From contig NZ_JAODNV010000012.1 of the NCBI RefSeq assembly GCF_025398195.1, forward strand, positions 1 to 64,000: 64,000 bases of DNA. Direction: 5' to 3'. Shown piece after piece: positions 1-64,000 of the stretch; positions within the stretch are counted from its first letter, which is position 1, and each line of letters opens with the position of its first letter. A program made the translations under genes and the position numbers. Source of the DNA: Chelativorans petroleitrophicus (lineage in GTDB: Bacteria > Pseudomonadota > Alphaproteobacteria > Rhizobiales > Rhizobiaceae). The notes below the pieces were generated by a model. That model was not told the DNA's origin. It saw nothing but the letters and a program-made list of their open reading frames with translations, and did not search any database.

Positions 1-168
1 GCTTCGCCAAGATGTTGATTTTGCTTTCTCCCCCGCAAAGGGGGGAGATAGGGCGCGCTGCGCTGTCGCCTCCGCAAATCGCAGCATCTGCGACTGGCAG
101 CGAGGCCGATGCCGGCGTTATCTCCCCCCTTTGCGGGGGAGAAAGCGAATTCTTGGGTTTGGCGAAGC
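1..168. repeat. Palindromic intergenic repeat with two inverted 50-base arms
   Basis: Positions 1-50 and 119-168 are inverted copies of each other. The inner 28 bases of each arm match perfectly and the outer 10 also match, with a diverged stretch between them. Each arm also contains its own small hairpin (a C run, GCAAAG, a G run). Degraded partial copies (CGCAAGAGGGGGGATA, CCCGCAAGGGGAAT) follow up to about 285. No open reading frame here looks real. The left arm touches the window edge, so the element may extend further. It resembles the short palindromic intergenic elements common in rhizobial genomes; family membership cannot be checked here. Confidence 0.75.
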
Positions 169-293
169 CAAGCCCTTAGAATTCGCAAGAGGGGGGATAA
201 TTCTGCCCCAAACACTCCCACCGGAACACGAATTCTTGGCCCTAGCCCCGCCAGGCATTAATCTTCCCGCAAGGGGAATGATCGGGGGGACTG

Positions 294-647
294 ATGCGCT
301 ACCAGCCGCCGGTGAGCCACCGTGCCCATGCGCGCGCCATGCGCAAGGACGCGACCAAGGCGGAAAACCTGCTCTGGCAGGCGCTGCGGCGCAGCCGGCT
401 CGAGGGGCTGACCTTCCGCCGGCAATATCCGCTCGACGGCTACATTCTCGACTTCGTCTGCTTTCGCCCGAAGCTGATCGTTGAGGTGGATGGCGGGCAG
501 CATGCGGAATCGGTGCGGGATCAAGTGCGCGACGCGCATTTTCGCGCAAGCGGCTTCAGGGTGCTCAGGTTCTGGAACGACGACGTGATCCGCAACATCG
601 ACGGAGTGTGCGCGGAGATATTGATGGCGGCGGGGAGGGGGAGGTGA
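294..647 (+). CDS. DUF559 family endonuclease-like protein
   Basis: A 117-residue protein of the DUF559 family, a compact fold related to Vsr and PD-(D/E)XK nucleases. The recognisable core is the N-terminal helix ATKAENLLWQALR, then LTFRRQYPLDGYILDF, whose Asp fits the first catalytic acid, then LIVEVDGGQH with the E-x-D pair, and finally GFRVLRFWNDDV. The length is typical for the family. The ATG is preceded by the purine-rich GGGGGGA. DUF559 proteins often sit beside restriction or other mobile genes but also occur alone, and the substrate is not known. It lies between a palindromic repeat and the ATPase gene at 749. The family call is firm and nuclease activity is inferred. Confidence 0.85.
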   Translation: MRYQPPVSHRAHARAMRKDATKAENLLWQALRRSRLEGLTFRRQYPLDGYILDFVCFRPKLIVEVDGGQHAESVRDQVRDAHFRASGFRVLRFWNDDVIRNIDGVCAEILMAAGRGR

Positions 648-748
648 GGATGTGATTGTCTGGATGCTGATCCACCGTCTGGCAAAGCTTGCTATTGGTT
701 CGACCTTGCATCCTGTCCACTAACGAGTAGTAGGAGGAAAAAGATAAT

Positions 749-2362
749 ATGCCCAAGAGTTTCCAATTAAGTTTTCCACTCAAAGATGGAAGGGAATTCC
801 GCAGGGAGCTGAATGTAGGAGAAATCCTCTTCATTCTCGGCGCTAACGGTACTGGGAAGTCCAGCCTGATATCGCGATTCTTCCAAGCCCACAGCCAGCA
901 TGCGAAGCGAATATCTGCCCACCGTCAAACGTGGTTCACCTCCGACGCCCTCGATATGACGCCGCAGTTGCGCGACAACCTCGAGCGGGACATCCGCTCT
1001 CAGGACCAGCAGCTATACGCTCGGTATCGGGAAGAATATGCGGCCCAGCGAGCGAGTGTCGCGATCTATGATCTGATTGATTCTGACATCATGTTGGAGC
1101 GTGAGATTGCTGCTCTAGTTCGGTCAGGGAATCCAGCAGGCGCCCAGGAGAAAGCCAGGATTCCCGGCCCAATCCAAGTGATCAATGAACTGATGCGACT
1201 TTCGAACATTCCAATCGAGATTAGCCTTGAAGAACGGCAGAAGGTCGTTGCCCGTCGCAATGGAGGAGCCGCCTACAGCGTTGCCGAATTGTCAGATGGG
1301 GAGAGAAATGCCTTCCTCATTGCAGCCAACGTTCTGACGGCAGCTCCGGAGAGCCTGGTGCTCATCGACGAGCCTGAGCGCCACTTGCATCGGGCGATCA
1401 TTTCACCACTGCTGACGCTACTCTTTGAAAAGCGCCCTGACTGCGCTTTCATCATCTCTACCCATGAGCTAATGTTGCCTGTCGATAATCCTGGCTCGCA
1501 GACTCTCCTTGTCCGATCCTGTGTCTATAACGGCTCTCGGCCAGATTATTGGTCTGCGGATCTGTTAGAACCTAATGCCGCTGTCGATGACGAGTTGAAG
1601 CGGGATATTCTTGGAGCTAGGCAGAAGATCGTGTTCGTTGAAGGTACACCGCAAAGCCTAGACGCACCGCTCTACAGCCTGATTTTCCCTCAAGTCTCTA
1701 TTGTTCCTAAGTCCAGCTGCAGGGATGTTGAACATGCCGTGCGTGGCCTGCGCGAAGCAAAGGACATCCATTGGGTGCATGCTTGGGGAATCGTTGATAA
1801 CGATCGACGTTCAGCTGAGGACATAGCCCGCCTACAGGCATTGGGCGTTTATGTTCTTTCCCATTTTTCGGTTGAGGCGCTGTACTTCCATCCTGAGATG
1901 GTGCGGCGAATTGCCATGCGTCAAGCGGCCGTGACAGGGGAAGACTACCAAGAGCTTTTTGATCGCGCTGTCACTGGGGCGATCGAGGCCGTTACGGTGA
2001 GCCGAGAGCACCTGGTCCAGAACGCAGTTGAGCGTTTGGTTCGGCGGCAGATTTTCGATCATCTTCCTAACAAGGACGATATCCGTAACAAACCTACTGT
2101 CGAAATTCGGGTTGACGTTGATGCTATCCGGGCTGCGGAGATCACGGCAATTGATACACTGATCAAAGGACGCGACCTGGAAGGTCTTCTGCAACGGTAC
2201 CCGTTGCGCGAGAGCGGTGCGCTAGCTCGCATTGTCAATGGTTTAGGACTTGCACGCCCCAAGTACGAGGCTGCGGTTCGAAAGTTGCTTCAGGAGGATC
2301 AGGACGCATTGACCTTCATGCGCACCTTGTTCGACGGACTCTATGAAGAAATCACAGGATAA
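749..2362 (+). CDS. AAA family ATPase fused to a DUF4435/TOPRIM-like domain (possible defence gene)
   Basis: A 537-residue protein. Residues 1-285 form an ABC/SMC-type ATPase domain: Walker A GANGTGKSS at 31-39, signature LSDGE at 181-185, Walker B SLVLIDEPE at 202-210 and switch histidine STHE at 237-240. Residues from about 290 look like a TOPRIM domain of the DUF4435 type, with KIVFVEGTPQSLDAPLY (Glu298) and GIVDNDRR (Asp350, Asp352), followed by a helical tail. ATPase plus DUF4435 is the arrangement of the PARIS phage-defence proteins AriA and AriB, which also occur fused; OLD-family nucleases are the other close architecture. An AGGAGG lies 11 bases before the ATG. Base composition is clearly less GC-rich than in neighbouring genes, which suggests horizontal acquisition. 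The domain call is good and the defence role is inference. Confidence 0.75.
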   Translation: MPKSFQLSFPLKDGREFRRELNVGEILFILGANGTGKSSLISRFFQAHSQHAKRISAHRQTWFTSDALDMTPQLRDNLERDIRSQDQQLYARYREEYAAQRASVAIYDLIDSDIMLEREIAALVRSGNPAGAQEKARIPGPIQVINELMRLSNIPIEISLEERQKVVARRNGGAAYSVAELSDGERNAFLIAANVLTAAPESLVLIDEPERHLHRAIISPLLTLLFEKRPDCAFIISTHELMLPVDNPGSQTLLVRSCVYNGSRPDYWSADLLEPNAAVDDELKRDILGARQKIVFVEGTPQSLDAPLYSLIFPQVSIVPKSSCRDVEHAVRGLREAKDIHWVHAWGIVDNDRRSAEDIARLQALGVYVLSHFSVEALYFHPEMVRRIAMRQAAVTGEDYQELFDRAVTGAIEAVTVSREHLVQNAVERLVRRQIFDHLPNKDDIRNKPTVEIRVDVDAIRAAEITAIDTLIKGRDLEGLLQRYPLRESGALARIVNGLGLARPKYEAAVRKLLQEDQDALTFMRTLFDGLYEEITG

Positions 2363-2508
2363 TGAACATCGTGCGCTCAACCAGTGGTTATCTACGCGCG
2401 CCCTGTCCCTGCGGCAATGAAAGCCCTAGCTTCGCTTAACGTCTGTTAATCGATCAACTACCGCACGAACTGTGCGTTCCTTGCGGCCTTAAACCTTCAT
2501 TCGCAATG

Positions 2509-5433
2509 TTACTCCGCCGCTTCCCTCTTCCTCCCCGGCCTTCTCTCCAACAACTCCCGCAGGAACTTGCCGGTGTAGCTGCGCGGTTCGGCCATGACGT
2601 CGTCGATGGAGCCGGCGACGACGAGTTCGCCGCCGCCGTCGCCGCCCTCCGGCCCTAAGTCGAGAATCCAGTCGGCGGTCTTGATGACCTCCAGATTGTG
2701 CTCGATGACGACCACGGTGTTGCCCTGGTCGACCAGCTCGTGCAGGACTTCGAGCAGCTTGGCGACGTCGTGGAAGTGGAGGCCGGTGGTGGGCTCGTCG
2801 AGGATGTAGAGCGTGCGGCCGGTGGCCTTCTTCGACAGCTCCTTGGCGAGCTTGATGCGCTGCGCCTCGCCGCCTGAAAGCGTGGTGGCCTGCTGGCCGA
2901 TATGGATGTAGCCGAGGCCGACGCGGGAGAGGGTGAGGAGCTTGTCGCGCACGGCGGGCACGGCGGAGAAGAACTCGACGCCCTCATCGACCGTCATTTC
3001 CAGCACGTCGGCGATCGACTTGCCCTTGAAGAGGACTTCCAGCGTTTCGCGATTGTAGCGCTTGCCGTGGCAGACGTCGCAGGTCACGTACACGTCCGGC
3101 AGGAAGTGCATCTCGATCTTGATGACGCCGTCGCCCTGGCAGGCCTCGCAGCGCCCGCCCTTGACGTTGAAGGAGAAGCGGCCGGGCTGGTAGCCGCGCG
3201 CCTTGGCTTCGGGCAGGCCCGCAAACCAGTCGCGGATCGGCGTGAAGGCGCCGGTGTAGGTGGCGGGATTGGAGCGCGGCGTGCGGCCGATGGGGGACTG
3301 GTCGATGTCGATGACCTTGTCGAGGAATTCGAGGCCCTCGATGCGGTCATGCTCGGCCGGGTGCTCCTTCGAGCCCATGATGCGGCGGGAGGCGGCCTTG
3401 TAGAGCGTTTCGATGAGGAAGGTGGACTTGCCGCCGCCCGACACGCCGGTGACGCAGGTGAAGGTGCCGAGCGGGATCTCGGCCGTGACGTTCTTGAGGT
3501 TGTTGCCGCGCGCGCCGACGACGCGGATGCGCCGCTTCTTCGAGATCTCGCGGCGGCGGGCGGGCATGGGGATGGAGAGCTCGCCGGTGAGATACTTGCC
3601 GGTGATGGAGGCGGGGTTCGCCATGATGTCCTGCGGCGTGCCCTCGGCGATGACGCGGCCGCCATGGACGCCCGCGGCGGGGCCGATGTCCACCACGTGG
3701 TCGGCGGAAAGGATGGCGTCCTCGTCGTGCTCGACCACGATGACCGTGTTGCCGAGGTCGCGCAGGTGCTTGAGCGTGGCAAGGAGCCGGTCGTTGTCGC
3801 GCTGGTGAAGGCCGATGGAGGGCTCGTCGAGCACGTAGAGCACGCCGGTCAGCCCCGAGCCGATCTGCGAGGCAAGGCGGATGCGCTGGCTCTCGCCGCC
3901 CGAAAGCGAGCCGGAATTGCGCGAGAGGGTGAGATAGTCGAGGCCGACGTCGTTGAGGAAGTTGAGGCGCTCGCGGATCTCCTTGAGGATGCGCGCGGCG
4001 ATCTCGTTCTGCTTGTCGTTGAGTTTTTCGGGCAGCGCCTCGAACCAGGCGCCGGCCTTGCGGATCGACATTTCGGTGACTTCGCCGATGTGAAGACCGT
4101 CGATCTTGACGGCGAGCGCCTCTGGCTTCAGCCGATAGCCGTTGCAGGCCGGGCAGGGGTAGGACGACATGAAGCGCTCGATCTCCTCGCGCATCCAGGC
4201 CGATTCCGTCTCCTTCCAGCGGCGCTGCAGATTGTTGACGACGCCCTCGAAGGGTTTTGACGTGCGGTATGAGCGCAGGCCGTCATTGTAGTCGAAGGCG
4301 ATCTTCTTCTCGCCCGTGCCGAAGAGGATGGCGTTCTTCGCCTCCTCGGACAGGTCCTTCCAGCGGTTGCCGACCTTGAAGCCGTATTCCTTGCCGAGGG
4401 CTTCCAGCGTCTGCAGGTAATAGGGCGAGGTGGACTTCGCCCAGGGGGCGATGGCGCCCTCGCGCAGGATGGCGTTCTCGTCCGGCACCACGAGGTCCGG
4501 GTCGATGGCGCGCTGGCTGCCGAGCCCGTCGCAGGCGGGGCAGGCGCCGGCGGGGTTGTTGAAGGAGAAGAGGCGCGGCTCTATCTCGGGGATGGTGAAG
4601 CCCGAGACCGGGCAGGCGAATTTTTCCGAGAAGACGATACGCTCGTGCGTTTCGTTCTTGGATTTGTTGGCGGCGCCCCCTTCGGCCGTCTGCTCGGGCG
4701 GCAGGGGCCGGTCGGCGAACTCGGCGATGGCGAGGCCGTCGGAGAGCTTGAGGCAGGTCTCGAGCGAGTCAGCAAGGCGCGTGGCGATGTCGGCACGGAC
4801 CACGATGCGGTCCACCACCACGTCGATGTCGTGCTTGTATTTCTTGTCGAGCGCGGGGACGTCCGCGATCTCGTAGAACTGGCCGTCGACCTTGACGCGC
4901 TGGAAGCCCTTCTTCTGAAGCTCGGCGAGCTCCTTGCGGTATTCGCCCTTACGCCCGCGCACGATGGGGGCGAGGATGTAGAGGCGCGTGCCTTCCTCCA
5001 GCGCCAGCACCCGGTCCACCATCTGGCTCACCGTCTGGCTCTCGATCGGCAGGCCGGTGGCCGGCGAATAGGGCACGCCCACCCGCGCGAAGAGCAGGCG
5101 CATGTAGTCGTAGATCTCGGTGACCGTACCGACGGTGGAGCGCGGGTTCTTCGAGGTGGTCTTCTGCTCGATGGAGATGGCGGGCGACAGGCCATTGATC
5201 TGGTCGACGTCCGGCTTCTGCATCATCTCCAAGAACTGGCGCGCATAAGCCGACAGGCTTTCCACATAGCGCCGCTGGCCCTCGGCATAGATCGTGTCGA
5301 AGGCGAGCGACGACTTGCCGGAGCCCGAAAGCCCGGTCATGACGATCAGCTTCTCGCGCGGGAGATCGAGATCGACGTTCTTCAGATTGTGCTCGCGCGC
5401 GCCGCGAATGGAAATGAACTTGTGCTCGGGCAT
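2509..5433 (-). CDS. uvrA: Excinuclease ABC subunit A
   Basis: UvrA is the damage-sensing ATPase of nucleotide excision repair and loads UvrB on distorted DNA. The sequence shows two ABC modules: Walker [10 protein letters not shown] near the N-terminus and GVSGGGKST in the second half, with signatures LSGGESQRI and LSGGEAQRI. Zinc-binding pairs are visible as CPVSG/CPACDG and [16 protein letters not shown]. The chosen ATG gives [11 protein letters not shown], the usual N-terminus, and about 974 residues, a normal length; an in-frame start 12 codons upstream is also open. Walker A of the second module has Gly where Ser is more common (GVSGGGKST), a mild variant. The gene is divergent from ssb with a LexA box between them, as in other alphaproteobacteria. 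Confidence 0.98.
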
Positions 5434-6140
5434 GCCCTGCCTTGTCTCAGTGGATCCGACACATACCAACAGGTGCGCCGGCCCTGCATATATGGGAGCG
5501 GTGCCGCGCGTGTCGAAGAGCTTGGACGTCTCCTGCCTTCAAAGAGGCGCTGGCGTCTTTTCCAGCTTTTTCGCCGCAAGGGCAAGCGAAAAGAACAAAG
5601 GCCGAACAACATCCTGACAGATCGTGCCGTTCCCAAGCGTCCTGGTAAGCGAACGGATTTCGCAGAAATGCGCGGCAGGGGTTGACGGCGGGCCCGGGTC
5701 GTCGCAGACTCTCTGTTGCCGAAAGGGCGGCTGGCGCCGGAACCGGCAGGCGAGGCGCGAGCGCCGCGGCAATTTGGAGCAACCGGCTCAAGGAGGGAGG
5801 CATGACTCCACCCGACAGTCCGAGCGGCTCCACCTCGGTGGAGCCACGGCCGGCTCGGGACTGAAACGGCAACCGCTCCGCGCGCACATGTCCGGCATGG
5901 CAAGGCGCGCTTTGGTCCGGAAAGTCCAGTCCGGCCGGATTTCGAAAAACCGGAAACTGCACCGGACGGTTCATGCCGTCCGTAAATGGCCGGTAATCCA
6001 TTCCCGGCATTGACGATATAAGTCGAACCGGCCCTGCGCGCCCGGAGACAGAGCGGCGGCAGGGCCTCCTGTATGCCCGATATATGATTTCCGGGAGGCT
6101 CACCGAAGTTCACGGTTGCAGGCGAGGGCGCTCCATGCTA
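5434..6140. other. Long uvrA-ssb intergenic region without a convincing gene
   Basis: About 870 bases separate uvrA and ssb. Several reading frames stay open on both strands, but they are Arg/Pro/Ser-rich and show no recognisable motif, as GC-rich non-coding DNA does. Strong hairpins are visible: GGCTCCACC/GGTGGAGCC at 5826-5845 and CGGACGG/CCGTCCG at 5963-5982. A 20-codon reading frame at 5802-5864 has a very good ribosome binding site (AAGGAGGGAGG) but no recognised product. I see no RNA gene I can name. Confidence 0.5.
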
Positions 6141-6155
6141 GAACAAAATGAGAAC
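6141..6155. promoter_or_regulatory. LexA (SOS) box between uvrA and ssb
   Basis: The sequence GAACAAAATGAGAAC is a perfect alphaproteobacterial LexA operator (direct repeat GAAC-N7-GAAC). It lies about 155 bases upstream of ssb and 700 bases upstream of uvrA. Both genes are classic LexA targets in rhizobia. The site is closer to ssb; whether uvrA also uses it, or has another promoter, cannot be told from sequence. Confidence 0.8.
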
Positions 6156-6308
6156 AAATGAGCTGTGGACGGCCGATGGCTTTGAGCTCTGGCGGAAGGC
6201 GCGGCGGGTGCATATGGGGTATGGTCGACGGTCAGGCGGAGATGTGCTGCTCTCCTTTTCGGGAAACGGCAGCTCCGGGACGGTGACCGACACGAGTGGA
6301 GTGATGTG

Positions 6309-6788
6309 ATGGCGGGCAGCGTAAACAAGGTCATTCTGGTGGGCAATCTGGGCGCCGATCCGGAGATCCGGCGGCTGCCTTCCGGCGACCCGGTGGCCAA
6401 TCTCAGGATTGCGACCTCGGAGACCTGGCGCGACCGCAATACGGGCGAACGCCGCGAGCGCACCGAGTGGCACAATGTGGTGATCTTCAACGACAATCTG
6501 GCGAAGGTTGCTGAGCAGTATCTGAAGAAGGGAATGAAGGTCTATATCGAGGGCCAGCTCCAGACGCGCAAATGGCAGGACCAGTCCGGCCAGGACCGCT
6601 ACACGACAGAGGTTGTGCTGCAGAAGTATCGCGGGGAGCTGCAGATGCTCGATTCACGCGGGCAGGGCGGCGAGAACCAGATCGGCTATGGCATCGGCCG
6701 CGGCGATTTCGGCCAGTCCGGACCGGCGGAGAATCCCGGCGGTGGCGGAGGTTATTCGCGCGAGCTGGACGACGAGATTCCATTCTAG
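6309..6788 (+). CDS. ssb: Single-stranded DNA-binding protein
   Basis: SSB coats single-stranded DNA during replication, recombination and repair and recruits partners through its acidic tail. The N-terminal OB fold is clear ([44 protein letters not shown]). A Gly-rich linker follows, and the last residues DDEIPF are the conserved partner-binding tip. The 159-residue length is normal. The ATG at 6309 has GGAG seven bases upstream; a GTG one codon earlier is possible. The LexA box at 6141 suggests SOS control. Confidence 0.97.
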
Positions 6789-6952
6789 GCAGGAGGCTGG
6801 GCGAGCGGACACTCAGGCTCTGCGGCGGCCGCAACAGTCGGTGAGACGGATTTGCAAAATGGCCTCGATCGGCATCGGCGGGTGGCCGGCGCGTTTCGCG
6901 CCGGCAAAATAGGTGTTGGATCAAGATAGGCGCGCGTGGATGACCGACGAGT

Positions 6953-7381
6953 GATCAGCGGCAGGCGATCGGCAGATTGCGCGGCGGCTACACCACCAAG
7001 ATCCAGGCCCTGACCGATGAGCTTTGCAGGCCAATCTTCTTCTTCTGACCGAAGGCCACATCGCCGACTGCAAAGCTGGCGAAGTGCTCATCCAGCAGCT
7101 GATGCCGCCGACATCTCTTCTGAATGCCGACAAAGGGTATGATAGCGACGCCATCCGTCGTCAGGTCAAGGAGCGCGGCGCCTTCGCAAACATACCGCTG
7201 AAGGCAAACCGGAAGTGGAAGAACTGCTTCTCGCCCTATTTTCTACCGCGACCGCAACGCCATCGAGCGCATGTTCTGCCGCCTCAAGGACTTCCGACGC
7301 ATCGGCACCCGCTATGACAGGCTTGCCACGAACTTTCTGGACGCCGTCTGCATCGCAGCAACCGTGAGCTACTGGTTATGA
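6953..7381 (+). pseudogene. IS5-family transposase remnant, frameshifted and 5'-truncated
   Basis: Three frames have to be joined to read one transposase. The first part gives RQAIGRLRGGYTTKIQALTD and ends at a TGA at 7046. A shift near 7030 leads to LLTEGHIADCKAGEVL and NADKGYDSDAIRRQVKERG, which holds the second DDE aspartate. A further shift near 7240 gives FYRDRNAIERMFCRLKDFRR, which holds the catalytic Glu region, through to a TGA at 7379-7381. The part that would carry the first catalytic Asp is missing. This is a dead fragment of an IS5-type element. Sequence just past the stop (GAGTCTGGGCCCTAAAG) may be the old right end. Confidence 0.85.
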
Positions 7382-7627
7382 GTCTGGGCCCTAAAGGGCC
7401 TGCGTGACGGGTGAACTGACCTCTGAAAGCTGTGTCCAACTTTATGGGGGTCGGTCACGGTCGGTCAGGCTTCATTACCGGGGTTAACCGGAAATGATGG
7501 CCGGTGCGCCGGATTTGGCCATAACGGCCGCATTCATCCCCGATGGTAGCACTTCCGCCCGGTTGGCAAGGTCCGCCGGCGGCGCGGTTCGGGATTCGCC
7601 CGGCCGTTGAGACAAGAGCTTCAGAGG

Positions 7628-8035
7628 ATGAAGACCATGATCGTGAACCGCTCGAAAACCTTGGCTGCCGTGGCGGCCCTGTGTGCAGGCATTGCCTTCG
7701 CTCCCAATGTGCTGGCTCAGGGCTCCGAGCAGCCCGCGACGCCGGCCCCCGCCATCGAGGCGCCCGCCGTTCCCGACGAGAAGCTGAACTCCTTCGCCGT
7801 GGCTTTCCTCGAGGTGGAAAAGATCAAGCAGGAGTATACGCAGCGGCTTCAACAGGCCGGTTCCGAGGCCGAGCAGCAGCAGATCCAGAACGAGGCCGGT
7901 CAAAAGATGCTGCAGGCGGTGGAAGCGACCGAGGGCATCACGGTCGATGAGTACAACCAGATCATCCAGTCGGCGCAGGCCGATCCCGACCTGGCGCAGA
8001 GACTGTCGAACGCGATCGGCGCGGCAAACCAGTAA
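7628..8035 (+). CDS. DUF4168 family exported protein
   Basis: About 135 residues. An N-terminal signal peptide is visible (basic start, hydrophobic AAVAALCAGIAFAPNVLAQ, likely cleavage after LAQ). The mature part is helical and Gln/Glu-rich (LNSFAVAFLEVEKIKQEY, GITVDEYNQIIQSAQADPDL) and matches the DUF4168 family, small periplasmic proteins of unknown function. An AGAGG lies directly before the ATG at 7628, so the ATG at 7637 (nine-base spacing) is an equally good start. It stands alone between the IS remnant and the palindromic repeat at 8223. Confidence 0.85.
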   Translation: MKTMIVNRSKTLAAVAALCAGIAFAPNVLAQGSEQPATPAPAIEAPAVPDEKLNSFAVAFLEVEKIKQEYTQRLQQAGSEAEQQQIQNEAGQKMLQAVEATEGITVDEYNQIIQSAQADPDLAQRLSNAIGAANQ

Positions 8036-8222
8036 TCGTTTAAAGCCCGGCGCGATCGTGGTGCCGGATGCTCAGCCGGCAGCGGCAGGTGTGCTCATCC
8101 CAACTGGCGGCGTTGCACGACAAATGTCAGGGCGCGCCGGGAAGGAGGTAAGGGAAGGCGGTCCGCCTCGCCGGGAAGTCGTTCGCTGCAATCCCGGACT
8201 CATCGAATCATCCGACCACCTC

Positions 8223-8328
8223 CCACCGTCATCCCGGGCGAGCGTAGCGAGACCCGGGACCCAGAGAGGCGGTGGAGATGCGCTGCTGGGTCCCGGACAG
8301 CCGCTGCGCGGCTCCGGGATGACGGTGG
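8223..8328. repeat. Rhizobial-type palindromic intergenic repeat
   Basis: Positions 8223-8266 and 8285-8328 form an imperfect inverted repeat. The outer arms match (CCACCGTCATCCCGG with its complement) and so do the inner GGGACCCAG arms. The central parts of the arms differ (GCGAGCGTAGCGAG against AGCCGCTGCGCGGCT), each a small hairpin of its own. Such 'GTCATCCCGG...GGGACCCAG' elements are scattered between genes in Mesorhizobium-like genomes. The remaining bases between 8036 and 8390 hold nothing else recognisable. Confidence 0.75.
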
Positions 8329-8390
8329 AGGATGCAGGCTTCCAGGATGCGTTCGCCCACTTGAGCGCCTTGCGGCGCGGGGCGGGCTGC

Positions 8391-9023
8391 TCACCCGGCG
8401 TTGACGAGCGCGCGCGTTCCGTCGGCGACGAACTGCACGGCGAGCGCGGCCAGAAGCACGCCGAGAAGGCGGGTGAGGATGGAGCGGCCCGTCTCGCCGA
8501 GAAAGCGCTCGATGCGCTCGGCGAGCACGAAGACGGCGTAGGTGACTGCAATGACCGCGGCGATGATGAGGGTGAGTGCCACAAGGCTTGCCGCCCCGGC
8601 GAAGCTGCCTGACAGGAGCACCGTGGCCGATATCGCGCCGGGACCGGCGATCAGGGGAATGGCCAGGGGAAAGGTTGCGACATCGGCGATCATGTCGCGC
8701 GTCGTTGCCCGCTCCGCGCTTCTTTCATGGCGTTCCTGCCGCCGCTCGAAGATCATTTCGAAGGCGATGTAGAACAGGAGCAGGCCGCCGGCCACGCGGA
8801 AGGCCGGGAGCGTGATGCCAAGAAGGCCCAGGATCGCGCTGCCCGCCAGCGCGAAAAGAACAAGCACGCCGAGACCGATGAGGCTGGCCCGAACCGCCAC
8901 CTGGTTGCGCTCCGCCCGCCCCATGCCCGCCGTCAGCGCCAGAAACAGCGGGGCTAGGCCGAACGGGTCCACCGTCACCAGAAGCGTGACGAAGGCGTTC
9001 AGGAGCGCGTCGAATCCCGGCAT
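8391..9023 (-). CDS. MarC family integral membrane protein
   Basis: A 210-residue inner-membrane protein with about six hydrophobic segments. Family hallmarks are LLVTVDPFGLAPLFLAL near the N-terminus and ATFPLAIPLIAGPGAISATVLL in the middle. MarC/UPF0056 proteins were once linked to multiple antibiotic resistance, but their transport role is unproven. The ATG at 9023 with GGGAG upstream gives the normal N-terminus and length; longer in-frame extensions upstream are low-complexity and rejected. The gene points away from gyrA. Confidence 0.93.
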   Translation of the reverse strand: MPGFDALLNAFVTLLVTVDPFGLAPLFLALTAGMGRAERNQVAVRASLIGLGVLVLFALAGSAILGLLGITLPAFRVAGGLLLFYIAFEMIFERRQERHERSAERATTRDMIADVATFPLAIPLIAGPGAISATVLLSGSFAGAASLVALTLIIAAVIAVTYAVFVLAERIERFLGETGRSILTRLLGVLLAALAVQFVADGTRALVNAG

Positions 9024-9283
9024 TGGTTTTTCTCCCGTTTGCCGATCCCTAGCACGCAGACGGATTAAGCCATAGTCACCGCCAGGCGGCGCAGGATCGC
9101 AGCCCGCCGATGGGCCGTATCGGGACAGGGCAGAACGGGGCGCGAATGGCGCGCGGCACGCTGAGGTGCCTGTTAGCCGCTCTTTGCGGCGGCATATGGC
9201 CGCTCTCATGCTGCAATTGCGAAAAAGGGGCTTATCCTTTTGATTTCCGTTCCAATTTCGACGGTGGAATGCGCATGGGCGCA

Positions 9284-9311
9284 TTGGAGTTTCCGCGCCG
9301 CTTCCTATATA
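9284..9311 (+). promoter_or_regulatory. Candidate gyrA promoter
   Basis: TTGGAG, 16 bases, then TATATA fits a sigma-70-type promoter. The predicted start near 9318 leaves a short leader before the TTG start at 9350. The rest of the 326-base gap upstream of gyrA shows no gene. Confidence 0.5.
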
Positions 9312-9349
9312 AGGGGCACATGATTCTCTCAAAAAAGATGTGATCTGTT

Positions 9350-12121
9350 TTGACTGACCAGACCACGCCGGAACCCGGCGGCCCCGACGACATCGAGCCC
9401 ATCTCGATCATCGAGGAAATGCAGCAGTCCTACCTCGCTTACGCGATGAGCGTAATCGTGAGCAGGGCGCTGCCGGACGTGCGCGACGGGCTGAAGCCCG
9501 TGCATCGGCGCATTCTCTATGCCTCGCACGAGAGCGGCTATCACTGGAACCGCAAATATGTGAAATCGGCCCGCCCCGTGGCCGACGTGATGGGTAACTA
9601 CCATCCGCACGGCGACGCTGCCATCTATGACGCGCTGGTGCGCATGGCGCAGGACTGGTCCATGCGCCTGCCGCTCATCGACGGGCAGGGCAATTTCGGC
9701 TCCATCGACGGCGATCCGCCGGCGGCCATGCGCTACACCGAGGCGCGGCTGACCAAGGCGGCGCACGAGCTGCTCGAGGACATCGACAAGGAGACGGTCA
9801 ACTGGCGCGACACCTATGACGGCGCCAAGCAGGAGCCGGAGGTTCTGCCTGCCAGGTTCCCCAATCTGCTCGTCAACGGCTCGGGCGGCATCGCCGTCGG
9901 CATGGCCACCAACATTCCGCCGCACAACCTGTCCGAGGTGATCGAGGGCTGCGTGGCGCTGATCGACAATCCGGCGCTGGAGCTTTCGCAGCTTCTGGAG
10001 ATCATTCCCGGGCCGGACTTCCCGACCGGCGGGATCATCCTCGGCCGTTCCGGCATTCACAGCGCCTATTCCACCGGGCGCGGCGCGATCATCATGCGCG
10101 GCAGAGCATCGGTGGAGCGCGTGCGCGGCGACCGCGAGGCGATCATCGTCACCGAGGTGCCCTATCAGGTCAACAAGGCCCAGATGATCGAGAAGATGGC
10201 CGAGCTCGTGCGCGACAAGCGCATCGAGGGCATCTCCGACATCCGCGACGAGAGCGACCGGCAGGGCTACCGCGTCGTCATTGAGCTGAAGCGGGATGCC
10301 AATGCGGAGGTGATCCTCAACCAGCTCTACCGCTTCACGCCGCTACAGAGCACCTTCGGCGCCAACATGGTGGCGCTCAATGGCGGCAAGCCGGAGCAGC
10401 TGATGCTCATCGACATGCTCAAGGCCTTCATCGCCTTCCGTGAGGAGGTGGTGAGCCGGCGCACGAAATATCTGTTGCGCAAGGCGCGCGAGCGGGCGCA
10501 TGTGCTGGTGGGCCTTGCGATCGCGGTGGCGAATATCGACGAGGTGATCCGGCTGATCCGCCATGCGCCCGATCCGCAGAGCGCGCGCGAACAGCTCATG
10601 GAGCGGCGCTGGCCGGCGCGCGACGTGGAAGCGCTGATCACGCTGATTGCCGACCCGCGCCACAGGATCAACGAGGACGGCACCTACAATCTCTCTGAGG
10701 AGCAGGCGCGCGCCATTCTCGACCTGCGCCTGCAGAGGCTCACCGCTCTCGGGCGCGACGAAATCTCGGACGAGCTGAACAAGATCGGAGAGGAGATACA
10801 GGACTATCTCGACATCCTGTCCTCGCGCGCGCGCATTCTGGGCATCGTCAAGGACGAGCTGATCGCCGTTCGCGACGAATTCGGCACGCCCCGGCGCACC
10901 GAGATCGTGGACGGCGGCGCGGACATGGAGGATGAGGACCTTATCCAGCGCGAGGATATGGTCGTCACCGTCACCCACAAGGGCTACATCAAGCGGGTGC
11001 CGCTTTCCATTTACCGGGCGCAGGCGCGTGGCGGCAAGGGCCGCTCGGGCATGTCGACCAAGGACGAGGATTTCGTCACCGGGCTTTTCGTGGCGAGCAC
11101 CCATACGCCGATCCTCTTCTTCTCCTCGCGCGGCATCGTTTACAAGGAGAAGGTGTGGCGGCTGCCGGTGGGCACGCCGCAATCGGTGGGCAAGTTCCTG
11201 CGCAACATGCTGCCGCTGGAGGAGGGGGAGCGCATCACCTCCATCATGCCCCTGCCGGAGGACGAGGAGAGCTGGGATCAGCTTCACGTCATGTTCGCCA
11301 CCACGCGGGGCACGGTGCGGCGCAACAAGCTGTCGGATTTCGTGCAGGTGAACCGCAACGGCAAGATCGCCATGAAGCTCGATGCGGGGGACGAGATCCT
11401 GGCGGTCTACACCTGCACTGAAGATGACGACGTGCTGCTGACGGCGGCGTCCGGCCAGTGCATCCGCTTCCCCGTGACGGATGTGCGCGTCTTCGCCGGG
11501 CGCAGCTCGGTAGGCGTGCGCGGCATCAGCCTGGCAGAGGGCGACCGCGTCATTTCCATGGCCATTCTCGGCCATGTGGAGGCCACTCCGGCTGAGCGCG
11601 CGGCCTATCTGAAGCAGGCGACGGCCGAGCGCCGGCTTGCCAATGGCGGCGAGGAAGAGGAGATCACGCTGACCAATGAGGATATCGGCGAGGAGACCGT
11701 ACTCCCGCCCGAGCGCTACGAGGAGCTGAAGCGGCGCGAGCAGTTCGTGCTGACCGTCAGCGAATACGGCTACGGGAAGCGCTCCTCCTCCTACGATTTC
11801 CGCCTGACGGGGCGCGGCGGCAAGGGCATCCGCGCAACGGACGTATCCAAGCGCGACGAGATCGGCGCGCTGGTGGCCGCTTTCCCTGTGGCGCACGACG
11901 ATCAGATCATGCTGGTCACCAATGGCGGGCAGATCATTCGCGTGCCGGTGTCGGGCATCCGCATCGCAAGCCGCGCCACCAAGGGCGTGACCATCTTCAA
12001 CACGGCCGAGGGTGAGCGCGTGGTTTCGGTGGAGCGCATTTCCGAGCCGCAAAACGGCGAAGGCAACGGCGCGGAAGATGAGGCTTCGTCACCGGTCAAC
12101 GAGGGAAGCGGCGGCGTATAA
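9350..12121 (+). CDS. gyrA: DNA gyrase subunit A
   Basis: GyrA is the DNA-breaking subunit of gyrase, which introduces negative supercoils with GyrB. The breakage domain carries [49 protein letters not shown] and the active-site tyrosine in the [10 protein letters not shown] motif. The C-terminal beta-pinwheel has the GyrA-box-like [10 protein letters not shown]. At 923 residues it is a normal alphaproteobacterial length. It must start at the TTG at 9350, because an in-frame TGA lies three codons upstream and the next ATG would delete conserved sequence. The fluoroquinolone-determining region has the Ser-to-Ala change (HPHGDAA rather than HPHGDSA) common in alphaproteobacteria. Confidence 0.98.
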
Positions 12122-12133
12122 CCTGCTGCTATC

Positions 12134-12265
12134 CTATCGGCGGGGGAAATGATCCCGGCGTGTGCGGGCTTCCAGCCTCACGCGCTGGGCTTCCTGATGA
12201 AGGCCGAACGCGGTGGCGATCAGCATTGCGAAGGTCATGGCGGCTGCGAGTGTGAAGATCAGCAT
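12134..12265 (-). CDS. Small membrane protein, 43 residues
   Basis: A short reading frame downstream of and convergent with gyrA. It starts MLIFTLAAAMTFAMLIATAF, a single hydrophobic helix of about 20 residues, followed by a highly charged tail (GLHQEAQRVRLEARTRRDH). The ribosome binding site is near perfect (AAGGAGG, six bases before the ATG). I do not recognise a named family, but the single-helix plus amphipathic tail layout is typical of small regulatory membrane proteins. A LexA-box-like repeat lies about 105 bases upstream (12371-12385), so SOS control is possible. The gene call rests on the ribosome binding site and clear membrane helix; the function is unknown. Confidence 0.75.
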   Translation of the reverse strand: MLIFTLAAAMTFAMLIATAFGLHQEAQRVRLEARTRRDHFPRR

Positions 12266-12370
12266 TGGTTTGCCTCCTTGTCGCAATAACGAGCCAGCGC
12301 GTCCTTGGTTTCATCGCCGCTCTTGATGTTCACTGTGACCTATCGCGCCGCAACCGGCGCTGAACGCCGC

Positions 12371-12385
12371 GTTCAACTTGCGTTC
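12371..12385. promoter_or_regulatory. Candidate LexA box
   Basis: GTTCAACTTGCGTTC reads GTTC-N7-GTTC, that is GAAC-N7-GAAC on the minus strand, the alphaproteobacterial LexA operator. A further GAAC at 12363 makes the site denser. It lies between the 43-codon gene (minus strand, start 12265) and the LysE-type gene (plus strand, start 12561), so either could be the target. Nothing else is recognisable in this 295-base gap. Confidence 0.55.
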
Positions 12386-12560
12386 ATCCGGCCCGGGCTC
12401 GTCTCTTGTGTTTGAAGGCCGGCTGTGGCTTCGTAGCGGAGCGGTTCCAGGACAGGCGGTTGCCCGCTTTCCGTCCGGAGTTGCGAAGAATGATGGCCAG
12501 ATCGTTCCGGCGTTCTCCCGAGCCGCGGAACGATCCGGTGCCGAAACGGGGAAGATGCCG

Positions 12561-13178
12561 ATGCCCGAATATGCTGCGCTCGTATCCTACGTCATTGCCT
12601 GCTTTGCGATCGTGATCGTGCCCGGACCGTCGGTGACGGTCATCGTGGCCAATGCCATGCGCCATGGCGCCCGGGCAGGTCTTCTCAACGTTCTGGGAAC
12701 GCAGATCGGCCTGGTTCTGATGATCGGCGTGCTCGCCTTCGGCATGGCGGCAGTGGTGAGCGCCATGGGCAGCATTTTCGAGATCCTGCGGTTCCTGGGA
12801 GCGGCCTATCTCGTCTGGCTCGGCATCCGCATGTGGCGTTCGGACGGCAGGCTTGTCGAAGACAAGGAGGCGAATATGCCGGCAAGCCGCTCCTTTGTCC
12901 TGCAGGGATTCATCGTAATCTGGTCGAATCCCAAGGCGCTTCTCTTTTTCGGTGCCTTCATTCCCCAATTCGTTGATCCGGCGGGCGATCCGGTCCGGCA
13001 GACCCTGCTTCTGGGTGTGATCTTCATGGCGGTGGCGACGCTGTTCGATTCGCTCTACGCGCTCGCCGCCGGGGGAGCGGGCGCCAGGCTGACGCGCGCG
13101 CGGATGCGCCTTGCCGAACGCATCTCCGGAACCTGCCTGATTGGCGGCGGCCTGTGGCTGGCGCTTTCGCGGCGGTAG
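12561..13178 (+). CDS. LysE/RhtB family amino-acid exporter
   Basis: A 205-residue inner-membrane protein of the LysE/RhtB superfamily, which exports amino acids and related small molecules. Family signatures are FAIVIVPGPSVTVIVANAMRHG near the N-terminus, GAAYLVWLGIRMWR and FVLQGFIVIWSNPKALLFFGAFIPQFV. Six hydrophobic segments are visible. The ATG at 12561 has GGGGAAG six bases upstream and gives the typical N-terminus MPEYAAL; an ATG two codons earlier is also possible. The substrate cannot be predicted. The LexA-like box at 12371 is 175 bases upstream and may belong to the divergent small gene instead. Confidence 0.93.
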   Translation: MPEYAALVSYVIACFAIVIVPGPSVTVIVANAMRHGARAGLLNVLGTQIGLVLMIGVLAFGMAAVVSAMGSIFEILRFLGAAYLVWLGIRMWRSDGRLVEDKEANMPASRSFVLQGFIVIWSNPKALLFFGAFIPQFVDPAGDPVRQTLLLGVIFMAVATLFDSLYALAAGGAGARLTRARMRLAERISGTCLIGGGLWLALSRR

Positions 13179-13218
13179 GTGAATTGCCATCCTCCGCGAG
13201 GCGCGATAAAGCTCGGAC

Positions 13219-13719
13219 ATGACAATGCGCACGGCCTTTTACGCCGGGTCCTTCGACCCGCTTACCAACGGTCATCTGGACGTTCTGCGGGGCGCACTGA
13301 CGGTGGCCGATACGGTGGTGGTGGGCATCGGCATCCATCCGGGCAAGAAGCCGCTTTTCACCTATGAGGAGCGCGTGTCGCTGATCGAGCGCTGGGCGGA
13401 GGCGGAGCTTGGCGTGGATGCCGCCCGCATCCGGGTCGTGGCTTTCGACAATCTGGTGGTGGATGCCGCACGTGCCCATGGGGCCTCGATCATGATCCGG
13501 GGCCTGCGCGACGGTACCGATCTCGACTACGAGATGCAGATGGCCGGCATGAACGAGACCATGGCGCCGGACCTGCAGACCGTTTTTCTGCCGGCGAGCC
13601 CCTCCGTGCGCACGATTACGGCCACACTCGTGCGGCAGATCGCCTCCATGGGCGGGGACGTGAGTCCCTTCGTGCCGGCCGTCGTGGCCGACGCGCTGAA
13701 GGCGAAGTTCGCCGCCTGA
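13219..13719 (+). CDS. coaD: Pantetheine-phosphate adenylyltransferase
   Basis: CoaD transfers AMP from ATP to 4'-phosphopantetheine, the fourth step of coenzyme A synthesis. The nucleotidyltransferase motif [19 protein letters not shown] contains the (T/H)xGH signature. [21 protein letters not shown] and the C-terminal [22 protein letters not shown] are conserved. The 166-residue length is standard. It lies 40 bases after the LysE gene and 32 bases before the exported cyclophilin gene, the usual rhizobial order. Confidence 0.97.
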
Positions 13720-13751
13720 AACGGACACGGACACAACCGGAGAGTTACCTC

Positions 13752-14336
13752 ATGCGCTTTTCTTCCTTCGCCGCATCCCTTTGTCTTGCCGCATGCATCG
13801 CGCTTGGCGCCGCGGAAGGGCAGGCCGCAGAGCCGGAAAACACGTTGGTGATCGAGCTTGAAAGCGGGAAGGTGGAAATAGGATTGAGGCCGGATCTGGC
13901 GCCCCAGCATGTGGAGCGCATCAAGCAGCTTGCCCGGGACGGAGCCTATGACAATGTGGCCTTTCACCGGGTGATCGACGGCTTCATGGCGCAGACGGGC
14001 GACGTGCAGTACGGCGATATGGAAGACGGCTACAACCCGCAGCGCGCGGGGACCGGGGGCTCGCATCTGCCTGATCTGCCGGCCGAGTTTTCCGACGAGC
14101 CTTTCGAGCGCGGCACGGTCGGCATGGCCCGCGCGCAGGACCCGAACTCGGCCAATTCCCAGTTCTTCATCATGTTCGCGCCGGCACCCCACCTGAACGG
14201 AGGCTACACGGTGGTCGGCCAAGTGGAATCCGGCATGGAATATGTGGATCAGATCAAGAAGGGCAATCCGGCCGCCAATGGTATGGTTCAGGACCCCGAC
14301 CGCATGCTGCGCGTTTACATCGCCGCCGACGAATAA
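13752..14336 (+). CDS. Exported peptidyl-prolyl cis-trans isomerase (cyclophilin)
   Basis: A 194-residue cyclophilin with a signal peptide (MRFSSFAASLCLAACIALGA, likely cleavage near GQAA), so it should act in the periplasm on proline bonds of folding proteins. The isomerase core is clear: YDNVAFHRVIDGFMAQTGD, FERGTVGMARAQDPNSANSQFFI and LNGGYTVVGQVESGME. A Cys lies within the hydrophobic stretch (AACIALG), so a lipoprotein form is conceivable but the lipobox is poor. Twenty bases separate it from the cytosolic cyclophilin gene, which it resembles closely; the pair looks like an old duplication. Confidence 0.95.
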   Translation: MRFSSFAASLCLAACIALGAAEGQAAEPENTLVIELESGKVEIGLRPDLAPQHVERIKQLARDGAYDNVAFHRVIDGFMAQTGDVQYGDMEDGYNPQRAGTGGSHLPDLPAEFSDEPFERGTVGMARAQDPNSANSQFFIMFAPAPHLNGGYTVVGQVESGMEYVDQIKKGNPAANGMVQDPDRMLRVYIAADE

Positions 14337-14356
14337 CAACCTGGAAAGGGCACGAA

Positions 14357-14830
14357 ATGGCCGAGATCAAAGACCCCGAGAACACGATTCTCATGGAGAC
14401 CACCAAGGGAAGTGTGGTGATCGAGCTCTTTCCCGACAAGGCGCCCGCCCATGCGGCCCGCATCAAGGAACTCGCGCGCGAGGGCTTTTATGACGGGGTC
14501 GTCTTCCACCGAGTGATCGAGGGTTTCATGGCGCAGACGGGCGATCCGACCGGTACGGGTACCGGCGGCTCCGACAAGCCGGATCTGAAAGCGGAGTTTT
14601 CGGATCTGCCGCACCTGCGCGGCACCTGCTCCATGGCCCGCACCCAGAATCCGAACTCGGCCAATTCGCAGTTTTTCATCTGCTTCGATGATGCGCCCTG
14701 GCTCGACCGGCAGTATTCGGTCTGGGGCCGCGTGATCGAAGGAATGGAAAACATCGACCGCATCAAGCGCGGGGAGCCGGTGCGCGACCCGGACAGGATC
14801 ATCTCCATGAAGGTGGCGGCCGACGTCTGA
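14357..14830 (+). CDS. ppiB: Cytosolic peptidyl-prolyl cis-trans isomerase B
   Basis: A 157-residue cyclophilin without a signal peptide. Core motifs are YDGVVFHRVIEGFMAQTGDP, LRGTCSMARTQNPNSANSQF and LDRQYSVWGRVIEGMENID. It catalyses cis-trans isomerisation of peptidyl-prolyl bonds in the cytosol. GGAAAGGG upstream of the ATG is a good ribosome binding site. It is followed after three bases by a small exported-protein gene, suggesting co-transcription. Confidence 0.96.
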   Translation: MAEIKDPENTILMETTKGSVVIELFPDKAPAHAARIKELAREGFYDGVVFHRVIEGFMAQTGDPTGTGTGGSDKPDLKAEFSDLPHLRGTCSMARTQNPNSANSQFFICFDDAPWLDRQYSVWGRVIEGMENIDRIKRGEPVRDPDRIISMKVAADV

Positions 14831-14833
14831 ACC

Positions 14834-15223
14834 ATGAAGCGTTTCGCCGCCGCATTCCTTCTGTTGTCTCTTGGCTCGCTGCCCGCCTTCGCCTCCGGCA
14901 CGGTCGAGTGCGCCTCCGCGGATGAGGGCGCGCGGCTGAGCCTCACCATCGGCAGCCTTCCGGTATTGGCGGTGGTTGGCGCCGAGATCGAGGCGGGCGG
15001 CAGGAGCCTGGGGCTCAACCGGGAAGGGGACGAGGTGATGGCTGTCGGGCAGGCTTTTGCCACGGAAGACGAGATGCGGGTCGATTTCACCGATCCGAAT
15101 GTCGAACGCGTGTTGGCGGAGCTTCGCCTTTTTTCCGCGACGGAAGGCAGAGACATGGCAATGGCCGGGACCCTGAAAATTCCCGGCGCGGGCGCCTGGG
15201 CTCTGATCTGCTCCGGGCCATAG
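14834..15223 (+). CDS. Exported hypothetical protein
   Basis: A 129-residue protein with a signal peptide ([20 protein letters not shown], cleavage after AFA). The mature part has two cysteines near its ends (VECASADEG and LICSGP), which could form a disulphide in the periplasm. I do not recognise a named domain. It lies three bases after ppiB and eight before queA, so it is probably co-transcribed with them. The same position is occupied by similar genes in related bacteria to my recollection, but this cannot be checked here. Confidence 0.8.
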
Positions 15224-15231
15224 GGCAAGCC

Positions 15232-16308
15232 ATGCGGGTCGATCTGTTCGATTTCGAGCTGCCGGAAGACCGGATTGCGCTGAGGCCTGCAAGCCCGCGC
15301 GATTCGGCGCGGATGCTCGTGGTCCGCCCGGGAGGGACTTTCGAGGACCGCACGGTGCGCGATTTGCCGGAGTTCCTGCGGCCTGGCGATGCGCTGGTGT
15401 TCAACGATACGAAGGTGATCCCAGCGCGCCTTTCCGGTTTTCGCAGGCGCGGCGGGTCCATCGCGCAGATCGACGCGACGTTACACATGCGTGCCGGCCC
15501 GGACCGCTGGAAGGCCTTTCTGCGGCCTGCCAAACGCGTCGAGGTGGGCGAGCGTATTCAATTCGGCCACGACGCGCGGGTGTGTCTGCTCGGCTCGCTG
15601 GAAGCGACCGTGGCGGAAAAGGGCGAGGGCGGCGAGGCGCTGCTCGTCTTCGACCTTTCCGGGCCCGTGCTGGACGAGGCGATCGCCGCGGCGGGGCGCG
15701 TTCCCCTGCCGCCCTATATCGCGTCCAGACGCATGGACGACGACCGCGACCGGACCGACTACCAGACGATCTTCGCGCGCGAGGAGGGGGCGGTCGCCGC
15801 CCCCACGGCGGGGCTGCATTTCACGCCGGAGCTGTTTCAGGCGCTCGATGCCGCCGGAATCGAGCGGCAGTTCGTGACGCTACATGTGGGGGCGGGGACG
15901 TTCCTGCCGGTGAAGGCTGAGGATACGGAAGCCCACAAGATGCACGCGGAATGGGGGGAGGTGGACGCGGAGACCGCCGACGCGCTCAACGGGGTGCGGG
16001 CGCGGGGAGGGCGCATCGTTTCCGTCGGCACCACCTCGCTCCGGCTTCTTGAAAGCGCGACCGATGCTTCGGGTCGGATCGCGGCATGGTCGGGCGAAAC
16101 GGACATCTTCATCGTGCCCGGCTATCGGTTCAGGGCGGTGGACATCCTCATGACGAATTTCCACCTGCCGCGCTCGACGCTTTTCATGCTGGTTTCGGCC
16201 TTCAGCGGCCTTGAAACCATGAAGGCCGCCTACCGCCACGCGATTGAAGGCGGCTATCGCTTCTATTCCTATGGCGACGCCAGCCTGCTTTTCAGGGAAG
16301 AATGGTGA
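15232..16308 (+). CDS. queA: S-adenosylmethionine:tRNA ribosyltransferase-isomerase
   Basis: QueA transfers the ribosyl part of SAM to 7-aminomethyl-7-deazaguanine in tRNA, making epoxyqueuosine. Conserved stretches are [73 protein letters not shown] and [17 protein letters not shown]. The 358-residue length is typical. It overlaps tgt by seven bases, so the two queuosine genes are translationally linked. Confidence 0.97.
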
Positions 16309-17438
16309 GCGATCATTTTACATTCCGCGTGCTGGCCACGGACGGGCTGGCACGGCGCGGGGAAATCACCATGCCGCGCGGCACCATCCGCACGCCGGCC
16401 TTCATGCCCGTGGGAACGGCGGGCACGGTTAAGGCCATGTATATGGACCAGGTGCGCGCGCTGGGAACCGACATCATCCTCGGCAACACCTATCATCTGA
16501 TGCTGAGGCCCGGGGCCGAGCGCGTGGCCAGTCTGGGCGGGCTGCATGAGTTTGCCCGCTGGCCCTATCCGATCCTCACCGATTCGGGCGGCTTCCAGGT
16601 GATGTCGCTTGCGGCCCTGCGCAAGATCAGGGAGGACGGCGTGACCTTCCGTTCCCACGTGGACGGCAAGGTGCACCACATGTCGCCGGAGCGCTCCATC
16701 GAAATCCAGGGGCTGCTCGACGCCGACATTCAGATGCAGCTCGACGAGTGCATCGCGCTGCCGGCGCCCGAGCGGGAGATCGAACGGGCCATGGAGCTGT
16801 CGCTGCGCTGGGCAGAGCGCTGCAAGACGGCCTTCGGCGACCAGCCCGGCAAAGCGATGTTCGGGATCGTGCAGGGCGGCGACAAGGTGCATCTGCGCCT
16901 GCGCTCGGCGGAGGCGCTGGCGGCCATGGAACTCAAGGGCTATGCCGTGGGCGGCCTGGCGGTGGGCGAGCCGCAGGCCGTGATGCTGGAGATTCTGGAG
17001 GCGACCTGCCCGGCACTGCCCGCGGACAAGCCGCGCTATCTTATGGGCGTCGGCACGCCGGATGACATTCTGAAGTCCGTGGCTCGCGGCATCGACATGT
17101 TCGACTGTGTTATGCCGACACGCGCGGGCCGCCATGGCCTGGCCTTCACGCGGCGCGGCAAGATCAACCTGAAGAACGCGCGCCATGCCGACGATCCCCG
17201 CCCGCTGGACGAGGAGAGCGATTGTCCGGCCGCGCGCGACTATTCGCGCGCCTATCTGCATCATCTGGTCAAGTCCGGCGAGGCGCTGGGCGGCATGCTG
17301 CTTACCTGGAACAATCTGGCCTACTACCAGAGCCTCATGGCCGATATCCGCGCGGCGATAGAGCAGGGGCGGTTCAAGGAACGGGTGGCCGAAATCCAGG
17401 AGGAGTGGGCGCGCGGCGACCTGCCGGCCTTGGGGTGA
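16302..17438 (+). CDS. tgt: tRNA-guanine transglycosylase, zinc-site variant
   Basis: TGT exchanges guanine 34 for preQ1 in tRNAs for Asp, Asn, His and Tyr. The catalytic parts are intact: [12 protein letters not shown] (Asp94), the substrate loop GLAVGEP and the nucleophile in [10 protein letters not shown] (Asp268). The structural zinc site is largely lost. Where other TGTs have C-x-C-x2-C this one reads SDCPAAR (Ser306, Cys308, Ala311), and the usual His in the 'IHNL' segment is Asn337 (TWNNLAYY). As I recall, other rhizobial TGTs share this change. Length (378) and fold motifs are otherwise normal. It starts inside the end of queA. Confidence 0.96.
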
Positions 17439-17677
17439 AAGCCTTGTTCGGGGACACCGGCCCGGCGCCGCGAACATGAGGCGACCGGACGCTGGAGGGA
17501 GGTCCGGAGGGACAGGTTTGGCTCAGTTCCGGCGGGCTTGACTCGACCTATCCCGACTGCGGCTCTCGCCAATCCCTTTATCTCGAACCAAATCGCCATG
17601 AGGCGAAGGCTTCCCGCCAGCCATAGGAAGCTCAGGCAACGGGCATCCTCCTCGTGCCGTGAGGCGATGGCGGCGCT

Positions 17678-18406
17678 TCAGGGGTCGATAAGCCCCTGCT
17701 GGATGGCCTTGGCGACGGCCTGTGAGAGCGTCCGGCATTCCAGTTTCTGCCGGGCCGTGCGGAGATAGCTGCGCACCGTGTATTCGGAGATTTCCAGGAT
17801 GGCCGCGATGGCCTTGGAGTCCTTTCCGCGCGCGGTCCACAGCAGGCACTCGGCCTCGCGCGGCGCAAGGGCCGGGGCGGCAATCGAAAGGGAGAGCTCA
17901 GCCAGAGCCTTTTCGTGAATCAATTGAGCGGCTTGCCGGAGAAAGCTGAAATTCTGCTCAATGAAGCTCAACCAGCCTTCAAGCGACCCATCCCCGCTGA
18001 TCGAAAGGATCGAGCGACGGGAGAACCGGTCGACGGTCGGGAAACAATGGCCATGCGCACCGACGCCATGGGCCTGCGAATCGGTTATGACCGCCTTTTC
18101 GCGCTCGTTCATCTGGATCTCGTGCCAGCCGAAAGGTTCGGTCGCGCTGAACCCGGCGCGCACGACAGGATCGATACTCACGTAGTTCATGAGCATGTAG
18201 CGGAATATCCACTCCGGCGTGGTTGTGCGCACAAACGGATAATTGATCGGCCCGGCGCGCGAAACGTTCATGTGGAACGTTACGTGCTTGAGCTCGAGGC
18301 TGTCGCGCAGGAGGAAGATGGCGTCCTCGACGCTGCCTGGCTCGTTCATCGCCTCGATAATTTCGGTCTGGGTTAGCCGGACCAGCTTTTCGCGGCCACG
18401 ATGCAT
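17678..18406 (-). CDS. LuxR family quorum-sensing regulator without a linked synthase
   Basis: A 242-residue LuxR protein. The N-terminal part fits the acyl-homoserine-lactone binding domain: the residues that correspond by spacing to TraR Trp57, Tyr61, Asp70, Pro71 and Trp85 are Trp66, Tyr70, Asp79, Pro80 and Trp94. The C-terminal part is the LuxR helix-turn-helix (LAPREAECLLWTARGKDSKA, ISEYTVRSYLRTARQKL, about 180-238). No luxI-type synthase lies in the window, so this is an orphan ('solo') regulator here. The ATG at 18406 gives a normal N-terminus; sequence upstream in frame does not look coding. A 13-base palindrome about 90 bases upstream could be its own operator. Confidence 0.92.
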   Translation of the reverse strand: MHRGREKLVRLTQTEIIEAMNEPGSVEDAIFLLRDSLELKHVTFHMNVSRAGPINYPFVRTTTPEWIFRYMLMNYVSIDPVVRAGFSATEPFGWHEIQMNEREKAVITDSQAHGVGAHGHCFPTVDRFSRRSILSISGDGSLEGWLSFIEQNFSFLRQAAQLIHEKALAELSLSIAAPALAPREAECLLWTARGKDSKAIAAILEISEYTVRSYLRTARQKLECRTLSQAVAKAIQQGLIDP

Positions 18407-18494
18407 GCGACCCCCGGTTTCTTCCCACTTCAGATTGCATTGTAGCCGAGTCGTTTGCAAGCAGGTGTATAGGCCCTTGTGCAGCTCTTCACAA

Positions 18495-18507
18495 ACCAAC
18501 GATTGGT
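18495..18507. promoter_or_regulatory. Short palindrome upstream of the luxR gene
   Basis: ACCAACGATTGGT is a perfect inverted repeat (five-base arms, three-base centre) about 90 bases upstream of the LuxR start codon. It could be an operator for that regulator or another protein. It is shorter than classical 18-20-base lux boxes, so the assignment is weak. Confidence 0.25.
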
Positions 18508-18674
18508 AAACGGAGGGCAAAAAAACCACGCGGAAAGCTGGCCCGGATGGACGGGACCATTGGGAGCGGAAGTTGGGAATGTGATTTAAGCACGTGAGTG
18601 TTTGGCGCCTGGCCGGTTTGAGGGAAGTTCATTGGCCTGCCCGGTGAAAAGGGTTCCGTTCGGGCGAATCAAAA

Positions 18675-18693
18675 CCCCGGCACAAGGCCGGGG
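18675..18693 (-). terminator. Intrinsic terminator after the GPR-like gene
   Basis: A seven-base CCCCGGC/GCCGGGG stem with a five-base loop. On the minus strand it is followed by TTTT. It lies about 50 bases past the stop of the minus-strand gene ending at 18747. The remaining bases of the 18407-18746 gap hold only the luxR upstream region. Confidence 0.75.
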
Positions 18694-18746
18694 CTTTGAT
18701 GATCGGCTGCGGTCGGGGAGAGAATGCCCGTCTCGTGTCTTCAGCC

Positions 18747-21700
18747 TCAGCTCAGACGGCCGCTCGCATGCGCGAGCATTGTGTAGACCTTGCCGGTATC
18801 GGAGGTGAGATAGGTCTGGCTCATGATGTTGTCTCGGTCTGAGCGCGAGACATCGGCCAGAAGCCTCTCGAAATCGCGGCAGTACTGGTCCACGGCCTTG
18901 CGGAACTCGGCGTCGGCCCGGTACTTGCGCTGGATCTCGTCGAAGGTCTGCTGACCCTTGAGCGTGTAAAGCCTGCGGGTGAACACGTTGCGCTCACCGC
19001 GGCGGTAGCGCTCCCAGAGCTCGACGGAGGCTTCGTGGTCGATCGCACGGGCGATGTCGACCGAAAGCGAGTTTAGCGATTCCACCACATGCAGGGCCGA
19101 CCGGTCGCCGCCCTTGGTGGCGGAGGCGGGGGCTGTGACGGTCTCATCGTCCTCGCGGGAGGCGCTGCGCAGGAGATCGCGGATCCATCCGCCATTCCCG
19201 CTGGGTTCGCTTCCGCGGCGATCGATCGGGGCAGGCTGCGACCGTGGGGGCTGCACGGCACCCTCCGCGCGCGGCCGTTCCGCGGCACGCGGCAGCACGG
19301 CCACCTGCGCGCCGGGGTTGGCGGCCGCCGCCGCCGGGCCGCGCGGTCGCTCGAGCGGCGCTTCTGGAGCTGCGACGCTCATTCCCACATCGTGGAGACG
19401 GCCGGATTTTGCAACGATCTCCGATAGTTCCTTGAGCGCGTTGATCTGCTCCGTGATGGCCCTGCGCATGGCGGTGGTGGATTGCCGCGCCTCTTCCGGC
19501 AGCTCGACGATGCCGCGCTTCATGTCGGCGCGCGTCTCTTCCAGCTCGTTGCGGATTTCGGCGGCCGTGCGACGCAGATCTTCCGTCGCGCCGGAGAAGC
19601 GGCTGGTCGCCACCTCCACGACCTGATTGATGGCGTCGCGGATGGATTCGATCGACTGGCGCGTGCGCCCCTCGGCGTTCTTGAGAGCGCCGGAGACCAG
19701 ATGCTCGAACGAGTGCATGATGCGCTCGACCTGCTCCGACTTCTCGACCAGCCCGCTGGCGAGCTCGGCAAGGGCCTGCTGGCGTCCGTCGAGCGTGGAG
19801 GTGAGGCGAGACTGTGCCTTCTCCAGAAGTTCGGAGGCTTCTTCGAGCAGCCTGCTGTGATCCTCGAAGCGGCTGGCGATGGCCGAAACCTCCCGCAGGG
19901 TGCGCTCCGAGAAATCGGTGAGGCGCCCGGAATTCGCATTGATGAGACTTGCCGAATTGGCAAGGCTCTCCGCCGCCTTTTCCGCCTTCTCGGCAAATTC
20001 GCGGGTGGTGCCGGAAAGCTTCTCGTCGACCTCGGAGAGATTCTGCGCGGCAACCTCCACGAACTGGCTCAGCCGGTCGCCCGACGAATCCAGCCGGCCG
20101 AGCAGCTCGTTCACCTCGTTCACGAGGCTGCCCCGGGCGCGCTCGATGGCGCTGAGCGTGTCGGCCGTGCGGCTTGCCAGGGCGTTGATGAGGGCGGCGT
20201 TCTCCTGCTGCAGACGCCCGGCGGCCTCCTGAGTGACGGCAGCAATCTCCCGCTGCAGCTCGCCGCCGCTGGCTTCGAAGCGCTCGACCAGCGGGCGGGC
20301 GGTTTCGTCCAGGATGCGTGCGATCTCCGAGGTCCTGCTGGCCAGGACGGCATTGAGCTCGCGCGTGCGCTCCTCCAGCGTGCGCACGGTCTCGCCGGTG
20401 CGGCTGGAGATGTGCTCGTTGATCTGCGCGAAGGTCTGGCCGATCGTATCCGCGGTGGATACCAGCTCGGCCTGCGTGCGCGAAAGCTGCTGGCTGACGT
20501 GGTGGGCGGCCTGTTCCGCGCCCAGCTTCAGCCGCTCTTCCATGTCGCCAATGCCCGTTTCCAGCATGGCCTTCGTGCGGTCGGCACTCTCGCCCAGGCG
20601 CTTTTCGACCTCCATCATGCCGCCGAGGATGGCTGCCGCCGTTGAACCTGCCGCCGACTTCAGGCGGCTTTCGATCTCGCCCAGCTTTTCGGTGATGGCC
20701 TGAGCACGTGCGTCGAGCTCGGCCGACGTCTGATGCGTGCGCGCGATGATGCGGTGGTCGACCTCCTCGAAGGTGCGGGCCACGCCTTCGGCGCGGGCTC
20801 CGAGCATCTCCGCGGCCTCGGCGATGCGCGCCGAAATGCGGTTGTCCACCTCCTCGAAGGTGTGGGCGACATTTTCGGCCCTGCTGCTGAGCATCCGGGC
20901 GGATTCGGCAATGCGCTCGGCAATGCGGTGGTCAAGCTCGTCGAAGCCCTTCTGGACGTATTCGGCACGGGCCGCAATGCGATCCGCCGCGCTGTCGAAG
21001 GTGCGGTCGAGCTCGTTTACGCGCTCGCCCAGGTTCCGGGCGGCGCTTTCCACATGTTCGGTGATACGGTTTGCCGCGCCGTCGAAGGACAGATCGATGC
21101 GATCGATCTGTTCGCCGAGTGCGGCGGCCACGCTCGCGACGCGCTCGGCCAGGCGCTCGTCCACGCCGTCGAAGCTGCTGTCGATCCTGTCGACCTGGGC
21201 GTTGAGCGTTTCGGCCACCTGCGCGACGCGGTTGCTGATGCGCTCTTCCACGCCATCGAGGACTTTCGCAGTTTCCTCGCTCAGCGAGCCGGTGGCCTCC
21301 ATGACCTTGTCGCGCAGGGCTCCGGCGATCACGATCGCGCTGTTTTCGAGCGTGTGACGCACATTGTCGACACCCGACGCCAGAGCACGCTCCATGGTGC
21401 GCGTCCGCTCCTCGATCACGCCCGAATGGGTGGCGAAGGCCTCGTTGACCCGTTCGATGTCGGCACGGATGGCGGATGTCAGCTCCTCGCGGCGCTCGCC
21501 GATCTTGGCGATGTCCTCGTCCAGAGCGGCGGCGAAGCTGGAGCGCGTCTCGATAAGCTTTTCGATCTGCCCCTTGATGCGAGTTTCGAAGCTGGCATGG
21601 AGCTCATCGAGCTTGCGGACATCGTCCTCGAGAAGATTGGCGAGCCTGTCCTGATTTTCGTTGAAGACGCTGATCTGGTTCTGGACGGCGGCATCCATGC

Positions 21701-23600
21701 GCTCCTGCAGGGATGCGAAACGCTCCAGGCCGCCATCGAGCTTGGCGTCCAGTTCGGCATGGCTCTCGCGCAGGCGGGCGGCGAACTCGTCGGCCCGGCT
21801 CTGCAGCATGATGGAGGTGGAGGCGACCAGGTCGGAGAGTTCCCCGTCGATGGTGTTCTTGCCCGCTTCGATGACGGAGGAAACCTCCTCGCGGCCGCGC
21901 GCGAAGGTGTCCGCGATCTCGCGCGCCCGCTCCACCAGTGAATCGTTGATGCTGCGCGCACGCGCTTCGAGCGCCGATTCCAGCCGTTCGATACCGGTGT
22001 CGAGCGCTTCAGCGCGGGTGGAGAATTCCGAAATGAGCGCGTTGCCGCGCTCCGAGAGCGTCCGTTCGATCTCGCTCATGCGGTCGGCGAACAGCGCGTT
22101 GAGCCGCTCCGTAGCCTCGCTCACGGAGCTGACGAGGCCAAGGCTGCGCGCCTCCAGCATCTGGTCCAAAGAACGGGTGGCCTGATCGGCCTGCTCGGTG
22201 AGGGCCGCAATGCGGGTATCGATAAGGGCGGCGATTCCGTCGCCGGAGGTTGTGATGCGCTGCGACAGGTCGCCGATGCGCTCGTCGAGAAGGCGGCTTG
22301 CCATCTCGCTCGAACTGCTCAGGCGCTGGATGAAGGCTTCGCCCGAAGTGTCGAGCGTGGCAATGCGTGAATCGAGCAGGCCCGCCAGCGTTTCGCCGGA
22401 AGAGGCAAGCTGGCTGGAAAGGGTCTCGACGCGCTCCTGCACTGACTTGCTGACGGCTTCACCCGCGTCGTTGAGCCGCGCGACAAGCGCTTCGCCGGAG
22501 CGGCCGAGATTGGCCATGAACCGTTCGGCGGCGCTGTCGACGCTGAGCCGGATCTGCTCTCCGGCCGCATCGAGCTCCTGCTTGATGACCTCGTGAGCCC
22601 CGGTGATGGAGGCGCGCACGCGCTCCGCATGGCCGACGATGCCCTCGCGCTCGGCGCCGAGGGTATCGACAAGAAGGCGGATGCGGGCCTCGTTCTCCGA
22701 GTAGGCGCGCTCCAGCTCGTTGACCTCGGTATGCACCAGGGTTTCGAGCTCGACGGCGCGCGCGAGCGTCCGCTCGATGCCTTCGCCCATCGCCTGGACC
22801 TCGCGGCGAACCGCCTGTCCGACCATCATTATGCGGTCGCGGGCAATGTTCTCGGGTTCGATAAGGCGGAAGGCGGCCTCCGTCATGTGGCGCGCTGCAA
22901 GACGCATCTCCTGGGCGCGGCGGATCATGACAGCAAAGCCCCAGAAGAGGAGCACCGGCAAGATGATGCCCAACACCACGCCGACAGCGCCAGGCGCCGT
23001 CAGAAGCCCGCCGAGAGAGCTGGCCTGCCAAATCTGCGTGCCGTAGAGGAGATGGGCAACGCCAAGCCCACCCACGATCCAAGCCACCGACAGGACGGCG
23101 GCAATCCAGTAGATCGTGTTGGGGGGGCGCTGTTCAAGCTTGCCTGCAAAGACGTGATATTCGCCCTGCCTGTCGTCATTTGCGGGCAGGAGGACGGATG
23201 AGCTGCTGGGAGCGGTTTCCGCGCGATGCAGATTTCCGTCGCGGCCCGTCTTGTCGAAACGGGAAGGTTCGGTTTCCGCAAGCGGTGGCTCCGCCAGATG
23301 GGGCCCATCCTTTTCCGCGGCAGCGCTGGCTTCGGCATCGGCCAAGGCGGCAGGGGCTTCGACCGAGGAGACGGCGGGGCTTTCTGCCGCTTCGTCTTCG
23401 ACGCGGTCCTGCTGCCCCTCGCGCGCAAGCTCTTCGGCCGCCATCGCTATCTGCGCCTCAAGTTCCTCCATCGAAGCGGCGATGTCCAGGTCGCCGCTTT
23501 CCGCGGCAAGAGCGGCCGTTTCTAGCTCAAGTGCTTCCTCGAGCTCTTTTGCGAAATCGTCCGTGAACGTCTTCTTGGTGGATACACTGCTACGCGCCAT
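18747..23600 (-). CDS. Giant coiled-coil membrane protein, growth pole ring (GPR/RgsE) type
   Basis: A 1617-residue protein. Residues 1-160 are acidic and low-complexity. Two membrane helices follow (about 163-186, IYWIAAVLSVAWIVGGLGVA, and 200-225, GVVLGIILPVLLFWGFAVMI). Residues from about 230 to 1400 are an almost continuous helical coiled coil with degenerate repeats such as 'ADRIAARAEYV', 'DHRIAERIAESARML' and 'RTFEEVDHRI'. The last 150 residues are a conserved globular tail. This is the layout of the apolipoprotein/kinesin-like proteins of Hyphomicrobiales, Agrobacterium GPR and Sinorhizobium RgsE, which organise the growing cell pole. It is shorter than the roughly 2100 residues of those proteins, probably from fewer repeats. 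The ATG giving MARSSVSTKK is chosen. Confidence 0.85.
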   Translation of the reverse strand: MARSSVSTKKTFTDDFAKELEEALELETAALAAESGDLDIAASMEELEAQIAMAAEELAREGQQDRVEDEAAESPAVSSVEAPAALADAEASAAAEKDGPHLAEPPLAETEPSRFDKTGRDGNLHRAETAPSSSSVLLPANDDRQGEYHVFAGKLEQRPPNTIYWIAAVLSVAWIVGGLGVAHLLYGTQIWQASSLGGLLTAPGAVGVVLGIILPVLLFWGFAVMIRRAQEMRLAARHMTEAAFRLIEPENIARDRIMMVGQAVRREVQAMGEGIERTLARAVELETLVHTEVNELERAYSENEARIRLLVDTLGAEREGIVGHAERVRASITGAHEVIKQELDAAGEQIRLSVDSAAERFMANLGRSGEALVARLNDAGEAVSKSVQERVETLSSQLASSGETLAGLLDSRIATLDTSGEAFIQRLSSSSEMASRLLDERIGDLSQRITTSGDGIAALIDTRIAALTEQADQATRSLDQMLEARSLGLVSSVSEATERLNALFADRMSEIERTLSERGNALISEFSTRAEALDTGIERLESALEARARSINDSLVERAREIADTFARGREEVSSVIEAGKNTIDGELSDLVASTSIMLQSRADEFAARLRESHAELDAKLDGGLERFASLQERMDAAVQNQISVFNENQDRLANLLEDDVRKLDELHASFETRIKGQIEKLIETRSSFAAALDEDIAKIGERREELTSAIRADIERVNEAFATHSGVIEERTRTMERALASGVDNVRHTLENSAIVIAGALRDKVMEATGSLSEETAKVLDGVEERISNRVAQVAETLNAQVDRIDSSFDGVDERLAERVASVAAALGEQIDRIDLSFDGAANRITEHVESAARNLGERVNELDRTFDSAADRIAARAEYVQKGFDELDHRIAERIAESARMLSSRAENVAHTFEEVDNRISARIAEAAEMLGARAEGVARTFEEVDHRIIARTHQTSAELDARAQAITEKLGEIESRLKSAAGSTAAAILGGMMEVEKRLGESADRTKAMLETGIGDMEERLKLGAEQAAHHVSQQLSRTQAELVSTADTIGQTFAQINEHISSRTGETVRTLEERTRELNAVLASRTSEIARILDETARPLVERFEASGGELQREIAAVTQEAAGRLQQENAALINALASRTADTLSAIERARGSLVNEVNELLGRLDSSGDRLSQFVEVAAQNLSEVDEKLSGTTREFAEKAEKAAESLANSASLINANSGRLTDFSERTLREVSAIASRFEDHSRLLEEASELLEKAQSRLTSTLDGRQQALAELASGLVEKSEQVERIMHSFEHLVSGALKNAEGRTRQSIESIRDAINQVVEVATSRFSGATEDLRRTAAEIRNELEETRADMKRGIVELPEEARQSTTAMRRAITEQINALKELSEIVAKSGRLHDVGMSVAAPEAPLERPRGPAAAAANPGAQVAVLPRAAERPRAEGAVQPPRSQPAPIDRRGSEPSGNGGWIRDLLRSASREDDETVTAPASATKGGDRSALHVVESLNSLSVDIARAIDHEASVELWERYRRGERNVFTRRLYTLKGQQTFDEIQRKYRADAEFRKAVDQYCRDFERLLADVSRSDRDNIMSQTYLTSDTGKVYTMLAHASGRLS

Positions 23601-23882
23601 ACCGCCGCTACCCTGTTTTTCGGGCCTAGAAGGACAGCGCCTCCTGGCCCGCTTACACCCGTACCTCGCCAAATCGTATCGTAGTGGCACAGGCTTGTGC
23701 TGAAAATACGTCTTCGCGGCGATATCCAAAAGTTTAAATATAAGGTTAACGTGTTGCTGGCTCATGCGAGGGCATTGCCGCCCCGCCGTTAACCGCTTGT
23801 GCACACGCGTAAATTAGATTTTAACGCCATTGATCCGGGCTACAAGCCCTTGCGTGTTTCACTGCGGGACGGGGGGCGCCGC

Positions 23883-24230
23883 ATGATGGATGAGGGATAC
23901 GGCGGACCGGCCGTTGAGGAGAAGAAGGCACCGCTGGATCTTGCTCATCTCGAACGGCAGACCATGGGTGATGAAAGCCTCAGACGCGATGTTATGGCGC
24001 TTTTCGACGAACAGATGAATGCCGTACGCGCCGGTCTTGCCGAAGCGGACGAGGACGAGCGGCGCCAGCTGGCGCACCGGCTTGCGGGATCCGCGCGCGC
24101 CCTGGGTGCCTTCGCGCTCGCGGAGGGGGCGTCCCGGCTGGAAGCCGCGCCATCTTCCGACGCCGCGGCGAAGCGGCTTCTCGAACTCATCGAGGAAACG
24201 GCGGCATTCATCGCCCGGCACGTGCGATGA
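23883..24230 (+). CDS. Hpt (histidine phosphotransfer) domain protein
   Basis: About 115 residues, a single four-helix Hpt domain. The phosphorylated histidine lies in [17 protein letters not shown], which matches the H-x-L-K-G-S-x2-x-G signature except for Ala in place of Lys. Such proteins relay phosphate between hybrid kinases and response regulators. The ATG at 23883 (or 23886) fits; sequence further upstream does not look coding. It is divergent from the GPR-like gene, an arrangement I believe is conserved in rhizobia. The kinase partner is not in the window. Confidence 0.85.
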
Positions 24231-24336
24231 TAAGCCCCGCATCACCTCTGTTGACACGCCGCGCACAGCGATTATCTCCGGCAGAGCCGATCTTCTTTGC
24301 CGGCGCGGCCTGCCGCGCCCCCGCCAGGGCCGTCTC

Positions 24337-24657
24337 ATGACCAGAATTACCTTCATTGCTCCCGACGGAACGCGTTACGATGTGGAAGCCGAAAACGGCT
24401 CGACCGTCATGGAGAACGCCATCCGCAACGGCGTCCCCGGAATCGAGGCCGAATGCGGCGGCGCGTGCGCCTGCGCGACCTGCCATGTCTATGTGGACGA
24501 GGAATGGACCGACACGGTGGGTGCGCCAGAGGCCATGGAAGAGGATATGCTCGATTTCGCCTACGACGTGCGGCCCAATTCCCGGCTGTCCTGTCAGATC
24601 CGCGTGCGCGACGAGCTGGACGGGCTGGTGGTGACGGTGCCCGAACGTCAGGCGTAG
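24337..24657 (+). CDS. 2Fe-2S ferredoxin
   Basis: A 106-residue adrenodoxin-type ferredoxin. The cluster ligands are visible as [16 protein letters not shown] (C-x5-C-x2-C) and the distant Cys in [29 protein letters not shown] is the typical N-terminal strand pair. It passes single electrons to partner enzymes. The gene 52 bases downstream encodes a ferredoxin-NADP reductase, which could recharge it from NADPH. Confidence 0.95.
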
Positions 24658-25737
<1,080 letters not shown>

Positions 25738-25739
25738 AG

Positions 25740-26354
25740 TTAAGGCTCAAGCCGTCCGGCCTCGATCTGTTCGAGGCGGTAGCGCAGAAGCCGCATGATC
25801 CGGCTTTCGAAATTAATGGCTTCGACGCGGTCGAACCGCTCCTGAGCTTCGTCATGCGTTGCAAGGATCCTAGCGCTCGTCCGCTCGACGTCCCGAACGA
25901 GCCTGCGGCAATCTCGCCGCCATGGCAGGCTCTTGAGCTCATCTTCGAGCATACGCGCATGCGTCTTGGCGATTACGAGATGGCTTTCCTCGTGGCGCCT
26001 GATGTCGCGGGCGAGCGTGTCCCAGATAATCCGCACGTCATGCTCGGCCCGTGCCCGGTCGCGCCAGTTCGGCAGGGTCACCTTCGCCGTGACGGAGACC
26101 CGAGCATCGGCCACCACGCAGCGCCCGCGGCTTTCGCCATATTGCACGCGCGTGTTGAACTCCAGGTTGGTGGCGCCGGGATGCCTCTGGCCCGTGCTGT
26201 CGAGCCGGGGGCCGCGCGCCTGTAGCTGGCGCTCGATTTCCGTCAGCGTTTTTCCGCGGATGGGAAAGTAGCTGTAGGTCTTGGAAAGGGTCGCGGCGGC
26301 CGAAGGCGCCAGGAAGGCACCAAGGACGATAAGGGCGAGGGCGGCGCGTCGCAT
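25740..26354 (-). CDS. DUF922 family exported putative zinc protease
   Basis: A 204-residue protein with a signal peptide (MRRAALALIVLGAFLAPSAA). The HExxH motif HEESH at residues 121-125 and the repeated Tyr/strand pattern SYFPIRGKTLTEIERQL mark the DUF922 family, annotated as secreted Zn-dependent proteases on motif evidence only. AGGAGG lies six bases before the ATG. It converges with the reductase gene with only two bases between the stop codons. Confidence 0.88.
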   Translation of the reverse strand: MRRAALALIVLGAFLAPSAAATLSKTYSYFPIRGKTLTEIERQLQARGPRLDSTGQRHPGATNLEFNTRVQYGESRGRCVVADARVSVTAKVTLPNWRDRARAEHDVRIIWDTLARDIRRHEESHLVIAKTHARMLEDELKSLPWRRDCRRLVRDVERTSARILATHDEAQERFDRVEAINFESRIMRLLRYRLEQIEAGRLEP

Positions 26355-26529
26355 GGAAACCTCCTGTGCCGACAGATTGCGGCAAGCTTCAGTCCGGCGC
26401 AATGGAAAAGCCGGAAACGGGCAACGGATGTGTCGCTCGCAGGTTTCGCAAATGTAATTGATTTTGCCCTAAGGCCGCCGCAGAAGAGTGCGGCTGCAGA
26501 AGAAAAACAAGCGGGAAGGACGACGCGGG

Positions 26530-27372
26530 ATGCAGGTTAGGCGGTGGAGGCTCGCCCATGGCCGTGAGCTCGAACTGGGCGCCGAGGCGCTCATCATGGG
26601 CGTGCTCAACGTCACGCCTGACAGCTTTTCGGACGGCGGTCGGTACACGTCCGTGGAAGGCGCGGTGGCAGCCGCCCGGGCGATGATAGAGGAGGGGGCG
26701 GCGATCGTCGATGTGGGCGGCGAATCGACCCGCCCCGGCGCTGCGCCCATCGCGGCGGCGGAGGAGCAAGCACGGGTGCTGCCCGTCATCGAGGCGCTGG
26801 CGAAGGAGACGGATGTTCTTCTTTCCATTGATACCTATCGCGCCGAGACGGCGCGGCTCGCGGTTTCGGCGGGCGCGCACATCGTCAACGACGTCTGGGG
26901 GCTCAGGAAGGATGCGGGCATAGCCGAGATTGCGGCCGCGACCGGGGCGGGGCTCGTGCTGATGCATACCGGCCGGGAGCGGCAGAAGCTGCCTGACGTC
27001 ATTGAGGACCAGTTCGCCTTTCTGCGCGGCGCGATCGAGATCGCGCGTGCGGCAGGTGTGCCGGACGAGCAGATCATGCTTGATCCCGGATTCGGCTTTG
27101 CCAAGGATCCGGGGGAGAATATGGAGATCATAGCGCGCTTCACGGAACTGGCCGATCTCGGATTTCCGTTCCTGGTCGGCACCTCGCGCAAGCGCTTCAT
27201 CGGGCATTTCACGGGCCGGGATGTGGCAGACCGCGACGTCGGCACGGCGGCGACGAGCGCCCTTTTGAGGATGAAGGGGGCGGCCATCTTCCGCGTCCAC
27301 GACGTGGCAGCCAACAGGGACGCCCTGCGAATCGCCGACGCCCTTCTGGCGGCCGAACGCGCGCGGGATTAA
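26530..27372 (+). CDS. folP: Dihydropteroate synthase
   Basis: FolP condenses p-aminobenzoate with the pterin pyrophosphate in folate synthesis and is the sulfonamide target. Signatures are MGVLNVTPDSFSDGG, IVDVGGESTRPGA, LLSIDTYRAE, IVNDVWGL, DPGFGFAKDPGEN and LVGTSRKRFIG. About 280 residues, normal length. GGAAGGA lies nine bases before the ATG at 26530; the upstream in-frame extension looks non-coding. It heads folP-folB-folK. Confidence 0.97.
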   Translation: MQVRRWRLAHGRELELGAEALIMGVLNVTPDSFSDGGRYTSVEGAVAAARAMIEEGAAIVDVGGESTRPGAAPIAAAEEQARVLPVIEALAKETDVLLSIDTYRAETARLAVSAGAHIVNDVWGLRKDAGIAEIAAATGAGLVLMHTGRERQKLPDVIEDQFAFLRGAIEIARAAGVPDEQIMLDPGFGFAKDPGENMEIIARFTELADLGFPFLVGTSRKRFIGHFTGRDVADRDVGTAATSALLRMKGAAIFRVHDVAANRDALRIADALLAAERARD

Positions 27373-27447
27373 AGCAGATCTAGCTGCCTGCCGAGCGGAG
27401 CTCGCCGGGACAGCGTGAGAGGCACGGGGCCGGAGGTGACGAGACCG

Positions 27448-27807
27448 ATGTATGTGATCCGGATGAAGAACTGCGCCTTCTTCGCGCGCCACGGCGTTTA
27501 CGAGGAAGAGGGGGCGCTCGGGCAGCGGTTCTATGTGGATGCGGAGCTGACGGTGGACCCGGGCGAGGCACTGGTCAAGGATTCCATCGAAGGCACGGTG
27601 GATTACGGAGAGGCTTTCTCTGTCATTCAGGAGATCATCACCGGCAAGCGGCGATTTCTGATCGAATCGCTGGCGCTGGAAGTGGCCAAGGCGCTGACCC
27701 GCCGTTTTCCGCAGATCGCGCGTGCCTCCATCACCATCCGCAAGCCGGGGGCGCCGGTGCAGGGCGTGCTCGATTATGTGGAGGTGACCGTTGTCTGGCC
27801 ACAGTAA
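27448..27807 (+). CDS. folB: Dihydroneopterin aldolase
   Basis: FolB cleaves dihydroneopterin to 6-hydroxymethyl-dihydropterin and glycolaldehyde. The family start YVIRMKNCAFFARHGVYEEE, the segment GTVDYGEAFSVIQEI and the C-terminal ITIRKPGAPVQGVLDYVEV are clear. 119 residues. A GGAGG lies 11 bases before the ATG. The end overlaps folK by 17 bases, indicating coupled translation. Confidence 0.96.
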   Translation: MYVIRMKNCAFFARHGVYEEEGALGQRFYVDAELTVDPGEALVKDSIEGTVDYGEAFSVIQEIITGKRRFLIESLALEVAKALTRRFPQIARASITIRKPGAPVQGVLDYVEVTVVWPQ

Positions 27808-28321
27808 GAGCCGGGCGTTCCTCTGCCTTGGCGGCAACATCGGCGAGCCCGCGAAGGCGATGGCGGCAGCCCTGCGCGCGCTCAATGAGGATGAGCGGGT
27901 TTCGGTGCTGCAGGTTTCCTCGATCTATCGCACGCCGCCCTGGGGCGTCGTGGATCAGCCCGATTTCCTGAACGCGGTGGCGGAAATCGACACCACGCTT
28001 TCGGCGCATGAATTGCTCCAACTGTGCCTTGCAACCGAAAGTGCGCTGAAGCGTGAGCGCCACGAGCGCTGGGGGCCGCGCGTGATCGACATCGATCTTC
28101 TGCTCTATGATGAGGAGCGGATCGAGGAGAGGGATCTGCAGGTTCCCCATCCGCGCATGCTGGAGCGGGCCTTCGTACTGGTGCCGCTTTCCGAGATCGC
28201 GCCGGAATTGAGGCTGGAGGGCAGGGCGATAAGCGATCACCTCTTGCGGCTCGACGCCTCGGGGATCGAACGGGTCCGCGCCGGTGGCGGGTGGTGGACA
28301 ATGCAGGAGCAGGCGTTATGA
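27791..28321 (+). CDS. folK: 2-amino-4-hydroxy-6-hydroxymethyldihydropteridine pyrophosphokinase
   Basis: FolK transfers pyrophosphate from ATP to 6-hydroxymethyl-dihydropterin, the product of FolB and the substrate for FolP. Motifs are FLCLGGNIGEP, VSSIYRTPPWGVVDQPDFLN, ERWGPRVIDIDLLLYD and VPHPRMLERAFVLVPL. It starts at a TTG inside the end of folB, since no ATG precedes the conserved region. 176 residues. Confidence 0.96.
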   Translation: MSGHSKSRAFLCLGGNIGEPAKAMAAALRALNEDERVSVLQVSSIYRTPPWGVVDQPDFLNAVAEIDTTLSAHELLQLCLATESALKRERHERWGPRVIDIDLLLYDEERIEERDLQVPHPRMLERAFVLVPLSEIAPELRLEGRAISDHLLRLDASGIERVRAGGGWWTMQEQAL

Positions 28322-28360
28322 AAAGCCGGGTGCGCTAAGTTTTGATTTTCCCTGTTTTGG

Positions 28361-28398
28361 ACGGAAAACCGGCAACCGCTTTTCGTGAAATTGCTTAG
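28361..28398. repeat. Copy A of a 40-base gene-end repeat
   Basis: One of three related sequences in this window (also at 32943-32982 and 37695-37735). They share a purine-rich start, the core CCGCTTTTC and a TTGC/GCGCTAG-like end. This copy overlaps the stop codon of the minus-strand gene at 28395. Similar sequences are widespread in Mesorhizobium-like genomes. Confidence 0.55.
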
Positions 28399-28937
28399 TC
28401 CCGCCTAACCGAGCTGACGGCACTGGGCTCGGTGCGCTTGAGGGTGACGCCGATGACGGGCACGAGCTCGTCCTCGACATGGACGGAGATCGTCACCGCC
28501 ATGGTGTCGGGGCCGTCAAGCTGAGCGCGCATGGCGCCTGTTAGCTCGTTGCGGTGAATGGCGAAGACGGCGTACTGGTCTTTCACCACGCCGCCGACCA
28601 CATCGAGCCCGTTGCCCGCGGCGCCATCCATGAACGTGCCGCGAAAACCGGATTGAGCCCGCTCGATGCTGGCCGACATCGGTTGATTGAACAGGCCGAC
28701 CCGGCAGCCGCCGTCGAGGGCCATGCCGACGCCGTCCTCGCGCGCGGAACCGTCGAAATCGCAGACGAATTTCGTGCCCTTGTACTTGCCCGCGACGATC
28801 TCGCCGGCGCCCGACCAACGGCCGGCCACGCGCTCGAAAAAGGCCAGGTCGCGATCATATGCGGCGGCGGGAACCGAGCTTCCCGCGGCGAGCGCGGCAG
28901 CCGAAAGGATCGCTAGTCTCAGCGGGAGATGGCACAT
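28395..28937 (-). CDS. Exported hypothetical protein
   Basis: A 180-residue protein with a signal peptide (hydrophobic LAILSAAALAAGSSVPAAA, cleavage after AAA). The mature part (FERVAGRWSGAGEIVAGKYK, FVCDFDG, GLFNQPMSASIERAQSGFRG) looks like a small beta-barrel of the lipocalin/THAP4 'weight of ligand' kind, with alternating strands and a WSG motif, but I cannot name a family. Two cysteines (VCDF and GGCRVG) could pair. The ATG has only a weak ribosome binding site. Confidence 0.75.
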   Translation of the reverse strand: MCHLPLRLAILSAAALAAGSSVPAAAYDRDLAFFERVAGRWSGAGEIVAGKYKGTKFVCDFDGSAREDGVGMALDGGCRVGLFNQPMSASIERAQSGFRGTFMDGAAGNGLDVVGGVVKDQYAVFAIHRNELTGAMRAQLDGPDTMAVTISVHVEDELVPVIGVTLKRTEPSAVSSVRRD

Positions 28938-29061
28938 GGAACCGAACACCGTACGTTCCGATAATGCCGAAGCATGAGGAATTTTGGTTAAAGCTTTATA
29001 ACCAACCACTCGTCGCCGGTGCGGCAGGCGGAAAATTTCCGCCCGCTGTAAGCCAGGATCA

Positions 29062-30138
29062 TCAGGCCTTTCCGGCGGACCCACCTTCGGCTTTTGCGGT
29101 GAACTGAGCCAGGGCCTTGAGGAAGTCGCCCATGCCGGGCCGCTCGACGGCGCGGAAAGCGAGCGGCCGAATCGCGTCGATGGCGGCAATGCCGATTCGC
29201 GCCGTCATCATGCCGTTGACCACACCTTCGCCGAGGCGCGCAGAAAGCCTGGCTGCGATGCCGTGCCCGACGAGCTGCTGCACCAGCGTCTCGCCCATGG
29301 CCATGGAGCCGGTCACGGCCAGATGCGCCAGAACGTTGCGCGCCAGGCGGAAGAAGCCGAGGAAGCCCGGCCTTCCGCAGTAAAGCTCCGAGAGGCGGCG
29401 CACGAGGCGGGTGGCCTCGAACATCACATAGCCGACATCCATCAGCGCCCGGGGGCTGACCGCCGTTACCACGGAAACGCGCTTGGCCGCATCGAGCACG
29501 AGCTTGCGCGCGCGCCGGTCGATGGGAGCGAGGAGCTCCTTCTCGGCGATGCCCAGGAGATCGCGGGCGTCGATCACATCGTCCTTCAGCTCTTCGAGCC
29601 GCCGCCGTCCGGCGGCCGTATCGGGATGACTGGCGAGCAGGGCGGAAAGGTCCGCCACCAATGCGCGGGCCGCGCCGGCGTCGTCCCGCTCATGGGCGTC
29701 ATCGGCGCGCCGCCGCATTTTGTCCACGGAGGCAAGCCGGGCGAGGGCGAACAGCTCGCGCCCGATGACGATGAGAGCGGCGAGCGCGGCGGCGGCGACG
29801 AGCAAGGTTCCCAGCCAGCCGAGCCAGTCGGCGCGCGCGAACAGATCGCGGATGAACCGGTCAGCCCAGAGCCCAGCGGCCAGGGAAAGGATGAGGCCCA
29901 CCGACGTGAAAAAGATGGTGCCGAGCCGGAATCGCTTCCTGCGCGGAACGGCAGGCGGAGGCGGGGCGACAACCGTTTCCTGCTGGTCGAATATGTCGAG
30001 CTCGGCCGGCGTGATCGACACCGTCTCGTCGATCCTCACGGCCTGGGGCCTGCGTAGCGGCGGCTCCTTCCGGGTCTCCGGTGCGGGCTGCGGCGGCTGC
30101 TTGACCGGGAAGGCGGCCGGTTGGCGCGAATCGCTCAT
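29062..30138 (-). CDS. YcjF/TIGR01620 family membrane protein
   Basis: A 358-residue inner-membrane protein. After a Pro-rich cytosolic N-terminus come two hydrophobic helices (IFFTSVGLILSLAAGLWA and WLGTLLVAAAALAALIVIG), then a helical domain and a DUF697-like C-terminus (VTGSMAMGETLVQQLVGHGI, ARLGEGVVNGMMTARIGIAA). In Proteobacteria this family is paired with YcjX in stress-linked operons. Its start overlaps the stop of the ycjX-like gene (ATGA), so the two are co-translated. Confidence 0.92.
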   Translation of the reverse strand: MSDSRQPAAFPVKQPPQPAPETRKEPPLRRPQAVRIDETVSITPAELDIFDQQETVVAPPPPAVPRRKRFRLGTIFFTSVGLILSLAAGLWADRFIRDLFARADWLGWLGTLLVAAAALAALIVIGRELFALARLASVDKMRRRADDAHERDDAGAARALVADLSALLASHPDTAAGRRRLEELKDDVIDARDLLGIAEKELLAPIDRRARKLVLDAAKRVSVVTAVSPRALMDVGYVMFEATRLVRRLSELYCGRPGFLGFFRLARNVLAHLAVTGSMAMGETLVQQLVGHGIAARLSARLGEGVVNGMMTARIGIAAIDAIRPLAFRAVERPGMGDFLKALAQFTAKAEGGSAGKA

Positions 30139-31601
30139 GAGAGCCTGTCTCCAAGGAGGAACTGCAAGGCGCGGTCGAGCCGGATGTGGGGGAGGGAGAG
30201 GGTTACGCCCTCCGCCGTGCGTTCCAGCTTCGGCGGGCGGAAGCGCACGAACCGAATGGCAGCGTCGCCGGAGGGAGGGGGCGCGTCTTTCCGGAACAGG
30301 GCGGAGGGGCTCTCCGGCAGGTCGCCGGGGAAGATCGCCGTTTCCGTCTCGCCGTCGAACGTCTCCGAGCCGATGGTTTCACCGGCAAGCGGCGTGCCGA
30401 TGATCACCGGCAGGCGCTGGCCCCCGCGCGTGACTTCTCCTTCACGTGTCGCCCGCACCGCCGCCATGGCGACCACATCGACGGTGGCGCCAGAGAAGTC
30501 GGCCCGCGCGATGGCGCGCTCGGCAAGCCTGCGCACGATTGCCTGCAGCCGGTCGTGGCCTTCATGGTGGACATGATCGGCCTTGGTGGCGGCAATCAGA
30601 ATGCGGTCGATCTTGCGAGAGACGAGGCCGGTGAGCAGATTGCCGCGTCCCGGTCGGAAGCAGGCCAGGATTTCCGTGAGCGCCCGCTCCAGATCGGCCA
30701 CCGATGCAGGCCCCGCATTGATGGCCTGCATGGCGTCGATAAGGACGATCTGCCGGTCGAGGCGGGCGATGTGCTCGCGGAAGAACGGCTTGATGACGTG
30801 GGTCTTATAGGCCTCGAAGCGCCGCTCCATCAGGGCACGCATGGAACCGGGGCGGGTCTTGCGCCCGTCCGGTATGGGCAGCGGCGCGAAGGTGAGGGCA
30901 GGGGAGCCCTCGAGATCGCCCGGCATGAGAAAACGTCCGGGAGGCAGGGTGGACAGCGCGCGCCCATCCTCCTTGCAGGCCCTCAGATAGGCGGTGAACC
31001 GTTCGGCGAGGCGCTGCGCCAGTACTTCGTCCGCGTCGGCGTCTGGATCGACGCTGGCGGCAAGCTCGCGCCAGGCGCCGGATACGTCGCGGCGGACGGG
31101 AAGATCGGCAAGCTCCATCGCCTCGCGGCTGAATATTTCGTAGTTCTTGCCGAGGAGAGGCAGGTCGAGCAGCCATTCGCCGGGATAATCGACGATGTCA
31201 ATGGAAAGCCTGCCGCGTGAGAACATCCGCCCCCAGGCGGAGGCCGATTCGTACTCGATGGTGAGCCTGAGCTCGGAAACGGCGCGGGTGGAAGCCGGCC
31301 AGACGCGGCGGTCCACCAGATCGGCAATGTGATCCTCATACTGGAAGCGCGGCACGTTATCGTCCGGCTGGTGCTCCAGATAGGCCTTGGCTATGCGGCC
31401 CGAGGCCTGCGCCTCGAAGAGCGGCAGGCGGCCACCATGCACCAGATTGTGGACGAGCGCGGAGATGAAGACCGTCTTGCCCGCGCGCGAGAGACCGGTA
31501 ACGCCAAGCCGCAGCGAGGGCGACCACAGTGCCGTGGCGCGATCCGCCATTGTGTCGAGTGCGATCAGCGCCTCGTCGGCAAGCGTGGTCAGCGATGGCA
31601 A
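30135..31601 (-). CDS. YcjX family GTPase-like protein
   Basis: A 488-residue P-loop protein with Walker A GLSRAGKT at 36-43 and the conserved strand IDIVDYPGEWLLDLPLL, a DxPG motif. The family (DUF463) is GTP-binding in the structures I know of and is part of the phage-shock-like membrane stress group with YcjF. The start is a TTG with GAGG 11 bases upstream; no ATG precedes the conserved N-terminus. It lies upstream of and overlaps the YcjF-type gene. Confidence 0.93.
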   Translation of the reverse strand: MPSLTTLADEALIALDTMADRATALWSPSLRLGVTGLSRAGKTVFISALVHNLVHGGRLPLFEAQASGRIAKAYLEHQPDDNVPRFQYEDHIADLVDRRVWPASTRAVSELRLTIEYESASAWGRMFSRGRLSIDIVDYPGEWLLDLPLLGKNYEIFSREAMELADLPVRRDVSGAWRELAASVDPDADADEVLAQRLAERFTAYLRACKEDGRALSTLPPGRFLMPGDLEGSPALTFAPLPIPDGRKTRPGSMRALMERRFEAYKTHVIKPFFREHIARLDRQIVLIDAMQAINAGPASVADLERALTEILACFRPGRGNLLTGLVSRKIDRILIAATKADHVHHEGHDRLQAIVRRLAERAIARADFSGATVDVVAMAAVRATREGEVTRGGQRLPVIIGTPLAGETIGSETFDGETETAIFPGDLPESPSALFRKDAPPPSGDAAIRFVRFRPPKLERTAEGVTLSLPHIRLDRALQFLLGDRLS

Positions 31602-31704
31602 TGCCAGAAATCCTCAATCCGTTGCGCTACCCGCATATAGGCAATGGCAGGTGATGATGAAACCAATAGGCGATGGACTGCGCTGATGAAACTCCTAGAC
31701 GGCT

Positions 31705-32211
31705 TCATGCCTGCGGGGGGATAAAGGCCGCAAGGGTCGCACAGCGCGGGGCAAGTCCCCACCAGGGCTCGGCCACCTCGAACACGGCGAGCGCGCCGGG
31801 CGGGAAGCCCGCGTGCATCGCCGCAAGCGCGCCGGCTTCGCCGCCAGCCGCAAGCTGCGAGGCAAGCTCCGCGATCGCCGGATTGTGCCCGACGAGGAGA
31901 ACCGAATCCTCCGTCGGCGCGGTGGCGAGGATGACACGGTAGTCGCCGGCGTCACCGCGATAGAGCTCCGGCAGGTGCAGCGTCTCGGGGGCGAGATCGG
32001 CAAGGCTCGCGGCGACCGCATCCCAGGTTTGGCGTGCGCGCAAGGCGGTCGAGCAGAAGACGAAGGCGGGCACATGGCCCTGGGCGCGCATCAGCCGGCC
32101 CAAGGCGGCAGCGGAGCTGAGGCCACGCTCGGTAAGCGGGCGGTCCACGTCGCTCTCGCCGGGCCGTGTTCTCGATGCCTCGGCGTGCCGCAAGAGATAG
32201 AGCCGGTGCAT
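31705..32211 (-). CDS. SixA-like histidine phosphatase
   Basis: A 168-residue member of the histidine phosphatase superfamily. The catalytic RHA(E) motif LYLLRHAEAS lies near the N-terminus, and the second His lies in VLLVGHNPAIAEL. Length and layout match SixA, which dephosphorylates Hpt domains in some bacteria. An Hpt protein is encoded at 23883 in this window, but a link is only speculation. GGGAGG precedes the ATG at 32211. Confidence 0.92.
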   Translation of the reverse strand: MHRLYLLRHAEASRTRPGESDVDRPLTERGLSSAAALGRLMRAQGHVPAFVFCSTALRARQTWDAVAASLADLAPETLHLPELYRGDAGDYRVILATAPTEDSVLLVGHNPAIAELASQLAAGGEAGALAAMHAGFPPGALAVFEVAEPWWGLAPRCATLAAFIPPQA

Positions 32212-32402
32212 GACATCCTCCCGAATCCCGCAGCCTGCCGGAGCCGATGTTACCCTGTCGGCCGCGCGGCGCAAAATCCGGCCGCTCAATGGCCGGCGGC
32301 GGCCCGACGGCGCAGAAAAGCCTGAAATCGTCCGGACTTGCGGCGAGGAGCGGAAGAGTCTTTGTGCTTTTGACAATTATGTTATTTGAATGCCGTTTAT
32401 GC

Positions 32403-32431
32403 TTGTCGGCGTTGTCGCGCACGAATATATA
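32403..32431 (+). promoter_or_regulatory. Candidate dksA promoter
   Basis: TTGTCG, 17 bases, TATATA is a good sigma-70-type match. The predicted start near 32438 gives a leader of about 24 bases before the dksA ATG at 32462. An AT-rich stretch with TTGACA just upstream (32370) may hold a second promoter. Confidence 0.5.
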
Positions 32432-32461
32432 GGCGCCGCTGGCAAGTTGTGGGGTAGGTCC

Positions 32462-32878
32462 ATGTCCGAAGTCCTCGATGCCGACTATGTGCCCTCCGAA
32501 GACGAGCCGTTTATGAACGAGCGTCAGCGGGCTTATTTTCGCAACAAACTCATCAGGTGGAAGAACGAAATCCTGAAGGAGGCACGCGAGACTCTGGAAG
32601 CATTGCAGCGTGAAAGCGCGAATCATCCCGATCTCGCTGACCGCGCCTCCTCGGAGACCGACCGGGCGATCGAGCTCAGGGCGCGCGACCGTCAACGCAA
32701 GCTGATCGCGAAGATCGATGCGGCGCTGCAGCGCCTGGAAGATGGCACCTACGGCTATTGCGAGGAAACGGGGGAGCCCATTTCCTTGAAACGCTTGGAT
32801 GCGCGTCCCATCGCCACGCTGTCGATCGAGGCGCAGGAACGTCACGAGCGGCGCGAGAAGATCTATCGCGACGACTGA
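32462..32878 (+). CDS. dksA: RNA polymerase-binding transcription factor DksA
   Basis: DksA binds in the RNA polymerase secondary channel and works with ppGpp in the stringent response. The 138-residue protein has the coiled coil with the tip motif DLADRA (Asp57, Asp60, Ala62). The zinc-finger region keeps only one of four cysteines: Cys100 is present, and positions 103, 121 and 124 are Thr, Ser and Ala (GYCEETGEPISLKRL). It is therefore expected not to depend on zinc, like the low-cysteine DksA forms known in some bacteria. Rhizobial DksA proteins generally look like this as far as I recall. Confidence 0.95.
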   Translation: MSEVLDADYVPSEDEPFMNERQRAYFRNKLIRWKNEILKEARETLEALQRESANHPDLADRASSETDRAIELRARDRQRKLIAKIDAALQRLEDGTYGYCEETGEPISLKRLDARPIATLSIEAQERHERREKIYRDD

Positions 32879-32942
32879 TCCTTTTGAGGATCCTTTCGGT
32901 GCTTCATGACGCCACTGAAAGGGTCCAAGTTTCCCAATCCAG

Positions 32943-32982
32943 ACGGAAGAACCGGTATCCGCTTTTCTTGAACTGCGCTAAG
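32943..32982. repeat. Copy B of a 40-base gene-end repeat
   Basis: Related to the copies at 28361 and 37695, sharing the core TCCGCTTTTC and the end GCGCTAAG. It lies 65 bases after the dksA stop codon. A GGATCCTTT/AAAGGGTCC inverted repeat at 32889-32925 precedes it and may serve as the dksA terminator. Confidence 0.5.
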
Positions 32983-33023
32983 CAACCTGCGCGCCGCACC
33001 TACCTGTGGCCCTGGGCGGCTTA

Positions 33024-33635
33024 TCAGGAAAAGGTGGAAAGCAGCGTGCTCTGCTCCTGAACGACGGCGAATTCGACGGCGATTCCGCCGTCGAAATGAC
33101 GCACAACCATGCTGCGCAAGGGGCCGAGGAAGACCTGCGATCCCACCTCGGGCTTGATCTCCGTCTCCACGGCGGCGCCGGAGAGCGAGAGGTCCACGAT
33201 CCGGCAGGGATAGCGGCCTTCGCCGGGGATGTGGATGGTCGCGACCTGATTGCGGGGTGTGATTCGCTCGTGCCGCCGGTCCTCGGACAGATTGAGCTCG
33301 TGCCGGTTGGCAAGCCAGGTGAGCTGCGCCGCGAGCTTGTCCCGCTTGCGGTCCGACGCGTTGATCGTCATGGCGAAGCCGCCGTCGAAAAGGCGCGCGA
33401 TCCGGCCCTCGATCCGTCCGACATGGTCCAGATAGGCCACTACGCGCTCGCCGGGGCTGCCCGTGCGCTGCGCAAGGAGGGCCACGCCGCCGGGCGACAT
33501 GTCGATGACCCGGCAGGGATGCTCGGAGTGGTCTTGCAGCATGTAGCGGCCGTAAAGCGTGACCTTTACCCGCTGAAAACGCCGCCTCTCAGAGCCCCGC
33601 ATCGGCATGGGATGTGTTGCCACCGAAACCGTCAT
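33024..33635 (-). CDS. Tandem PilZ domain protein
   Basis: A 203-residue protein made of two PilZ-like domains. The first has RRRFQRVKVTLYGRY and VIDMSPGGVAL, the second DRRHERITPRNQVATI and IVDLSLSGAAVE. The R-x3-R and (D/N)-x-S-x2-G motifs are the c-di-GMP contacts of PilZ domains: the first domain has RFQR/DMSPGG, the second RRHERI/DLSLSG. It probably binds c-di-GMP and affects motility or surface growth, but the target is unknown. GGAGGGG precedes the ATG. Confidence 0.9.
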   Translation of the reverse strand: MTVSVATHPMPMRGSERRRFQRVKVTLYGRYMLQDHSEHPCRVIDMSPGGVALLAQRTGSPGERVVAYLDHVGRIEGRIARLFDGGFAMTINASDRKRDKLAAQLTWLANRHELNLSEDRRHERITPRNQVATIHIPGEGRYPCRIVDLSLSGAAVETEIKPEVGSQVFLGPLRSMVVRHFDGGIAVEFAVVQEQSTLLSTFS

Positions 33636-33713
33636 CGTGCCCGCCCCTCCGGCTGCCGCTCAAGCGCCGGATGAATCCGCGAATTAGGCGGGAAACGTTA
33701 AAAAACGGGTAAG

Positions 33714-34349
33714 TTACGGGTCGCGCCGCCCGCCCTGCAGGACGACGAGGTGGCGGATCCGCCGCCCGAAGCCGTCGAGGCGGGCCGACAATTCCTGCTT
33801 GCTGGGCGACAGGGGCGGCACCGGCATGCCGTGGCGGAGGGAAACGAAGGGCGCTTCGCGGTCGGGATCGAGCATCCGGAAGCTTTCCACCCGGTTTTCC
33901 ACGATCGGATCGGCACCCAGCCAGTAGGGCTTCATGAAGGGCTGGATGGTGCCGAGCGCCCGCGCGCCTTCCCTGCCGCCGTCGAGCGGCAGGATGAGCA
34001 GCTCAAAGCGGTTCAGCCGGCCGTCGCGGCTCTTTCCCTCGAAGGTGATGACGGCGACCGTCGATTCCTCCAGCGCTTGGGAGACGAGGCGGCTCACAAG
34101 GGCCTGATCCCTTGCCGCCCAGAGCGAAGGGAAGACAAGGCCGCGCAATTCCTTGCCGTAGGTGGCGCAGATGCGCGTGCCGGCAAGCCGGAAGACGGGT
34201 TCGCCGCGCATCCCGCGTTCCAGAATGAACGTGTCGGCGAGAAGCCCCTTGATGTCGGCGGGTTCTATTTCGGTACGCCGCGGAGCAAGGCGGCTGCCAC
34301 GCAGCCTGTTCCAATATTGGAACAAAGCCATGGTGCCGTCCCGATTCAT
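33714..34349 (-). CDS. PAS domain protein (PAS_5 family)
   Basis: A 211-residue protein of a family common in rhizobia. Typical stretches are FQYWNRLRGSRLAPRRTEIE, DTFILERGMRGEPVFRLAGT, RICATYGKELRG and FELLILPLDGG. It seems to be a stand-alone sensory PAS domain with no output domain. The ligand and partners are unknown. The ATG at 34349 is chosen because it matches the usual N-terminus; another ATG lies at 34331. Head-to-tail with the PilZ gene. Confidence 0.88.
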   Translation of the reverse strand: MNRDGTMALFQYWNRLRGSRLAPRRTEIEPADIKGLLADTFILERGMRGEPVFRLAGTRICATYGKELRGLVFPSLWAARDQALVSRLVSQALEESTVAVITFEGKSRDGRLNRFELLILPLDGGREGARALGTIQPFMKPYWLGADPIVENRVESFRMLDPDREAPFVSLRHGMPVPPLSPSKQELSARLDGFGRRIRHLVVLQGGRRDP

Positions 34350-34560
34350 GCCTGCCGCTCTCACTTTCCCTGCCTTGTCCTGTCCCAAATCTGGACGGGA
34401 GCCGCGCTCCTTCCGTCTGTTTGGAGGAGAAGCAGGAGGCGTGCCAGTCCCGTTATGGGTTTGTGCACGGGAAGGGTTTGTTGGGGTAAAGAAGCGGTAA
34501 ATCGCCTAAACGACTGACTTGAAAGCATTTTGCAGTGATCCTGCTCCCGCGGTCCGAAGT

Positions 34561-34576
34561 TGGCATGGCCCTTGCC
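34561..34576 (+). promoter_or_regulatory. Sigma-54 (RpoN) promoter motif
   Basis: TGGCATGGCCCTTGCC matches the -24/-12 consensus TGGCACG-N4-TTGC at all but one position with exact spacing (GG at 34562-34563, GC at 34574-34575). The predicted start is near 34587. No protein gene follows before the terminator at 34632-34671, so it appears to serve the small RNA candidate below. Confidence 0.6.
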
Positions 34577-34586
34577 TAGCCAGTGG

Positions 34587-34671
34587 CAGAGGCGGGGGAC
34601 TCGACCGGGGAGGAGGCGGGGACTCGACCGGGAAGCCGTCCAGCGGGAACGCTGGGCGGCTTCTGTTTTTT
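34587..34671 (+). ncRNA. Candidate small RNA under sigma-54 control
   Basis: A transcript of about 85 bases is predicted from a sigma-54 promoter motif to a strong intrinsic terminator, with no reading frame between. It contains two near-identical tandem units, GAGGCGGGGGACTCGACCGGG at 34589-34609 (21 bases) and the same sequence one G shorter at 34613-34632, rich in GGA motifs. It lies in the 370-base gap between two divergent protein genes. The terminator cannot serve a gene on the plus strand because none ends here. I do not recognise a known RNA family. Confidence 0.5.
34632..34671 (+). terminator. Intrinsic terminator of the candidate small RNA
   Basis: A stem of about 13 pairs (GAAGCCGTCCAGCG with CGCTGGGCGGCTTC, one G-U pair) with a short GGAA loop is followed by TGTTTTTT. 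This is a textbook rho-independent terminator on the plus strand. Confidence 0.85.
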
Positions 34672-34719
34672 CGTGAGGTCTGATACCGCAGGCTGCAGCA
34701 AGCCGATCCGCAGGATGTC

Positions 34720-35460
34720 ATGACCGACCACGACAGCGCCACCCAGGAACAGCCGCAGGGCGGACAGGCTCCGGCGCGCGAGCCCTTCTTCAATCTTTCC
34801 GGAATCGTGACGGCCATCATCGGCCTGTGCATCCTCGTGCATTTGGCGCGGCTCTATCTCCTGAGTCCCGCGGCGGATGCTTGGGTAATCCTGCATTTTG
34901 CCTTCGTGCCCCTGCGCTTTACGGGCGGCTATCCGCTGGACGCCTCCGCTTTTGCAAGCCCGTTCACTTATGCGTTCCTGCACGGGAGTGCGATGCATCT
35001 TGCCGTCAACATGATCTGGATGGCGGCATTCGGCTCGCCGCTCGCCAATCGGATCGGCACGGCCCGCTTCATCTTCTTTTGGGCGGCCACCGCGCTTGCG
35101 GCGGTGCTTCTCCACTTTGTGCTTCATCCTTCGGACCCGGTGCCGCTGGTGGGGGCGTCCGGCGCCATCTCCGGCATGATGGGAGCGGCGGCGCGCTTCG
35201 CCTTCCGCATCGATCGCAGCGCGCGACGGCCGGGCTTTGCGGGACCTGTGCTGCCGGTGCCAATCGTGTTCCGCTCGCGCATGACGGTGGTTTTCCTGGC
35301 CGTCTGGTTCGTGGTGAACCTGGTGGTGGGCCTTGGTTCCGGGACCGGCGGCACGCCCAGCATCGCCTGGGAGGCGCATATCGGCGGGTTCCTGGCCGGG
35401 TTTCTCGCCCTGCCCGTTTTCGACCGTTCGCCGCGGCAGCAGCCGGAGAGCGGCAGCTGA
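34720..35460 (+). CDS. Rhomboid family intramembrane serine protease
   Basis: A 246-residue protein with about six membrane helices. The catalytic serine lies in VGASGAISGMMGAAAR (GASG) and the histidine in WEAHIGGFLAGFLAL. HGSAMHLAVNMIWMAAFG is the conserved rhomboid segment with the H-x-x-x-N oxyanion residues. It cleaves membrane proteins within the bilayer; substrates are unknown. The ATG has AGGA eight bases upstream. It starts 49 bases after the small RNA terminator. Confidence 0.93.
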   Translation: MTDHDSATQEQPQGGQAPAREPFFNLSGIVTAIIGLCILVHLARLYLLSPAADAWVILHFAFVPLRFTGGYPLDASAFASPFTYAFLHGSAMHLAVNMIWMAAFGSPLANRIGTARFIFFWAATALAAVLLHFVLHPSDPVPLVGASGAISGMMGAAARFAFRIDRSARRPGFAGPVLPVPIVFRSRMTVVFLAVWFVVNLVVGLGSGTGGTPSIAWEAHIGGFLAGFLALPVFDRSPRQQPESGS

Positions 35461-35544
35461 GCCTGCTTGCAAAGTTTCGCACTCCGGCGCAACATCCGGC
35501 TTTTGAAGGGGGAGGTCGGGGCGGCTGTGAGACAGGAGGTCGCC

Positions 35545-35976
35545 ATGACAGTCAAGGCCATTCTCGATGCCAAGGGCCGCGATGTGGTTACGATCGCGGC
35601 CAGCAGGACGCTGCGCGAGGCGGTGTCCCTGCTTGCCGAACACCGCATTGGCGCGCTGGTCGTCACCGTGGACGATGACCGCATCAGCGGCATTCTTTCC
35701 GAACGCGACATCGTGCGCGCCATCGGCAGGGAAGGGGCTGAAGTGCTGGAAAAACCGGTTTCAGCGGTGATGACCGCACGCGTGCAGGTCTGCCGGGAAA
35801 GCCACACTGTCAATGAGGTGATGCAGATCATGACGGAGGGCCGCTTCCGCCATCTGCCTGTGGAGAAGGACGGGCGCCTCGCGGGAATCGTCTCCATCGG
35901 CGACGTCGTCAAACGCCGTATCGAAGAGGTGGAGCGCGAGGCGGAGGAAATCCGGACCTATATCGCCACGGCGTAA
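35545..35976 (+). CDS. CBS domain pair protein
   Basis: A 143-residue protein made of two CBS domains (LLAEHRIGALVVTVDDDRIS, GILSERDIVRAIG; then VMQIMTEGRFRHLPVEKDGR, GIVSIGDVVKRRI). CBS pairs bind adenine nucleotides and act as energy sensors. A stand-alone protein like this has no catalytic domain, and its partner is unknown. AGGAGG six bases before the ATG fixes the start. Confidence 0.92.
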   Translation: MTVKAILDAKGRDVVTIAASRTLREAVSLLAEHRIGALVVTVDDDRISGILSERDIVRAIGREGAEVLEKPVSAVMTARVQVCRESHTVNEVMQIMTEGRFRHLPVEKDGRLAGIVSIGDVVKRRIEEVEREAEEIRTYIATA

Positions 35977-36019
35977 GCCGACAGCTTCCGAAAGCCCGTC
36001 AGACGCAGGCGAAAGGCCG

Positions 36020-37468
36020 TCAGGCCTTGCCGGGCACCTTCATGAAATCGGGGATGGCGTCACCGAAGCCGATGACCGTTTCCGACTCGGGCTCCAGGTG
36101 CCGCTCGGGTTTCCTGTCCGGTTTCTTGTGCGCACCAGCCTCCTTGCCGGGGCGGCGGCTTTCCTTCCGGCCTTCCTGAGCCTTGGCAGGCGCGGGGACC
36201 TCCTCGGCCCGGCCTTCCTCCCGGCGCTTGCGCCCTTCGGGCTTTCTGCCTCTCTCGCGCCCGCGCCTTGGCTTTTCGCGTTCTTCATCCTCCTCGCCGA
36301 GGGTGGAGAGATCGCCGTCGAGCCAGGGGATCTTCTGTCCGATCAGCTTCTCGATGCCTTCCACATATTTACGGTCGGCGTGAGTGACGAGGGTGAACGC
36401 CTTGCCCGAACGGCCGGCGCGGCCGGTACGGCCGATGCGGTGGACATAGTCCTCCGAGTGGGTCGGAACATCGAAGTTGAAGACGTGGCTCACGTCCGGA
36501 ATATCGAGGCCACGGGCGGCGACATCAGAGGCGACGAGCAGCTTCAGCTTTCCGCGCCGGAAATTTTCCAGCATGGTCATACGCGCGCGCTGGTCCATGT
36601 CGCCATGGAGCGCGCCGGCGTCGAACTCGTGACGCACGAGCGAGCGGAAGAGCGTCGAGACCTCTGTCTTGCGGTTGCAGAAGATGATGGCGTTGCTGAG
36701 CCCTTCACCTTCCGCGCGGATGAGTTCACGCAGCCGCGCGCGCTTCGCCCAGGGCTTCGAGCCCGACTTTACCAGGAACTGCTCGATGTTGGCGGCGGTG
36801 GTTGCGGGCCTCGCCACCTCGACACGCACGGGCGCCTGCAGGAACTGCTCTGTAAGCTTAGTAATCTCCGGCGGCATGGTGGCGGAGAAGAACAGCGTCT
36901 GCCGCGTGAAGGGGATGAGCTTGCAGATGCGCTCGATGTCCGGGATGAAGCCCATGTCGAGCATCCGGTCGGCCTCGTCGATGACCAGAATCTCGACGCC
37001 GGTGAGAAGCAGCTTGCCCCGCTCGAAATGGTCGAGCAGGCGGCCGGGCGTCGCGATCAGCACGTCGGCCCCCCGCTCGAGCTTGCGCTCCTGATCCTCG
37101 AAGGACACGCCGCCGATGAGGAGCGCGATGTTGAGGCGGTGATTCTTGCCGTAGCGCGCGAAATTTTCCTCCACTTGCGCGGCAAGCTCCCGCGTCGGCT
37201 CCAGAATGAGTGTGCGCGGCATGCGGGCGCGCGCTCGGCCCCGTTCGAGCCGCGTGAGCATGGGAAGCACGAAGGAGGCGGTCTTGCCGGTGCCTGTCTG
37301 GGCGATGCCCAGGACGTCCTTGCCTGCAAGCGCATGCGGAATCGCGCCCGCCTGGATGGGGGTGGGCGTGGTGTAGCCGGCATCGGCCACGGCCGAAAGA
37401 ACCTTCGGCGACAGGCCGAGGTCCGAGAAAGTCACAGCTTGCTGTGCGGGTTCCTGAATGTCTGACAC
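36020..37468 (-). CDS. DEAD-box ATP-dependent RNA helicase (RhlE type)
   Basis: About 482 residues with all helicase motifs: TPTPIQAGAIP (Q motif), AQTGTGKT (I), PTRELA (Ia), TPGRLLDHF (Ib), VIDEADRMLDMGF (II, DEAD), FSATMP (III) and HRIGRTGRAGRSG (VI). A Lys/Arg/Glu-rich tail of about 90 residues (REKPRRGRERGRKPEGRKRR) probably binds RNA. RhlE-type helicases remodel RNA in cold adaptation and ribosome assembly. The start is uncertain: GTG at 37468 matches homologues (SDIQ), and an ATG at 37510 is also open. Confidence 0.95.
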   Translation of the reverse strand: MSDIQEPAQQAVTFSDLGLSPKVLSAVADAGYTTPTPIQAGAIPHALAGKDVLGIAQTGTGKTASFVLPMLTRLERGRARARMPRTLILEPTRELAAQVEENFARYGKNHRLNIALLIGGVSFEDQERKLERGADVLIATPGRLLDHFERGKLLLTGVEILVIDEADRMLDMGFIPDIERICKLIPFTRQTLFFSATMPPEITKLTEQFLQAPVRVEVARPATTAANIEQFLVKSGSKPWAKRARLRELIRAEGEGLSNAIIFCNRKTEVSTLFRSLVRHEFDAGALHGDMDQRARMTMLENFRRGKLKLLVASDVAARGLDIPDVSHVFNFDVPTHSEDYVHRIGRTGRAGRSGKAFTLVTHADRKYVEGIEKLIGQKIPWLDGDLSTLGEEDEEREKPRRGRERGRKPEGRKRREEGRAEEVPAPAKAQEGRKESRRPGKEAGAHKKPDRKPERHLEPESETVIGFGDAIPDFMKVPGKA

Positions 37469-37694
37469 TGAGTGGCTGTCTTCAAACTGCTCTATGCGGT
37501 GGCCGCACATGCCGCGAGTGGCCGAGCGGAAACTCGACCCGGGTTTGGGGCCTAGAGCCTGGTGCGGCCAATGTCAACAATAACATGGGCATCCTGCGGG
37601 GATGTTACCTTGCCCGCCCAGCCTTTCGCCGGCTGGGACGCCGCTGGATTGAGTGTTTGGCAGAAACACTGAAGGAATATAGTTGCGCAATTCC

Positions 37695-37735
37695 GGGGGG
37701 AAAGCCTGTAACCGCTTTTCCCGGATTTGCGCTAG
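37695..37735. repeat. Copy C of a 40-base gene-end repeat
   Basis: Third member of the family at 28361 and 32943, sharing AACCGCTTTTC and TTGCGCTAG. It overlaps the stop codon of nadK. Confidence 0.5.
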
Positions 37736-38508
37736 TAACGGAATTGTTCCGCAAGAATCCTTTCATCCCAGGAATGGCTGGCGTCGAAGAGGATCGTCGC
37801 CGTCAGATCGCGCGATTCGCGCACCTGAACCCTTGTGACCGACTTGATTTCCGTGTGGTCGGCCACGGCGTTCACGGGCCGCTTGTCGGCCTCAAGGATG
37901 ACGAGCTCCACCGTCGACCGGTTGGGCAGGAGCGCGCCGCGCCAGCGCCGCGGGCGGAACGGACTTACCGGCGTGAGCGCCAGGAGCGGCGCGTCCAGCG
38001 GAAGGATCGGCCCGTGCGCCGAGAGGTTGTAGGCGGTGGAGCCAGCGGGCGTCGCCACCATAACGCCGTCGCAGATCAGTTCCTCCAACCGGACCTTGCC
38101 ATCGATGGCGATTCGGATCTTGGCCGCCTGATAGGACTGGCGCAGGAGGGAGACCTCGTTGATGGCGAGCGCCTTGCTCGTCCTGCCGGAAGCGTCCGTC
38201 GCTTCCATCTCCAGCGGGCGGATGGTCTCCGGAATGGCCTCCGCGACGCGGCGGCGAAGGTCCTGTTCGTGATACTCGTTCATCAGGAACCCGACCGTGC
38301 CGCGATTCATGCCGTAGATCTTCTTGCCTGTGCCCATGGTGGCGTGGAGGGTCTGCAGCATGAAGCCGTCGCCGCCGAGCGCGACGATCACATCCGCGTC
38401 CTCCGGCCGCTCCTGGCCATAGAGCGCGGAAAGCCGGGCGGCAGCATTGCGGGCATCCTCCGTGTCCGCCGAGACGAAGGCGAGGGCGAGCGAGGACGGC
38501 TTGTTCAT
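37732..38508 (-). CDS. nadK: NAD kinase
   Basis: NadK phosphorylates NAD to NADP using ATP or polyphosphate. The GGDG motif is [16 protein letters not shown], followed by [38 protein letters not shown] (diphosphate-binding and substrate loop) and [12 protein letters not shown] at the end. About 258 residues, normal length. The ATG at 38508 is taken; longer in-frame sequence upstream is the tRNA-Thr gene read in reverse. Confidence 0.96.
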
Positions 38509-38573
38509 GTCGGGCTGGCGGTTCGGTTTCGCGGATGCCAACCGGTAGCATGCAGATGCGAATCTGCAAAGCG

Positions 38574-38649
<76 letters not shown>

Positions 38650-38856
38650 ATGGCCAGCACGCGATAGCACAATCGCCAGCCAAGTAAAACGCCTTCGCGA
38701 AGATGGGGCCTGTTCAAATCTCGATCAATCCCAGAGGGGCAGGTTTAATGAATTCAGGGGTGGAATCATGCCGGCCGCCGCGCTGTCTCTGGGGCAAATA
38801 TTTCTGACAGGCGGCTCGGCACCGGCAGGCGTCTGGGCCGGCCATGTGAGCCGCCT

Positions 38857-39699
38857 TCAGGGCTGCCCCGAGCCATCGAGGAAGCGGCGGGCCACGTAGA
38901 GCGCCACGGCCGCCGCGTTGGACACATTGAGGGAGCGGATGGCGCCGGGCATGTCGAGCTGGGCCAGCATGCGCACGGTCTGGCGTGTCTTCTGCCTGAG
39001 GCCCTTGCCCTCCGCGCCGAGGACCAAAGCGAGCCTGCGGCCCTCCAGCGCCCGCTCCAGCGGCTGCCCCGCCTCCGAATCGAGGCCTACGGTGTGGAAA
39101 CCCGCGGCATGGAGGTCGGAAAGCGCGTCGGCCAGATTGCGCACCACGATGTGGTTGATGTGTTCGAGCGCGCCGGAGGCCGCCTTGGCGAGCACGCCTG
39201 ATTCGGCTGGGCTGTGGCGCGCCGTCGTCACCAGCGCCTCGGCGCCGAAGGCGACCGCTGAGCGCATGATGGCGCCGACATTGTGCGGGTCGGTCACCTG
39301 GTCGAGTACCAGAACGAGCGCGGCCTCCCCAAGCGCCGAAAGCGGCTTTGCGGCAAGGGCATCCGCTTCGATGAGGACGCCCTGATGGACCGCGTCGGAG
39401 CCGGTTAGCATGTCGATGGCGCGCGGCTCGACCAGTTCGGCCGGGAAGGGCAGGGCGGCAAGATCGTCGAGCTCAAGCCGGCCGGCGGCGTTGCGGGTCA
39501 CCAGCATGCGGTGGATGCGGCGCGCAGGATTGTCGAGCGCCGCGCGGACCGTGTGCAGCCCGTAAAGGCGGACCACGCCTTCCGGCGGCGGCGCGCCGGG
39601 GTCCGTGGACCGCGCACTGCCCGTGCCGCGGCGATGCGCGCGCCGCAGCCGCGCGTAGTGACGGTCCTGGGGCGTTCCGTTCTTTCTGGCTTTGCTCAT
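38857..39699 (-). CDS. rlmB: 23S rRNA (guanosine-2'-O-)-methyltransferase RlmB
   Basis: A 280-residue SpoU-class methyltransferase. The N-terminal RNA-binding domain (VRLYGLHTVRAALDNPARRI) is followed by the knotted catalytic domain with motif 1 LVLDQVTDPHNVGAIMRSA, motif 2 LVLGAEGKGLRQKT and motif 3 IRSLNVSNAAAVALYVA. It methylates a conserved guanosine in the peptidyl-transferase region (G2251 in E. coli). The basic N-terminus (SKARKNGTPQDRHYARLRRA) is common in alphaproteobacterial members. Confidence 0.94.
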   Translation of the reverse strand: MSKARKNGTPQDRHYARLRRAHRRGTGSARSTDPGAPPPEGVVRLYGLHTVRAALDNPARRIHRMLVTRNAAGRLELDDLAALPFPAELVEPRAIDMLTGSDAVHQGVLIEADALAAKPLSALGEAALVLVLDQVTDPHNVGAIMRSAVAFGAEALVTTARHSPAESGVLAKAASGALEHINHIVVRNLADALSDLHAAGFHTVGLDSEAGQPLERALEGRRLALVLGAEGKGLRQKTRQTVRMLAQLDMPGAIRSLNVSNAAAVALYVARRFLDGSGQP

Positions 39700-39836
39700 G
39701 GCATCCCTATAGCCGACGCGGGGCGGCGCGCCCATGGCCCCCGGGGCTCAAGTGTGATTTTCTTGTGCGAGGCCACACATGATGTTGACACTCGCCGATG
39801 AGGTCGCCATAAGGCGCATCGCAGTGCGGTGCCCTG

Positions 39837-39867
39837 TTGACCGGGGCGGCTGCATTTCCCAGATAAT
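39837..39867 (+). promoter_or_regulatory. Candidate promoter of the tRNA-Tyr / tRNA-Gly cluster
   Basis: TTGACC, about 18 bases, GATAAT lies immediately upstream of tRNA-Tyr, with a predicted start about 17 bases before the mature 5' end. A second match, TTGACA-N17-CATAAG, lies at 39785-39813. Confidence 0.55.
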
Positions 39868-39890
39868 GGCTGCCGTAAAGGTGGCCGTTC

Positions 39891-39975
39891 GGAGGGGTGT
39901 CCGAGTGGTTAAAGGAGACGGACTGTAAATCCGTTGGCTTCGCCTACGCTGGTTCGAATCCAGCCCCCTCCACCA
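39891..39975 (+). tRNA. tRNA-Tyr (anticodon GUA)
   Basis: An 85-base class II tRNA with a long variable arm and an encoded CCA. Acceptor pairs GGAGGGG with CCCCTCC. The anticodon loop CTGTAAA gives GUA. The T-arm is CTGGTTCGAATCCAG. Its G34 is a substrate for the queuosine enzymes encoded at 15232-17438. Confidence 0.97.
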
Positions 39976-40056
39976 CCGTTCGCCCGTCCGGGACCTTCCT
40001 CAAGGCCCGAACGGAAAGCGCTCCGCGCCCGCCAGCGAGGGGCGTGCGTAAGGTGA

Positions 40057-40130
40057 GCGGGTATAGCTCAATGGTAGAGCAGCAGCCTTCCAAGCTGAAT
40101 ATGCGGGTTCGATTCCCGCTACCCGCTCCA
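40057..40130 (+). tRNA. tRNA-Gly (anticodon UCC)
   Basis: A 74-base tRNA with an encoded CCA. Acceptor pairs GCGGGTA with TACCCGC. The anticodon loop CTTCCAA gives UCC. The T-arm GCGGGTTCGATTCCCGC is canonical. It follows tRNA-Tyr by 81 bases, as in the tyrU-glyT order before tufB in other Proteobacteria. Confidence 0.97.
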
Positions 40131-40181
40131 TCTGCCGTTTGTGCGCTTTCCTGAAGTTCTTTCGCGCTGGCTTATTTCATG

Positions 40182-40409
40182 TCACGGGTGGTTATGGCCG
40201 TAATGAGGGTGTGCGGGCCCGCGTCCATACCTGTCCGAGACAAGGCCGTTCTCGCCCGCCGGCACGGCCTGGCCGATGAAATAGCCCGACGTTCCGCCGA
40301 ACAGGAGCCCGGCCACAAGCGGGGTCCAGACCCAATGGATGTGAACGCCGCTCCTTGCGGGGGCGGGTTTCTGGCTCGTCTGCCTTTGCGGGGGCTTCTT
40401 GCGGGACAT
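40182..40409 (-). CDS. Small membrane protein, 75 residues
   Basis: A short protein with a basic N-terminus (MSRKKPPQRQTSQKPAPARS), one membrane helix (WTPLVAGLLFGGTSGYFIGQA) and a His/Gly-rich tail (GRGPAHPHYGHNHP). AAGGA before the ATG supports translation. No known family. It lies on the strand opposite the tRNAs and tuf. Confidence 0.65.
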   Translation of the reverse strand: MSRKKPPQRQTSQKPAPARSGVHIHWVWTPLVAGLLFGGTSGYFIGQAVPAGENGLVSDRYGRGPAHPHYGHNHP

Positions 40410-40632
40410 GGAGCGTCCTTGAGGAAGTGGCGTTTCGATTCCTTGCTCTTGCAGAATGATGCGCGGTATTCTCGATGTAAAGAAGACGGGTCACGGGTGC
40501 CGGCGGTGGCCGTTTGGCCTGTGGATTGGCCGGATGTGGCATTCTCCGGCCGTAAAGGGCTTGTATTTTTCAGGCTTTGTCGCTAATCGCCCCGCAACCC
40601 GAAACCAACCAAGCCGCCCAGGGAAGTTTGAG

Positions 40633-41808
<1,176 letters not shown>

Positions 41809-41831
41809 CAAGGCCGTACGCACTCGGCACC

Positions 41832-41854
41832 GCGGCGCGCTTCACGCGCGCCGC
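41832..41854 (+). terminator. Hairpin after tuf
   Basis: A nine-base GCGGCGCGC/GCGCGCCGC stem with a five-base loop lies 24 bases after the tuf stop. There is no T run, so it may be a weak terminator or an RNA-stabilising hairpin. Confidence 0.5.
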
Positions 41855-41923
41855 AACCGTCTGGCGCAGCGGCGAATATTGCTTATATGGGTTGCGGGGC
41901 GCTGCGGACTCGAAGCAACGGGC

Positions 41924-41952
41924 TTGAAGCATCGCCGTTCAGGCTCTAGAAG
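41924..41952 (+). promoter_or_regulatory. Candidate tRNA-Trp promoter
   Basis: TTGAAG, 17 bases, TAGAAG ends 24 bases before the mature tRNA-Trp. It is a plausible sigma-70-type promoter for the tRNA-Trp-secE-nusG transcript. Confidence 0.5.
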
Positions 41953-41976
41953 CATCGGGCAGCAGAGCGCTGCGAT

Positions 41977-42052
<76 letters not shown>

Positions 42053-42312
42053 TCCTCCCGGATGCCGGGCGAATGGATGCGAAACCCACTTGCGCCCCAG
42101 GGCAAGAGCAATTATGTAGTGAGCCAAGACAGACGGTGCGTGGAGCCGGCGAAGGGCTTTACGCGCCTTTGTTGCGTGTGCGGCGTAGCCGTAGGCACAA
42201 AGGCCGTGTGTGCGTTGGGTATGTGGCGGCTGCAGCAGTTCGTCGCGGTTCGACGGCCGGCGTGACTCAGAGGTTCCGGAGTTTCCGGGCGTTTCAAGAA
42301 CAAGAGCGGTAG

Positions 42313-42516
42313 ATGGCCTCCAAGACCACGAATCCCTTTACATTTCTTCAGCAGGTGCGGTCCGAAACCGCGAAGGTGACGTGGCCTTCGCGGCGGGAGA
42401 CCATGATTTCGACGGTGATGGTGCTTGTGTTCGCTTGCCTGGCTGCGCTCTTCTTCTTTGCCGCCGATCAGATCATGGCGTGGGCGATCGAGCTGATCCT
42501 CGGGATCGGCGTGTGA
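42313..42516 (+). CDS. secE: Preprotein translocase subunit SecE
   Basis: A 67-residue subunit of the SecYEG channel. It has the amphipathic FLQQVRSETAKVTWPSRRET motif and a single membrane helix (TVMVLVFACLAALFFFAADQ). This is the short one-helix form typical of bacteria other than enterics. It is followed 29 bases later by nusG. The 260 bases between tRNA-Trp and secE hold no recognisable gene. Confidence 0.96.
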   Translation: MASKTTNPFTFLQQVRSETAKVTWPSRRETMISTVMVLVFACLAALFFFAADQIMAWAIELILGIGV

Positions 42517-42545
42517 AGTCGGCGGTAAAGGGAGACCATTTTAAG

Positions 42546-43073
42546 ATGACTGCGCGGTGGTACATCGTCCACGCCTATTCGAATTTCGAGAAGAAGGTTG
42601 CCGAATCGATCGAGGAGCAGGCGCGCCAGAAGGGCTTGAGTCACCTGATCGAGCATGTCGTTGTGCCGACTGAGAAGGTCGTCGAGGTCCGGCGCGGCCG
42701 CAAGGTGGATGCTGAACGCAAGTTCTTTCCGGGATATGTGCTGGTCAAGGCCGAACTGACGGATGCGGTGTTCAGCCTGATCAAGAACACGCCTAAGGTG
42801 ACTGGCTTTCTGGGCGACTCCCGGCCCGTCCCGATCACGGAAGCCGAGGCGCAGCGCATTCTGACCCAGGTGCAGGAGGGCGTGGACCGGCCGAAGCCTT
42901 CCGTCACCTTCGAGATCGGCGAGCAGGTGCGCGTCTCCGACGGACCCTTCGCATCCTTCAATGGCTATGTGCAGGAAGTGGACGAGGAGCGCTCGCGGCT
43001 CAAAGTCGAGGTTTCGATCTTCGGGCGTGCCGTGCCCGTCGATCTGGAGTTCGGTCAGGTCGAGAAGACCTGA
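42546..43073 (+). CDS. nusG: Transcription termination/antitermination factor NusG
   Basis: NusG binds RNA polymerase and links it to Rho and ribosomes. The N-terminal domain starts MTARWYIVHAYSNFEKKVAE, with RKFFPGYVLVKAELTD. The C-terminal KOW domain is GEQVRVSDGPFASFNGYVQE. About 175 residues. The ATG at 42546 has an AAGG-like purine-rich region upstream; in-frame sequence further upstream is the secE region in another frame. Confidence 0.97.
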   Translation: MTARWYIVHAYSNFEKKVAESIEEQARQKGLSHLIEHVVVPTEKVVEVRRGRKVDAERKFFPGYVLVKAELTDAVFSLIKNTPKVTGFLGDSRPVPITEAEAQRILTQVQEGVDRPKPSVTFEIGEQVRVSDGPFASFNGYVQEVDEERSRLKVEVSIFGRAVPVDLEFGQVEKT

Positions 43074-43210
43074 CCGGCGGCTCCGGTTTTCCGGAGCGGA
43101 AGGGTGGAAGGAACCGGGCGCTGAGCCGGCGCCCAAGCGTTCCGCACCACCAGACTGCAACCGCCGGCTCTTCAGACGAGAGCTGGCTTGGACAACAAGG
43201 CAGATGAGAT

Positions 43211-43639
43211 ATGGCTAAGAAAGTTGCAGGCCAGCTCAAGCTTCAGGTTCCCGCGGGGTCGGCGACGCCGTCGCCGCCGATCGGACCTGCGCTTGGTCAG
43301 CGCGGCATAAACATCATGGAGTTCTGCAAGGCGTTCAACGCGCAGAGCCAGGACATGGAGAAGGGCGCGCCCATCCCGGTGGTCATCACCTACTACCAGG
43401 ACAAGTCCTTCACCTTCACCATGAAGACACCGCCGGTGAGCTACTTCCTGAAGAAGGAAGCGAAGATCACCTCGGGCGCGAAGGAGCCGGGCAAGCAGAC
43501 GGTCGGCCAGATCTCCCGCGACAAGGTGCGGCAGATCGCCGAGGCGAAGATGAAGGATCTGAACGCGTACGACATCGAAGCGGCCGTGCGCATGGTCGAG
43601 GGCTCGGCCCGTTCCATGGGCCTTGAAGTGGTGGGCTGA
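43211..43639 (+). CDS. rplK: 50S ribosomal protein L11
   Basis: A 142-residue L11 with [20 protein letters not shown] at the N-terminus and [20 protein letters not shown] in the RNA-binding domain. L11 binds the GTPase-associated centre of 23S rRNA and is needed for RelA activation on ribosomes. It lies four bases before rplA. Confidence 0.98.
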
Positions 43640-43643
43640 CGAG

Positions 43644-44345
<702 letters not shown>

Positions 44346-44696
44346 ACGAATTGCGGGAAGGCGCGTCCTTCCCGAACCCCGTCCGGGCCGGCAACGGCCC
44401 GGAGCCGGAGGGAGACCTCCGGACATCCTGTCCGAGATTGCAGGCGGCTTGCCTTAATTCCTGATGGGGCCTGCATGAGACGGGTGAACTGGACATGACG
44501 CTGGGACAGGCTCCTGGCCGTGGAAGGTTCGAACCGTGTTGGCCTTTTGTCCGAGGCTGGCCTTTGTGCCGGCAAGGCGAAAGGGGACAGGATCCTCGAG
44601 CGTCGTTCGGGTGATCCTTAACCGGAAAGCCCGATCGGCAAAAGGCAACCCGGCGGCAATCCCCAGAAAGGGTGCGTCGCCAACTGGAGAAAGGCT
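44346..44696 (+). promoter_or_regulatory. rplJ leader with three hairpins (candidate L10 leader)
   Basis: A 351-base untranslated region separates rplA and rplJ. Three consecutive hairpins are clear: CGGGAAGG/CCTTCCCG at 44354-44374, TCCGGGCC/GGCCCGGA at 44382-44403 and CCGGAGG/CCTCCGG at 44405-44422. In many bacteria the L10-L12 complex binds such a leader to repress rplJ-rplL. No gene is visible. The actual binding site and any promoter here cannot be fixed from sequence alone. Confidence 0.5.
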
Positions 44697-45215
44697 GTGG
44701 ACAGAGCGGAGAAACGCGAGTTTGTCGCGAGCCTGAACAAGGTGTTTGAAAGCACCGGTTCGGTGGTCGTGGCGCACTATTCCGGCCTGACGGTCGCGCA
44801 GTTGAACGACCTGAGGTCGAAGATGCGCGCGGCCGGCGGCACGGTCAAGGTCGCGAAGAACCGCCTCGCCAAGATCGCTCTTCAGGGTACGAAGTCCGAA
44901 GGCATTCAGGCCCTCTTCGAGGGACAGACCCTGATTGCCTACTCGGATGATCCGGTCGCGGCTCCCAAGGTCGCCAACGACTTCGCCAAGACGAATGAGA
45001 AGCTGATCATTCTCGGCGGAGCGATGGGCGAGACCACGCTCGACGCGGACGGTGTGAAGGCGCTTGCCGCGCTGCCGTCGCTCGACGAGCTGAGGGCCAA
45101 GATCGTCGGCATGATCAACACGCCGGCAACCCGGATCGCCCAGGTCGTCAATGCGCCGGCAGGCCAGCTTGCCCGCGTTTTTGGCGCCTATGCCCGGAAG
45201 GACGAGGCGGCGTGA
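44697..45215 (+). CDS. rplJ: 50S ribosomal protein L10
   Basis: A 172-residue L10, the base of the L7/L12 stalk. Conserved parts are [40 protein letters not shown] and [13 protein letters not shown]. It starts at a GTG with AAGG three bases and GGAG eight bases upstream. It lies 51 bases before rplL. Confidence 0.97.
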
Positions 45216-45266
45216 GGCCGTTCCTGAGACACAAACACAGTTCGAACTTTCTGAAGGAAATGAACA

Positions 45267-45647
45267 ATGGCTGATCTTGCGAAGATCGTGGAAGACCTTT
45301 CGAACCTGACCGTGCTTGAGGCGGCAGAGCTTTCGAAGATGCTTGAAGAGAAGTGGGGCGTCTCGGCGGCTGCTCCTGTGGCGGTTGCGGCGGTAGCCGG
45401 CGGTGCTGCGGCTCCGGCTGCGGCGGCTGAGGAGAAGACCGAGTTCGACGTCATCCTGGCCGATGCCGGCGCCCAGAAGATCAACGTGATCAAGGAAGTG
45501 CGCGCCATCACGGGCCTGGGCCTGAAGGAGGCCAAGGATCTGGTCGAGTCCGCGCCCAAGCCGGTGAAGGAAGGCGTGGCGAAGGACGAAGCCGAGAAGA
45601 TCAAGGCGCAGCTCGAGGGAGCCGGCGCCAAGGTCGAGCTGAAGTAA
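45267..45647 (+). CDS. rplL: 50S ribosomal protein L7/L12
   Basis: A 126-residue L7/L12. The dimerisation domain ([20 protein letters not shown]), the Ala-rich hinge and the factor-binding domain ([40 protein letters not shown]) are all present. It recruits translation GTPases. A strong ribosome binding site (GAAGGAAATGAAC) precedes the ATG. Confidence 0.98.
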
Positions 45648-45658
45648 TTTTAGCCGCC

Positions 45659-45684
45659 GGTCCGCGGGCACATGCCCGCGGACC
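45659..45684 (+). other. Strong hairpin between rplL and rpoB
   Basis: A perfect ten-base stem GGTCCGCGGG/CCCGCGGACC with a six-base loop lies 11 bases after rplL. There is no T run. In enterics the rplL-rpoB gap contains an attenuator and an RNase III site; this hairpin may play a similar part. Confidence 0.6.
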
Positions 45685-45836
45685 GAAGCGGCCCCGAAGA
45701 CGCGAAAACCTTTTTCCTGAAGGCCGGAAAGGCGGCTTTCAGGAAACGGGTTTTCATCCGTTTGGATTGGCCGTCTCTCTGACCGGGTTCGGAAGACGGC
45801 TCGTATTGGCAGGCAAGCGGCAGGCAAGGAGCGACG

Positions 45837-49976
<4,140 letters not shown>

Positions 49977-49991
49977 CCAAGATGCGATACC

Positions 49992-50019
49992 GGCGCGCCG
50001 CGGCCTTTTGCGGCGCGCC
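49992..50019 (+). other. Hairpin between rpoB and rpoC
   Basis: A ten-base GC-rich stem GGCGCGCCGC/GCGGCGCGCC with a GGCCTTTT loop sits in the 143-base gap. No T run follows, so it more likely affects RNA stability or translation than termination. Confidence 0.5.
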
Positions 50020-50119
50020 GTGACAGCGGTGCGGCGACGAACGAGCGAGGCGGTGTCGCCGAATGCCCGCCAGGAACAAGAAGATTTAAGGGACCTCACG
50101 TCCCGCAAAGGAGATCGGC

Positions 50120-54319
<4,200 letters not shown>

Positions 54320-54346
54320 TCAGGCCGGAAAATCGTCCATCCACGA

Positions 54347-54377
54347 GCCGCCCCGTACACTCGGGGCGGCTTTTTTT
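54347..54377 (+). terminator. Intrinsic terminator of rpoBC
   Basis: A nine-base stem GCCGCCCCG/CGGGGCGGC with a six-base loop is followed by seven T. It lies 28 bases after the rpoC stop. Confidence 0.93.
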
Positions 54378-54547
54378 ATAGGCCGTGTCTTTGCTCTGTG
54401 GTGCGGCGGCTTGAGGGGATCAGGTGCGCTTCGCGCCAAGCGGCGGGACAGGAAACAGAATGGCTTCAACAGAGCCGCGAAAGGCACTAACACAGGCCAG
54501 CGTCCAGGAAGCCATTTTGGAAGGAAAGGCCGCGAGCATTGCTTGAC

Positions 54548-55426
54548 ATGGAGATACGGCCGGAGGCCGATGACGCCGGAGGCAATGGGGAATGCCATCC
54601 GCTTTTTGCGGAAGCGCCTTCCTCAGTGGAGTTCAACAAGCTGAGGAAGCGCCTCCTGCGACACGTGCGGCAGGCGATAGCCGATTTCGCGATGGTGACG
54701 CCGGGCGAGCGCTGGCTCGTCGCCCTGTCAGGGGGGAAGGATTCCTATGGCCTTCTGGCCATCCTACTCGATCTCAAATGGCGCGGTCTTCTGCCGGTCG
54801 AGCTTCTTGCCTGCAATCTCGATCAGGGCCAGCCGAACTTTCCCAAGCACGTGCTGCCGGAATATCTGACGCGCATCGGCGTGTCGCACCGCATCGAATA
54901 TCAGGACACCTATTCGATCGTGACGGACAAAATCCCGGAAAGCCGCACTTATTGCTCGCTCTGCTCGCGCCTGCGGCGCGGCCATCTCTACCGCATCGCG
55001 CGGGAAGAGGGTTGTTCGGCCCTGGTGCTCGGCCATCATCGCGAGGACATTCTCGAAACCTTCTTCATGAACCTGTTTCACGGTGGACGGCTTGCGGCCA
55101 TGCCGCCGAAACTCGTGAATGACGAGGGCGACGTGATGGTTCTGCGCCCGCTGGCCTATTGCGCGGAGGCCGATCTGGAAAAATTCGCAGAGGCCATGCG
55201 CTTCCCCATCATCCCGTGCGATCTGTGCGGCAGCCAGGACGGGCTGCAGCGCGGAGCCATGAAGGCGATGCTCGCCGACATCGAGCGACGGATGCCGGGC
55301 CGCAAGGACACGATGATCCGGGCGCTTGCGAATGTGCGCCCGTCACATCTGCTCGACCGCAAGCTGTTCGACTTCGCGAACCTTGCCCTTTCCCACCATC
55401 AGGAGACGCACACGGATGCGCTTTGA
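54548..55426 (+). CDS. ttcA: tRNA 2-thiocytidine(32) synthetase TtcA
   Basis: TtcA thiolates cytidine 32 in certain tRNAs using ATP and a 4Fe-4S cluster. The PP-loop SGGKDS is at residues 61-66. The two cluster pairs are [13 protein letters not shown] and [10 protein letters not shown], and [20 protein letters not shown] is conserved. About 292 residues. The ATG at 54548 is taken; a TTG three codons earlier is also possible. The N-terminal 25 residues are poorly conserved. Confidence 0.95.
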
Positions 55427-56243
55427 CGACAATGAAATCGAGTGGCTCGCCGACCTGCTGGCGCGGGCCGCCGAAGCCGAGATCATGCCCCGCTTCCGCC
55501 GGCTTGGAGACGATGCGGTACGGGAGAAGTCCTCGCCAGTCGATCTGGTGACCGAAGCGGATATCAATGCGGAACGGGCGATCACGAAGGAGCTGAAGGC
55601 GCACTATCCCGATGCGCTCGTGGTGGGGGAGGAGGCCTGCGCGGAAGATCCCTCTCTTCTCCCGGCGCTGGACGATGCGGGGCTCGCCTTCACCGTGGAC
55701 CCCGTTGACGGCACCTTCAATTTCGCCTCCGGCGTGCCGCTGTTCGGCGTCATGCTGAGCGTGGTTTCGGAGGGCGAGGTGGTGGCCGGGATCATTCACG
55801 ATCCCGTCGGGGGCGGCTGGCTGATCGGCGCGAAGGGGGCGGGCAGCCATATTCGCGCGCCGGACGGAGGTTTGAGCAGGGTGCGCGTCGCCCCGCCTGC
55901 CGCGGTGTCGGAGATGAGCGGTTCGATCTCCTGGCAATTCATGGCCGAGCCTGAGCGTTCAGTGCTGGCACGCAATCATGCCAAGTGCCGCGCAGCCATC
56001 GGCTACCGCTGTGCCGCGCACGAATATCGGCTGATCGCCACGGGCCACGCCCATTTCGCCGTATACTCCAAGCTGATGCCGTGGGATCATCTTCCCGGCA
56101 CACTCATTCATCGCGAGGCGGGCGGATATGTCGCCCGTTTCGACGGCAGCGCATACGAGCCGCAGCACAGGGAAGGGGGCCTGCTGGTCGCGCCGGACAA
56201 GGAGAGCTGGCAGGCGCTGCGGGCGGAACTCTGGGCCCGCTGA
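55416..56243 (+). CDS. Inositol monophosphatase family protein
   Basis: A 275-residue metal-dependent phosphatase of the IMPase fold. Metal-site motifs are [21 protein letters not shown] and the C-terminal [16 protein letters not shown] (W-D form). Family members hydrolyse inositol phosphates, histidinol phosphate or 3'-phosphoadenosine phosphate, and the sequence does not decide which. It overlaps ttcA by 11 bases and has AGGAG upstream, so the two genes are coupled. Confidence 0.92.
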
Positions 56244-56249
56244 CGGAAC

Positions 56250-56279
56250 GGCCCGGAGGCGTTTGACAGCCTCCGGGCC
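56250..56279. terminator. Hairpin between convergent genes
   Basis: An 11-base perfect stem GGCCCGGAGGC/GCCTCCGGGCC with an eight-base loop sits between the phosphatase gene and the convergent MFS gene. It lacks a T run on either side but is well placed to end both transcripts. Confidence 0.6.
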
Positions 56280-56289
56280 GATGGCCTCT

Positions 56290-57537
56290 TTACACTGCCG
56301 GATTGACCTGCCGGAAGAGCCGCCAGCGCTCGCCGGCAAGCACCAGCACGAGCCCGATCAAGCCCACAATGAAGTAGCCTGCGGCGAGCGGCGTCAGCGT
56401 GCCGTCGAATGCCTGCCCGATGATGGCGCCGATGACGCCGCCGCCCAGCGTCGTCACGAAGCCGAGCACGGCTGCGGCCGTTCCTGCCACATGGCCAAGC
56501 GGCTCCATGGCGATGGCGTTGAAGTTCGAGCCCATCCAGCCGAACTGGAACATGGACACCGAGAATAGAACGAAAAAGAGAAGGAAGGGGATGGGTCCGG
56601 CGAGCGAAAGCGCCAGCCAGATGCCGTTGACGACGATGAAGCCGATCAGTGCGCCATGCGAAAGGCGGCGCATACCGAAGCGGCCGACCAGCCGGGCGTT
56701 GGTGAAGGAGGAGACGGCCATCAACCCCGCGCCGATGGCGAAGATCAGCGGGAACCAGGCACCGAGCCCGTAGATATCCACATAGATCTGTTGGGCGGAA
56801 TTGATGAAGCCGAACAGCCCGCCGAAAATCACCGTCGAGGCAAGCGTGTAGCAGAGCGCGATGCGATCGGTGACGACGAACCGGAACCCTTCCATGATCA
56901 CCTGGAACGACAGCGAGCGGCGCTGTTCGGGCGCGAGCGTCTCGGGAAGGCGCGTGGCGGCCCAGAACGTGATGGCAAGCGAAACGCCGCCCATCAGAAG
57001 GAAGATGACCGGCCAGTCGCCAAAGATCATGGCGGCCTGCCCGAGGCCGGGCGCGACGACGGGGATGATCATGAACACCATCATGACCATCGACATGACC
57101 TCCGCCATGCGCCGGCCGCCGAAGGTGTCGCGAATGGCCGAGATGGCGATGACGCGGGTGGCGGCGGCTCCGATGCCCTGCAGAAAGCGGAATGCGAGAA
57201 GGGCGGCGAAGTTCGACGCGAAGGCCGCGGCGAAGGCCGTGGCGACATAGATGGCGAGGCCGACCAGAAGCGGCCCGCGCCGTCCGAAACGGTCCGCGAT
57301 CGGGCCGTAGAAAAGCTGTGCGCCGCCCAGACCCAGAATGTAGGCAGTGATAATGAATTGCCGCTCATTTTCGTCCGCAACGCCGAGCGCGGCGCCTATC
57401 TGCTGCAAGCCGGGCAGCATGATGTCGATGGCCATGGCGTTGAGCGCCATAAGCGCGGCGGTAAGTCCAATAAATTCGGCCTTGCCGATGGCGGAGCGCG
57501 ATCGGGCGGGCTCTTTTTCAATAGCTGAATCGTCCAT
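56290..57537 (-). CDS. Bcr/CflA family multidrug MFS transporter
   Basis: About 415 residues with 12 hydrophobic helices. The DHA1 motifs are MAIDIMLPGLQQIGAALGV, LGGAQLFYGPIADRFGRRGP (motif A) and FLQGIGAAATRVIAISAIRD (motif B). The family exports drugs such as bicyclomycin, sulfonamides and chloramphenicol by proton antiport; the substrate here is unknown. GGAG lies before the ATG at 57537. Confidence 0.93.
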   Translation of the reverse strand: MDDSAIEKEPARSRSAIGKAEFIGLTAALMALNAMAIDIMLPGLQQIGAALGVADENERQFIITAYILGLGGAQLFYGPIADRFGRRGPLLVGLAIYVATAFAAAFASNFAALLAFRFLQGIGAAATRVIAISAIRDTFGGRRMAEVMSMVMMVFMIIPVVAPGLGQAAMIFGDWPVIFLLMGGVSLAITFWAATRLPETLAPEQRRSLSFQVIMEGFRFVVTDRIALCYTLASTVIFGGLFGFINSAQQIYVDIYGLGAWFPLIFAIGAGLMAVSSFTNARLVGRFGMRRLSHGALIGFIVVNGIWLALSLAGPIPFLLFFVLFSVSMFQFGWMGSNFNAIAMEPLGHVAGTAAAVLGFVTTLGGGVIGAIIGQAFDGTLTPLAAGYFIVGLIGLVLVLAGERWRLFRQVNPAV

Positions 57538-57719
57538 GGTCTGCTCCAGGCAGGGGCGTCGAAGCGCCTTCAATGGTCAAAACTCCGGGCTGACGGCTGG
57601 AGCCGCCCGGCGTGCAACAGGGGCGAAAAAATGCGTCGACCGGTTAGGTCGACGCGCGTGAAAATCGATTCTTCAGAGGCACTTGGCCGGGTTAAGACCG
57701 GCCATGCCGGAGGGATCGG

Positions 57720-58055
57720 TCAGGCCGCCCCGCGGACACTGACTCCCTTTTCCTCGAGGAAGGTCTGCAACTCGCCGGACTGGAACATCTCGCGCACGAT
57801 GTCGCATCCGCCGACGAATTCGCCTTTCACATAAAGCTGCGGAATAGTCGGCCAGTTGGAATATTCCTTGATGCCCTGCCGCAGCTCGTCGGAGGTGAGG
57901 ACGTTGACGCCATGATAGTCGACGCCGAGGTAATCGAGGATCTGCACCACCTGGCCGGAAAAACCGCACTGGGGGAAGGTAGGCGTTCCCTTCATGAAGA
58001 GAACGACGTCGTTTGACTTCACCTCGTTGTCGATGAATTCGCTGATACCGCTCAT
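57720..58055 (-). CDS. grxD: Monothiol glutaredoxin (Grx4 type)
   Basis: A 111-residue CGFS glutaredoxin. The motif [20 protein letters not shown] and the GSH-binding [20 protein letters not shown] are intact. These proteins bind a 2Fe-2S cluster with glutathione and pair with BolA, encoded just upstream, in iron-sulfur assembly and iron sensing. AAAGGA precedes the ATG. Confidence 0.97.
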
Positions 58056-58195
58056 CGGTTGTCCTTTCGCAGCCGAGTCGAAGCCCGGCACTCGTAAGCT
58101 GTGCTGACCATTATCTATTGCAGGAAGCCGCCGGGTGCAATGCAGCGGGAAAGATTATCCGGGCCAATGCGCAATCCGGCGCAGGCAACTCCCGT

Positions 58196-58429
58196 TTAAT
58201 CAGGCACGCTCGTCTGCAGGGCGAGCGCGTGCAGCGTGCCGCCCATCTTGCCCTTCAGCGCCTCGTAGATCATCTGGTGCTGCTGGACGCGCGTCTTGCC
58301 GCGGAAGCTCTCGGAAACGACCTCCGCCGCATAATGATCCCCGTCGCCTGCAAGGTCGCGGATGGTGACCTTCGCGTCGGGAATGGCCTCTTTGATCAGG
58401 CGCTCAATGTCACCGGCGCTCATTGCCAT
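58196..58429 (-). CDS. BolA family protein
   Basis: A 77-residue BolA/IbaG-like protein. The conserved block is SESFRGKTRVQQHQMIYEAL and then GTLHALALQTSVP, with the His ligand region. BolA proteins form a 2Fe-2S complex with CGFS glutaredoxins, and the grxD gene follows by 140 bases. Some annotation schemes call this short form BolA2-like or IbaG. Confidence 0.95.
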   Translation of the reverse strand: MAMSAGDIERLIKEAIPDAKVTIRDLAGDGDHYAAEVVSESFRGKTRVQQHQMIYEALKGKMGGTLHALALQTSVPD

Positions 58430-58468
58430 GGTGAAAACTCCCCTGCATCCCGTCCGTGTAACAGCGTC

Positions 58469-60685
<2,217 letters not shown>

Positions 60686-60872
60686 CTGCTGCTGCTTCGG
60701 CGGGATTGGTCGGCTGGTTGCGTGCTTGGCGCCGTTGTCACGGTTCGCTTGGGGCATGTCAAACCTGATTCGAAGCGTGCCGGGAAGGTCACGTTCTGCT
60801 TAAGCCATAACGCGTGCACGGCGGTATAGAAATAGACGTCGAGTTCCAACGATTCCTCTGCGCCGCGGGTCT

Positions 60873-61289
60873 TTAAACGCCCTGCGTGCAACTGGTGTCG
60901 CCCCTCTGCCAGCGCTGGAGGTCGGCCGTAATCCTCGGCCCGAGAGAACCCTCCAGCAGTGGCCCGAAAAATTCGATGCGTCTCGATTCGCCTTCGGCCT
61001 GGACCACCAAAAGGGGCAGGCCCTCATAGTCGCCGGAAGGAACGACTAGGAATCGCGGCCGGCCGCTGAAGGAATTGAGTTCATTGGCCATGCGATAGGC
61101 GCTGAAAGCCTTGTCCGCGCTGGCGAACCAGCATCTGTGCGCCGCCATCGCTACCTGCTCCATGGCTTGTAGCGAGGCGCTCTTGCCGGAAGAGGGCCGG
61201 GAGGCAGGCACCGTTGCCTTGCAAGCGCCGAGGGCCAGCATCATCAGGGCTGCGAGGGGTGCTGCTACCAGCGCCCGGCTTCCGTTCAT
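60873..61289 (-). CDS. Putative lipoprotein in the purine gene cluster
   Basis: A 138-residue protein with a lipobox (PLAALMMLALGACKATVPAS, Cys at residue 23), so it should be anchored in a membrane and face the periplasm. The rest (AHRCWFASADKAFSAYRMAN, FLVVPSGDYEGLPLLVVQAE, TADLQRWQRGD) matches no family I can name. It lies between purQ and purL without any obvious purine link. Confidence 0.8.
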   Translation of the reverse strand: MNGSRALVAAPLAALMMLALGACKATVPASRPSSGKSASLQAMEQVAMAAHRCWFASADKAFSAYRMANELNSFSGRPRFLVVPSGDYEGLPLLVVQAEGESRRIEFFGPLLEGSLGPRITADLQRWQRGDTSCTQGV

Positions 61290-61339
61290 CTCTGCACCTT
61301 CGATTGTCGCCCGGTAAGACGGGATCGGGCAGTATCGCC

Positions 61340-62008
61340 TTAAGCCGCCAGGCTCATGACGCTTTCGAAGAGCGGCCGCCCGTCCGTGCCGCCATGGGCG
61401 TCCTCGATCAGGTTTTCCGGATGCGGCATGAGGCCGAGCACATTGCCCGCTTCGTTCACGATGCCGGCGATGTCGTTGACCGAACCGTTGGGGTTGGTGC
61501 CCTCTGCATAGCGGAAGACCACCTGACCTTCGCCTTCGATGCGGGCCAGTGTTTCAGGATCGGCGAAATAGTTGCCGTCGTGGTGAGCGACCGGGCAGCG
61601 GATGATCTGGCCCGGGGAATAGGCACGGGTGAAGGCGGTGTTGGCGTTGGCGACCTGGAGCTTCACATGGCGGCAGACGAATTTGAGCGACGCATTGCGC
61701 ATCAGCGCGCCCGGCAGCAGGCCGGCCTCGAGCAGGATCTGGAAGCCGTTGCACACGCCCATGACGAGCACGCCCTGCGCCGCCTTTTCAGCTACGGCGC
61801 GCATCACCGGCATGCGCGCGGCAATCGCGCCGCAGCGCAGATAGTCGCCATAGGAGAAGCCGCCCGGGATGACGATGAGATCGACGTCGGGCAGCTCCGT
61901 TTCCGTCTGCCAGACGGTGAGGGGCGGTTTGCCCGAAATCTTCGTCAGCGCCGCGATCATGTCGCGGTCACGGTTGAGGCCGGGAAGCTGGATGACAGCG
62001 GATTTCAT
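61340..62008 (-). CDS. purQ: Phosphoribosylformylglycinamidine synthase subunit PurQ
   Basis: A 222-residue class I glutamine amidotransferase that supplies ammonia to PurL. The nucleophile is in [19 protein letters not shown] and the His/Glu pair in [18 protein letters not shown]. It overlaps by four bases the small coiled-coil gene upstream, implying translational coupling. Confidence 0.97.
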
Positions 62009-62259
62009 GCGTCGTGATGAGGCTGTGGCCTGTCGGCGGTGGAGTTTAGATCGAGGTAACGTTCAATTCGATCGAGGCGCTTGTCGTGGCGCGACAAAAT
62101 TACACAAACGTTCGAAAGGTCGCGCTCGGCGGCTGCAAGCTGCCCGTTGATTACTTTAACTTCCCGCTTGATGTCACCCAGGGCGTCCGACAGGTTGCGG
62201 AAATGCTGCTCCATGTCCAAGACCATTCCGTAGAGCTGTTCCTGGCTGACTTCTGTCAT
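62005..62259 (-). CDS. Small coiled-coil protein between purS and purQ
   Basis: An 84-residue hydrophilic protein ([60 protein letters not shown]). It is almost wholly helical with heptads, so it probably forms a coiled coil. No named family is recognised. It lies 19 bases after purS and overlaps purQ, so it is made together with FGAM synthase subunits. The ATG at 62259 is chosen; a GTG five codons upstream is possible. Confidence 0.8.
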
Positions 62260-62278
62260 ATCCTGCCCCGCCACAACC

Positions 62279-62521
62279 TCAGGTAATGGCGATACTATAG
62301 TCTTCGATCACCGTATTAGCCAGCAGGCGCTCGCACATATCCTTGAGATCGGCTTGGGCCCGGGCGCGATCGGCCGTGTCGAGCTCGATATCGAACACCT
62401 TGCCCTGGCGCACTTCGCCGACGCCTGAGAAGCTGAGGGCCCGGAGCGCGCCTTCGATGGCCTTCCCCTGCGGGTCGAGTACACCGTCTTTCAACGTGAC
62501 TGTGACACGTGCCTTGATCAC
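62279..62521 (-). CDS. purS: Phosphoribosylformylglycinamidine synthase subunit PurS
   Basis: An 80-residue PurS that bridges PurQ and PurL. Conserved parts are KARVTVTLKDGVLDPQGKAI, ALRALSFSGVGEVRQGKVFD and LLANTVIEDY. Length is typical. It lies 19 bases after purC. Confidence 0.97.
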   Translation of the reverse strand: MIKARVTVTLKDGVLDPQGKAIEGALRALSFSGVGEVRQGKVFDIELDTADRARAQADLKDMCERLLANTVIEDYSIAIT

Positions 62522-62540
62522 GAAAACCGGTTCCCTGTCT

Positions 62541-63332
62541 TCAGTGCCGGGTCTGGCCGTTCGGCTTGGAGGAGACGAGCACGGGGCCGGAGGGCTTTGG
62601 CGGCTCGTTCTCGTTCATGATGCCGAGCCTGCGGGCCACTTCCTGATAGGCTTCCACAAGCCCACCCATGTCGCGGCGGAAACGGTCCTTGTCCAGCTTG
62701 TCGCGGGTGGAGATGTCCCACAGACGGCAGGAGTCGGGGGAAATCTCGTCGGCCACGACGATGCGCATCATGTCGCCTTCCCACAGGCGTCCGCATTCGA
62801 TCTTGAAATCGACGAGCTGGATGCCGACGCCCAGGAAGAGGCCGGAAAGGAAGTCGTTGACGCGGATGGCGAGCGCCATGATGTCGTCGATCTCCTGGGG
62901 GCTCGCCCAACCGAAGGCCGTGATGTGCTCCTCGGAGACCATCGGGTCATCCAGCGCGTCCGCCTTGTAGTAGAACTCGATGATGGAGCGCGGCAGCACC
63001 GTGCCTTCCTCGATGCCGAGCCGCTTGGAAAGCGAGCCGGCGGCGATGTTGCGCACCACGATTTCGAGCGGAATGATCTCGACTTCCCGGATCAGCTGCT
63101 CGCGCATGTTGAGGCGCCGGATGAAGTGGGTGGGAATGCCCATCCGGTTGAGATGCTCGAACAGGTACTCGGAAATCCTGTTGTTGAGCACGCCCTTGCC
63201 GTCCACGACCTCGTGCTTCTTCTTGTTGAAGGCCGTGGCATCGTCCTTGAAGAACTGGATGAGCGTGCCGGGCTCAGGCCCTTCGTAAAGAATCTTGGCC
63301 TTGCCTTCGTAAATGCGGCGGCGACGGTTCAT
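62541..63332 (-). CDS. purC: Phosphoribosylaminoimidazole-succinocarboxamide synthase
   Basis: PurC joins aspartate to CAIR in purine synthesis. Conserved stretches are [70 protein letters not shown] and [12 protein letters not shown]. About 263 residues; the ATG at 63332 fits the usual N-terminus. It heads the purC-purS-purQ-purL run. The 277 bases upstream, divergent to the zeta-subunit gene, hold no gene and probably both promoters. Confidence 0.97.
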
Positions 63333-63609
63333 GGCATTCTCTGATGTTGGGTGCCGGTCTTCCAAATGGTGATCATGAGCCCGACTCGGCAAGAGGGAGG
63401 CGCCTGATAGCACTCGCGGTCTGTAACGCAAATGCGTTATTATCTCAATCGCCATTTCCTGGTTGTAACCAATGCGGGATTGACCCCCGGCGAACGGATG
63501 ATTACGCGATTGACCGGAGATGGCTTCTGGTCTCTAACACTCCTATCCTGAATATCCATCTATCGCGTGGCCGCGCGGCGCGCGGCAGTGCTTGATCCGA
63601 GGGTAGCCC

Positions 63610-63930
63610 ATGAGCAGCATGAAAGAACGTGAAGAAACCTTCGAGCGAATGTTCGTCCGTGATGAGGAGCTGAAGTTCAAGGCAACGGCGCGCCGCAACA
63701 AGCTGCTCGGCCTCTGGGCGGCGGAAAAGCTCGGCAAGAGCGGCGACGAGGCCGAAGCCTATGCCAAGCAGGTGGTGGTCGCGGATTTCCAGGAGGCGGG
63801 CGACGAAGACGTCTTCCGCAAGATCAGGGGCGATTTCGACGCGGCCGGCATCAGCGAACCGGATGAGGTCATCCGCAAGAAGATGATCGATCTGCTCGCG
63901 GAGGCCATAGAGCAGGTGAAGAGCTCTTAA
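63610..63930 (+). CDS. F1-ATPase inhibitor subunit zeta (DUF1476)
   Basis: A 106-residue protein starting MSSMKEREETFERMFVRDEE with the core KFKATARRNKLLGLWAAEKL. DUF1476 is the zeta subunit that blocks ATP hydrolysis by the F1FO-ATPase in Paracoccus and other alphaproteobacteria by inserting its N-terminal helix. In rhizobia the inhibitory strength is thought to be weaker. It lies just upstream of an aldolase gene, not near the atp operon. Confidence 0.93.
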   Translation: MSSMKEREETFERMFVRDEELKFKATARRNKLLGLWAAEKLGKSGDEAEAYAKQVVVADFQEAGDEDVFRKIRGDFDAAGISEPDEVIRKKMIDLLAEAIEQVKSS

Positions 63931-63942
63931 GGTACGGCGGCG

Positions 63943-64000
63943 ATGGCCACGCTTTCCGAGCGGCTCAAGGCGGGCGAGACCGTATTTTCGGCCTGGTCCA
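63943..64000 (+). CDS. HpcH/HpaI aldolase family protein, 5' end only
   Basis: The first 19 codons, MATLSERLKAGETVFSAWS, resemble the start of HpcH/HpaI (4-hydroxy-2-oxoheptanedioate-type) aldolases. The rest lies beyond the window. It begins 12 bases after the zeta-subunit gene. The call rests on very little sequence. Confidence 0.6.
   Translation, partial: MATLSERLKAGETVFSAWS

Follow-up and report, generated by a model that had tools for sequence, protein, structure and literature searches.

A candidate sponge RNA with a sigma-54-type promoter and its C-rich partner RNA in Chelativorans and other Hyphomicrobiales

THE LOCUS AND ITS FEATURES

The window analysed here is the whole 64,000-nucleotide stretch that opens contig NZ_JAODNV010000012.1 of the Chelativorans petroleitrophicus draft genome. 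A short putative transcription unit lies on its plus strand between a divergent PAS_5 gene and a rhomboid protease gene; PilZ and CBS genes flank the locus. The features are as follows:

33714..34352, minus strand: PAS_5 protein gene (PF07310), upstream and divergent, a conserved neighbour
34561..34575, plus strand: sigma-54-type -24/-12 promoter TGGCATGGCCCTTGC, of the form TGGCAT-N5-TTGC, the only exact TGGCAY-N5-TTGC in the window
34595..34609, plus strand: pairing site copy 1, GGGGACTCGACCGGG, complementary to CCCGGTCGAGTCCCC of the C-rich RNA
34607..34613, plus strand: GGGGAGG, which can pair with CCTCCCC of the same C-rich loop, bipartite with copy 2
34618..34632, plus strand: pairing site copy 2, GGGGACTCGACCGGG, a tandem duplication
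34631..34671, plus strand: intrinsic terminator GGAAGCCGTCCAGCG-GGAA-CGCTGGGCGGCTTCT with T-run (TTTTTT, to 34671), from the fold, kept in aligned congeners
34720..35460, plus strand: rhomboid protease gene (PF01694), downstream and outside the RNA, a conserved neighbour
G000:C2:210554-210639 (L031:4055-4140), minus strand, outside the window on another contig of this draft genome (G000): C-rich-loop RNA of 86 nt in the 3′ UTR of a C93 (BTLCP) peptidase gene

The initial annotation had reported a promoter, direct repeats and a strong terminator at this place, and motif, repeat coordinates and fold all bear it out. The two GGGGACTCGACCGGG copies are spaced 23 nt apart and embedded in GGCGGGG(G)ACTCGACCGGG, and the 5′ tail of the unit holds several GGA triplets; the second copy is found in this genome alone among the 16 of the genus. 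For the terminator, an 87-nt fold reaches -48.1 kcal/mol, whereas shuffled sequences average -33.9 (z -4.7) and none of 200 folds as well. From a predicted start at about 34587-34588 the unit would yield an RNA of about 85 nt. Its description as non-coding, with a conserved promoter and terminator, is likewise supported. Open reading frames of at least 60 amino acids that overlap it number none on the plus strand and two on the minus strand. The pattern TGGCAY-N5-TTGC occurs once in the 64-kb window against a mean of 0.27 in dinucleotide shuffles, 23 of 100 of which have at least one, so that the motif alone is not beyond chance; it is beyond chance because it is conserved at the same place in 11 of the 16 genus genomes, this one counted.

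At gathering thresholds Rfam gives only four tRNAs in the window, and the permissive matches of the unit (ctRNA_pGA1, KDPG-aldolase and others) are all below threshold.

THE C-RICH PARTNER RNA

A 15-mer scan placed a further copy of GGGGACTCGACCGGG 2.5-3.7 kb upstream in most congeners; in this genome the further copy is at C2:210617. The opposite strand of this second site encodes a C-rich-loop hairpin and then a terminator, in the order AACCCGGTCG-AGTCCCCACCTCCCCGTCCCCAA-CGACCGGGTT-(terminator); the loop, GUCCCCACCUCCCCGUCCCC, includes CACCUCC. Both copies of the pairing site in the unit are fully complementary to CCCGGTCGAGTCCCC of this RNA. The longest complementary run at copy 1 is 15 nt, and GGGGAGGAGGCGGGGACTCGACCGGG is the best ungapped site of the unit against the C-rich RNA; GGGGAG-like letters also stand 5′ of the motif in many relatives.

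Twenty-nine C-rich RNA sequences align, with a nearly invariant loop. In the stems both sides have changed in 11 of 21 pairs and 98.4% of cells pair; 0 of 500 shuffles were as high, the structure being derived from the same alignment. At E<=0.01, weak matches included, the model built for it, R1, matches 137 of the order's 297 genomes, in 63 of 123 genera. Among named loci it matches 68 of 80, several of the loci being truncated at a contig end. It also finds the C-rich RNA in G011, whose copy is itself in the model, and in G014. Because of an indel and a divergent loop, a plain pattern search overlooks both elements in these two congeners; inspection shows a degenerate unit in each.

Rfam gives no match at gathering to the C-rich RNA in 14 related loci or in 10 loci of other genera. 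Assignment to sX13, ar14 or CcsR1 was rejected, as all scores lie below gathering (22 versus 50 bits, 17.4 versus 58.8 and 12.6 versus 65.3, respectively). Assignment to alphaR8 (MmgR/SisA) was rejected too, since the UUUCCUCCCU core is absent from alignment A1 and the upstream neighbour is a C93 peptidase gene, not formylglutamate amidohydrolase. The C-rich RNA is a candidate new family in its own right, and its CACCUCC loop suggests a likeness to anti-Shine-Dalgarno sRNAs.

The element stands directly behind the C93 gene (PF06035) in all of 68 named loci and in 42 of the 43 other loci, at a median of 18 and 32.5 nt from the stop codon, respectively. Such constancy would suit a reading in which the C-rich hairpin is a cis element, not a free sRNA, and the unit acts on the C93 peptidase mRNA by pairing with this 3′ UTR hairpin and altering stability. 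We think that unlikely. The element ends in its own co-varying terminator hairpin; its sub-threshold Rfam matches include the C-rich-loop sRNAs listed above; and conservation is equally high in the paired half of the loop and in the half dispensable for the core site (CCUCCCCGUCCCC), which suggests other partners of the loop. The reading preferred here is that the element is probably a regulatory RNA, for which the unit may serve as a sponge.

SPREAD OF THE UNIT

A BLAST search with 34501-34700 (61 genomes, E below 1e-5) found motif and terminator in 13 of 15 congeners. Farther afield the rhomboid gene was used as a handle for locating the unit. In 80 named loci selected in this way the loose motif pattern GG[GA]?GG[AG]?CTC[GA] occurs upstream of the related rhomboid gene in 72 (Mesorhizobium, Aminobacter, Nitratireductor, Aliihoeflea and others), against 5 of 80 on the antisense strand, 1 of 80 downstream and 0 of 80 within the rhomboid CDS. 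TTT follows within 60 nt of the motif in all 72.

A whole-genome pattern was applied to another family, f35. Besides the C-rich RNA itself, a second site (at most two mismatches) is present in seven of nine genomes, upstream of a rhomboid ORF in all seven; in the larger genus of the family it lies about 7-14 kb from the C-rich RNA. One member, G272, has a third site with no rhomboid beside it. An exact GGGGACGCGACC search of 12 genomes recovered the partners' own antisense and sponge-like sites in G307, G273 and G122; the sites in G106 (two), G080 and G049 have no rhomboid match in the locus, and no terminator was seen there. The site in G122 (L364:1500-1560, GTGGGGGACGCGACC), a candidate for a relocated or independent partner, has a hairpin behind it, judged by eye; the C-rich RNA is about 370 nt away, and the 3-kb locus contains no match to rhomboid.

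Precedence of the rhomboid gene in the 72 named loci and at the seven second sites of f35 could also mean that the unit is a 5′ leader or attenuator of the rhomboid mRNA, at which the C-rich RNA alters termination. The linkage in the 80 loci is partly by design, however, because they were chosen by their rhomboid gene; the site lies anywhere from about 70 to 300 nt before the extrapolated start of rhomboid; and the G122 site stands beside the C-rich RNA without a rhomboid match. We regard a leader as quite improbable.

PAIRING AND CO-VARIATION

Co-variation was assessed with one genome per genus in 36 genera, genera without a visible site included. This sample consists of fetched loci, mostly those with the best R1 scores, and is not random; G080, G155, G071 and G118 were dropped as no rhomboid was found. 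The 410 nt around each rhomboid upstream region were paired with every partner, with 20,000 permutations.

The own-pair score is 1123.5 against a permutation mean of 999.8 (sd 23.2; z 5.3), and 0 of 20,000 permutations were as high. By subset, 8 of 20,000 were as high outside the family (n=25) and 320 of 20,000 inside it (n=11). Both controls were null (minus strand, z -0.16; letter-shuffled upstream, z -0.24). With a 17-nt target, z was 4.56 overall, and 56 of 20,000 permutations were as high outside the family; within the 11 genera of the family this version detects no co-variation (z 0.06), because targets there are nearly identical. A duplex-energy version gave z -5.4 (0 of 20,000 overall, 36 of 20,000 outside and 440 of 20,000 inside the family). 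Extended complementarity is thus kept by compensatory change across genera, the 17-nt target inside the family excepted.

Co-variant pairs include GGTCGCATCCCA/TGGGATGCGACC in G184, GGTCACGTCCCC/GGGGATGTGACC in G057 and GTCACGTCCCC/GGGGGCGTGAC in G048, and G272 has a 20-nt match. In 25 loci both strands of the complete stretch were searched with the partner's 31 nt. The best site was in sense orientation upstream of the rhomboid gene in eight (G301, G265, G245, G307, G184, G290, G272 and G057), and such a site ranks third in G048 and G303. Complementary runs of at least 11 nt, G-U allowed, occur on the sense strand in 37 of 67 genomes and on the other strand in 3 of 67; 16 of these genomes come from one genus and are not independent. 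By our reading, clear own-partner sites occur in families f1, f13, f16, f22, f27, f35, f41 and f43, and no clear partner lies upstream of the rhomboid gene in 16 of the 25 genera outside the family. Two genera of the family with GTCAAGTCCCC targets (G036 and G533) keep C opposite the changed A, so the sponges there did not follow the target change, and the genera with GTCAAG targets show no co-variation.

The duplex of the tail with the C-rich RNA is computed at -73.7 kcal/mol, versus -54.8 (sd 4.4, best -69.6) for 500 dinucleotide shuffles. Net of intramolecular folds it is -30.0, versus -17.6 (sd 5.0, best -32.7) for 200 tail shuffles. A net gain of no more than about 2.5 sd means that co-variation carries more of the argument than energy does. 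Since the partners can be far apart, on different contigs in G000 and about 350 kb from each other in G006, they are expected to act in trans.

Taken together, these comparisons of sequence make it very probable that the unit and the C-rich RNA are pairing partners. The initial annotation had mentioned in passing that the repeats might pair with C-rich targets, an idea that now has a specific partner RNA, with co-variation. A sigma-54-dependent sRNA pairing directly with C-rich sites in mRNAs, its match to the C-rich RNA being incidental, could make use of two sites to serve several mRNAs; we hold this to be very unlikely, as the match co-varies with the C-rich RNA across genera.

THE SIGMA-54 BOX AND ITS REGULATORS

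Five genus genomes have no sigma-54 box before the motif (G004, G005, G008, G011 and G014). In an IQ-TREE phylogeny of four neighbouring proteins the 11 box genomes form, with G008 and G014, a 13-genome group (support 91/96), the two box-less genomes sitting inside it. The best tree takes two changes for the box, and one clade of 11 is not rejected (p-AU 0.205). A single origin is not claimed: FastTree support for that clade is only 0.32, and IQ-TREE neither shows nor rejects it.

Among the 80 named loci the box occurs at three units, all apparently in this genus; in other genera it was not seen. TGGCAY-N5-TTGC has five matches in the 1,506,512 strand-bases of these loci, and three of the five stand at this unit. 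Before the motif, GTTAAGGTTAA (at most one mismatch) is present in 66 of 67 loci (L266-L340, restricted to loci that have the motif with enough of the stretch ahead of it), followed by the majority consensus CAAA-N-GGTTTAC-N-TTGC-N15-GTGGCA. We read this block as a probable older, sigma-70-like promoter; it also resembles CtrA-type sites joined to a promoter. With motif and terminator found family-wide and the box limited to a subgroup of the genus, the RNA appears to be older than its sigma-54 promoter. This corrects the initial annotation, which had named a conserved terminator without a conserved promoter as evidence against the unit: that pattern does hold literally outside the subgroup, whereas inside it the box is kept in 11 of 13 genomes.

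Promoters of the sigma-54 type often serve nutrient-stress responses. All 16 genus genomes encode RpoN (PF04552), and the sponge would therefore respond to a signal that depends on RpoN. Sites of the NtrC type (TGC-N11-GCA) are absent from the 250 nt upstream in the window, and one of 11 orthologous upstream regions has one.

A different dyad, TGT-N11-ACA (TGTCCCA-N-GGACA/GAACA), precedes the sigma-54 box by 172-208 nt in 9 of the 11 genomes (L032, L033, L035, L037-L041 and L044). The window has only an imperfect form, at 34381-34397, and a like dyad also occurs in genomes without the box.

PROPOSED MECHANISM

We consider it probable, with some reserve, that the unit is a sponge of a C-rich, anti-Shine-Dalgarno-type sRNA and has been re-wired to sigma-54. 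The observations behind this (conservation of both RNAs, their complementarity and co-variation, and the distribution of the promoters) are comparative and come from the sequences themselves.

The predicted RNA of about 85 nt would carry its two sponge sites in a largely unpaired 5′ tail and end in the terminator hairpin. The C-rich RNA, with its CACCUCC-containing loop, probably represses mRNAs at their ribosome-binding sites; the unit, if transcribed, would sequester or destabilise it, and repression would be relieved. We infer this direction of action, as a sponge, with a confidence a little above even. In relatives outside the genus the sponge would be preceded by the sigma-70-like block. 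In one Chelativorans-like subgroup it would have been re-wired to sigma-54, such that RpoN with an enhancer-binding protein would switch it on. NtrC is an obvious candidate for the activator, though its site was not found in the window.

For the history of the pair we lean towards the following course. A C-rich sRNA from a peptidase 3′ UTR and a dedicated sponge, usually a few kilobases away, would have co-evolved by compensatory changes in several Hyphomicrobiales families. The sponge of the subgroup would then have lost a long 5′ part, exchanged its sigma-70-type promoter for a sigma-54 promoter and, in this genome, doubled its binding site.

RNAs of the RsmY/Z type titrate CsrA/RsmA proteins, and the 5′ tail holds several GGA triplets. 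The initial annotation had suggested that the GGA-rich repeats could bind CsrA-like proteins; such titration is next to impossible here, as CsrA (PF02599) was found in 0 of 16 genus genomes by a search that was positive in Escherichia coli, Bacillus subtilis and Thermotoga maritima.

COMPARISON WITH KNOWN RNAs

CrcZ is a short sigma-54-dependent non-coding RNA that acts on a protein, and Hfq decoys of its type carry repeated A-rich Hfq-binding motifs; the repeats here, GGGGACUCGACCGGG, are not A-rich. The sX13 RNA (RF02232) has hairpins with C-rich, anti-Shine-Dalgarno-like loops. CcsR1 (RF02791), going by its Rfam name, is likewise a C-rich loop hairpin, as is the partner RNA. GlmY and Qrr resemble the unit as short non-coding RNAs made from a sigma-54 promoter (for Qrr, in the part of PMC12559287 drawn on here). 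GlmY, described as a decoy sRNA, acts on protein, whereas the evidence for the unit points to an RNA partner.

The closest parallel in the material cited is CrfA of Caulobacter crescentus, which inactivates the C-rich sRNAs SisA-D (alphaR8) and is induced by carbon starvation (from part of PMC12559287). Both CrfA, as described there, and the unit are alphaproteobacterial, present a G/A-rich stretch that would pair with C-rich sRNAs of the anti-Shine-Dalgarno type, and have a link to nutrient stress, which for the unit is a predicted one. On the same partial account (PMC12559287), CrfA pairs through a stem-loop, whereas the unit would pair through its 5′ tail, with the site doubled in this genome; and alphaR8 RNAs have UUUCCUCCCU and mostly lie beside an N-formylglutamate amidohydrolase gene, whereas the partner here has GUCCCCACCUCCCCGUCCCC and lies behind a C93 peptidase gene.

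Like the partner RNA, ar14/NfeR1 (RF02344) has C-rich, anti-Shine-Dalgarno-like loops; unlike it, ar14 has three hairpins, each with CCUCCUCCC (in the portion of PMC10746234 used). GsrN of Caulobacter pairs by a cytosine-rich loop with a G-tract of its target RNA, as is proposed here. GsrN homologues typically lie near general-stress genes, however, and GsrN activates katG mRNA, with no sponge described in the sections of PMC5869019 relied on for both statements.

An sRNA with a sponge is a kind of system already known; notable here are the co-variation across families and the promoter exchange. No description of this RNA pair was found among the titles and abstract openings listed by searches of the open-access literature, and the words 'rhomboid' and 'transglutaminase' are absent from the main texts of PMC3927594, PMC5596092 and PMC5082802. 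Comparative sequence alone points to sponge, target and co-variation in at least eight sampled families, by our reading. The C-rich RNA is widespread and a candidate post-transcriptional regulator, matching no Rfam family at gathering; the pair occurs in named genera such as Mesorhizobium, Aminobacter and Nitratireductor, which offer tractable strains. If true, the exchange of a sigma-70-like promoter for a sigma-54 one in a single subgroup would be a regulatory re-wiring traceable at the level of the sponge RNA, and would illustrate how an old RNA circuit can acquire a stress input.

VARIATION IN ARRANGEMENT AND COPY NUMBER

The usual congener order is C93 - PilZ - PAS - unit - rhomboid (window 32390-33635 compared with L032). 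In this genome the neighbourhood is rearranged: PilZ adjoins a DksA-like gene, and C93 with the C-rich RNA is on another contig, about 1 kb from its end.

Two adjacent copies of the C-rich RNA occur in G051 (L254:3962-4042 and 4054-4135, minus strand), with 5′ arms GGTCGCG and GGTCACG, and in G023 hairpin and terminator segments are duplicated inside the C-rich RNA (L143:1161-1278, minus strand). In G466 the unit (GGGGATGGGGAAGTGGGGCCGACCAG; L154, reverse complement), which stands about 126 nt before the start of rhomboid, is a near-full antisense of its partner's loop, a hint that an inverted copy of the C-rich RNA may have given rise to the unit.
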